Of a DNA stretch of 42,828 bases, positions 1 through 42,828 are shown one piece after another. Under the pieces are notes generated by a model, which did no database searches, was not told the origin of the DNA, and worked only from the letters and a program-made list of their open reading frames with translations. Source of the DNA: Candidatus Eiseniibacteriota bacterium (GTDB taxonomy: Bacteria > Joyebacterota > Joyebacteria > Joyebacterales > Joyebacteraceae). The DNA lies in contig JAUVLG010000016.1 in assembly GCA_030595835.1 (NCBI GenBank), forward strand, positions 1-42,828. Direction: 5' to 3'. The stretch's first letter is position 1. Every line of letters begins with the position of its first letter. The translations under genes were made by a program, and so were the position numbers.

Positions 1-150
1 TAGTGGCCGTTGCCCTTTACATGGATCACCATGTACCATTAGCGATTACCGAGGGGCTTTGTCTTCGGGGTGTGGATGTGATGACGGCATTAGATGATGG
101 CACATCTGAATTTGATGATCCAGCCCTGCTGGACCGGGCGAGCTTAGAGT
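1..150 (+). pseudogene. 5' fragment of a DUF5615 (PIN-like nuclease fold) gene
   Basis: The only plus-strand coding signal I accept. Reading from a GTG at position 3 gives an N-terminus with the DUF5615 pattern: a hydrophobic strand ending in an acidic residue (LYMDHHVP), a leucine-rich helix, RGVDVMTA, and a FDDPALLDRAS segment. After about position 147 the resemblance stops: the expected second half (a strand followed by an acidic TRD-type motif) is missing, and the open frame simply runs on antisense to rsmE. DUF5615 proteins are predicted toxins or nucleases of toxin-antitoxin type, often paired with a DUF433 partner, which could lie to the left of this window. The fragment is visibly richer in A+T than its neighbours (codons such as TTA, GTA and GAT), which suggests a decayed transferred gene. 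The true start may lie left of the edge. Confidence 0.6.
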
Positions 151-194
151 CTATGACCTGGGGAGGAGTAATGTCAAACGCTTTCTGCAGGCAG

Positions 195-974
195 CTAGGG
201 CAGAAGTCCTCCAAGTTCGTACGATATCATCGCGGCTACCGCCGCCGCGGCCCAATCGGCCCTGAGCACACGTCTCCCGGCGCTCACGGGCGTGGCCCCG
301 GCGGCCACGAGCGCCTCGACCTCATCGGCTGCCAACCCACCTTCCGGGCCCACGACGAGGAGAACACGCCCGGGCGTTGGGTCACCAAGCGCGTCCCTCA
401 GACCCGTTTCCGCCTCCTCTTCCCAAGCAACCAGGGCGCGGTCGTGCTCCCCCACCAGGCGACAGATCGCGGCGACGTCCCTGACGCTTCCAATCCTCGG
501 GACGAACACACCGCGCGACTGCTTGACCGCGGAGAGTGCAACTGCCTCCCAGCGTGCCAGCCGGGACTTCTCGGTGTCGGAGGATATCTTGCCGATGGTC
601 CTTGCGGTGAACGCGGGCACTATCTCGGCGACGCCCAGTTCGGAGCACCGCCTGACCACCTCATCGAAGGCCCTGCCCTTGAGGAGCCCCTGGACGACCA
701 CCAGCTCCACGCCGCCCCCCCTCTCATGAGAGCGCAACTCGGTGATCGACAGGGTGGCCTCAGAGTGCGCCGCCGCATCGACGCGCGCGATGGCCTCGAC
801 GCCCTCCCCGTCTATCAGTCGGACGAGGTCGCCGGGACGCACACGCACGACGTCGACGGCGTGGTGCCCCTCGGGACCATCAACGATGGCCGCCCGACCC
901 ACGAGAGAGCCCGGCGGCACCCGGAACGTGTCCATTCGCCAGGTGCCCGAGTCGTCGAGCAAACGTTCCGCCAA
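195..974 (-). CDS. rsmE: 16S rRNA m3U1498 methyltransferase RsmE
   Basis: Predicted to methylate N3 of U1498 in 16S rRNA (E. coli numbering) using S-adenosylmethionine; cytoplasmic, in 30S maturation. The 259-residue length is usual. An N-terminal PUA-like domain (FRVPPGSL, then GHHAVDVVRVRPGD) precedes a SPOUT domain with the family blocks LLKGRAFDEVVRRCSELGV, SAVKQSRGVFVP, VGPEGGL and the C-terminal knot segment around GRRVLRADWAAAA. The start is a TTG: it is preceded by GGAGGTGA about six bases upstream, which favours it over an internal ATG 13 codons later. It follows dnaJ by 26 bases as the last gene of the heat-shock operon. The dnaJ-rsmE order is common in bacteria, although prmA, often between them, is absent here. 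Confidence 0.93.
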   Translation of the reverse strand: MAERLLDDSGTWRMDTFRVPPGSLVGRAAIVDGPEGHHAVDVVRVRPGDLVRLIDGEGVEAIARVDAAAHSEATLSITELRSHERGGGVELVVVQGLLKGRAFDEVVRRCSELGVAEIVPAFTARTIGKISSDTEKSRLARWEAVALSAVKQSRGVFVPRIGSVRDVAAICRLVGEHDRALVAWEEEAETGLRDALGDPTPGRVLLVVGPEGGLAADEVEALVAAGATPVSAGRRVLRADWAAAAVAAMISYELGGLLP

Positions 975-1000
975 CTGGTCACCTCCGGCAGATCAGCGAG

Positions 1001-2137
1001 CTAGCGCCCGCGGCTGGGCTTGTACGGCCCCGGGACCTTGGAACTCTGCTGCTTGCCGAGCTCCTTGAGCAGTTTCTTCTCTTCTGAGGAAGGGCGCCTC
1101 GACACCCACACGACGACGCGGATGAGCTCGTCACCCACACCCCTCCCCCTCACGTGCGGAACGCCCTTCCCTCTCATCCGCAGCGTGGTCCCCGAAGGAG
1201 TCCCCGCCGGGATCTTCAGCTTCGCCTTGCCGTCGAGAGTGGGCACCTCGATACTGCCTCCGAGGACGGCCACATCGAGCGACACGGGCAGTTCGAGCAG
1301 CACATGATCGCCGTGCCGATCGAACAGCTCGTGAGGGATCTCCTCGATCAGCACGATCAGGTCGCCGGGCACGCCCCCGCGAGGCCCGGCGTTGCCAGCC
1401 CCCCTTATGGGGATGTAGTTCCCGGTCGCCACGCCAGCCGGGACCTCGACCTCGATGGTGCTCTGGCCTCTCGTCACGCCGAGACCGTCGCAGCTCCCGC
1501 ACTTCTCCTTGATGATCTGGCCCGACCCGGCGCATCTCCCGCAGGGCCCCACGCTCTGGAAGGCGCCGAACATGCCGAGGTTCTGCTGGCGAGCGACCCG
1601 TCCCTGTCCATGACACTCCGGGCATGTGGTGGCCGTCGTTCCGGGCTTCGCCCCGGACCCGCCGCACTTCTCACAGGAGATGTTGCGCGAGATCTTGAGC
1701 TTCTTGGTCACCCCGCTGGACACCTCTTCGAGACTGAGCTTCAGGCGCACCCTGATATCTTGCCCTCGGTGCACGGCAGGCCGGCCACCGCCCGTTGCGC
1801 CGCGGAACAGCTGCTCGAAGATGTTCTCGCCGTTGAAGGCGCCCATGAACGTACGCAGCGCGTCGTCCATGTCAAAGCCCTGGGCGCCCTGGAACCCGGA
1901 CGGTCCCCTCCCGAACGCGGCCGTGCCAAACTGGTCGTACTGGGCGCGCTTCTGCTCGTCGGACAGGATGTCGTACGCTTCGGTCGCCTTCTTGAACTTC
2001 TCCTCCGCGCTTGCGTCCCCCTCGTTCTTGTCGGGGTGGTACTTGAACGCCTGCCCGCGGTAGGCCTTCTTGATCTCCTCGGGGGACGCGTCGCGACCAA
2101 CACCGAGAACCTCGTAGTAATCGTCGGACGAGGCCAA
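1001..2137 (-). CDS. dnaJ: chaperone protein DnaJ (Hsp40)
   Basis: Co-chaperone that stimulates DnaK ATPase and delivers unfolded substrates. The N-terminal J domain ([13 protein letters not shown], with HPD in YHPDKN) is followed by a Gly/Phe-rich linker, four zinc-binding repeats ([32 protein letters not shown]) and the C-terminal substrate domain. The last repeat has D where G is usual. The upstream in-frame GTG at 2143 overlaps the only Shine-Dalgarno sequence (AGGAG), so I place the start at the TTG five bases after it, giving 378 residues. It lies 48 bases after dnaK in the hrcA-grpE-dnaK-dnaJ-rsmE operon and is presumably under the same CIRCE/HrcA control. Confidence 0.95.
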
Positions 2138-2185
2138 TCTCACTCCTCTCGGGCGCGGTGCCGCGCCCCTCGCGTCAGCACAACG

Positions 2186-4117
2186 CTATTCGTCGACGAC
2201 CTCAAAGTCCGCGTCGACGGCGTCGCCGTCATCATTCGTCGCCTGGGCCCCGCCAGCGGCCCCTGCGTCCCCGCCGGCCGCCCCGGCGCCAGCGGTCTCG
2301 CCGGCGGCCGTCTGGGCTCCGGCGTACATCTTCTCAGCAAGCTTGTAGGAGGCGGTCTGAAGCGCCTCCATGTCGCGCTTGATGGCCTCTGCGTCGCCTT
2401 CCTTCAGCGTTTCGTTCAGCTTCTTGATCGCGTCCTCAATGGCCGTCTTCTCCGCCGCATCGAGCGTATCACCGTGCTCAGCCACCGTCTTCTCGGTCGT
2501 GTAGACCAGCGAATCCGCCTGGTTCCGAAGCTCGATCTCCTCACGCTTCGCGGAGTCCTCGGCCGCGTGCGACTCGGCATCGTGGACCATCTTGTCAATT
2601 TCCTCGTCGGAGAACCCGCTCGACACCTCGATGCGTATCTTCTGCTCCTTGCCCGTGCCCAGGTCCTTCGCGGACACGTGGACGATGCCGTTGGCGTCGA
2701 TATCGAACGTCACCTCGATCTGAGGCATGCCGCGGGGCGCGGGCGGAATGCCCACGAGATCGAACCGCCCCAGCGTCCTGTTCTGACTCGCCATGGGGCG
2801 CTCACCCTGCATGACGTGGATCGACACCGCCGGCTGGCTGTCCGCCGCCGTCGAGAAGATCTGGCTCTTCTTGGTCGGGATGGTCGTATTACGCTCGATG
2901 AGCGGGGTCATCACACCGCCTAGCGTCTCGATCCCGAGCGAGAGAGGAGTGACGTCCAGAAGCAGCACGTCCTTGACGTCGGCCTCCCCCGAGAGTATGG
3001 CGCCCTGAATGGCGGCGCCCACGGCGACGACCTCGTCCGGATTCACGCCCTTGTGCGGGTCCTTCCCGAAGATGGCCTTCACCTTCTCCTGGACCGCCGG
3101 CATGCGGGTCGTTCCACCGACCAGCACGACCTCGTCGATATCGGAGGGCGAGACACCAGCGTCCGCCAGCGCCTTCTTGCACGGCGCGGTCGTCCTGTCG
3201 ACCAGATCCTCGACCAGCGACTCGAGCTTCGCCCGTGTCAGCTTCATGGTCAGGTGCTTCGGACCGCTGGAATCAGCCGTGATGAACGGAAGGTTGATGT
3301 CGGTTTCCAGCGTGGTCGACAGCTCGCACTTGGCCTTCTCAGCCGACTCCTTGAGTCGCTGCAGGGCCATGGCGTCGTTGCGAAGATCAATGCCGTTCTC
3401 GCGCTTGAACTCGTCAGCGATCCAGTCCATCACGCGATGGTCGAGGTTGTCGCCACCCAGGTGCGTATCACCGTTCGTGGCCAGCACCTTGACGAGTCCC
3501 TCGTCGAGCTCGAGGATCGAGATGTCGAACGTCCCGCCTCCGAAGTCGTAGACGGCTATCTTCTCCTGCCCCTTCTTGTCGAGGCCGTACGCAAGCGACG
3601 CCGCGGTCGGCTCGTTGATGATGCGAAGGACCTCGAGGCCGGCGATCTTCCCGGCGTCCTTGGTCGCCTGTCTCTGCGAGTCGTTGAAGTAGGCGGGTAC
3701 CGTAATGACGGCCTTCTCAACCTTCTCGCCCAGATGTTCCTCGGCCGTGTTCTTCATGGCGGTCAGGATCATCGCCGAGATCTCCGGCGGGGCATACGAC
3801 TGGCCGAGAACCTCGATCCTGACCTTGCCACCGTCGTTCTTCGTGACCTTGTAGGGGACAAGTCCCATCTCCTCGGTGACCTCGTCGTACCGCCTTCCCA
3901 TGAAGCGCTTGATGGAGAAGATGGTGTTCTCGGGGTTCGTCACCGCCTGACGCTTCGCGACCTGTCCGACCAGCCTCTCACCCTTCTTGGTGAAAGCGAC
4001 AACCGAGGGCGTAGTGCGCGAGCCCTCCGGACTCGGGATGACGGTGGCCTCGCCACCCTCCATCACGGCCACACACGAATTCGTCGTACCCAGATCGATT
4101 CCTATGACCTTGCTCAT
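2186..4117 (-). CDS. dnaK: molecular chaperone DnaK (Hsp70)
   Basis: ATP-driven cytoplasmic chaperone, 643 residues, full length. The Hsp70 signatures are all visible: [13 protein letters not shown] at the N-terminus, [14 protein letters not shown] near residue 190, and [14 protein letters not shown] near 330. Next come the linker [16 protein letters not shown], the beta-sandwich substrate domain and a helical lid. The tail has a Gly/Ala-rich stretch and ends in acidic DADFEVVDE. The start is taken at the ATG ([10 protein letters not shown]) because AAGGAGG lies 10 bases upstream; a TTG three codons earlier would leave only one base after the Shine-Dalgarno sequence. It sits between grpE and dnaJ. 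Confidence 0.98.
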
Positions 4118-4208
4118 ATCTGTCAATCCTCCTTAAGGGCCGCCGGTGACGGGCCTCACGCCCGCCCGGATGCGCGCCTGATGCGGCGCACCGCCGGGGC
4201 TCTCCACG

Positions 4209-4775
4209 TCACTTCGATACAATGACCTTCGAACAACGAAGCAGTCTATCTCCCAGGAGGTACCCTCTCTGGGTCTCTTCAACGATGTGATCCGGGTCGT
4301 GCCCGGTGGATTCCACATGCCCCACGGCCTCATGAAGATTGGGGTCGAACTCGCACGCCCTAGTTACTATCGGCGTTACGCCGTGCTTCCTGAGGATGTC
4401 CGTCATGTGCTTGAGAATGAGTTCGACGCCCTCTCTCAGGGAACCGCCCTCGGAATCGCCGTCCGGGTCTTCACAGGCGAGCGCCCTCTCGAAGTTGTCC
4501 ACTACGTCGAGCAGGTCGAGGATTATCTCCTCGCGCGCCGCCGCCGACCACCTGTGCCTGTCTCTCTCGACGCGCTTCCTGTAGTTGTCGAGGTCCGCGA
4601 GAGCCCTGAGCCACTTGCCGTTCAGCTCGTCCAGCTCGGACGTAACATCCTCGGTCTCAGCGTCCACGTCCTGCGCGTCAGCGCCGCGTGTCCCGGTGAG
4701 CGTCCCTTCGCCTGCGTCGCGCGCCTCGCGCGACCCGTCTGGCCCGTCCTCTTCTTTCCGTTTCCTCTTCGTCAT
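4209..4775 (-). CDS. grpE: nucleotide exchange factor GrpE
   Basis: Dimeric exchange factor that releases ADP from DnaK. The protein has 188 residues from the ATG giving MTKRKRKEE. A charged, low-complexity N-terminus leads into the long coiled-coil helix (LNGKWLRALADLDNYRKRVERD). The beta-wing domain carries family residues, including FDPNLHEAVGHV and the closing GYLLGDRLLRCSKVIVSK. An in-frame extension further upstream would overlap hrcA and shows no GrpE-like sequence, so I reject it. The gene begins 37 bases after hrcA ends. Its Shine-Dalgarno is not strong (GGGAG about 15 bases before the ATG). Confidence 0.95.
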   Translation of the reverse strand: MTKRKRKEEDGPDGSREARDAGEGTLTGTRGADAQDVDAETEDVTSELDELNGKWLRALADLDNYRKRVERDRHRWSAAAREEIILDLLDVVDNFERALACEDPDGDSEGGSLREGVELILKHMTDILRKHGVTPIVTRACEFDPNLHEAVGHVESTGHDPDHIVEETQRGYLLGDRLLRCSKVIVSK

Positions 4776-4812
4776 GTCTGTGACTCGAACTCCCTGTGTT
4801 GTCCGCCAACGC

Positions 4813-5841
4813 CTACTCCGCGAGCAGGTCGTCGAGCACCTTCGAGAAATACCCGACAAGACCCATCAGCTTCGGGTATCTCATCCGTGTCGGCCCGATT
4901 ATGCCCATGCGGGCCACGGAGCCGCCGATCCTGTATGTGCCTGCGACAAGGGACATCCGGCTCATGCCGCGGCAGTCGTTCTCACGCCCGATGACCACCC
5001 GCACCTCGGCCGCCTCGGCCGAACCACGAACGACATCGGCGAGCGTCTCCTCGCTGTCGAAGATGTCCCCCAGCGAGGCCACATCGGCCGAGAACTCCGG
5101 GTTACGGAAGATGTAGCGTGCGCCCTCGTAGTGGATGCGCTCACCTCCACGCGGACTCAGGAAGACGCGAACCCCGTCCAGCAGTCCGGCCAGCCAGTCG
5201 CCCGGCGCCGGGTCCCGCTCCTCGAGCCGCCTCTCGATCGTTGCGGAAGCCTCGGAGAGCATCACGCCCCGCAGCCACTTGTTCAGAAGGTCGGACGCCC
5301 TCGACACCTCGGCTTTGTGAAACGTGCCGTCCGTCGTGAGAACGGCGGTCCGCGTAGGCCCGATGTCCGTGGCCACCACTACCATGATGCGACCCGCACC
5401 GATGGCGGCGAGCGCCACCTGCTCGATGAGGTGTCCCCCTCCGGAGGGAGCGACCGCGACTGCCATCTGCCTGGAGGCCTCGCTGACCATGTGAGAGATA
5501 CCCGCGAGGACTGTCGCCAGGTCACAGTGCACGAGCTTGGCCAGCTCACTGCCGATCGTCTCCCGCTCACTGGGCGTCAGACCGACGGGCTTGACCAGAT
5601 TGTCGACGTAGTAGCGATAGCCCAGGTCTGTCGGAACGCGACCGGCGGAGGTGTGAGGCTGAAGTATGAGCCCCTTCTCCTCCAACGCGCGCATCACGTT
5701 CCTGACCGTGGCCGAACTCAGGCTGACGGCGCTCATGCGCACGACCGCGCTCGAACTGACCGGCTTCGCCTCGCGGACGTAGCCGTCAATGACCGACTGC
5801 AGTATGGTGCTCTCTCTCTCGGTGAGTTCGACTCCGTGCAC
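4813..5841 (-). CDS. hrcA: heat-inducible transcription repressor HrcA
   Basis: Repressor of class I heat-shock genes; it binds CIRCE operators and depends on GroEL for activity in organisms where it has been studied. The 342 residues begin with a winged-helix domain (LTERESTILQSVIDGYVREAKPVSS, with the recognition helix in LSSATVRNVMRALEEKGL and the wing in HTSAGRVPTDLGYRYYVD). The GAF-like dimerisation domain follows, ending in the conserved IGPTRMRYPKLMGLVGYFSKVL. The start is a GTG with CAGGAG nine bases before it. It is the first gene of the operon and lies directly behind a perfect CIRCE element, so it should be autoregulated. Confidence 0.96.
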   Translation of the reverse strand: MHGVELTERESTILQSVIDGYVREAKPVSSSAVVRMSAVSLSSATVRNVMRALEEKGLILQPHTSAGRVPTDLGYRYYVDNLVKPVGLTPSERETIGSELAKLVHCDLATVLAGISHMVSEASRQMAVAVAPSGGGHLIEQVALAAIGAGRIMVVVATDIGPTRTAVLTTDGTFHKAEVSRASDLLNKWLRGVMLSEASATIERRLEERDPAPGDWLAGLLDGVRVFLSPRGGERIHYEGARYIFRNPEFSADVASLGDIFDSEETLADVVRGSAEAAEVRVVIGRENDCRGMSRMSLVAGTYRIGGSVARMGIIGPTRMRYPKLMGLVGYFSKVLDDLLAE

Positions 5842-5866
5842 GCCATCCGGCTCCTGGAACAGGCCC

Positions 5867-5893
5867 TTAGCACTCTCCTTGTAAGAGTGCTAA
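5867..5893 (-). promoter_or_regulatory. CIRCE operator (HrcA binding site)
   Basis: A perfect inverted repeat, TTAGCACTC - 9 bases - GAGTGCTAA, identical to the CIRCE consensus. It lies 25 bases upstream of the hrcA GTG and starts 6 bases downstream of the predicted -10 box. It therefore covers the expected transcription start, where bound HrcA would block RNA polymerase. It would also form a hairpin near the 5' end of the mRNA. Confidence 0.97.
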
Positions 5894-5899
5894 GGCGCA

Positions 5900-5927
5900 A
5901 GATAACGCGACGCGCGTCGGGTGTCAA
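5900..5927 (-). promoter_or_regulatory. sigma70-type promoter of hrcA-grpE-dnaK-dnaJ-rsmE
   Basis: On the minus strand a perfect -35 box TTGACA (5922-5927) is separated by 16 bases from TTATCT (5900-5905), a reasonable -10 box. The predicted start lies within or at the edge of the CIRCE operator. This is a vegetative rather than a sigma32-like promoter, consistent with repressor-based heat-shock control. Confidence 0.75.
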
Positions 5928-5962
5928 GCCGAAAGGGGCAAGGGATAGGAGCTCTTGCGGCG

Positions 5963-6598
5963 TCAGCGAATGACGTCGAAGAGCCGCTCGAAGCGAGGCC
6001 GCTTGGTTTTCCCGTCCCAGGACCAGTAGATGCCGACGGCCTTGCCCTTCATGAGGGTCTTGTCCATGAATCCCCAGTCACGACTGTCGGCGCTCCAGTT
6101 CCTGTTGTCCCCCATCATGAAGAGGGAGTCCTTGGGGACCTTGATGGGACCGTAGTCCGCCCAGCGCGGCGTCGGCGGCTTCAGCTTGATGAAGCTCTCG
6201 TCCTTCCGCTCGCCGTTCAGGTAGAGGACGTTGTTCTTGAGCTCGACGATGTCTCCCTCGGTCCCGATGCAGCGCTTGACGTAGTTCTCTTTCCGGCCGC
6301 GCGGGTCGGGGTTCGGGTACTGGAAGACGATGACATCGCCATAGCGCGGCTCCCGAATACCGGGCAGGCGAGTGTCGGTGAACGGGACCTTGATGCCATA
6401 GATGAACTTGTTGACGACGAGGAAGTCACCAACAAGCAGAGTGTCCTCCATCGAGCCCGATGGGATCCTGAACGTCTGGATGACAAAGGCCCTGAGGATA
6501 AGGGCGAGCACGACCGCGGTGACGACCGTCTCAACGAAGTCACGGAAGGCGTCCTTCCGCTTGGCCTTTTTCGCTGGTGTGCCTGCCTTCTTCCCCAT
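5963..6598 (-). CDS. lepB: signal peptidase I
   Basis: Membrane serine protease that removes signal peptides from exported preproteins. It has 211 residues: a basic N-terminus, one membrane segment (about residues 22-41), then the catalytic box IPSGSMEDTLLVGD, whose second serine (Ser49) is the nucleophile. The Lys box is GDVIVFQYP...NYVKRCIGTEGD and the last box is MGDNRNWSADSRDWGF. The ATG is preceded by GGGGAGGT seven bases upstream. It follows the DUF5683 gene by 51 bases and is probably the last gene of that transcript, since the hrcA promoter begins just after it. Confidence 0.95.
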   Translation of the reverse strand: MGKKAGTPAKKAKRKDAFRDFVETVVTAVVLALILRAFVIQTFRIPSGSMEDTLLVGDFLVVNKFIYGIKVPFTDTRLPGIREPRYGDVIVFQYPNPDPRGRKENYVKRCIGTEGDIVELKNNVLYLNGERKDESFIKLKPPTPRWADYGPIKVPKDSLFMMGDNRNWSADSRDWGFMDKTLMKGKAVGIYWSWDGKTKRPRFERLFDVIR

Positions 6599-6649
6599 CC
6601 TGCCTACCTCCCCGTCCGCTCGGAGTGCGAACTTTCTAGGTCTCTCAAG

Positions 6650-7171
6650 CTAGAATCTGAATGTCAGGGCGACGCGGAACTCCCCGCCGCCGGTGCCATC
6701 CCCCCCGAAGGAACTCTCCACGCGAGGAGCGGGGGGATCATCGAAGCCCACCAGGTGCGCGTCCACGTAGGCGTCCGCCAGACCGTACAGCGCCGCGACG
6801 GCGGCCCACCAGACCAGCGTCTGCCTCTTGTCGAAGTGCTCCGAGTACTCGTCGTAGTACCGGTCGTCGGCCGTCTGCTTGTACAACCTGAGCGAGTTGC
6901 GCGCGCGCCGATCCTCGACGACGAGGCCGGCCACGAGGAAGGTCTCCACCGCGCAGACGACCGCGGCCTTGCACTCCGCCCCGTTCAGCAGCTGTCCGAG
7001 GCCCGGATGCGCCGCCGACGCCACCATCGCAGTAGTACCGCGGGGCCGGTTCGCGCCGTCCTCCGTCCGCGGAGTGCTCCCACTCACGGTTCCGGCTCCC
7101 GAGGCCGCCGGAGACAGCGCGGCCAGGATCCACGCGAAGACGACCACCCCAACTCCTGCGCGTCTCATCAT
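6650..7171 (-). CDS. DUF5683-like exported/membrane protein
   Basis: A 173-residue protein of unknown function. It has a signal peptide (about residues 1-25, ending AASGAG) and a Gly/Thr/Arg-rich spacer. A HPGLGQLLNG motif near residue 55, followed by hydrophobic segments (about 67-85 and 118-140), is the pattern of DUF5683 proteins from the FCB group. The C-terminus ends in alternating hydrophobic residues and a final Phe (FRVALTFRF), as in outer-membrane or surface beta proteins. The stop of the upstream PP-loop gene overlaps this start (ATGA), implying translational coupling. No enzyme motif is visible. Confidence 0.65.
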   Translation of the reverse strand: MMRRAGVGVVVFAWILAALSPAASGAGTVSGSTPRTEDGANRPRGTTAMVASAAHPGLGQLLNGAECKAAVVCAVETFLVAGLVVEDRRARNSLRLYKQTADDRYYDEYSEHFDKRQTLVWWAAVAALYGLADAYVDAHLVGFDDPPAPRVESSFGGDGTGGGEFRVALTFRF

Positions 7172-8139
7172 TTGACGGCCAGCCCTCTGACTTCCCTTGA
7201 TGTGAGAGGCACGACCTCGATCGTGCGCGACCCGGTGCTGCCCCTGATCTCAATTGTGATGCTCTCGGCTTCACCCGTGTCGGCGTACCTCGCCACCACC
7301 GCACCGGCCAGCTGCTCGTCCGCGGGCTCCGGCGCGCCGGTGATGACACCCACGGGGCCCCTGCATCCGACCGCCTTGACGTAGAGCGCTTCCGGCAGAT
7401 CGAGCGAGAACAGCTTCTCGTTCTCAGCGTGATTCCGCCCAACCGCGAGCTTGGCCCGCTTGGACAATCTGAACTGCCTGCCGATCGAAAGGAGCCTGAC
7501 CCCCGGATCGCTCAGCCCCTCATGCTCCTTGAGATCGCGCATGGCGCGGGCGAAGTTCTCGTCGGTGAGAAGACACCCGCCGGCGGGCGACTCGTATTCC
7601 TTGATCCCGAAGCGTTCCGCCAGGTCCATCTGCGGCTTCCTCGTCCGCCCGTGCAGCCCAAGCAGTTTCTCCCGGTCGACCCACCCTTCTTTCTCCGGGA
7701 TTGTCGGCTGAAGCAGCTTGGCGGAGAGCGGGCGGAGCAGGTAGCCCTTGACACCCGCCTCCCGTTCGACGGCCTCGAGGCCGTAGCGCATCTGGGACTT
7801 TGGCCGCTGGCCCACCACTTCACCCGTGGCGATGAACGACGCTCCCAGCTCTTCCATGCGCTCTGCCGCGCGTGTGACCATGAGCGCGTGGCAGTCTATG
7901 CACGGGTTCATGTTCCTCCCGAACCCGTACTTGGGCGCCTCGATCAGCCGGAGAATGTCCTCGCTGATGTCGATCGCTATGAGCTCGATGCCCATCTCCT
8001 CGGCGCTCGTCCTGGCCTTCTCGGCGTCGAAGAACGAGGACACGAAGCTGATGGCGATAACCTCGATGCCCTGCTCCAGCAGAAGAGCCGCCGCCAGGAT
8101 GCTGTCAAGCCCTCCGGACAGGAGCACAAGAGCTCGCAC
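7168..8139 (-). CDS. PP-loop ATPase, ThiI/MnmA-like (probable tRNA thiolation-type enzyme)
   Basis: A 323-residue protein from a GTG with AAGGA nine bases upstream. An N-terminal PP-loop (SGGLDS, residues 8-13) binds ATP. A strongly conserved NPCIDCH block (Cys80, Cys83) and a later AGGCLLTD block (Cys189) supply cysteines that could carry a persulfide or bind metal. Relatives are annotated as tRNA 4-thiouridine synthase (ThiI) or thiouridylate methyltransferase-like proteins, but it lacks the THUMP and rhodanese domains of true ThiI, so the substrate is uncertain. It lies 49 bases downstream of the selenocysteine tRNA and two features after selD, which leaves open a role in tRNA sulfur or selenium modification (inference). 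Confidence 0.75.
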   Translation of the reverse strand: MRALVLLSGGLDSILAAALLLEQGIEVIAISFVSSFFDAEKARTSAEEMGIELIAIDISEDILRLIEAPKYGFGRNMNPCIDCHALMVTRAAERMEELGASFIATGEVVGQRPKSQMRYGLEAVEREAGVKGYLLRPLSAKLLQPTIPEKEGWVDREKLLGLHGRTRKPQMDLAERFGIKEYESPAGGCLLTDENFARAMRDLKEHEGLSDPGVRLLSIGRQFRLSKRAKLAVGRNHAENEKLFSLDLPEALYVKAVGCRGPVGVITGAPEPADEQLAGAVVARYADTGEAESITIEIRGSTGSRTIEVVPLTSREVRGLAVK

Positions 8140-8188
8140 GATACGTGTTCCTTCCAGATGAATTAGACTGCGACCGTCGAACAAACGT

Positions 8189-8286
8189 TGGCGGGAATGT
8201 GTGGGAATCGAACCCACCCCGGACGGGATCAGCCGCCAGACAAAGGGTTTGAAACCCTCGAGGCCCACCAGGACCTATCCATTCCC
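8189..8286 (-). tRNA. selC: tRNA-Sec (anticodon UCA)
   Basis: A 98-base gene with the hallmarks of bacterial selenocysteine tRNA. A 7-bp acceptor match (GGGAATG/CATTCCC) is followed by an eighth G-A opposition. The D stem is 6 bp with a 4-base loop (AGGTCC-TGGT-GGGCCT). The anticodon loop is TTTCAAA, with anticodon TCA. There is a long variable arm (GGCGG/CCGTC stem) and a 5-bp T stem with TTCGATT loop. The discriminator is G, and CCA is encoded. It decodes in-frame UGA with SelB and a SECIS hairpin. It lies 51 bases after selD and may be processed from the same transcript; I see no clear promoter of its own. Confidence 0.93.
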
Positions 8287-8337
8287 ACGTGAACGGCAGC
8301 GGGACGCGTGCAGCGGGCGAGCCCGGTTCGGACCTGT

Positions 8338-9384
8338 CTACGTCAGGACTATGGCGCGGTCACGCCTTTCGACAACACGCCCGATGACCCAGCTCTCGCC
8401 ACCTCTCGCATTCAGAGCGCCGTCGAACGCACCGAGGCTGCCCTCGGGGAGAGCGACCAGGAGCCCACCGGAAGTCTGCGGGTCATACATCAACTCCACC
8501 GTGCGTCCGTCGGCCCGAGTCCGGGACTCGACGAACGCGCTGTAGTAGTGCTGGTTCAAGAACAGACCTCCGGGCGCCAGCCCCTTCTCGATGGCCTGCC
8601 TGGCGCCCTCGACGAGCGGTACGTCCGGAACAGCGATCTCGAGCGTTACCGCGCTCGCGTCCGCCATCTCGCTGGCGTGTCCGACCAAGCCGAATCCTGT
8701 GACATCGGTCGCCGCGTGGGCGCCAGCCGAAAGCATGGCCTCGGAAGCCGCCCTGTTCAGCGTAGCCATGAGCTCGGTGATGATCGCGACGCCCTCGGGG
8801 GAGAGCTCGTCCTCCTTGAGCGCGGTGGCGAGCACGCCGACTCCGACCGGCTTCGTAAGAACCAGAACATCGCCGACGCCGGCGCCGGCGTTCGACACGA
8901 TCCTCTTGGGGTTCACCATGCCCACTACCGCGAGCCCGAACTTGAACTCACGGTCGCTGACCGAATGACCGCCCAGCACCAGGGCACCCGCCTCCGTGAC
9001 CTTCTCGTTACCCCCCAGGAGCACGTCCGTCATCACCGACAGCGGCAGCTCTCCATCCGGGAAACACACGATGTTGAGAGCGACAAGTGGTGTCCCTCCC
9101 ATCGCATAGACGTCGGAGAGCGAGTTCGCGGCCGCGATCCGCCCGTAGTCCCGCGCGTCGTTCACGACGGGTGTGAAGAAATCCAACGTGACCACGAGCG
9201 CGGTGTCGTCGTTCAGGAGGTACACGCCCGCGTCATCGGCGGTACCCGACGAGATGAGTGCCCGCGGGTCGACGATGGGCGGGAGCTTCGACAGCACTTC
9301 GGCCAGGTCCTCCGGACCCAGTTTCGATGCTCAGCCGGAGCAACGTACCTTCTGCGTCAGCTTGTGTATCTCTTCCCTGGACAA
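8338..9384 (-). CDS. selD: selenide, water dikinase SelD, itself a predicted selenoprotein (Sec18 encoded by TGA)
   Basis: Makes selenophosphate from selenide and ATP, the selenium donor for Sec-tRNA. An uninterrupted frame starts only at 9297 and lacks the catalytic N-terminus. Reading through an in-frame TGA (9331-9333) restores it: HKLTQKVRCSG-U-ASKLGPEDLAEVL, with U at the position of E. coli Cys17 and Lys21 matching the essential Lys20. The best start is TTG at 9384, with GGAG seven bases before it, giving 348 residues, the normal family length. Further motifs are DDAGVY, TLDFFTPVV, NSLSDVYAMGG, GGHSV, TDVTGFGLVGH and DPQTSGGLL. selC follows directly. A hairpin just after the TGA could be the bSECIS. 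Confidence 0.92.
9306..9333 (-). promoter_or_regulatory. candidate bacterial SECIS element of selD (with its UGA)
   Basis: Twelve bases after the TGA (9331-9333) the mRNA can form GGUCC-GGA-GGACC, a perfect 5-bp stem (9306-9318) whose loop begins with G. The loop starts 17 bases after the UGA, within the spacing expected for SelB-binding bSECIS hairpins. It lies inside the coding sequence, as bacterial SECIS elements do. The assignment rests on position and shape only. Confidence 0.6.
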
Positions 9385-9469
9385 GAGCTGTCTCCAAGAA
9401 CCCGGGGCTCGTTCGCCCACGTTGGCCGCAGCAGTAGCCGCGCACATGTCGCGGCAGACCTTCGCGGCA

Positions 9470-11299
9470 TCACTCCACCGTCACGCTTTTCGCGAGATTC
9501 CTCGGCTGATCAACGTGGCAGCCTCGTTCGACCGCGATGTAGTACGCCAGCAGCTGCAACGGCACCACCGACAGAATCGGCGTCAGGTGCGGCAGCGTTC
9601 TGGGAATTTCTATGATGTCGTCCGCCAGCTTCTCCACCTGGTCGTCGCCCTGCGTCGTGATGGCTATGATCCTCCCGCCCCTGGCCTTCACCTCCTGCAT
9701 GTTCGAGAGGATCTTCTCATAGAAGGCGTCCTGGGGCGCGATGACAACCACGGGCATACTCTCGTCTATGAGCGCGATGGGACCATGCTTCATCTCGGCG
9801 GCGGGGTAGCCCTCCGCGTGGATGTAGGAGATCTCCTTGAGTTTGAGAGCACCCTCCAGAGCAACAGGGAAGTTGTACCCACGGCCGAGATAGAGGAAGT
9901 TCGAGTGCTTCGCGTACCTCGATGCGATCTCCTTGATGGCCTCGTGCCCCTCGAGTATCTCCCCGATCTGTTTGGGTATCGCCTGCATCGCGCGGACGAT
10001 CCGTCGTCCCTCGATCAGCGATAGGCTTCGCGCGCGACCAACGGTCAGTGCAACGGCGGCCAGGACCATCAACTGCGAGGTGAACGCTTTGGTCGACGCC
10101 ACACCTATCTCAAGTCCAGCGTGCGTGTAAACGCCTCCGTCGCTCTGCCGCGCTATCGTCGACCCCACGACGTTGACTACACCGAGGACGATGGCGCCCC
10201 TGCGCTGCGCCTCGTTCATCGCCGCCAGCGTGTCGATGGTCTCTCCCGACTGGCTCATGACGATCACAACGTCACCGGGGCCGATGACGGGGTTTCTGTA
10301 GCGGAACTCGGACGCGTACTCAACCTCCGCCGAGATCCTGGCGAGATCCTCGAGCATGTACTCACCGATCAGCCCCGCGTGCCAGGACGTCCCACACGCA
10401 ATGATGATGATGCGGCTCGCCGCGGTCAGACTGCGGCGGTGTTCCCGGAGCCCTCCCAGGAAGGCGTCGCCCGCGACCTCGATCACGCGCCCCCTGACAG
10501 CATCCCGGACGGTCCGCTCCTGCTCGAAGATCTCCTTGAGCATGAAGTGAGGGAACCCGTTCTTCTCTATCGTGTCGATGTTCCAGGTGACCTTCTCGAT
10601 ATCCTTGGTCACCAGCTCGTCTTCAAGGGTGGTCGTCGAGAATCCATCCGGCGTTGCCACGACCACCTCGAGATCGTCGAGATAGACGACGTCCCTGGTG
10701 TGCCTCACGATGGCGGCGACGTCCGAGGCGACGTAGTACGTTTCTCTGCCGATGCCGAGCACCAGAGGGCTGCCGTTTCTGGCGCCGACCAGGACGCCGG
10801 GCTCATCCGCGTGGATCACGGCCATGCCGTACGCCCCGCGCACTCTCGTAAGAGCCGCTCGCACCGCGGCCTCAAGATTGCCCTGGTAGTAGCTGCCGAT
10901 GAGGTGCGCCAAGACCTCCGTATCGGTCTCCGATTCAAAAACGTGGCCGTCTGCCTCGAGCGATCTGCGAAGAGAGCGGTAGTTCTCGACGATGCCGTTG
11001 TGCACGATCGCCAGCTTGCCCGTGGCGTCGGTCTGAGGATGGGCGTTCACCTCCGAGGGCTCACCGTGGGTCGCCCAGCGCGTGTGCGCGATGCCGGTCG
11101 ACCCGCTCATCGGACTCTGCTCGAGAAGAGCGACCAGTCCGTCCATCTTCCCCTTCACCTTCCTGACACTGAGAGCACCATCGCTCACAACCGCGATGCC
11201 GGCGGAGTCGTACCCCCGGTACTCCACGCGCTTGAGGCCCTCCACGAGAACCGGGATGACGTCCTTACCTCTGGCAACACATCCAATGATCCCACACAT
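9470..11299 (-). CDS. glmS: glutamine--fructose-6-phosphate aminotransferase (isomerizing) GlmS
   Basis: Converts fructose-6-phosphate and glutamine to glucosamine-6-phosphate, the first step to UDP-GlcNAc. It has 609 residues. The N-terminal class II glutaminase domain begins MCGIIGCVA with Cys2 as nucleophile and includes RVEYRGYDSAGIA and HTRWATHGEPS. Two SIS domains follow (ACGTSWHAG; MSQSGETIDTLAAM; GRGYNFPVALEGALKLKE), and the C-terminus is DQPRNLAKSVTVE, the family ending. GGGAGGGG lies seven bases before the ATG. It starts two bases after glmM ends, so the two steps of amino-sugar synthesis are coupled. I see no glmS ribozyme; there is no room for one. Confidence 0.97.
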   Translation of the reverse strand: MCGIIGCVARGKDVIPVLVEGLKRVEYRGYDSAGIAVVSDGALSVRKVKGKMDGLVALLEQSPMSGSTGIAHTRWATHGEPSEVNAHPQTDATGKLAIVHNGIVENYRSLRRSLEADGHVFESETDTEVLAHLIGSYYQGNLEAAVRAALTRVRGAYGMAVIHADEPGVLVGARNGSPLVLGIGRETYYVASDVAAIVRHTRDVVYLDDLEVVVATPDGFSTTTLEDELVTKDIEKVTWNIDTIEKNGFPHFMLKEIFEQERTVRDAVRGRVIEVAGDAFLGGLREHRRSLTAASRIIIIACGTSWHAGLIGEYMLEDLARISAEVEYASEFRYRNPVIGPGDVVIVMSQSGETIDTLAAMNEAQRRGAIVLGVVNVVGSTIARQSDGGVYTHAGLEIGVASTKAFTSQLMVLAAVALTVGRARSLSLIEGRRIVRAMQAIPKQIGEILEGHEAIKEIASRYAKHSNFLYLGRGYNFPVALEGALKLKEISYIHAEGYPAAEMKHGPIALIDESMPVVVIAPQDAFYEKILSNMQEVKARGGRIIAITTQGDDQVEKLADDIIEIPRTLPHLTPILSVVPLQLLAYYIAVERGCHVDQPRNLAKSVTVE

Positions 11300-11301
11300 A
11301 A

Positions 11302-12675
11302 TCAGGCCCCTCCCGCCGTTCTGGTAATGGCGGAGATGGCTTCTTCGACAAGTCCGTTGGCGTCGTCCTCGCGTGCAGCCTCGGCTATCACGCGAACGAC
11401 GGGTTCAGTACCGGACATCCTAGCGTGAATCCAACGGTCGGGCCAAGCTATCTTTGCCCCGTCCGTGAGGTCGAGCTCCCCCTCGCGAAACGCCGCTCTC
11501 ATCGCCTCGATGATGCCCTCGCGGGTGACCGAGTCCAGTCTGAGCTTCCTTTTCACGCTTGAGTAGTGCGTGAAGCGCGCGGCGAGACCGGACACCGTTC
11601 CAGGCTCTCCCGTCGACAGACCCGAGGCGATCAGAGCCGCCGCAGTGGCGGAGTCCCGCCCCATGTGTACGTCCGGCAGTATGACGCCCCCGTTTCCCTC
11701 ACCACCTATGACAGCGCCTACCTCTTCCATTTTCGCGACGACGTTTATCTCGCCGATCGGTGTCCGGTACACGGGCACTTCGAATTCCTCCGCAAGATCG
11801 TCCATCATCCGGCTGGTGGACATGTTCGCCACGATGGGCCCCCGTCGGGCCTTGAGAACGACGCGCGAGGCGATGGCCAGCGTGAACTCCTCGCCAATGG
11901 CCACACCTCGCTCATCTACCACGGCCAGACGGTCCGCGTCGGGATCGCAGGCAAAGCCGGCGACAGCGTTCTCTGCAACGACGGTGCGGCAGAGTTCCTT
12001 GAGGTGCTCTTGCGTCGGCTCCGCCCCCCGGGGGAAACCCGAATCCATATCTGTATAGAGCTCGACGACCTCGCAGCCGAGCTCGCGGAGCAGCCTCGGC
12101 AAGATCACTGATCCGGCGGCGTTAACGCAGTCCATGACGATGCGCGGATGGGCTGCTGATACCGCGGAGGCGTTCACGAACGGTGAGGCGAGAACGAGGG
12201 CCACGTGCTCCCCCACGGCATCGTCCATTCGGCGCACGTCGGAAGCGCCGGGCGCGCGCGCACCCCGTGGGGTGTCGACCGGCGTCTCCCCCGCGGCGTC
12301 GACGGCGGAGAAGAACCTGGCGACCTCCTCGCTGTCGAGAAAGACCCCGCGCCGCGAGAAGAACTTCAGCCCGTTGTACTCCTCAGGGTTGTGACTGGCG
12401 GTGATCATGACGCCGCCGGCGAGCGCGTGTCGCTTGACGACGACGCCCACCGTCGGTGTGGGGACCACACCGACATCGACTACACGCCCTCCCGCCTCGA
12501 TGATCCCGGCGGCGACGGCGTCTTTCAGGACGTCTCCCCCGGACCTGGAGTCCCAGCCCACGGCGATGTCGCCGGGAGTCCGGGCCGCGAACGCTCCGCC
12601 GTACCGGCGTACAACGTCTGGCGTGACTTCTCCGGCGGTCAGTCCACGGACTCCGGACACACTTCGAATCAGCAC
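11302..12675 (-). CDS. glmM: phosphoglucosamine mutase (GlmM/ManB-type phosphohexomutase)
   Basis: Alpha-D-phosphohexomutase, 457 residues. The phosphoserine loop is MITASHNPEEYNGLKFF, the metal loop CDPDADRLAVVDE, the sugar loop GEGNGGVILPDVHMGRDS and the phosphate loop RMSGTEPVVRVIAEA. The metal loop (DPDADR) and EYNGLK are closer to phosphomannomutase/archaeal-type enzymes than to classical bacterial GlmM, so specificity cannot be read from sequence. The position directly before glmS makes glucosamine-6-phosphate to glucosamine-1-phosphate the likely reaction. I prefer the GTG start at 12675 (MLIRSVSGVRG) with GGGAG seven bases upstream; an ATG 12 codons earlier has no Shine-Dalgarno. Confidence 0.88.
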   Translation of the reverse strand: MLIRSVSGVRGLTAGEVTPDVVRRYGGAFAARTPGDIAVGWDSRSGGDVLKDAVAAGIIEAGGRVVDVGVVPTPTVGVVVKRHALAGGVMITASHNPEEYNGLKFFSRRGVFLDSEEVARFFSAVDAAGETPVDTPRGARAPGASDVRRMDDAVGEHVALVLASPFVNASAVSAAHPRIVMDCVNAAGSVILPRLLRELGCEVVELYTDMDSGFPRGAEPTQEHLKELCRTVVAENAVAGFACDPDADRLAVVDERGVAIGEEFTLAIASRVVLKARRGPIVANMSTSRMMDDLAEEFEVPVYRTPIGEINVVAKMEEVGAVIGGEGNGGVILPDVHMGRDSATAAALIASGLSTGEPGTVSGLAARFTHYSSVKRKLRLDSVTREGIIEAMRAAFREGELDLTDGAKIAWPDRWIHARMSGTEPVVRVIAEAAREDDANGLVEEAISAITRTAGGA

Positions 12676-12741
12676 GTGCAGTCTCCCTGGCTGTTCAACC
12701 GTAGATTCCATTCGAGAATCGGCCGGCCGGGAGAGCCGGCG

Positions 12742-14475
12742 TCAGTCAGAGCCGACCCAGACCAGCCGCTCAAGGGCCACGGCCGCGGCCGTGGCGAAGT
12801 CCGAATCGGGGTAGTCGATGAGGAGCGACTCGTACGCCGCTCGCGCGGCCTCAAGATCGTCCGACCTTGTCTCCAGGATCCATGCGATGGCAAGAGCCGC
12901 CTTGGGTGCGAGCGAGCTCTCGGGATGATGCTCGATCACGGACTCGTAGTAGTCCCGCGCCCGCCTGGTGTCGTCGAAGCGAAACAGGTAGAGCTCGGCG
13001 GCCCGGAATCTGGCGACGGCGACCTTGTCCTCCGGTTCCTCGATGGCGACCGTGTCCGCGGCGACCGTGGCAGGTGCAATGCCGGTCGTGTCCGCGGCGA
13101 CGGCGGGAGGTCCAATGCCGATCGGGTCTGCGCTGCTCGCGGCAAGTTCGATGCCGGTCGTGTCTAACGCTGTGGACGGCGAACCGGGGAAGTCCGCCCC
13201 ACCGGGGCTCTCGTCGAACGGCGGGAGCAATGTAACGTGCAGAGTCGTATCGTCCGTGGCCCCCGTCGGCGCCGTGACCTGCTCCAACGTGTCCGCCTGA
13301 TCCGGCGCATGCTCGTCCTCTCCCTCGACGCGCACCTCCTCGCTCTCCCCATCGGCCTGTGCGATTGTCGCGAGGAAACCCGTCAGCTCATCGATATCAC
13401 TCACGGCTCTCTTCGCGAGTTTCGCCACGTCACTCCGGGGGGCTTCATCCTTCGCCCTCCCGAAGGATGCGACTGCCTCCTCCGGAAGCTCGTAGTAGTC
13501 GCGCTGCAGAAGCCCTATCCGATAGTGGGCTTCCGCGGAGGCTTCGGACCTCTTGTTCGACGCCGATATACCCTCGTACGTAGCTATCGCATCCTCCACG
13601 GCGCCCGTGGCCTCGAGCACACTCCCCCTGAGAAGGAGGACGCGGTCCAGTTCGTCGCGGTCGTCGCTCCGTTTCTCGAGGTCAGCGAGAACCTCGAGGG
13701 CCCCCTCGAGACGCCCTCGCAGGAGATCGACGCCCGCGAGCCGCATCTTCGCCTCGAACGCAAGAGCTCTGGGTCCACGCTCACCTGGCACGAGGGCGTA
13801 CTGCCGGGCAGCGGCATCGAGCTCACCGATGTCCTCGTAGTTCTCGGCGTTCAGGAATCGTATCTCCGCGCGGCGATCGCTCCGGGGGAAGCGTTCCAGA
13901 GCCTGTTCGTAAGTTTCGGTCGCCTCGGCGTAGTTCTGCCTGGCGTTCCTCGCCCTCCCAACGAGAACCAGAGCGTCGTCGGAGAACGGGTGCGGTGGCG
14001 ACGCATCCGCCAGCCCTTCCAGATAGGCCTCGGCAGAGGTGGGGTTGCCGCGCTCGAGCAGCACGGAGGCAAGCATGTACTCGACTTCCGGCAAGAGCTC
14101 ACTGTTGGGATGAAGCAGCACGAACTCTGTCAGACGCCGTTCGGCACTGTCGTACCGCTCCTGGTAGTAGCGGATGGTACCCAGCAGAAGAAGCGCGTCG
14201 TCGGCCCAGTCCGAATCGGGGTGAAACTTGAGTACGCGGCCGCACTTCTCGGCCGCGCGCTCCAGGAGTTCCCTCTCCGCGGGTCCGGGAGGTGCATCCG
14301 GCGCACTGGACTCACGCAGAAGCTCCGCCTCACGCGCGGCGGACCGCGCGTGATAGAACGTGTTGTAGTACACACATCCCGCGAGGAAACTCAGAGCAGT
14401 AACCAGCAGGACGGCAGTGAGGTATCTCTTGCACACCCTTCCGACAGCTCCTTCCGACATCGCCGCACGGAGCAC
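12742..14475 (-). CDS. TPR-repeat outer-envelope lipoprotein (BamD/YbgF-like)
   Basis: A 577-residue protein. A lipoprotein signal (membrane segment about 18-33, lipobox LAGC with Cys34) is followed by VYYNTFYHARSAAREAE, a start typical of TPR lipoproteins in FCB-related candidate phyla. Many TPR-like helical hairpins follow (for example HPDSDWADDALLLLGTIRYYQERYDSAERRL), resembling BamD/YbgF scaffolds of outer-membrane assembly or cell-envelope division. A low-complexity Thr/Ala/Gly/Asp-rich region with 12-residue repeats separates them from a last TPR block (DYYESVIEHHPESSLAPKAA). The GTG start has GGGGAG seven bases upstream. It lies between pyrR and glmM. The exact role is unknown. Confidence 0.75.
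   Translation of the reverse strand: MLRAAMSEGAVGRVCKRYLTAVLLVTALSFLAGCVYYNTFYHARSAAREAELLRESSAPDAPPGPAERELLERAAEKCGRVLKFHPDSDWADDALLLLGTIRYYQERYDSAERRLTEFVLLHPNSELLPEVEYMLASVLLERGNPTSAEAYLEGLADASPPHPFSDDALVLVGRARNARQNYAEATETYEQALERFPRSDRRAEIRFLNAENYEDIGELDAAARQYALVPGERGPRALAFEAKMRLAGVDLLRGRLEGALEVLADLEKRSDDRDELDRVLLLRGSVLEATGAVEDAIATYEGISASNKRSEASAEAHYRIGLLQRDYYELPEEAVASFGRAKDEAPRSDVAKLAKRAVSDIDELTGFLATIAQADGESEEVRVEGEDEHAPDQADTLEQVTAPTGATDDTTLHVTLLPPFDESPGGADFPGSPSTALDTTGIELAASSADPIGIGPPAVAADTTGIAPATVAADTVAIEEPEDKVAVARFRAAELYLFRFDDTRRARDYYESVIEHHPESSLAPKAALAIAWILETRSDDLEAARAAYESLLIDYPDSDFATAAAVALERLVWVGSD
13042..13164 (-). repeat. 36-bp imperfect tandem repeat inside the TPR lipoprotein gene
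   Basis: Three 36-bp units (13129-13164, 13093-13128, 13057-13092) and a partial fourth (13042-13056) encode 12-residue units of the form D-T/P-T/I-G-I followed by an Ala/Pro-rich half (DTTGIELAASSA, DPIGIGPPAVAA, DTTGIAPATVAA, DTVAI). They form a flexible linker between the main TPR array and the C-terminal TPR block. Unit length is a multiple of three, so copy-number change keeps the frame. Confidence 0.85.
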
Positions 14476-14504
14476 GATCCGTCTCCGGGGCGAGTCAGCG
14501 CATC

Positions 14505-15971
<1,467 letters not shown>

Positions 15972-15975
<4 letters not shown>

Positions 15976-16805
15976 GCGGAGCCTCCGTGGCCGGGCGCAA
16001 GCGCGTGCACGAGCCCATCCAGTGTCGAGACACCCGCCGGTATCGAGTAGCCCGCGTCCCGCAGCTCTCGCGCGAGGTCCATGGCGGCCGGACGCCTGAG
16101 GCACCATCGGCTCAGCTCCTCGCCCAGCTCGAACAGCCGTGCGGGTGTGGAGTCGAAGACCACTCGCCCCTCGAACACAACGAGCACTCTCGACGACAGC
16201 CCTATCTCATCGGGAAACTGCGTTACGTGTACGACCGTCCTGGAGGAGTCGGCGCGGAGTTCCTTCAGCATGCGCCAGACCTCGCGCCGTCCCGCCGCAT
16301 CCAGAAGCGAGGTCGGTTCGTCAAGAAGCAGACACGCCGGGCGCATCGCGAGCACTGCCGCTATGGCCACACGCTGCTTCTCCCCACCCGACAAACGATG
16401 GGGAGCACGGTCCCTGAGACCCTGAAGACGGAACCGAACAAGAGCTTCCTCCACGCGCTCGCGTATCGTCTGCGAAGCGAGCCCGAGGTTCTCCAGCCCG
16501 AAGGCAAGCTCCCGCTCTACGGTAGTGCTGACCAGCTGGTTGTCGGGGTTCTGGAAGATGAGACCCACGCGCCGGCGCACGTCCCAAACGTTGGATTCGT
16601 CGCCGGTGACGAGTCCGTCCACCGTTACGCGGCCGTCGGTAGGAACGAGCAGAGCGTTCATCAACCGAAGAAGGCTGGTCTTACCCGAACCGCTCGGTCC
16701 GACCACCGCCACCGACTCGCCGGCTTCGATAGCGAGATCGATGCCCCTGAGCGCAGGTCTAGCAGACGAACCGTAGGTGAGAGTAACGTCGCGAAATCGT
16801 ATCAA
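15972..16805 (-). CDS. ecfA1: ECF-transporter ATP-binding protein (EcfA1-like)
   Basis: ABC ATPase, 277 residues from a TTG (MIRFRDVTLTYGSS). Walker A is GPSGSGKTSLLR, the Q-loop FQNPDNQLVSTTVERELAFGLENLG (the NPDNQ form of EcfA1), the signature HRLSGGEKQRVAIA, Walker B CLLLDEPTSLLD and the switch His in VHVTQFPDEIG. In the last, H-V-T-Q replaces the usual V-T-H-D, so the switch histidine is displaced or missing, a point also seen in some degenerate heterodimer sites. No ATG or GTG is available near the start and the Shine-Dalgarno is weak. It overlaps ecfA2 by four bases. Confidence 0.83.
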
Positions 16806-16839
16806 GTGCGGCCCCGTCTGTGAACGATAGCTGGTGCGC

Positions 16840-17682
16840 TCAAGGCGCGGTTTCCGTCGCGGCACGCGCCATCTTCTCCAACTCCGCGCGTGCAGAATCG
16901 ACCCACGTACCGTCCGGGAACTCACGAAGGTAAAGGTCGAGCGCGAAGATGCCCTCTTCCCGCTCTCCGAGTTCGAGCAGGGCGACCGCGCGGGCGAACC
17001 GCGCATCCTCAAGCGTGGGGTCAAGCTCCACTGCACGATCGAAGTGCCTGAGCGCGTCCGACACACGTCCGGCGTCGAAGTGTGCCTTCCCCAGCGCGAA
17101 CTCGGACAGCGGCTCGGCGGGTCTGGCCTTGAGCACCTGTTCCAGTATGGCGATGGCGCGCTCGGGATCGCCCATCGCAAGCAGTACGACCCCCAGATTG
17201 TACCCGGCGTCTACGAAGCGCGGGTCGACCCGCAGAGCGGCGGCGAACTCCTCCTGCGCCTTCGCGTAGTTGCCGGCGTCGGCGAGCATCGTTCCACGGT
17301 TATAGAGTATCTTGGCCTCGGTCCGCCGCCGGTAGCGCTCGATGTCCTCCTCACCAACCGGCACGTCGACGAGCTCTCCCAGCTGCGGAGTGAGATCCGG
17401 GTCCATGCCGTTCACGTCCGCAAGATAACCGGCCGCGCGCGCGGTGCCGTAGTAGTCGTCGGCTATGGAGGCCAGCGTCTCGCCCGACGACACCGTGTGC
17501 GATACGATCTCAACGGTGCCGGCGCCGCTGCCACTCTTGGACGGCAGAAGCGCGCAGCCGCTCAGAGTGAGCAGCACGACGATAAGAGCGACGCAGGCGG
17601 CGACGCCCGGCCGCCGCAACTCGACCCCCCGCGGGTCAGGTCGCCCCGTTCCGGTTCCCCCGGCGTGGATGGCGTGATCCAT
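16840..17682 (-). CDS. LysM- and TPR-domain lipoprotein
   Basis: A 280-residue exported protein. A long basic N-region and membrane segment end in lipobox LSGC (Cys43). A LysM domain (about residues 60-108: HTVSSGETLASIADDYYG...LGELVDVPV) should bind peptidoglycan. Four or more TPR units follow (AKILYNRGTMLADAGNYAKAQ; DAGYNLGVVLLAMGDPERAI; LSEFALGKAHFDAGRVSDAL; ARFARAVALLELGEREEGI). It may anchor a protein scaffold between the outer membrane and the cell wall. GGAGG lies eight bases before the ATG. It follows dus by 35 bases. The family is recognisable but the specific function is not. Confidence 0.78.
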   Translation of the reverse strand: MDHAIHAGGTGTGRPDPRGVELRRPGVAACVALIVVLLTLSGCALLPSKSGSGAGTVEIVSHTVSSGETLASIADDYYGTARAAGYLADVNGMDPDLTPQLGELVDVPVGEEDIERYRRRTEAKILYNRGTMLADAGNYAKAQEEFAAALRVDPRFVDAGYNLGVVLLAMGDPERAIAILEQVLKARPAEPLSEFALGKAHFDAGRVSDALRHFDRAVELDPTLEDARFARAVALLELGEREEGIFALDLYLREFPDGTWVDSARAELEKMARAATETAP

Positions 17683-17717
17683 GATCGATTCCTCCCTCCG
17701 TGCGTTGGACCAGGACG

Positions 17718-18686
17718 CTACGGGACGTATTCACCCATGGCGGCGCGCAGACGCTCGAGAACGGCCGCGTGGCCATCGATCCTCACGAGTTCGGCCCGCA
17801 GGTGCGAGGCGCCGCGGAACCCCCGAAGGTAGGCGACGAGGTGCTTGCGCATCTCCAGGACGCCTCGGCGCTCGCCCTTCGCCTCCACCATGAGGTTCAG
17901 CTGCTCTATTGCGGTCGCCAGCGTTTCCGCGAACGTGGCCGGCCCGGCAGCGGTGCCCGTCCTCCGGAGCATCTCCGCGCTCTGAAAGAGCCACGGGTTC
18001 CCGACGGCGCCCCGTCCGATCATCACGGCATCGCATGAGGTCTCATCGAGCATCCGCAGTGCGTCCGCCGCCGTCCTGATGTCACCGCTCCCAATGACCG
18101 GAATGGAAACACTGCTCGCGACATCCCGGATCAGACTCCAGTCCGCAACCCCCTTGAATCCCTGCGCGCGCGTCCGTGGATGGATGGAAACAGCGGACAC
18201 ACCACACTCCTCGAGCGCGACGGCGACCTCGACGGCGTTGACGGAGTCCGCGTCCCAACCACTCCGGATCTTGGCGGTGACGGGCCGTCCGGATGCCTCG
18301 ACGACGGCCAACGCTATCTCCCTCAGAAGAGCAGGCTCGCGCATGAGCGCCGAGCCCGCGCCGCCGCGGACCACCTTCTTCGCGGGACAACCGGCGTTGA
18401 TGTCGATGACGTCGGGATTGAGCGCGGACACACTCGCGGCGGCTCCGGCCATCGCCTCAGGCCGCGCCCCGAAGAGCTGGAACGCGATGGGGCGCTCCTC
18501 CTCGGCGAAGGCAAGGAGCTCGAACGACTTCCCGCCGTCCCGAACCAACCCCTCGGCACTGACCATCTCCGTCCAGACCATGGACGCACCCCGCCGCCTG
18601 CATATCCTGCGCATGGGGCCGTCTGTCAGGCCGGCCAGTGGGGCCAGCACGAACGGTGTCTCGCAGACCACGTTACCGATTTGCAT
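17718..18686 (-). CDS. dus: tRNA-dihydrouridine synthase (Dus)
   Basis: FMN-dependent reduction of uridines in the tRNA D-loop. It has 322 residues: TIM-barrel start VLAPLAGLTDGPMRRICR, the region INAGCPAKKVVRGGAGSALM with the catalytic Cys, AKIRSGWD, SIHPRTRAQGFKG, IPVIGSGDI and IGRGAVGNPWLF, then the helical C-terminal domain. The subtype (DusB-like) is my guess from GCPAKKV. The ATG at 18686 lies only six bases after a strong -10 box and has no Shine-Dalgarno, so the transcript should be leaderless. A longer open frame upstream of this ATG would run through the promoter and hairpin and is not coding. Confidence 0.93.
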   Translation of the reverse strand: MQIGNVVCETPFVLAPLAGLTDGPMRRICRRRGASMVWTEMVSAEGLVRDGGKSFELLAFAEEERPIAFQLFGARPEAMAGAAASVSALNPDVIDINAGCPAKKVVRGGAGSALMREPALLREIALAVVEASGRPVTAKIRSGWDADSVNAVEVAVALEECGVSAVSIHPRTRAQGFKGVADWSLIRDVASSVSIPVIGSGDIRTAADALRMLDETSCDAVMIGRGAVGNPWLFQSAEMLRRTGTAAGPATFAETLATAIEQLNLMVEAKGERRGVLEMRKHLVAYLRGFRGASHLRAELVRIDGHAAVLERLRAAMGEYVP

Positions 18687-18692
18687 GGATGC

Positions 18693-18722
18693 AGTATATT
18701 GCCCCCGACGCTCAGGCGTCAA
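18693..18722 (-). promoter_or_regulatory. sigma70-type promoter of dus (predicted leaderless transcript)
   Basis: On the minus strand TTGACG (18717-18722) and TATACT (18693-18698) are separated by 18 bases. The dus ATG begins six bases after the -10 box, just where transcription should start. This promoter would serve dus and probably the genes after it, towards ecfA1A2 and beyond. Confidence 0.72.
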
Positions 18723-18752
18723 GGAACGCACCAAAGGCGAGGGCGAAATGAC

Positions 18753-18780
18753 AGGGGGCGGCTCCGAAGAACCGCCCCCT
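18753..18780 (-). terminator. strong hairpin with UUCG tetraloop after ctpA
   Basis: The RNA can fold AGGGGGCGGUUC-UUCG-GAGCCGCCCCCU, a 12-bp stem with one G-U pair closed by a cUUCGg tetraloop, 27 bases after the ctpA stop. No U-tract follows. It lies between ctpA and the dus promoter, as a transcript end should. Confidence 0.65.
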
Positions 18781-18807
18781 CGATGCTCAAAGCACGGCAG
18801 CGCCCGG

Positions 18808-20397
18808 CTACTCCTCCTCGGACTCGACGTACGCCTCGGCCGTCTCGAACAGGTCATCCAGGCTCGACGCATCCGCGGCCAGCCCGCTCGCTTCGGTCAC
18901 CTGGGTGTCCCCCTCGAGAGCGACAACGTAGGCCTCGTCGCGTCCGCGCAGCCTTCTGGTCATATCTCGGCGGACCGCGAGCACGATATCCTCGCGGTGC
19001 TCATCCAGTTCGGCCGCGTCGAACTCGAACTCGTCGCGGCCGAGGAACTCCACGAACTCCGACCACATGCCGTCGTCGACGCTGATACTACCCTCCGGAA
19101 GCTCGTGCATGGCGGCGTACTCGATTGCGAACTCGAAGAACTCCCCGCGCCGCTCCAGATCCACGACGATGTCCGAACGCAGACGGGGTTCGATCTCGAT
19201 GTCCGGCGTTACTCCACCGCCGCCGTAGACGATCCGGCCGGCCGCGGTGCGGTACTCGGGGCGGGCCTCCTCGCCCTCCTCGCCCTCTTCCTCCTCACCA
19301 CTGTCCGCAATACCCGTCCACCGCTCGGGTTTCTCGATGGCCCTTCCGCTCGCCATGTACCACTTGGCGGTCGTCAGCTTCATCGCGCATTCCTTGGTCA
19401 GAGGCCTGAGCCTCATCAGGGTCTGCACGGAGCCCTTGCCGAAGCTGGTGGTCCCCACAACGATCCCTCGGTCCCAGTCCTGGATCGCTCCCGCGAGAAT
19501 CTCAGAGGCGCTGGCGCTGCCGCCGTTCACCAGGACCACGATCGGGAAGTCGCGATCGAACCGGGCGGGAGTCCGCGCGTGGAAGCTCTGGTCCTGTCCC
19601 TGCATGCGCCCCCTGGTGCTTACGATGAGTTCGCCGGTGTCCAGGAAGATATCGCTGACGTCAACCGCCTGCGTAAGAAGGCCGCCCGGATTGCTGCGAA
19701 GATCGAGGATCAGGCTCGTCATGCCGCCGTCCTCAAGCTCGTCCAGCCTGGCCGACAGCTCGTCGGTAGACGTGCGCGAGAACCTGGCAACGCGAACGTA
19801 ACCCACGTCGCCGTCGAGCATCATGGAGTACGGAACGCTATCGATCTTGATGATGTCGCGGGTGACGGTGTACTCGAGGAGCTCCTCGACACCTTCTCTG
19901 CGGATGGTTATATCGACCTTCGTCCCGGGCTCGCCCCGGAGCTTCATGATGGCCTGGTCGACCGTGATGCCGCGAGTCGATTCACCCTCGATGCCCACGA
20001 TGCGGTCGCCTGACTGGATACCGAGATCGTACGCGGGAGTGCCCTCAACGGGACTGACCACGGTCAGGACGCCGTCGCGAACGGTTATCTGGATCCCAAG
20101 CCCCCCGAACTCGCCCTCCGTCGCCACCTGGAAATTCCTGAACTGATCCTCGTCGAGGAACATGGAGTAAGGGTCGAGGGAACCGAGCATGCCCCTGATG
20201 GCGCCGTACATCAGTTCCTTCGATTCTACATCCTCAACGTAGGCTCTCTCCACCTTGTCCAGAGTGTCGGTGAAGAGATCGAGATAGGAGTAGATGTCCT
20301 TTCTGGCGCTGACGCGCTCGACGAACCAACCGCCGATGAGCACCCCAACCAGGAGCGCGACCAGAATGGGCGTTGCCCTTCTCATTCGTCTCGTCAT
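18808..20397 (-). CDS. ctpA: S41 family C-terminal processing peptidase (CtpA/Prc type)
   Basis: Periplasmic protease with an N-terminal signal anchor (about residues 9-27), 529 residues. The S41 N-terminal part (LDPYSMFLDEDQFRNF) is followed by a PDZ domain (about 90-180, GGLGIQITVRDG and the GIQSGDRIVGI loop). The catalytic core has LDLRSNPGGLL, NGGSASASEILAGA with nucleophile Ser296, and TTSFGKGSVQT with general base Lys321, 25 residues apart as in the family. The acidic C-terminal extension (about 130 residues after the core) is of unknown role. Its ATG overlaps the tmk stop (ATGA). Confidence 0.93.
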   Translation of the reverse strand: MTRRMRRATPILVALLVGVLIGGWFVERVSARKDIYSYLDLFTDTLDKVERAYVEDVESKELMYGAIRGMLGSLDPYSMFLDEDQFRNFQVATEGEFGGLGIQITVRDGVLTVVSPVEGTPAYDLGIQSGDRIVGIEGESTRGITVDQAIMKLRGEPGTKVDITIRREGVEELLEYTVTRDIIKIDSVPYSMMLDGDVGYVRVARFSRTSTDELSARLDELEDGGMTSLILDLRSNPGGLLTQAVDVSDIFLDTGELIVSTRGRMQGQDQSFHARTPARFDRDFPIVVLVNGGSASASEILAGAIQDWDRGIVVGTTSFGKGSVQTLMRLRPLTKECAMKLTTAKWYMASGRAIEKPERWTGIADSGEEEEGEEGEEARPEYRTAAGRIVYGGGGVTPDIEIEPRLRSDIVVDLERRGEFFEFAIEYAAMHELPEGSISVDDGMWSEFVEFLGRDEFEFDAAELDEHREDIVLAVRRDMTRRLRGRDEAYVVALEGDTQVTEASGLAADASSLDDLFETAEAYVESEEE

Positions 20398-21068
20398 GGT
20401 GTCCTTCCTGTTCTCATGCCTCGCTCCGCAAGCAGCTCGTCGACGGCCGCCCCGATCTGCTTTTCTATCTCCTCGCGGGAGAGCCTCGCGTCAATGACGA
20501 CGAACCGCTCAGGTTCCCGCCCGGACAACTGAAGATAGGCCTCCCTCACGCTCGTGTGGAACTCAAGCACCTCGCTCTCGATACGGTCGCGAGCGTGCTC
20601 TCCTCGCCCCTTGATGAGCCTGTCCATGCCCTCCTCGGGGTCGAGGTCCATGAGGAAGGTCACATCAGGTATGACGCCACCAGTGGCAACTTGGTTCAAC
20701 GCTTCCACCGTCTGCGTGCCCAGGCCCCTGCCGCCACCCTGATACGCCACGCTGGCATCGCCGAATCTGTCTGATATGACGACCTCACCTGCCTTGAGCC
20801 GCGGGAGGATCACCTTCGCAACGTGCTCTGCGCGAGAGGCCAGATAGAGGAAGAGCTCGGTGGCCGGCTCCATACCGGTATGCTCGGTGTCCAGGAGGAT
20901 ATCTCTGAAGCGCTCGCCGAGCGGCGTTCCGCCGGGCTCCCGACTCAGAGTCACCGGCACGCCCTCGGCGCGCAACCGCTCAAGCAGCGCGGTCACCTGC
21001 GTGGACTTCCCACATCCCTCCACACCTTCGAACGTGATGAAGAAGCCCGGATACGGCGACCGCGACAT
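20394..21068 (-). CDS. tmk: thymidylate kinase
   Basis: Phosphorylates dTMP to dTDP in DNA-precursor synthesis. It has 224 residues, slightly longer than usual. The P-loop FEGVEGCGKSTQ is near the N-terminus, followed by LSREPGGTPLGERFRDILLD, the DRF block VISDRFGDASVAYQGGGRGLG, and FLMDLDPEEGMDRLIKGRGEHARDR for the LID region. The ATG is preceded by a purine-rich GGGGGA. The gene begins 29 bases after a strong hairpin that follows ino1, so its transcription may depend on readthrough or on a promoter I could not find. It overlaps ctpA by four bases. Confidence 0.95.
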   Translation of the reverse strand: MSRSPYPGFFITFEGVEGCGKSTQVTALLERLRAEGVPVTLSREPGGTPLGERFRDILLDTEHTGMEPATELFLYLASRAEHVAKVILPRLKAGEVVISDRFGDASVAYQGGGRGLGTQTVEALNQVATGGVIPDVTFLMDLDPEEGMDRLIKGRGEHARDRIESEVLEFHTSVREAYLQLSGREPERFVVIDARLSREEIEKQIGAAVDELLAERGMRTGRTP

Positions 21069-21097
21069 GGAGAATCCCCCGTGGCTTCGTGTGTGAA

Positions 21098-21122
21098 CGA
21101 GGCCGGGCGATGCCCGGCCTCG
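21098..21122 (-). terminator. perfect 11-bp hairpin between ino1 and tmk
   Basis: CGAGGCCGGGC (minus strand) pairs perfectly with its complement across a 3-base loop, 51 bases after the ino1 stop and 29 bases before the tmk start. No U-tract follows. It could be a terminator, a partial attenuator, or an RNA-stability element protecting the ino1 end. Confidence 0.6.
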
Positions 21123-21173
21123 AAGGTGACTACATGGTTCTCGTGGCTGCCGCCGGAGCCAAGCTCCCCCGGT

Positions 21174-22331
21174 CTAGCTCGACAGCTCCTCGACGAGTTC
21201 CTGCTGCTGCGCGTCCTCGGGGGTGTTCTCCACGGAGGACCAGCCATCCTGAGCGTGCTGGGTGATGTAGTCCTCGGTCGCTCGCCGGGCATCGTCGTCG
21301 GTGTACTGAACCGGCGGTGACTTGAAGAAGTACGAAGACGGTGCCTCAACGGCCCCCGACAGACCGTTGTCGAGCGCGAGCTTCATGCAGCGGACCGCGT
21401 CGATCATGACGCCCGCGGAGTTGGGCGAGTCCCATACCTCGAGCTTGAGCTCGGCGTTGAGCGGGACGTCGCCGAAGGTCGTGCCCTCCATCCGCACGTA
21501 GGCCCACTTCCTGTCGGTCAGCCACGGAATGTAGTCGGACGGGCCGATGTGAACGTTGTCCGCGCCGATGTCGTAGTCAAGCTGCGATGTCACGGCGTTC
21601 GTCTTGGAGATCTTCTTCGACTCGAGACGCGAGCGCTCGAGCATGTTCAGGAAATCGGTATTGCCGCCGACGTTGAGCTGGCTGGTTCTCTCAAGCTTGA
21701 CTCCTCTGTCCCGGAAGAGCCTGGTCAGCACGCGGTGCACGATGGTCGCGCCGACCTGGGACTTGACGTCGTCGCCCATGACCGGCAGGTTCTTCTTCTC
21801 GAAGCGCTCCTGCCAGTAGCGCTCGCGCGCGATGAAGACCGGGATGCCGTTAACGAAGCCACATCCGGCCTCGAGGATCTGCTCGACGTACCACTTGGTC
21901 GCCTCTTCGCTACCGACGGGCAGGAAATTGATCACCACGTCGGTCCCCGTGTCCTTGAGGAGCCCCACGATGTCCTCGGTCGAACCCGGGGCCTTCTCGA
22001 TGATCTCGGAGAGGTACTTCCCCAGACCGTCGTGCGCCATGCCCCTCGCCACCCTGACCCCAAGATCCGGCACGTCGCTGAACTTGTAGGTGTTGTTCGG
22101 GCCTGTAAAGATCGCCTCAGAGAGATCCCGCCCCACCTTGTTCTTGTCGATGTCGATCGCGGCCGAGAACTCGATGTCGCCGATGTGATAGCCGCCGAGA
22201 TTGACGTGCATGAGCCCCGGCACGAACGCATCGGCAGGGGCGTTCTTATAGTACTCCACTCCCTGCACAAGGGAGGACGCGCAGTTTCCCACTCCGATGA
22301 TCGCTACTCTGACCTTGTTCTTCCCACCCAT
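21174..22331 (-). CDS. ino1: inositol-3-phosphate synthase (actinobacterial/archaeal type)
   Basis: NAD-dependent conversion of glucose-6-phosphate to inositol-3-phosphate. It has 385 residues, the size of the short prokaryotic form. The Rossmann start [22 protein letters not shown] is followed by [51 protein letters not shown] and [12 protein letters not shown], then SKTNAVTS with the substrate lysines, and [14 protein letters not shown]. An extra acidic/Gln-rich tail ends the protein. It starts 27 bases after a CDP-alcohol phosphatidyltransferase gene, so inositol phosphate is probably the headgroup donor for a membrane lipid made by that neighbour. Confidence 0.95.
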
Positions 22332-22358
22332 AAGCGCTACCCCCGATAATGCGTAGAG

Positions 22359-22967
22359 TCACCGTCCCGATGAGTCCCTGGTGGCAATCAGGACGTGACG
22401 AATCCTCTGTATCGCCGTCAGATTGGCGAGCACGGCGAGCACCCAGATCGCTACTCTGAAGACGCCGGCGCCGAACAACGCACCGATGATGAGTATGATC
22501 ATGCGCTCGGGCCGCCCCGTCAGTCCGACCTCGCAGCTCGTGCCTATCGCCTCGGCGCGAGCCCTCGCGTAACTGACCATCAGAGAGCCGGCGAGAGCGG
22601 CGAAGACCGCCACGGCGGTTCCTACTTCCGGCGCCCCATGCGTCCTGGCCATGTAGTAGAAGAGTGCCCCGACCAACACTGCGATCTCAGAGTAACGATC
22701 GACCGTCGAGTCGAGAAAGGCGCCTGATGCTGTCGCCCTGTTCCCGGCCCGGGCGGTCTCGCCGTCTATCATGTCGCACAGACCCGCGAGCATCAGCAGG
22801 ATACCCGCACGCAAGAAATGCCCGGTGGCGATACCCCATCCGGAGAAGACCGACAGAACCAGCCCAGTGAACGTGATCGCTGCGGGAGAGATCCCGAAAT
22901 CGGCGACGAGTCGCGCTGCGGGACCGAGAAGTTCACGGACTCTGCTCTTTAACCTGCGGGCTGGCAT
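22359..22967 (-). CDS. CDP-alcohol phosphatidyltransferase (probable phosphatidylinositol-phosphate synthase)
   Basis: An integral membrane enzyme that exchanges CMP of CDP-diacylglycerol for an alcohol. It has 202 residues with about six hydrophobic segments. The CDP-alcohol motif is complete: DG-xx-AR-(8)-G-(3)-D-(3)-D in DGETARAGNRATASGAFLD and the following STVD. Placement directly before inositol-3-phosphate synthase, under one promoter, makes inositol-1/3-phosphate the likely acceptor, as for the phosphatidylinositol-phosphate synthase of actinobacteria; other headgroups cannot be excluded. The ATG at 22967 is chosen because the open frame's earlier starts lie at or before the predicted transcription start. 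Confidence 0.86.
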   Translation of the reverse strand: MPARRLKSRVRELLGPAARLVADFGISPAAITFTGLVLSVFSGWGIATGHFLRAGILLMLAGLCDMIDGETARAGNRATASGAFLDSTVDRYSEIAVLVGALFYYMARTHGAPEVGTAVAVFAALAGSLMVSYARARAEAIGTSCEVGLTGRPERMIILIIGALFGAGVFRVAIWVLAVLANLTAIQRIRHVLIATRDSSGR

Positions 22968-23030
22968 GCTCGTGCACTCACCTCGTAACGGAGAACCCAC
23001 CTCTAGACGACACTCCCCCGTGAACATCAC

Positions 23031-23060
23031 AGTTTAGCACCCACGGAAGCAGAGTGTCAA
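23031..23060 (-). promoter_or_regulatory. sigma70-type promoter of the inositol-lipid operon
   Basis: On the minus strand a perfect TTGACA (23055-23060) and TAAACT (23031-23036) are 18 bases apart. Transcription would start near 23024, giving a leader of about 57 bases to the phosphatidyltransferase ATG. The promoter follows the rsmI terminator hairpin immediately. Confidence 0.75.
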
Positions 23061-23077
23061 CCTCTTCCCATGTGGCC

Positions 23078-23101
23078 CCACCTCCCCCCGCGGAGAGGTG
23101 G
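23078..23101 (-). terminator. hairpin after rsmI
   Basis: CCACCTC pairs with GAGGTGG across a GC-rich 10-base loop that can itself pair partly. It lies 57 bases after the rsmI stop and just before the next promoter. No U-tract. The rest of the 190-base interval between rsmI and the phosphatidyltransferase holds only the promoter and leader. Confidence 0.45.
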
Positions 23102-23157
23102 TCCCTCGGATCCTCACCCCTCGTCCCCGACGCGGCAGCCAGGGCACGTCAGGGCGC

Positions 23158-23868
23158 CTACCCGTCGCTCTTCCCCGAAGTCCCCACTACTACGACTATC
23201 TCTCCCTTGAGGTGGCGGGCCTCGGCCACAGCGGACAGCTCCCCCAGGGTCCCGCGCAGGACCTCTTCGTGGACCTTGGTCAGCTCGCGTGCGACCACGG
23301 CCTTTCGGTCTCCGAGCACCTCGTGCATGTCCCTGAGGGCCGCGGCGATCCTGTGGGGCGACTCATAGTAGATCACTGTGCAGGGAAGATCCGCGAGGGA
23401 GGCCAGCCTGGTCCTGCGCTGCCCGCTCTTCCGGGGCAGGTAGCCGGCGAAGTAGAAGGGTTGCGGGGGCAGCCCCGCGATTGACAGCGCCGCGACCACC
23501 GCCGAGGGTCCGGGTACGGCGATCACCTCAAGCCCTCGCTCCGCACAAGATGAGACCAGACGATAGCCGGGATCGGCCACGAGCGGCGTTCCCGCGTCGC
23601 TCACCAGGGCGATGTCCTCGCCTCCCTCGATCCGCTCCAGCACCTCACGGGAGGCTCGCTCCTCGTTGTGATCGTGGTAGGAAAACAGGCGCGTCGTGAT
23701 GCCGAAATGCGTCAGGAGTCTCCTGGTGCGCCTCGTGTCCTCGGCGGCGATCGCATCGACGGACCTCAGGACCTCTATCGAGCGCGGCGTCGCGTCGCCC
23801 AGATTGCCGATGGGCGTCGCCACGACAAACAGCCGACCCGCCTCCGCTGCTCCGTCCGAGTTCGCCAC
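23158..23868 (-). CDS. rsmI: 16S rRNA 2'-O-methyltransferase RsmI (C1402)
   Basis: Methylates the ribose of C1402 in the 16S rRNA decoding centre with S-adenosylmethionine. It has 236 residues, the tetrapyrrole-methylase fold: LFVVATPIGNLGDATPRSIEVL, AAEDTRRTRRLLTHF, LVSDAGTPLVADPGYRLV, VIAVPGPSAVVAALSIAGL, FAGYLPRK, YYESPHRIAAAL and VARELTKVHEEVLRG. The likely start is the GTG at 23868 because GGAGG lies eight bases before it; an in-frame GTG at 23889 would overlap that site and the recJ coding sequence. The Shine-Dalgarno is embedded in the last codons of recJ, so the two are translationally linked. Confidence 0.95.
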   Translation of the reverse strand: MANSDGAAEAGRLFVVATPIGNLGDATPRSIEVLRSVDAIAAEDTRRTRRLLTHFGITTRLFSYHDHNEERASREVLERIEGGEDIALVSDAGTPLVADPGYRLVSSCAERGLEVIAVPGPSAVVAALSIAGLPPQPFYFAGYLPRKSGQRRTRLASLADLPCTVIYYESPHRIAAALRDMHEVLGDRKAVVARELTKVHEEVLRGTLGELSAVAEARHLKGEIVVVVGTSGKSDG

Positions 23869-23872
23869 GTCT

Positions 23873-25555
23873 TTATCCTCCGGATGCACTGGGAACGATC
23901 GAGTCGAGGATACTGATCAGCGCCACGCCTTCGGAATTGCGCAGCCTGAAGACCACGTCCGTCGGCGTCTCGCCGATCCTCACGGGAGTTCCGAATCTCA
24001 CGCCCTTTGCCTCGAGGGCACTGAGCGTCGCCGACGTCACACGGCGCGCGAGGAACACGGCCCTGCGATTCCCCTGACCGAAGGGCTTCATCAGTTCGAG
24101 CTCTCGCCCAAGCTCGGGTGTCGTCTCCTCAAGCCGGAGCTCCGCGTCTATCCGGCGGGGGGCCGGTGACGGAGGGTTCGATCGGACGAAGTCGTCCATT
24201 CTCTCCTTGAACCGAGGCACCTCAGACGGGGCCATGGAGAACCCGGCCGCACGCGGATGCCCGCCGTACCCGATGAAGAGCTCACGCATGGTGGCGAAAG
24301 CCTCGACGAAGTTGAATCCCACGGGCCCCCTCGCCTCCGCCATCACCTCCGAGTTGCGCCTGCCGACCATGATCACGGGACGTCCGGTCTCCTCGGTGAG
24401 CCTTGAGGTGACATAGCCCGCCGTGCCGATCGGCACCTCGGTCTCGAGGATGATCACCGGGGACGATGCGGCGGCGTCACGGTCGAAATCCTCGCGCACT
24501 TTCCTCCACGCGGCCACCGCGGACTCCCGCCACCTCTCCTGGCGTTCGAAGAGCAACGCAGCCAGAGAGCGCGCTTCGTCCGGATCCCGCATCGCCAGCA
24601 GATCGAGTGCCCTCTGCGTACCTGGTGAGTCACCCGGGGCGCGCCCCATGAGCCGTCCGAGCGAGTCCCTGACGTCCTCGGGAGAAAGCTCCCGGCCCCA
24701 CAGCCGTCCCTCCTCGAGCGCGACCCTCAGACCCACGCGGTTCGTGCCGGGTGCCGCAGCGAGCCCCTGCGTCACGAGTGCCCTGTTGTCACCGGTCAGC
24801 GGGACCTTGTCCGCGATGGAACCTATGGCAACGAGCGCCAACGACTCCTGTCGCCATCTCGGCCCGTACCACGGGACGTTCTCGCGCGCGGGGCCAAACT
24901 CACCGCCCAGATCATCCATGAGGAGATCGGCGACCCTGAGGGCCACACCAACACCTGCCATATACTTGTAGGGAAAGCGCGAATCGGGCAGTTTGGGATC
25001 CACTATGGCAACGGCGGGAGGTAGCTCCGGCGGAATCTCGTGGTGGTCGGTGACTATCGTGTCGATCCCGAGCCCGTTGCCGTAACTGATGAACTCCCTG
25101 TCGCTGACGCAGCTATCGACGGTGATGATGAGACTGACCCCTGCCCCGTGTAGTCGGTCCAGCTCGGCGCGGGTGAGCCCGTGCCCCTCCGTCTTCCGGT
25201 CCGGGATGTATGAGACGACGGAGGCGCCCAGCTGGTCCAGAGCCTCCAGCATGATCGTGGTCGCGGTCACTCCGTCGGCGTCGTCGTGGCCGTGCACCGC
25301 AATGAGTTCCCCGGATTCGAGCGCCGATCGCACCCTCTTCACCACCCGTCCCGCGTCGGGCAGCAGGTGCGCGTCGGGAAGAGGGTCGTCCAGGGCTCCG
25401 AGATAACGGGTCGCATCCTCCGAGGAACCCACGCCCCTGGCCACGAGCACCCGGGCGAAGGGCTCCGAGATGCCGACCGCACGACTGATGTCGGACACGA
25501 GCCCCGGCTCGGCAGACTCCAATCTCCAACTGTACCTGGATCCGCTCAGAATCAT
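23873..25555 (-). CDS. recJ: single-stranded-DNA exonuclease RecJ
   Basis: DHH-superfamily 5'-3' ssDNA exonuclease for recombination and repair, 560 residues. Motifs are VHGHDDADGVTA (motif I), SLIITVDSCVSD (II), TIVTDHHEIPPELP (III, the DHH) and VGVALRVADLL. The DHHA1 domain carries GGHPRAAGFSM, and the C-terminal OB domain follows. In motif I the usual first Asp (as in GDFDADG of E. coli) is His here, while the other two acidic residues are kept. The ATG has only a weak purine stretch upstream. It follows slipin by 63 bases and overlaps the translation signals of rsmI. Confidence 0.93.
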   Translation of the reverse strand: MILSGSRYSWRLESAEPGLVSDISRAVGISEPFARVLVARGVGSSEDATRYLGALDDPLPDAHLLPDAGRVVKRVRSALESGELIAVHGHDDADGVTATTIMLEALDQLGASVVSYIPDRKTEGHGLTRAELDRLHGAGVSLIITVDSCVSDREFISYGNGLGIDTIVTDHHEIPPELPPAVAIVDPKLPDSRFPYKYMAGVGVALRVADLLMDDLGGEFGPARENVPWYGPRWRQESLALVAIGSIADKVPLTGDNRALVTQGLAAAPGTNRVGLRVALEEGRLWGRELSPEDVRDSLGRLMGRAPGDSPGTQRALDLLAMRDPDEARSLAALLFERQERWRESAVAAWRKVREDFDRDAAASSPVIILETEVPIGTAGYVTSRLTEETGRPVIMVGRRNSEVMAEARGPVGFNFVEAFATMRELFIGYGGHPRAAGFSMAPSEVPRFKERMDDFVRSNPPSPAPRRIDAELRLEETTPELGRELELMKPFGQGNRRAVFLARRVTSATLSALEAKGVRFGTPVRIGETPTDVVFRLRNSEGVALISILDSIVPSASGG

Positions 25556-25618
25556 CTGGCCACCGTGTATGTAGAGGGACCGGGTGAGGAGGATCCACCC
25601 GGCCCCAAGCCACTTGGA

Positions 25619-26371
25619 CTAGCCCTTGTCGTGCTTCGCCTTCATGAAATGCTCAACGATGTCGATCGGGACCGGAAACACGATCGTCGAGTTCTTCTCC
25701 ACGGCAATCTCGCTCAACGTCTGGAGGAAGCGGAGCTGAATGGATGTGGGTTCAGTAGCCAGCACGGCCGCGGCCTGAGACAGCTTCTCCGAGGCCTGCA
25801 GTTCACCTGCCGCGTGAATCACCTTGGCGCGGCGCTCTCTCTCGGCCTCCGCCTGCTTCGCCAGTGCGCGCTGCATGATGTCGGGGAGATCGACGTGCTT
25901 GACCTCGACCGCCGAGACCTTGATGCCCCAGCTGTCGGTCTGTCTGTCGAGAATCGTCTGGAGCTCGATGTTTATCTTCTCCCGCGCGGACAGAAGCTCG
26001 TCCAGCTCTGCGCCACCGATGACACTCCTGAGCGTGGTCTGCGAGAGCTGAGAGGTCGCGTAGTTGTAGTCCTGCACCTCGACGATGGCCTTGTCAGGCT
26101 CGAAGACGCGGAAGTAAACGACCGCGTTCACCTTGACCGAAACGTTGTCCTTCGTCACCACGTCCTGAGGCGGCACGTCCATGGCGATTATGCGCAGGCT
26201 GACGCGCACGAGACGGTCGATGAAAGGTATGACGAGGATGAGCCCGGGGCCCCTGACACCGGAAAGCCGCCCCAGCCGGAACACGACGGCACGCTCGTAT
26301 TCTCTCAGCACATAGATCGACATCTTGAGGAGAACAAGAACCACCAATACGATGATGAGGATTCCACCCAT
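25619..26371 (-). CDS. slipin / stomatin-like SPFH (band 7) membrane protein
   Basis: A 250-residue membrane scaffold protein: an N-terminal membrane segment (about residues 2-20), then the SPFH domain ([95 protein letters not shown]). A long Ala/Glu/Arg-rich coiled coil and a short C-terminus follow. Slipins pair with NfeD-type proteins and membrane proteases; here a short NfeD lies 10 bases upstream. AGGAGGTG lies just before the ATG. The role is probably in membrane microdomain or quality-control functions; the partner protease is not in the window. Confidence 0.92.
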
Positions 26372-26381
26372 ATGGCACCTC

Positions 26382-26720
26382 CTATTGCACGCGCTTCACC
26401 TTCAGGACCATTCCGGCGACGGACTCAACCTCGACGGCAACACCCGACGCCACCTCCTCGTCCGAGATGGCGTTCCAGTACTCGCTGTGGACGTAGACAC
26501 GCCCCCCGGGCCGGAGGTCCGTGACGACCACGCCCCTCTGACCTATCATCCCGTCCGCCCCGGTGCGAACCCGCCCCGATTGCGCCGCGAGCCCCACGGG
26601 TACCGCGATCAGAAAGAAGACCACCAGAAGCCCGATCGCCGGGAAGATCGCGTTCTCGCCCAACCCGAAGAGGCGGAACAGAGCACCCAGGAGTTCCAGA
26701 AGCCCAGTGATCTCGCCCAT
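26382..26720 (-). CDS. short NfeD-family protein (slipin partner)
   Basis: A 112-residue protein with a hydrophobic N-terminal half (membrane segment about 24-48) and a C-terminal OB-fold domain of NfeD type ([52 protein letters not shown]; the key region is DLRPGGRV to YWNA). It lacks the ClpP-like protease domain of long NfeD proteins, so it is the short form that works with a slipin, whose gene follows after 10 bases. GGAGGAG lies directly before the ATG. Confidence 0.88.
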
Positions 26721-26752
26721 CTGCTCCTCCGTTCGTGTTCACCACCCTGGGA

Positions 26753-26818
26753 GTGAGACCCTCTCCCACTTCATCGTGCGACACAGTGGGAGCGTCTGTC
26801 AACCTAGTTCGGTCTCAC
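26753..26818 (-). promoter_or_regulatory. nested inverted repeats with a -35 box upstream of nfeD-slipin
   Basis: In the 234-base gap between HU and nfeD, GTGAGACC (26753-26760) matches GGTCTCAC (26811-26818). Inside them TCCCACT (26764-26770) matches AGTGGGA (26785-26791). Between the right arms lies a perfect minus-strand TTGACA (26797-26802) but only a weak -10 (CACGAT after 18 bases). This may be a promoter with an overlapping operator, or an RNA structure. Confidence 0.45.
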
Positions 26819-26895
26819 GGCGGGCGACACCGGTCCTCGCGGGGAGGTCGCGTGCGAGCGGTCGCGCGTCTGCGCCTCACGTTCGGTACAACGAC

Positions 26896-26930
26896 AGAGA
26901 GGCGGGAGATCGCCGATCTCCCGCCTCTCT
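26896..26930 (-). terminator. 15-bp perfect hairpin after the HU gene
   Basis: AGAGAGGCGGGAGAT (26896-26910) pairs perfectly with ATCTCCCGCCTCTCT (26916-26930) across a 5-base loop, 24 bases after the HU stop. No U-tract follows. The size and position make it a transcript end or a 3'-stability structure. Confidence 0.7.
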
Positions 26931-26954
26931 CGTGCGTACTACAGAATGTTACAG

Positions 26955-27239
26955 CTACTTCACGAACTCTTTCAGCGACTTGCCAGCCTTGAACTTCGGG
27001 TAGTGATGGGCGGCAACGCGCTTGGTCTTGTCCGTGCCCGGGATCCGCCAGTCGCGCGTGGGCCGGTGGTCCGCACTGAACGTACCAAAGCCCGTGATCT
27101 GCACCCTGCCCTTGGCCTTGAGCTCACTGGAGATGATGCCGCCGTCGATGCCGAAAAGCGCGTCAACAATGTCCCTGGCAGCTCTGTTCGACATCTCTGC
27201 TCTTGCAGCCAACTTCTCGACCAGTTCAGCCTTGTTCAT
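26955..27239 (-). CDS. divergent HU/IHF-family DNA-binding protein
   Basis: A 94-residue nucleoid protein. The N-terminal helices MNKAELVEKLAARAEMSNRAARDIVDALF and the strand KAKGRVQITGFGTFSADHRPTRDW are those of HU. In the beta-arm the usual GRNPxTG is replaced by RDWRIPGTDKTKR, and AAHHYPKFKAGKSLKEFV replaces the classic IPA-xxxPxFKxGK ending, keeping only the PKFKAGK core. The ATG has an AGGGGG seven bases upstream; earlier in-frame codons are leader. It is monocistronic, with its own promoter and terminator. It binds DNA presumably, but the altered arm may change its specificity or bending. Confidence 0.9.
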   Translation of the reverse strand: MNKAELVEKLAARAEMSNRAARDIVDALFGIDGGIISSELKAKGRVQITGFGTFSADHRPTRDWRIPGTDKTKRVAAHHYPKFKAGKSLKEFVK

Positions 27240-27304
27240 CCGAAAGCCCCCTCTCAACCGTCTCCGGTCAACGCTTCCACAAAGAATGCCCAAAACGTGG
27301 GGGC

Positions 27305-27333
27305 AAACTACAGCACACCCCGCATCTTGTCAA
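27305..27333 (-). promoter_or_regulatory. sigma70-type promoter of the HU gene
   Basis: On the minus strand a perfect TTGACA (27328-27333), a 17-base spacer and TAGTTT (27305-27310) lie about 65 bases upstream of the HU ATG. The predicted leader is about 59 bases. The remainder of the 181-base gap to lptD shows no other feature. Confidence 0.72.
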
Positions 27334-27420
27334 TAGGAATCCTCCGCCAAGCGCCTAAAAGCAGGTTCTTTCCCGAAACAGGAGCAAACTGCACATAGTG
27401 AGCAAGGGTGCGGAAGCCCG

Positions 27421-30400
27421 CTACCGGACCGCACGCTGGATAAACCTCTTGCCGGTCTCCGCCTTTATCTCGGGCAGCGCCTTGACGCTGATACGGAAGT
27501 AGTACTGCCACTCCCCATTGTAGTAGCGTCGCGTGAACTGGGCCTCCCAGCAGTGGAGGTCCCTGTAGATGGTGTATTCCTGGCTGGCGACCTCTCTCTC
27601 ATCGAGATCGTAGTGCAGGGAGTAGTTCAACCGCCAGTGCCTGGACGGGGAGAATGCGAGCCCGCCGTCGACCCAGTAGGAAGCGTTGGCGGGATCGGCG
27701 CCGCGAGAGTAACGGAAGGTGAGCGAGCCGTCCCACGCCTTCCCGCCCGGGAGAGACCCCATCGACTGAGCCGCCAGTTCGCGCCTCAGCTCCTCGGCGG
27801 GAGAATCGGTCCGGATGACGCGGTCCTCCCACGGTTCCGCCGACACCGCGGACGGCTGTCCCCTGAGGCTGACGGTGGCCGTGACGGTCGAGTTCTTCAT
27901 CGTACCGTCGTAGGCGTCGTGGCGGGCGTTCCATCTCATCGAGACCGCGGGCCCCGGACGGACCTCCAGTCCCGTCACCAGGTCCGACCACGGCAGGTCG
28001 TCCTTCTTGAAATCGTACGAGGTCGAAGTGGAGAGCCTGACAAGGTTGTCTATCTTCCGCTCCGACTCCCCGGAACCCAGCTTCGCCTGCAGCTTGTTGA
28101 CGATCGACAGGCTGACCGACCGCTTCGAGCGCGGCGTCGACCCGAACCCGCTGAAGGTGTAGAAGCGGTCGAGCCCGTTCTCGTCGAGGTACTCCGTGAA
28201 CTCGGGAGTCCACGAGAACGACGCGGACGGCTCCACGATGTGCCTGAGGGCCGAAAGACCCAGACGATCCGGGAAGAACGTGCCGTAGACAGTGGTTCTC
28301 GCCGACAGACCCGCATCGTAGGTGAACCGCCCGGGAAACCTGGTGCCGCTCTTGTCCCGGTCGTACCAATCCTGTCTGAAGCTGAGCCGCGGCGACAGGT
28401 TGAGCCAGCCCAGGAACTTCCCGGTACCCCTGAGGGACCCATTGACACCCACGCCCTGGTGCACCACCGTCTCATCCCCGGCCCTGTCCCGATCGTTGAC
28501 CGCCCGGGCGCTCCAGCCGAGCGCGACCTTCTTGAGCCACGAGACGTAACCCGGCAGCTCCCGCTCAGGACCGACCAGCGGCTGCTGCGTGGCCGTTACG
28601 TCTATCTTGGGCAGGAGCTCGCTGACGGTATCGGTGTCCAGCTGCTCACGCCGGTCAAGTGTCACGCCGAGCGTGTGGCTGCTCCACCTCCCTCTAATCC
28701 ACAGTTGGGAGTGCAGGCTCCTGTTGACGCTCTCCTGGATGTTCTGGTTGGAGTCGCTGGCGTAGGTGGCGTCGCTCCGGAAATCGCCCGAGGCTCCCGC
28801 CGTCCAGACCCTCCCCAGTTCCTGCCGGTGACTGAACTTGAGGTCCCAGCGGCGCTTGTTGTAGAGCAACTCCTCCATGAAGGACGCCTTGACGTTGCCC
28901 GAGAGCGCATACCTCCGCTTGTATCTGGTCTCCACATGCCCGATCCACTTCGTCTGATCGTAGTAATCGGCCCACACGGACGCGTCCCAGTAGTCGCTCG
29001 GCGCCCAGTAGTAGCCGAAGTTCCGGACGAATCGGCCCTCGCCCTCCGTGATCCCGAGCTCGAGCTGGGGCAACAGGAAGCCGGAGTGACGTTCCTTTCT
29101 GATGGGGAAAACGTAGAACGGCAGCGCCAACACCGGGATCTTCCCGATGTACAGGATGACCGGCTTCGCGACGACCTTGTCGTTCACGTATATCTTCATC
29201 CTGTGTGACACGAGGCTGAAGTGAGGCTCGGGATCGGAGCACGTCGTGTAGGTGCCCCCGCGCACCCTGAGTGTGCCGTCCTCCTCCCTGACGATGTGGT
29301 CACCGTAGTAGAGACCGTCCTCGAACGCCGTCACGCTGTCGTCGATGGACCCGACCTTCCCCCTGAGGTCGTAGCCCAGACGCGCGCCCACCAGCCTGTC
29401 CGCCCCTTCGCGGAGGTCCGGGTTCCCAAACGCCTCCAGGATCTGCTCACCGGGGTCGAACATGATCTCGTCTGCCAGAAGGACCGTCGACTGGTAGTCA
29501 ATCCGCGCTGCACCTGTCAGAGCGATCCTGTTGCGGACGACGTAGTAGTTAATCTCGTCGCTGTGATAGACGACGGTCTCGAGCGCCAGCGAGTCGGCGG
29601 GCGTCTCGGCCGTCGGGGCGTCGAGCGAGTCAGCCGGCGTCTCGGCCATCGGGGCGTCGAGCGAGTCAGCCGGCGTCTCGACCATCGGGGCGTCGAGCGA
29701 GTCAGCCGGCGTCTCCCCCTCGCGCGGGAAGGAATACGTACCTGATGCCTGTCCGCGGCAGGTCACGCGCTTGATGCGGCCCTCGGCGAACATGAGGTCG
29801 ATGGCGTCAGAGGTGACGAAGTTCTTCTCTCCCGACTCCCCCACATGGTGCTCGCTCTCCGCGTGCCCCCTGACGGTGGTGAGAACGGGTTGGCCCTCGT
29901 CCATGAACATGGTCAGTGTGTCGCCGCCTACCACGCCGCAAGACGACTCCTCACCCGGCTCGTCCGGCTCGATGCGATACGTGGCCCGGGCATTCCCGAT
30001 GGAAACAACGCGAGAGACCTCGCCGTCGTCCGTCGAGATCCTGATGAGGTCGCCGGTCAACCCGTCCTCGCCCTGCTGCACGGACGGGTCGCCCATCAGC
30101 ACGATGCCACCGTCCCTGACGAGCGACGAGGTCCTGGCGAGGCCCGTGGTGTCCTCACGCTCCATCGTCACACCGCCGAAGGCACGGATGGCGTCGGAAG
30201 TAGTGCTGAACTCGATGACATCCGCGGTGAGCTTGGCGTCCAGCGCTTCTTCATCGTTGTAGATGCTGAGCACGGGCTCGCGCGAGGCCCTCCCCTCACC
30301 GGTATCGAAATCATAGACGAGCAAGCCCGCCAGGAGCTCGAAGGTGGCGTCGCCGTCCCAGGAACGAACGTTGCCCCGGCAGACGGCGACGTTCTCCTCT

Positions 30401-30807
30401 CTGAGCATGTGGATCCTGTCGGCGGTGGTCGTACCGGATGTGTCGCTGTAGGAAGCGTTGCCCCGGAGAAGCACAACGTCCGTGTCCAGGAAGTAGTCGA
30501 GCGTGTCGCAGCGGATCGTCCGACCGTCGTCCTCGCCGGTAACATCACCGAACACAACGGCGTGGCCTTCGGCCTCATAGTAGATGCCGCGCGCCCCTCT
30601 GAGCGTCGTTCCCAGCCGTGTTATCGTCACGTTCTCGGCGAACCGCACCACCCTGCCCCGCGGACCTTCCTCGGCCTCGACCCGCTCGGCCGTGATCATG
30701 AACTGGTCGGGACCGGGCTCATCCGGGGCGGCGAGAGCAGAGGTCGCCAGCCCGGTGGCCGCCGCCACCGCGATGAGAAGAGAGACAACTATCGGGGACA
30801 ACTTCAA
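27421..30807 (-). CDS. lptD: LPS-assembly protein LptD (OstA)
   Basis: An outer-membrane protein that inserts lipopolysaccharide into the outer leaflet. At 1128 residues it is much longer than the roughly 750-900 usual in proteobacteria. A signal peptide (about residues 1-26) is followed by long OstA/LptA-like beta-jellyroll segments (FMITAERVEAEEGPRGRVVRF; HAVVFGDVTGEDDGRTIRCD; DEINYYVVRNRIALTGAARIDY), interrupted by a linker of 12-residue repeats. The LptD beta-barrel follows, with the family blocks PVLALPFYVFPIRKERHSGFLLPQ and GYYWAPSDYWDASVWADYYD. The start is a TTG with a weak Shine-Dalgarno but a good signal peptide. It lies 47 bases after the ROK kinase. Confidence 0.93.
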   Translation of the reverse strand: MKLSPIVVSLLIAVAAATGLATSALAAPDEPGPDQFMITAERVEAEEGPRGRVVRFAENVTITRLGTTLRGARGIYYEAEGHAVVFGDVTGEDDGRTIRCDTLDYFLDTDVVLLRGNASYSDTSGTTTADRIHMLREENVAVCRGNVRSWDGDATFELLAGLLVYDFDTGEGRASREPVLSIYNDEEALDAKLTADVIEFSTTSDAIRAFGGVTMEREDTTGLARTSSLVRDGGIVLMGDPSVQQGEDGLTGDLIRISTDDGEVSRVVSIGNARATYRIEPDEPGEESSCGVVGGDTLTMFMDEGQPVLTTVRGHAESEHHVGESGEKNFVTSDAIDLMFAEGRIKRVTCRGQASGTYSFPREGETPADSLDAPMVETPADSLDAPMAETPADSLDAPTAETPADSLALETVVYHSDEINYYVVRNRIALTGAARIDYQSTVLLADEIMFDPGEQILEAFGNPDLREGADRLVGARLGYDLRGKVGSIDDSVTAFEDGLYYGDHIVREEDGTLRVRGGTYTTCSDPEPHFSLVSHRMKIYVNDKVVAKPVILYIGKIPVLALPFYVFPIRKERHSGFLLPQLELGITEGEGRFVRNFGYYWAPSDYWDASVWADYYDQTKWIGHVETRYKRRYALSGNVKASFMEELLYNKRRWDLKFSHRQELGRVWTAGASGDFRSDATYASDSNQNIQESVNRSLHSQLWIRGRWSSHTLGVTLDRREQLDTDTVSELLPKIDVTATQQPLVGPERELPGYVSWLKKVALGWSARAVNDRDRAGDETVVHQGVGVNGSLRGTGKFLGWLNLSPRLSFRQDWYDRDKSGTRFPGRFTYDAGLSARTTVYGTFFPDRLGLSALRHIVEPSASFSWTPEFTEYLDENGLDRFYTFSGFGSTPRSKRSVSLSIVNKLQAKLGSGESERKIDNLVRLSTSTSYDFKKDDLPWSDLVTGLEVRPGPAVSMRWNARHDAYDGTMKNSTVTATVSLRGQPSAVSAEPWEDRVIRTDSPAEELRRELAAQSMGSLPGGKAWDGSLTFRYSRGADPANASYWVDGGLAFSPSRHWRLNYSLHYDLDEREVASQEYTIYRDLHCWEAQFTRRYYNGEWQYYFRISVKALPEIKAETGKRFIQRAVR
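29591..29716 (-). repeat. 36-bp tandem repeat inside lptD
   Basis: Three 36-bp units (29591-29626, 29627-29662, 29663-29698) and a half unit (29699-29716) differ at only a few positions. They encode 12-residue ETPADSLDAPMA-like units (ETPADSL followed by DAP plus two variable residues). This forms an acidic, Pro-rich linker between two OstA-like regions. The near-identity suggests recent slippage expansion. Confidence 0.93.
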
Positions 30808-30854
30808 AGGGACACCGCCGGATTTGGGGACAGCACTGCCCGCGGAGTCTCGGC

Positions 30855-31805
30855 TTACGCGGACGGAAGTTCGTCGCGGGCCAAGAGGGCCGCGCCGACG
30901 ACGCCGGCGGTACTGCCGAGTTCGGCCGGGACCACCGGGGGCAGCGCGGCGCGACTGCAGTAGCAGCGTCGCGCCATCTCATCGCGCGCCGGCGCCATGA
31001 GCGGCTCGCCGGCGGCCGCCACTCCACCACCTATCACTATCACGTCAGGATCGAGGATGAGAACCAGATTCGCAAGACCGGCGCCAAGCGCCCGCCCGGT
31101 CTCCTCCAGGGCTTCGGTCGCGACCGCGTCACCCGCGGCCGCGGCCTCCCCGACCTCCTTCGCCGTCAGGACCGTCGTGGCTCCCGTCGTGACGAGGACC
31201 GATTTCTGGCCCCCCTCGACGAGTCGATGGACGTTCCGGACCACCGCCTCGGCGTTCGCCAGGCGCTCGAGGCAGCCGGCGCTCCCACACGGGCACGGAT
31301 CCCCGTCGAGGTCTACCGTCATGTGGCCGATCTCACCCGCGAATCCGCCGCCCCTGTAGAGCTTGCCCTCCAGAATGAGGCCGCCGCCGATGCCAGTGCC
31401 CAGAGTGAGCACGACGGCATTGGTCGCGCCACGGGCCGCGCCGGCCACGAACTCACCGTATGCAGCGGCGTTGGCGTCGTTCTCGATGCTGGTCGGGAGC
31501 CCGAGCGCCTCCGCGACCATCCGCTGGAGTTCGACGTCGCGCCACTCGGGAAGATTCGGAGAAAGGCGGACCACTCCCGCGGCCGTGTCGACGAGCCCCG
31601 CCGACCCCACGCCGCAGGCTACGATCTCGTGGCCCTCGTTCGCGCTGGTGAGGTTCTGCGTCAGTGTGGAGACGACATCGACGGCATCGACGGCAGCCCG
31701 CCCTGACCAGGGCATGCTCCGGAAATCAACAACGGCGCCCTCGCTCGATACGAGCGCCGCCTTGATGTTGGTGCCGCCTATATCGATGCCCAGATAAGCC
31801 TTCAC
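30855..31805 (-). CDS. ROK family sugar kinase (glucokinase-like)
   Basis: An ATP-dependent hexokinase-type enzyme of the ROK family, 316 residues. The phosphate loop is GIDIGGTNIKAALV; the catalytic Asp is in SIENDANAAAYGE (Asp110); LTLGTGIGGGLILEGKLYRG follows. The zinc site GEIGH...CPCGSAGCLE (His161, Cys171, Cys173, Cys178) is complete, so it is a kinase rather than a repressor (no N-terminal HTH). Glucose is the likely substrate, but N-acetylmannosamine or others are possible. The GTG start lies seven bases after an ABC sugar-transporter ATPase gene, suggesting uptake and phosphorylation are linked. GGAGGT lies 10 bases before the GTG. Confidence 0.9.
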   Translation of the reverse strand: MKAYLGIDIGGTNIKAALVSSEGAVVDFRSMPWSGRAAVDAVDVVSTLTQNLTSANEGHEIVACGVGSAGLVDTAAGVVRLSPNLPEWRDVELQRMVAEALGLPTSIENDANAAAYGEFVAGAARGATNAVVLTLGTGIGGGLILEGKLYRGGGFAGEIGHMTVDLDGDPCPCGSAGCLERLANAEAVVRNVHRLVEGGQKSVLVTTGATTVLTAKEVGEAAAAGDAVATEALEETGRALGAGLANLVLILDPDVIVIGGGVAAAGEPLMAPARDEMARRCYCSRAALPPVVPAELGSTAGVVGAALLARDELPSA

Positions 31806-31811
31806 GCCGGC

Positions 31812-32930
<1,119 letters not shown>

Positions 32931-32968
32931 GATGCCTCCTAAGGCCCCATGCGACTTGGAGTACCTGA

Positions 32969-34279
32969 CTACAACTCCTGTCCGACGCCCAGACTGGTTA
33001 AGATATCACCAACAGTGTAGTGGGAACCAGTGATCAAGACAAGGTCTCCTTCCGAGGCTTCGGACAGCGCGCTCTCGAGCGCCGCCCCCGCTGTGGCGAC
33101 CAGGCGGTGAGGGAGATCAAGTTCCTCGGCGATGGACTTCAGGGTCTCGAGGTCGGCCGCTCGCTCGCTTGCCGGCCTCGTCAGGATCACGAGATCCGCG
33201 CGGTCGCGGAACGCCGAGAGGAACCCGCGCAGATCCTTGTCGCCCATGACGCCCACGACAGCGATCAGCCGACCGTAATCGAAGACGTTCGGCAGAGACG
33301 ACATGAGCGCTTCCGCCCCGTCGGGATTGTGCGCGACGTCGGCCACGATCGTCGGTCGCTGATCGATGACCTGCATGCGCCCCATGCCGCTCGCCTCGGA
33401 GAGACCACGTCTCAGTGACTTCTCCGAGAGCGAAAAGACGCCCAGAGCGTCCAGCTCGTGTAGAGCCACGACGGCCACGCTGGCATTGCTGACCTGATAC
33501 CGGCCGAGCATCGCAACGGACAACGCCTCATACAATGTGGCGTCGTACTCGAGGTTGAATGTGCTCCCGTTCGATGAGATCGAGATCGAGTCGACCGAAA
33601 CCTCCTCGAGCACAGAGACGAATCGTGCCTTTCTCGCCGCGGCGACTCCACGGATGACGTCGAGGGCATCACCGGCGGCGCCCGTTACGACGGCGCCCGA
33701 CTCGCGTATGATGCCCGCTTTCTCGGACGCGATCGCCGCGATGTCGCTCCCGAGTATCTCGGAGTGATCGACCGCGATCCCGGTGATGACCGACAGCAGG
33801 GAATCGAGCGCGTTGGTCGCGTCCAGTCGCCCGCCGAGCCCCACCTCAGCGACCGCGATGTCGACGCCCTCATCGGCGAAGTGGAGCGCGGCCATGGCGG
33901 TGGCGATCTCAAAGAAGGTCGCCGCCATCTCCTCCGCGGCGGGCTTGAGCCTGTCCACGAGCTCCACCACCCGTTCAGGACGGATGGGATCACAGCCTAC
34001 GAGGATCCGTTCGGTGAAATCGACGACGTGCGGTGAGGTGTATAGCCCGACCCTGATGTCGTGCTCGCGGAGGACGGACGCTATCATGCAGGAAGTGGAA
34101 CCCTTGCCGTTGGTGCCGCCCACGTGGACGACCCTGAACTGCTCGTGCGGCGAACCGACGGCCCCCAGCAGCCACTCGACACGCTCGAGGCCGGGCTTCA
34201 TCGTGAACCTGTGGCGGGCGAACAACCAGTCGAGGCACGCCCTGTATGACTCAGAGGCCTTGCTTTCTTGCCTGGTCAA
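32969..34279 (-). CDS. folC: folylpolyglutamate synthase / dihydrofolate synthase
   Basis: Adds glutamate to dihydropteroate or folates. It has 436 residues. The P-loop region is VVHVGGTNGKGSTSCMIASVLRE, followed by GLYTSPHVVDFTERI, VAEVGLGGRLDATNAL (the Mur-ligase-like core), ITGIAVDHSEILG, IASEKAGIIRESG and DVAHNPDGAEAL. The start is a TTG with GAGGA five bases upstream, giving the conserved leading helix SYRACLDWLFARH; later ATG codons would remove it. The gene overlaps the end of accD by 29 bases, an unusually long overlap for this window. Confidence 0.94.
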   Translation of the reverse strand: MTRQESKASESYRACLDWLFARHRFTMKPGLERVEWLLGAVGSPHEQFRVVHVGGTNGKGSTSCMIASVLREHDIRVGLYTSPHVVDFTERILVGCDPIRPERVVELVDRLKPAAEEMAATFFEIATAMAALHFADEGVDIAVAEVGLGGRLDATNALDSLLSVITGIAVDHSEILGSDIAAIASEKAGIIRESGAVVTGAAGDALDVIRGVAAARKARFVSVLEEVSVDSISISSNGSTFNLEYDATLYEALSVAMLGRYQVSNASVAVVALHELDALGVFSLSEKSLRRGLSEASGMGRMQVIDQRPTIVADVAHNPDGAEALMSSLPNVFDYGRLIAVVGVMGDKDLRGFLSAFRDRADLVILTRPASERAADLETLKSIAEELDLPHRLVATAGAALESALSEASEGDLVLITGSHYTVGDILTSLGVGQEL

Positions 34280-35153
34280 GCGCGTCCTCCGCGAAATCGC
34301 GGTCGTCGTCCGAGAAGAAGTTCAGGAGCTTCGCGAGGGTGCTCTTCAGTTCCTTGCGGTGCACGACCATGTCGATCATCCCGTGCTCGAGCAGGAACTC
34401 GGATCTCTGGAATCCCTCCGGGAGGTCCTGCTTGATCGTCTGCTGGATGACCCGCGGCCCCGCGAAACCGATGAGCGCGCCGGGCTCGGCGATGATCACG
34501 TCTCCGAGGGACGCGAAGCTCGCCGTGACGCCGCCCGTTGTGGGATGCACCTGGATCGCGATGTGCGGCAGCCCTTCCTCATGCAGCCTCGCCAGCATGG
34601 CGCTCGTTTTCGCCATCTGCATCAGCGAGAGAATACCCTCCTGCATCCTGGCCCCACCCGAGCTTGCCAGCGTTACCAGAGGTATGTGCTCCTCGATGGC
34701 CATTCTGGTCAGGCGCGCGATCTTCTCGCCCATGACGGACCCCATGCTACCGCCGAGGAATCTGAAATCGAGGATGGCGAACATCGCGAGGTGTCCGTCG
34801 ACGCGGGCGCTCCCAGTCATCACGGCGGACCTGCGGCCGGTCTTCTTCTTGGCGTCGCCGATGCGCTCAGCGTAGCTCCTGGAATCCACGAACCCCAGGG
34901 GGTCCTTCGACTCGATGGCGGTCAGGAGCTCGACGAACGTGCCGGCGTCCGTCAGGATGTCGCGGTACTGATCGGCCGAGATTCGGAAGTGGTACCCGCA
35001 CTTGTTGCAGGTCCAGAGATTCCGCTCGAGTTCCTTGTGGTAGATGATCTCGCCGCAGCCCTCGCACTTCCGCCAGAGGCCGTCCGGCATGTCGCGCTTC
35101 TTGGCATCTTTGATCCCGGGCTTGCGTCGCTTCAGCCAGGATACCTGGTCCAT
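34251..35153 (-). CDS. accD: acetyl-CoA carboxylase carboxyltransferase subunit beta
   Basis: Forms malonyl-CoA with AccA; the first committed step of fatty-acid synthesis. It has 300 residues. An N-terminal zinc ribbon (Cys30, Cys33, Cys49, Cys52; CEGC...CNKC) is followed by the crotonase-fold transferase core: DFRFLGGSMGSVMGEKIARL, TLASSGGARMQEGILSLMQM, VHPTTGGVTASFASLGDVIIAEPGALIGFAGPRVI. AGGAG precedes the ATG. accA is not in the window. The gap to the upstream phosphorylase gene (94 bases) shows no promoter I can defend. Confidence 0.97.
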   Translation of the reverse strand: MDQVSWLKRRKPGIKDAKKRDMPDGLWRKCEGCGEIIYHKELERNLWTCNKCGYHFRISADQYRDILTDAGTFVELLTAIESKDPLGFVDSRSYAERIGDAKKKTGRRSAVMTGSARVDGHLAMFAILDFRFLGGSMGSVMGEKIARLTRMAIEEHIPLVTLASSGGARMQEGILSLMQMAKTSAMLARLHEEGLPHIAIQVHPTTGGVTASFASLGDVIIAEPGALIGFAGPRVIQQTIKQDLPEGFQRSEFLLEHGMIDMVVHRKELKSTLAKLLNFFSDDDRDFAEDALDQARKQGL

Positions 35154-35247
35154 GGTAGATGCTCCTTCTCAGCCATCCGAAGTGCGGTTCGCTTCTCATG
35201 TCGCGGGACCGAGACGGCGGCCCCGCAGGGCATTTGCTCCGCTACCA

Positions 35248-36060
35248 TTATAGCTTCTCGAGAGTGCTGGACACGAGAGAAACAAGCGCGCCCGCTCCTC
35301 GCCTGCCGGCCTCGAGGACCTCCTCGTGGGTGGTCCCGTGGAAGCGCCCGGGCAGCGGGACGTTCGTCACGAGCGCCATACCCATGACTTCCAGTCCTCT
35401 CGAGTGAGCGGCCTGCACCTCCGACACGGTCGACATGCCCACCGCTGAGGCGCCCATCAGTCTGGCCATCCGTATCTCGGCCGGTGTCTCGTAGGTCGGC
35501 CCAAGAGAACCCAGATAGACTCCCTCACGGAGTCTTATCTTTGCGTCGGCCGCGGCCGACCGGGCCACGGCCCTGAGACGTTCGGAGTAGGCGCCGACCA
35601 TGCGGAACGTGCCCGGTGGCAATCTCTGCTGACCCGTCACGGCCGCGATCTGATCGCTGATGAGCATGAGGTCCCCCACATCGAAACCGGGATCGATCCC
35701 GCCGGACGCGTTGGTGATCACGAACACACTCGCTCCAAGCTCAGCCGCGAGAAGGACTGAGAACGTCACGTCAGCGGGAGAGCATCCCTCGTAGTGATGG
35801 ACCCTCCCCGAAAACACCAGTGTGCGTTTCCCCCCGAGGTTACAACCGATCACCGCGCCGCGATGTCCGCTGACGGCCGTGCGAGGGAATCCGGGGATAT
35901 CCGAGTAGGGCACGACGAGCGCGTCGCCGAGTCCGTCCGCGAACGAGGAGAGCCCCGACCCCAGAACCACGGCCGCGTCGGGATCTGCGAGGCCGCGCTC
36001 GACGAGCAGCTTCGCGGCGGCTGCAACGCTCACGCCGGCTGTGTCACGTGGATGTGTCAA
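35248..36060 (-). CDS. purine nucleoside phosphorylase (inosine/guanosine type)
   Basis: A trimeric (class I) phosphorylase for purine salvage, 270 residues. The phosphate loop is VVLGSGLSSFADGL; VSGHRGAVIG, FSGRVHHYEG, VFVITNASGGIDPGFDVGDLMLISDQI, YLGSLGPTYETPAEIRM and GMSTVSEVQAAHSRGLEVMGMALVTN (with the Asn of the base site) are family blocks. The start is a TTG whose last bases are shared with the rimI stop (TTGA), so the two are co-translated. An alternative name is xanthosine/inosine phosphorylase; the base preference cannot be judged. Confidence 0.92.
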   Translation of the reverse strand: MTHPRDTAGVSVAAAAKLLVERGLADPDAAVVLGSGLSSFADGLGDALVVPYSDIPGFPRTAVSGHRGAVIGCNLGGKRTLVFSGRVHHYEGCSPADVTFSVLLAAELGASVFVITNASGGIDPGFDVGDLMLISDQIAAVTGQQRLPPGTFRMVGAYSERLRAVARSAAADAKIRLREGVYLGSLGPTYETPAEIRMARLMGASAVGMSTVSEVQAAHSRGLEVMGMALVTNVPLPGRFHGTTHEEVLEAGRRGAGALVSLVSSTLEKL

Positions 36061-36533
36061 CTCGCCTCATCCCGGGACGGGATCGTCTTGAGCATGACGA
36101 GCGCGTCCTCACCGGTGTCCGAGTAGTACCCCTTGCGCAGGGCCACGGGTATGAACCCGTGGTCCTCGTAGAGAGCGATCGCGCGCGCGTTGCCGACGCG
36201 AACCTCGAGCGTCGCCCGCGTCACTCCGCGCTCTAGGGCAGCGCTCAGGCAGTGCCCGAAGAGCGCCCGACCGATCCCTGCTCCCTGCAGCGCGGGCGCC
36301 ACAGCGATGTTGCCAACGTGCAATTCGTCCTCAATAAGCCACGAGATCATGTAGCCGACGACGCTACCGTTCTTCTCGACGACCCACGGAAACGCGCACC
36401 TGTCGGCGGCAAGCTCCGCCTCGAACGATGTCCGCGACCATGGCATCGGGAATATCTCTTCCTCAATAGCACACACGCGGTCGAGGTCGGAAGGCCTCAT
36501 GGGCCTGATGTGAACGGGGGTCCCGCCCATCAT
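36057..36533 (-). CDS. rimI: ribosomal protein S18-alanine N-acetyltransferase (RimI, GNAT family)
   Basis: Acetylates the N-terminal alanine of ribosomal protein S18 in E. coli. It has 158 residues. The GNAT core is IRPMRPSDLDRVCAIEEEIFPMPWS, then VVEKNGSVVGYMISWLIEDELHVGNIAVAPALQGAGIGRALF (the acetyl-CoA loop QGAGIGRAL) and LEVRVGNARAIALYEDHGFIPVALRKGYYSD with the typical C-terminal block. The ATG at 36533 has GGAG seven bases upstream; the longer open frame overlaps tsaB and is not used. Its place after tsaB matches the tsaB-rimI pairing common in bacteria. Confidence 0.94.
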   Translation of the reverse strand: MMGGTPVHIRPMRPSDLDRVCAIEEEIFPMPWSRTSFEAELAADRCAFPWVVEKNGSVVGYMISWLIEDELHVGNIAVAPALQGAGIGRALFGHCLSAALERGVTRATLEVRVGNARAIALYEDHGFIPVALRKGYYSDTGEDALVMLKTIPSRDEAS

Positions 36534-36558
36534 CGAATCGCTCCGTAGCAGTGGCGCC

Positions 36559-37227
36559 CTAGATCCCTCTGAGATAGACGGGCTCAAGCGTCGCCGCCTC
36601 CGCGGGGTCAGGCAGCCCCAGTTCCTCAGCAATGGCCGCCATCGCAAGGGGCGTGGCCGTGTTCACATCTGCGTCCGGGAAGCGCGCGCTCCCCCCCAGC
36701 GACGCCTTCACATCGCCGGCGCACGCTGCCGCGCCGCCGCCGACAAAGAGAACCTCTCGCCCTCCGGCCGCCTCCTGCACGCGCTCGATCATGCCGGCGG
36801 GGGCGACCGCAACGTCCTGGAGCACCCGCTCCCGACCATCGCCCAGGTGGAAGAGCGCAGCGTAGACCTCTCCCTTCCTCGCATCCAGCATCGGGCAGAC
36901 GAGCCCTTCGTAAGGCCTGGCACTCTCGGCAAGTGCTTCCAGAGACTGGACAGGCACAACGGGCAGGCCCCGGGCTGCCGCGAGACCCTTGGCGGTCGCG
37001 AGACCGACACGGAGCCCGCTGAATCTCCCCGGGCCTATCGATACCGCGATCGCGTCGAGCTCACGGAGACCTACGGACGCGCGTGACAGCGCCGACTCGA
37101 CCGCACCGAGCAGTTTCTCAGTGTGGCCCCTGCCCACGGTCTCAGTGATCTCCGCCAGGACGGACCCGTCCCTGACAACGGCCACCCGCTCCATCGGCGT
37201 CGACGTCTCGATCGTCAGAATCAACAT
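36559..37227 (-). CDS. tsaB: tRNA threonylcarbamoyladenosine biosynthesis protein TsaB
   Basis: A scaffold subunit for the t6A37 tRNA modification with TsaD, TsaE and TsaC. It has 222 residues. ILTIETSTPMERVAVVRDG, the GRGHTEKLL segment, AIAVSIGPGRFSGLRVGLATAKGLA and CPMLDARKGEVYAALF are family blocks; as usual it lacks intact ASKHA ATP-binding residues. The ATG at 37227 gives the canonical start; an upstream Arg-rich extension overlaps tsaE and is not real. tsaD is not in the window. Confidence 0.95.
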   Translation of the reverse strand: MLILTIETSTPMERVAVVRDGSVLAEITETVGRGHTEKLLGAVESALSRASVGLRELDAIAVSIGPGRFSGLRVGLATAKGLAAARGLPVVPVQSLEALAESARPYEGLVCPMLDARKGEVYAALFHLGDGRERVLQDVAVAPAGMIERVQEAAGGREVLFVGGGAAACAGDVKASLGGSARFPDADVNTATPLAMAAIAEELGLPDPAEAATLEPVYLRGI

Positions 37228-37292
37228 CCGCCCTCGCTCCCGGGCTCGCAGGCGCAATCGATCCCCTGCCGCCCTCGAACGTGCTCGGTCGC

Positions 37293-37775
37293 TCAGTCGC
37301 TCGTCGGCCACGACTCTCGGAGCCGCGCGAGCAGTTCAGCCCCACCGCTTCCGAAAGCGCTCACTGTGAACGCGCGGTCGTCCGGCCCCTCGATATCGAT
37401 GACAACACGCAGGCGGTCGGGCGGAAGAAACTCCGGCGCCCGGTCGGCCCACTCGACCAGGGCCACGCCATCCACGAAGAAGATCTCTCTGTAGCCGATG
37501 TCCTCAAGCTCCCGGGCGTCCTCGATACGGTAGAGATCGACGTGGAGTATCGGTACGCGTCCCTCGTATTCGTTCACCAGGACGAACGTCGGGCTGGTTA
37601 CGTAACCATCGTAGCCCAGGCCTTCCGCCGCGCCCTGAATGGCCACGGTCTTGCCGCTGCCAAGTTGCCCTTCGAAGCCGACGAACCCGCCCCGAGAGAG
37701 CGCCACACCCAGCGCCCGTCCGAATGCCCTGGTCTCGTCGGCTGATGCTGTCCGGAATCGGAAGGTGTCAGTCAC
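37293..37775 (-). CDS. tsaE: tRNA threonylcarbamoyladenosine biosynthesis ATPase TsaE
   Basis: A P-loop ATPase of the t6A complex, 160 residues. Walker A is FEGQLGSGKTVAIQGAAEGLG, then VTSPTFVLVNEYEG, ILHVDLYRIEDARELEDIGYREIFF with the Asp of Walker B, and VALVEWADRAPEFLPPDRL. The start is a GTG with a poor Shine-Dalgarno. It begins 14 bases after the porX-like gene ends, and tsaB starts 65 bases later, so kinase, regulator and t6A genes appear to be one transcript. Confidence 0.95.
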   Translation of the reverse strand: MTDTFRFRTASADETRAFGRALGVALSRGGFVGFEGQLGSGKTVAIQGAAEGLGYDGYVTSPTFVLVNEYEGRVPILHVDLYRIEDARELEDIGYREIFFVDGVALVEWADRAPEFLPPDRLRVVIDIEGPDDRAFTVSAFGSGGAELLARLRESWPTSD

Positions 37776-37789
37776 GTCGGGGCCCTGGG

Positions 37790-39355
37790 CTAACGTTTTG
37801 GTACCATGGTGGCACAGGGCAGGATCATCTCCTCAAGCGAGATCCCCCCGTGCTGGAAGCTCCCCCGATACTGGCGCTCGTACTTGTGAAACTCCGTCGG
37901 GTAGACGAAGTAGTAGTCCTCTTTGGCGATGGCATACTGCTTGCTTGCGCCGTCGCTCGGCAGCTTGTACTCGGCGGGATTCCTGATGAGGAAGGTCTCC
38001 TTCTCATCGCACCCGAGATTGCTGCCGAACTTGTACCTGAGGTTCGTGGAAGTGTCGCGGTTGCCCCTGATGAGCGCGGCGCGCCTTCCCAGCATCGCTC
38101 CGTGGTCGGTGGTCACTATGACGGTCGCGCCCTGTCGGGCCATCTCCCTCATGATGTCGTAGAGAGCGGAGTGATTGAACCACGAGCGCACGAGCGAGCG
38201 AAACGCGGGCTCGTCGGGTGCGATCTCCTTCAGGATCTCCGACTCCGACCGCGAGTGAGACAGGATGTCGACGAAGTTGTAGACGAGCGACACGAAGGGC
38301 AGGTCGTGAAACGTCGACATCTGGCGCCGGATGTTGTCGGCCTCGTCCTTCTGGTAGATCTTGATGTACTTGTGGTCGCGCGTGAGGAAGATCCCGAGGT
38401 CGGACAGCTGCCGGTCCATCATCTGCCGCTCGAACCTGTTCTTGCTGAAGTCGTTACGGGAGGGCGTCGCCCACAGCTCGGGAAACTGCTCGGAGAATTC
38501 GATCGGCCAACGCCCGCTGAAGAGCGCGTTCCTCGAGTACGGCGTCGCCGTAGGCAGGATCGAATAGTAGTAGTTGTTCTCGATGTCGAAGTACGGCTCG
38601 AGGCTCGGCACCAGACTGAACCAGTGATCGAGGCGCATGCAGTCAAGCACGACGAAGTAGGTCTTCGTTTTCGCCTTGAGATGGGGAGCAACGAAGCGCT
38701 CGAATATATCCACGGACAGGAGGGGCCGGTCCGTTGCGTCGCTCACCCAGTCCAGGTAGACGTCGCTCACGAAGCGGGAGAATTCGGCGTTGGCGGACTG
38801 CCCCAGATCGAAGTGCGTCTGCCTTAACCCCGGATCGCGGAACCGGTCGAGTTCCAGATCCCAGTTGACCAGCCTGGTGTAGACCTGGATCCAGTCCTCC
38901 CAGTTCATCGCGTCCATGATCCGGCTGCGAATCTCGTTGAACTCCGAGGCGTACGTCTGCGCCAGCTGGTCCTGCTGTATCTTCATGCCGTCCAGAAGAC
39001 GTTTGATCGCAAGGAAGACCTGAGACGGTTTGACCGGCTTGATGAGGAAGTCGTCGATGCGCCGCCCCAGCGCATCGTTCATCAGCTCCTCTTCCTCGCT
39101 CTTCGTGACCATCACGACGGGAATGGAGGGGTCGATCTCCTTGATACCCGCAAGCGTCTCCAGTCCGTCTATGCCGACCATCATCTCGTCCAAGAGCACC
39201 AGGTCGTATCGCCCGTCTCTGAGCATGCCCAGGGCTTCGGTCCCGCCGGAAGCGGTAGCGATCTCGAAGCCTTTCTGCTCAAGAAATATGATGTGCGGCT
39301 TGAGCATCTCGATCTCGTCGTCGACCCAGAGTATCTTCCGTGCTGAGACATCCAT
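37790..39355 (-). CDS. porX: PorX-like response regulator with PglZ phosphatase domain
   Basis: A 521-residue cytoplasmic regulator. The receiver domain (residues 1-125) has acidic pair Asp12/Asp13, phospho-acceptor Asp56 (LVLLDEMM) and Lys106 (FLIKP). A helical linker leads to a C-terminal PglZ/alkaline-phosphatase-superfamily domain: VVLDCMRLDHW (metal Asp), ILPTATPYSRNALFSG (nucleophile Thr), FVDILSHSRSESE (Asp/His), VIVTTDHGAMLG. In Porphyromonas PorX controls the type IX secretion system and is a phosphodiesterase; all expected metal and nucleophile residues appear present here. The upstream neighbour is a histidine kinase. ATG start with GGAGAGG 11 bases before. Confidence 0.9.
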   Translation of the reverse strand: MDVSARKILWVDDEIEMLKPHIIFLEQKGFEIATASGGTEALGMLRDGRYDLVLLDEMMVGIDGLETLAGIKEIDPSIPVVMVTKSEEEELMNDALGRRIDDFLIKPVKPSQVFLAIKRLLDGMKIQQDQLAQTYASEFNEIRSRIMDAMNWEDWIQVYTRLVNWDLELDRFRDPGLRQTHFDLGQSANAEFSRFVSDVYLDWVSDATDRPLLSVDIFERFVAPHLKAKTKTYFVVLDCMRLDHWFSLVPSLEPYFDIENNYYYSILPTATPYSRNALFSGRWPIEFSEQFPELWATPSRNDFSKNRFERQMMDRQLSDLGIFLTRDHKYIKIYQKDEADNIRRQMSTFHDLPFVSLVYNFVDILSHSRSESEILKEIAPDEPAFRSLVRSWFNHSALYDIMREMARQGATVIVTTDHGAMLGRRAALIRGNRDTSTNLRYKFGSNLGCDEKETFLIRNPAEYKLPSDGASKQYAIAKEDYYFVYPTEFHKYERQYRGSFQHGGISLEEMILPCATMVPKR

Positions 39356-39422
39356 CTATGTTGTCGCCTCTCCAGATAGCCGGCGTCTCAAGGGCACCCT
39401 CGCGACGCCGCGGTGTAGTTGC

Positions 39423-40700
39423 TCAGTTCGTGGGAAGTGAGATGATGAACGTGGTTCCCTTCCCGACCTCCGACCAGCTCACGTACAGTTTCCCGTTGTG
39501 GTACTCCTCGACAATCCTCTGCGCCAGCGCGAGCCCCAGGCCCCAGCCCTTCCGCTTCGTTGAGTATCCCGGGACGAAGATGTGCCTGCGCTCCGTGGGC
39601 GAAAGCCCCTTCCCGCTGTCGGTGATGCGAATCTGGACAGACCCGTCCTTCGGGAAATGCTCGGTTGAGATCTCGATCCTCCCACCGGTGTCCGGCAACG
39701 CCTCAGTTGAGTTCTTGACCAGATTCTCCACGACCCACTCCATCAGCTCGCGGTTGATCTCAATCGGCGGCACGGGACCGTAGCTCTCCACTATCTCCAC
39801 GTTCCTCTTGAGTGCCTGTAGTCTGTGGCGGAGGTAGTCCACCACGTCCCTGAGGGCCACGACGAGATCCTGTCGCCTGGTCTTCGGGATCGACCCTATC
39901 TGATTGAAGCGGAGCGATATTTTCTCGAGCCTGTCGAGATCTCGCTGCATCTCGTCGGTCATGCCGGCCATTTCGTCGGCCGGACAGCCGCGCCGGGCCG
40001 ACTCCTTGATGAGCTCCACCCAACCCATGAGAGACGATATGGGGGTCCCCAGCTGGTGCGCCGTCTCCTTGGCCAAGCCCACCCAGATGGAACGCAGCTC
40101 CGCCAGCTTCGCATTTCGGAAGCCCAGGTAGCCCAGGAACACCAGGACCCCGAACGCCAAGAGCTCGAGCGCCGGGACGTAGCGCATCTCGCGGATCATG
40201 CTCGACTCCCCATAGTGGATGTAGCCGAGGACGGTGACGTCCCCGATGTGGGTCATGGGGATGGGGTCGTGCTTCGCGTCGAGCCCGGCAGAGAACGCGA
40301 CTATCTCCTCGAAGACAGAGCCCTCGAGGCTGGACGGGTCGGCGCTGATGTAATCGTCGTGACTGATGTCGTCCGGGGCCACATCGACCGGGACGCCCTT
40401 CCACGTGATGGGGATGCCCCGAACGTCGGATATCACGATCGGGAAGTTGATGGCCTCGATGAGTTCAGAGAAGATAACCCGCAGGGGCTCGTTCTCACGG
40501 GCCTCGTATGTCGCGGTGGCGCACAGGCCCGCGATCGAGCGTGACAGCGTAGCCGACTGCGCCTCCAGACGGCGGATGAGGCTGTTCGTGTAGAAGAAAA
40601 TGAGTATGGCCAACGCCGAGACGGCGACAAAGACGTAGGCCCGCGTCCTGTAGACGACGGGCCGCTCGGTGTCCTGCAGCTTGCCCAGGCGAGAAGGCAT
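39423..40700 (-). CDS. membrane sensor histidine kinase (candidate PorX partner)
   Basis: A 425-residue inner-membrane kinase. Membrane segments near residues 22-39 and 177-194 enclose a periplasmic sensor domain of about 135 residues. The H-box AKETAHQLGTPISSLMGW has His215; the N-box ENLVKNSTEALPDTGG, G1 ITDSGKGLSP and G2 GWGLGLALAQRIVEE follow. This kinase type (AKETAHQLGTP) is common in the FCB group. The ATG at 40700 is chosen because GGAGGGG lies eight bases before it and a promoter places the transcript start near 40743. The PorX-like regulator starts 67 bases after its stop, so it is the likely phosphotransfer partner (inference). Confidence 0.88.
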   Translation of the reverse strand: MPSRLGKLQDTERPVVYRTRAYVFVAVSALAILIFFYTNSLIRRLEAQSATLSRSIAGLCATATYEARENEPLRVIFSELIEAINFPIVISDVRGIPITWKGVPVDVAPDDISHDDYISADPSSLEGSVFEEIVAFSAGLDAKHDPIPMTHIGDVTVLGYIHYGESSMIREMRYVPALELLAFGVLVFLGYLGFRNAKLAELRSIWVGLAKETAHQLGTPISSLMGWVELIKESARRGCPADEMAGMTDEMQRDLDRLEKISLRFNQIGSIPKTRRQDLVVALRDVVDYLRHRLQALKRNVEIVESYGPVPPIEINRELMEWVVENLVKNSTEALPDTGGRIEISTEHFPKDGSVQIRITDSGKGLSPTERRHIFVPGYSTKRKGWGLGLALAQRIVEEYHNGKLYVSWSEVGKGTTFIISLPTN

Positions 40701-40749
40701 GCGGCGCCCCTCCATTCCGCGTACATCAAAGACACGTGGCCTCATTTAC

Positions 40750-40778
40750 AGTCTAGCACAGGGGTTGGGCTTGTCCAA
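40750..40778 (-). promoter_or_regulatory. sigma70-type promoter of the histidine kinase-porX operon
   Basis: On the minus strand TTGGAC (40773-40778), 17 bases and TAGACT (40750-40755). Transcription would begin near 40743, 43 bases before the ATG. It lies after the serS hairpin, in a 186-base gap. Confidence 0.68.
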
Positions 40779-40816
40779 ACCGCCTCCCGCGGAGGCTCGG
40801 CCTCGGACCAAAGCGT

Positions 40817-40839
40817 GGGCCGGGGCATCTCCCCGGCCC
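40817..40839 (-). terminator. hairpin after serS
   Basis: GGGCCGGGG pairs with CCCCGGCCC across a 5-base loop (extendable by a G-U and a G-C pair), 48 bases after the serS stop. No U-tract. It lies just before the histidine kinase promoter. Confidence 0.6.
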
Positions 40840-40886
40840 GCTCGCGCTGCGACGCATGTTCGCTTCCACCGGACCGTCCGGCGGCC

Positions 40887-42158
40887 CTACGCTATCTCTG
40901 AGAGCCCACCCATGTAGGGTCGCAGAACCTCCGGGATGACTATCTTCCCGTCCGTCGTCTGGTAGTTCTCCAGTATCGCCACGACCGCCCGGGCGAGCGC
41001 CACTCCGGATCCGTTCACCGTGTGCACGAACCTCGCCTTGCCGCCGTCGGCAGGCTTGTACTGGATGCCCGCCCGCCGGGCCTGAAAGTCCTCGTAGTTG
41101 CTGCACGAGCTCACTTCCAGCCACTTCCCCACGCCCGCTGACCAGATATCGATGTCGTAGCACTTGGCCGCCGCGAACGAGAGGTCGCCCGTGCATAGTG
41201 TCTTCAGACGGTACGCGAGGCCGAGGCGCTGGAGAATGGTCTCGGCGTTCTTCGTGAGCGCCTCGTGCTCGTCGTAGGAGGTCGACGGTTCCACGTACTT
41301 CATCATCTCGACCTTGTCGAACTGGTGCACGCGCACGAGGCCGCGAGTATCGCGACCGTAGGACCCCGCCTCACGCCGGAAGCACGGCGTGTGGGTCGTG
41401 TAATAGATGGGGAGTCGCTCCTCCGGGATGATCTCCTCGCGATGGAGGTTGGTCAACGGGACCTCGCCGGTCGAGATCAGAAAAAGGTCGTCCTGCTCGA
41501 TGCGGTACATGTCCGACTCGAGCTTCGGGAGCTGCCCCGTGCCCTGCACCGCCAGACGGTTCGCGACAAACGGCGGGGACACCTCGGTGTACCCGTGCTC
41601 GTTCGTGTGGACATCCAGCATGAACTGGATCAGCGCCCGCTCCAGGCGTGCGCCCGCTCCTACGAAGACAGGGAAGTTGGACCCCGCCAGCTTGCTCGAC
41701 GCCTGGAAGTTCAGAATGCCCAGCGCCTCGCCTATCTCCCAGTGCGGGACCGGCTTGTCGGACAGCGAGTGGGGCTCGCCCCACTCCCGGATGAGGACGT
41801 TCTCGTCCTCGTCCGCCCCGACCGGCACGGACTCGTGCGGTATGTTGGGGATCATGAGCGCGAGCGCCTCGATCTCTTCGCGCATCGAGGCCAGCTTCTC
41901 GTTGTAGCCCTTGATGCTCGCCGCGACGTCGCGCATCCGCGCGATTGGCTCGGACGCGTCCTCCCCCGCCTTCTTCAGAGAGGCTATTCGCTCGCTCTCG
42001 ACGTTCCTCTGACGCTTGAGTTCGTCCGACTCGACTATGATCGCGCGTACGGCTTCGTCCAGCTCAAGCAGGCGGTCGAGTTCCGCCTTCTCTCCCTTGT
42101 CGGCGATGGCCTTCCGCACGACGTCGGGGTTCGTCCTTATGAATCTCAGATCCAGCAT
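40887..42158 (-). CDS. serS: seryl-tRNA synthetase
   Basis: Class II synthetase that charges tRNA-Ser and, in organisms with selenocysteine, also tRNA-Sec. It has 423 residues. The N-terminal coiled coil begins MLDLRFIRTNPDVVRKA. Motif 1 lies near FPVFVGAGARLERALIQFMLDVH, motif 2 in TPCFRREAGSYGRDTRGLVRVHQFDKVEM and motif 3 in VNGSGVALARAVVAILENYQ; the serine/zinc-independent site is STGEVPLTN. The ATG at 42158 (with GGTGG eight bases upstream) is preferred to a GTG four codons earlier. The presence of selC in the same window makes the dual charging role relevant. Confidence 0.97.
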   Translation of the reverse strand: MLDLRFIRTNPDVVRKAIADKGEKAELDRLLELDEAVRAIIVESDELKRQRNVESERIASLKKAGEDASEPIARMRDVAASIKGYNEKLASMREEIEALALMIPNIPHESVPVGADEDENVLIREWGEPHSLSDKPVPHWEIGEALGILNFQASSKLAGSNFPVFVGAGARLERALIQFMLDVHTNEHGYTEVSPPFVANRLAVQGTGQLPKLESDMYRIEQDDLFLISTGEVPLTNLHREEIIPEERLPIYYTTHTPCFRREAGSYGRDTRGLVRVHQFDKVEMMKYVEPSTSYDEHEALTKNAETILQRLGLAYRLKTLCTGDLSFAAAKCYDIDIWSAGVGKWLEVSSCSNYEDFQARRAGIQYKPADGGKARFVHTVNGSGVALARAVVAILENYQTTDGKIVIPEVLRPYMGGLSEIA

Positions 42159-42195
42159 ATCCGTGTCCACCGTTTAGGTTTGGATGATGGCGCTT

Positions 42196-42828
42196 CTAGC
42201 GCGTCTTCACTGTCTCGCGGGAGGAGCTGTGCGCGGAGACAACCTCGGGGATGATATCGGGCTCCGTCGTCGGCGGCAGGTTGAGAACGAGGAGATCGTC
42301 CTCCTGCGGCTCGCAGAGAGCGGTGCCCGAGCGGGCCAGCGTCTCCGGCGCGTCCACGACCGCGACCGGAACGCGGAGGAGCCTGATACCAAGAAGGGCC
42401 ATGCCGCTGGCGGCCGCCACGGTGACCAGTGCTATGAGGACCGGGTTCCCGCTCTGGAACAGCGAGAGGTAGACAGCCACCCCGGTCAGAAGTCCGGAGA
42501 TCAAGTATATGACCGTCGCGGTCTGCTTGGAGCTCAGCCCCAGGCAGGCGATCCTGTGCGAGCTGTGATCACGGCCTCCCTGGGCCAGATCCCGCCCCTC
42601 GGAGAATCTCGATGCCGTCACCAGGAGCGCGTCGAAGATCGGGTAGCCCAGCATGAGGACCGGGATCACGAGCGCACTCACGCCTCCCTCAGCATAGGCC
42701 ACGGCTCGGAGCGACAGGCCGCCCACGACGTAGCCCAGGAACAGGCTCCCCGCATCGCCCAGGAATATGGACGCGGGAGCGAAGTTGTACCACAGGAACC
42801 CCAGCGCCCCACCGGCGACCGCGATCGC
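42196..42828 (-). CDS. undecaprenyl-phosphate sugar-1-phosphate transferase (WecA/TagO/MraY family), 5' end outside window
   Basis: A partial integral membrane enzyme; 210 residues are visible and the N-terminal part lies beyond the right edge. The visible sequence runs ALGFLWYNFAPASIFLGDAG then SLFLGYVVGGLS, the conserved loop of polyprenyl-phosphate GlcNAc-1-phosphate transferases. DHSSHRIACLGLS, the histidine block of the WecA/TagO branch, follows, then hydrophobic helices and a polar C-terminal tail of about 50 residues. It transfers a sugar-1-phosphate (probably N-acetylglucosamine) to the lipid carrier for surface polymer or glycan synthesis. It ends 38 bases before serS. Confidence 0.87.
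   Translation of the reverse strand, partial: AIAVAGGALGFLWYNFAPASIFLGDAGSLFLGYVVGGLSLRAVAYAEGGVSALVIPVLMLGYPIFDALLVTASRFSEGRDLAQGGRDHSSHRIACLGLSSKQTATVIYLISGLLTGVAVYLSLFQSGNPVLIALVTVAAASGMALLGIRLLRVPVAVVDAPETLARSGTALCEPQEDDLLVLNLPPTTEPDIIPEVVSAHSSSRETVKTR

Follow-up and report, generated by a model that had tools for sequence, protein, structure and literature searches.

A PorY-like histidine kinase gene beside porX in Candidatus Eiseniibacteriota and a wider FCB lineage

The question raised by this locus, in a window of 42,828 nucleotides (the whole stretch of DNA that was analysed, from a Candidatus Eiseniibacteriota genome), is whether a histidine kinase gene lying directly upstream of a porX-like gene encodes the partner of PorX, and whether such a pair could control type IX secretion in a bacterium outside the Bacteroidota. 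In the available excerpts, papers mostly treat the type IX secretion system (T9SS) and PorXY as features of Bacteroidota, with porX and porY far apart: in P. gingivalis the two genes (PGN_1019 and PGN_2001) are separated by about 1000 genes (PMC5005315), whereas the window has them adjacent. One excerpt reports the T9SS from Bacteroidetes only (PMC4793230), and another that it may occur in other FCB phyla (PMC11285876). The features discussed are collected in Table 1.

Table 1. Features of the kinase-porX locus, in window coordinates
Feature	Position	Strand	Remarks
rimI	36057..36647	(-)	downstream in the porX cluster
tsaB	36559..37311	(-)	follows tsaE
tsaE	37293..37775	(-)	14 bp downstream of porX
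porX-tsaE junction	37775..37790
porX	37790..39355	(-)	receiver (about residues 1-120), linker and PglZ/alkaline-phosphatase-superfamily domain; Asp56 phospho-acceptor, Thr271 nucleophile
two-TM histidine kinase, most likely porY orthologue	39423..40700	(-)	His230 phospho-acceptor in the 440-aa ORF (His215 counted from Met16)
extracytoplasmic sensor region of the kinase	40164..40562	(-)	ORF residues 62-194; small alpha/beta domain
GC-rich inverted repeat	40746..40886		serS-porY gap
weak sigma-70-like promoter match	40750..40777	(-)	TGGACA-16-TAGACT, serS-porY gap
serS	40887..42170	(-)	neighbour upstream of the kinase gene, as in many relatives

The porX product (521 aa) combines the Pfam domains Response_reg and PglZ, scores 654.8 bits with the NCBIfam equivalog model for PorX (NF052313, T9SS_RR_PorX; cut-off 300 bits) and is matched over its full length by solved PorX chains at E about 1e-130. 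Its receiver carries Asp12/Asp13, Asp56, Thr84 and Lys106, and its effector domain Asp238, Thr271, Asp363, His367 and His502, all of which are kept in each of the 114 PorX rows compared; Asp417/His418 are kept in 113 of the 114, the remaining row having a gap. The window PorX is thus intact, with complete receiver and catalytic residues, which bears out the claim made for it by the sequence-only reading, i.e., the one previously made from the letters of the window. In F. johnsoniae PorX, a zinc phosphodiesterase with a solved structure, the available text of PMC11320123 names Asp54, Asp237, Thr271, Asp360, His364, His499, Asp414 and His415, and all seven zinc/catalytic residues as well as the receiver Asp are conserved in the window protein. 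A Pfam domain search found no DNA-binding domain in the window PorX, and its nearest relatives (about 91% identical) come from MAGs that bear the name Candidatus Eisenbacteria or just "bacterium". The row with a gap at the metal residues is the PorX of a genus relative (L004:6001-7542), where the gap is either a sequencing error or a true deletion.

The kinase gene, separated from porX by 67 bp, lies in an ORF that extends over 39423-40745 (-), beyond its probable start. The true start is probably Met16, at position 40700, because in our reading of the alignment it is common to the genus relatives L003, L004 and L010 and a GGAGG-type site precedes it; the kinase would then have the extent given in Table 1, as the coordinate in the earlier reading implied. 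HATPase_c is above its cut-off and HisKA, at 25.0 bits, slightly below (26.9), and two hydrophobic segments lie near ORF residues 31-58 and 187-210; this is what is expected of PorY, an inner-membrane kinase with two TM segments, a phospho-acceptor domain and an ATPase domain. For the sensor region no Pfam family and no significant fold match were found: modelled alone and compared with the PDB, it gave a best E of 0.05, the weak matches including PAS and WalK extracellular domains, so that a PAS/Cache-like fold is only suggested by the model. With the full kinase model, the structure matches are led by kinase structures.

The identity of this kinase was approached with a profile (A1) built from 30 porX-adjacent kinases. 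In a set of 41 genomes, comprising the window's own and 40 behind PorX loci that were picked mostly for a kinase not beside porX, exactly one match at E<=1e-40 was found in 38, most of these single matches coming from genomes with the kinase elsewhere; 33 of the 38 span both sensor and kinase regions and five cover the kinase core only, and the other three porX genomes have no match at that threshold. In a second draw of 79 genomes from one phylum, the Bacteroidota (that of G075), one match of 307-444 bits was found in 62, the next best anywhere being 137 bits, and this gap rejects a generic-kinase reading. PorX is above cut-off in 62 of the 79 as well, and a comparison of the tables finds that these are the same 62, with the same 17 lacking both; as the genomes are related, this split does not amount to 79 independent trials. 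In P. gingivalis, PorY spans the membrane twice, carries the phospho-acceptor His193, and binds and phosphorylates PorX (PMC4800418 and PMC5005315, as excerpted). The window's pair resembles it in the domain order and catalytic residues of PorX and in the kinase, which has two TM segments and a conserved phospho-acceptor His and is present in one copy per PorX genome; several members of the A1 family have the motif His at position 193 itself. As it pairs one-to-one with PorX and has both the two TM segments and the conserved His, the kinase is most likely a PorY orthologue, a comparison made with PGN_2001 by topology and His position only. Thus, the pairing of kinase and PorX in the earlier reading stands, and its view of the kinase as a different, local partner most likely gives way to PorY itself. 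The A1 profile can also serve for locating PorY wherever PorX occurs.

The kinase family shows some variation in architecture. The five core-only matches are short orthologues of 224-284 aa (G058, G061, G069, G072 and G079; loci L226-L230), and the PorX rows of these genomes (L049, L055, L067, L072 and L080) form one PorX clade. An N-terminal hydrophobic stretch is present in two of them and absent in three, from which it follows that PorY may be soluble in that clade. At the other end, the Poribacteria kinases (L045, L047, L051, L054, L059, L071 and L078) reach 494-544 aa and are longer than most before the kinase core.

Adjacency provides independent genetic support for the kinase as the partner of PorX. 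The arrangement is not peculiar to this genome: of the 80 named PorX loci, 45 have the kinase gene immediately before porX (32 do not, and three end at contig edges). The 80 are the best of 582 confirmed, a sample that therefore favours PorX near the window's own. In the window's family, PorX is above cut-off in 18 of 20 genomes (the other two are 57% and 78% complete) and the kinase is upstream in all 18 PorX loci, whereas among the 30 PorX loci listed for the phylum draw it is adjacent in none. A quick PorX tree of 114 rows, which took in 30 of the 62 PorX rows of that draw and in which the near relatives L002-L004 and L010 stand in for the window, groups all 47 adjacent rows within a single 51-row clade (SH-aLRT 100) and implies at least four changes overall. 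This clade comprises Eisenbacteria, Zixibacteria, Latescibacteria, Poribacteria, one TA06 MAG and MAGs labelled Gemmatimonadota. Adjacency is the rule in this whole FCB lineage, and the tree accommodates both its gain there and its loss elsewhere. In the available excerpts of the literature on PorX with PorY, PorX with PglZ, and T9SS or PorX in other FCB phyla, no adjacent kinase-porX pair was recognised, and no paper was found on the T9SS with Eisenbacteria. The locus represents a known system in a different gene arrangement, in phyla for which no description was found.

If the pair controls type IX secretion, the secretion genes should accompany it, and the sequence-only reading had proposed a search for them and for sorting domains, with a genome devoid of T9SS genes as the result that would count against it. 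That objection fails. As in known type IX systems, the window's own genome carries SprA/Sov, 17 PorV-family matches, the strongest at 236.5 bits against a cut-off of 90, and C-terminal sorting domains numbering at least 62 (91 candidates at a first pass; all 62 that were scored qualified). SprA is represented by two fragments, 1488 and 1028 aa long and each at a contig end, which overlap over 323 aa at 86% identity and most likely reflect an assembly or strain split. In a survey of 80 genomes, SprA_N was detected in 68 (65 above cut-off), and SprA was present in 68 of the 70 PorX-positive genomes (the exceptions being G018 and G043) and in none of the ten PorX-negative ones, two of which, G015 and G019, come from the window's family as incomplete MAGs. 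The phylum draw gives the same picture: SprA in 61 of the 62 genomes positive for PorX and kinase (exception G089) and in 0 of the 17 negative ones. Furthermore, in nine loci, mostly of Ignavibacteria (L039, L042, L060, L064, L066, L069, L077, L079 and L214), sprA immediately precedes porX in the same orientation, giving the order sprA-porX-tsaE with the kinase gene elsewhere, and porX is thus linked to the translocon by separate evidence. The claim that the pair occurs outside the classical Bacteroidota is upheld, with translocon and cargo genes in the same genome.

The rotary motor presents a different picture. In contrast to the known type IX systems, no PorL/GldL or PorM/GldM match was found in the window's genome, although the searches did recover their positive controls. 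The system differs from P. gingivalis PorXY both in the undetectable PorL/PorM and in a host outside the Bacteroidota. GldL/PorL was above cut-off in 0 of the 80 survey genomes (five weak matches at E 0.002-0.009). GldM/PorM was above it in 0 of 79, while a Bacteroidota control (G136) reached 2.8e-99. Around sprA in two members of the window's family, the neighbours examined, named from their Pfam domains, are metK, lptF/lptG, peptidase M28, rimP, nusA, infB, truB and a DHH protein, and no motor candidate is among them. It is possible that motor homologues lie beyond the reach of the profiles. In the phylum draw, GldL is above cut-off in 18 of the 79 genomes, all among the 62 with PorX, the other 44 of which lack a match above cut-off; the 18 are exactly the genomes of one PorX clade, which we infer to be the class Bacteroidia. 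Thus, PorX, PorY, SprA and sorting domains are the constant elements, and GldL is restricted. The physical target best described for PorX is therefore missing or unrecognisable here, and binding of PorX to PorL may not be general. For the Bacteroidetes incertae sedis, the available text of PMC7323717 reports PorX, PorY and Sov, with a component list that does not contain PorK, PorL, PorM or PorN, so that the pattern of PorX, PorY and Sov without a motor is partly in print.

With these elements, a mechanism may be proposed by analogy. PorY would sit in the inner membrane and sense the state of the envelope with its small extracytoplasmic domain, autophosphorylate at the His within its AHQLGTP motif, and pass the phosphate to Asp56 of PorX; phosphorylation would then change the activity or the partners of the zinc-dependent PglZ phosphodiesterase domain, through which, together with protein partners, PorX would tune how the SprA translocon and its many C-terminally tagged cargo proteins are produced or operate. 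The phosphotransfer, the zinc phosphodiesterase activity and the control of the T9SS in this scheme are carried over from P. gingivalis and F. johnsoniae; the identity and intact residues of PorX, the co-occurrence and adjacency of the kinase, and the SprA, PorV and sorting-domain genes are observed here. In P. gingivalis, according to the excerpts, PorX interacts with and stabilises SigP and binds PorL (PMC5005315), and acts upstream of SigP in T9SS gene expression (PMC7712824); its binding to DNA is disputed (PMC8050853 for, PMC5005315 against). By the PorL route, the profile search finds no recognisable partner for PorX in the window's genome. That this PorY-PorX pair controls type IX secretion along these lines is nonetheless very probable. 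The earlier notion of a self-contained pair controlling secretion is partly supported: the pair in one cluster and the T9SS genes in the genome agree with it, the kinase is most likely PorY and not a different local partner, and the undetectable motor had not been foreseen.

Other readings of the locus have to be weighed against the control of secretion. An ordinary kinase-regulator pair, in which PorX has a role outside the T9SS such as envelope or stress control and the T9SS link is specific to Bacteroidia, would agree with the undetectable PorL and PorM and with the housekeeping nature of the cluster neighbours (serS, tsaE, tsaB and rimI), but it is unlikely given how closely PorX and the kinase track SprA in the two surveys and that porX lies beside sprA in the Ignavibacteria-type loci. 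It might also be argued that the pair belongs to the t6A/translation cluster, with the kinase signalling to regulate expression of tsaE-tsaB-rimI, for the porX-tsaE adjacency is old: tsaE is downstream of porX in 67 of the 80 named loci (again the best 80 of 582; 10 without, three undecidable) and in 21 of the 30 listed Bacteroidota loci of the phylum draw. However, a kept gene order can mean common transcription only, six of the seven Poribacteria loci have the pair without tsaE downstream (the seventh is a contig edge), and PorX has no detected DNA-binding domain, all of which make this a distinctly improbable account.

The PglZ domain itself could recall a phage-defence protein of the BREX type fitted with a receiver domain, and the BREX-3 PglZ model does match, at 97.4 bits. 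This is far under its cut-off of 250 bits, as against 654.8 for the PorX model, and the identified neighbours (serS, tsaE, tsaB, rimI and a nucleoside phosphorylase) speak against it too; a BREX PglZ identity is accordingly rejected, and the reading merits scarcely any credence. Control of type IX secretion by PorY and PorX thus remains the preferred reading.

As a model centred on PorL cannot cover genomes without it, the function of PorX becomes a testable question. A tentative proposal, which we regard as somewhat less probable than its opposite, is that PorXY was the ancestral controller of the type IX translocon and predates the PorL-PorM rotary motor, the motor being absent from most FCB phyla. 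Originally PorX would then have acted either through a sigma factor or through its phosphodiesterase, with a nucleotide or some other phosphodiester messenger as substrate, and the binding of PorL would be a later addition in Bacteroidia. The oligonucleotide signalling raised in the sequence-only reading reportedly figures in the title of a published paper.

There remains the transcription of the pair, which the sequence-only reading placed in a promoter-defined operon with tsaE, tsaB and rimI. The adjacent kinase and PorX do head a cluster with these genes next to them, and the adjacency at the porX-tsaE junction is kept from Eisenbacteria to many Bacteroidota. The promoter part of the claim is weak: the candidate site, a 9/12 match with an extended -10, is one of two such sites against a chance expectation of 1.0, and it is shared with L002 and absent from three of the four genus relatives (L003, L004 and L010), in which serS directly abuts the kinase gene. 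The kinase and porX may accordingly be transcribed together with serS or from the candidate site. The GC-rich inverted repeat in the same gap, likewise absent from L003, L004 and L010, may be the terminator of serS.
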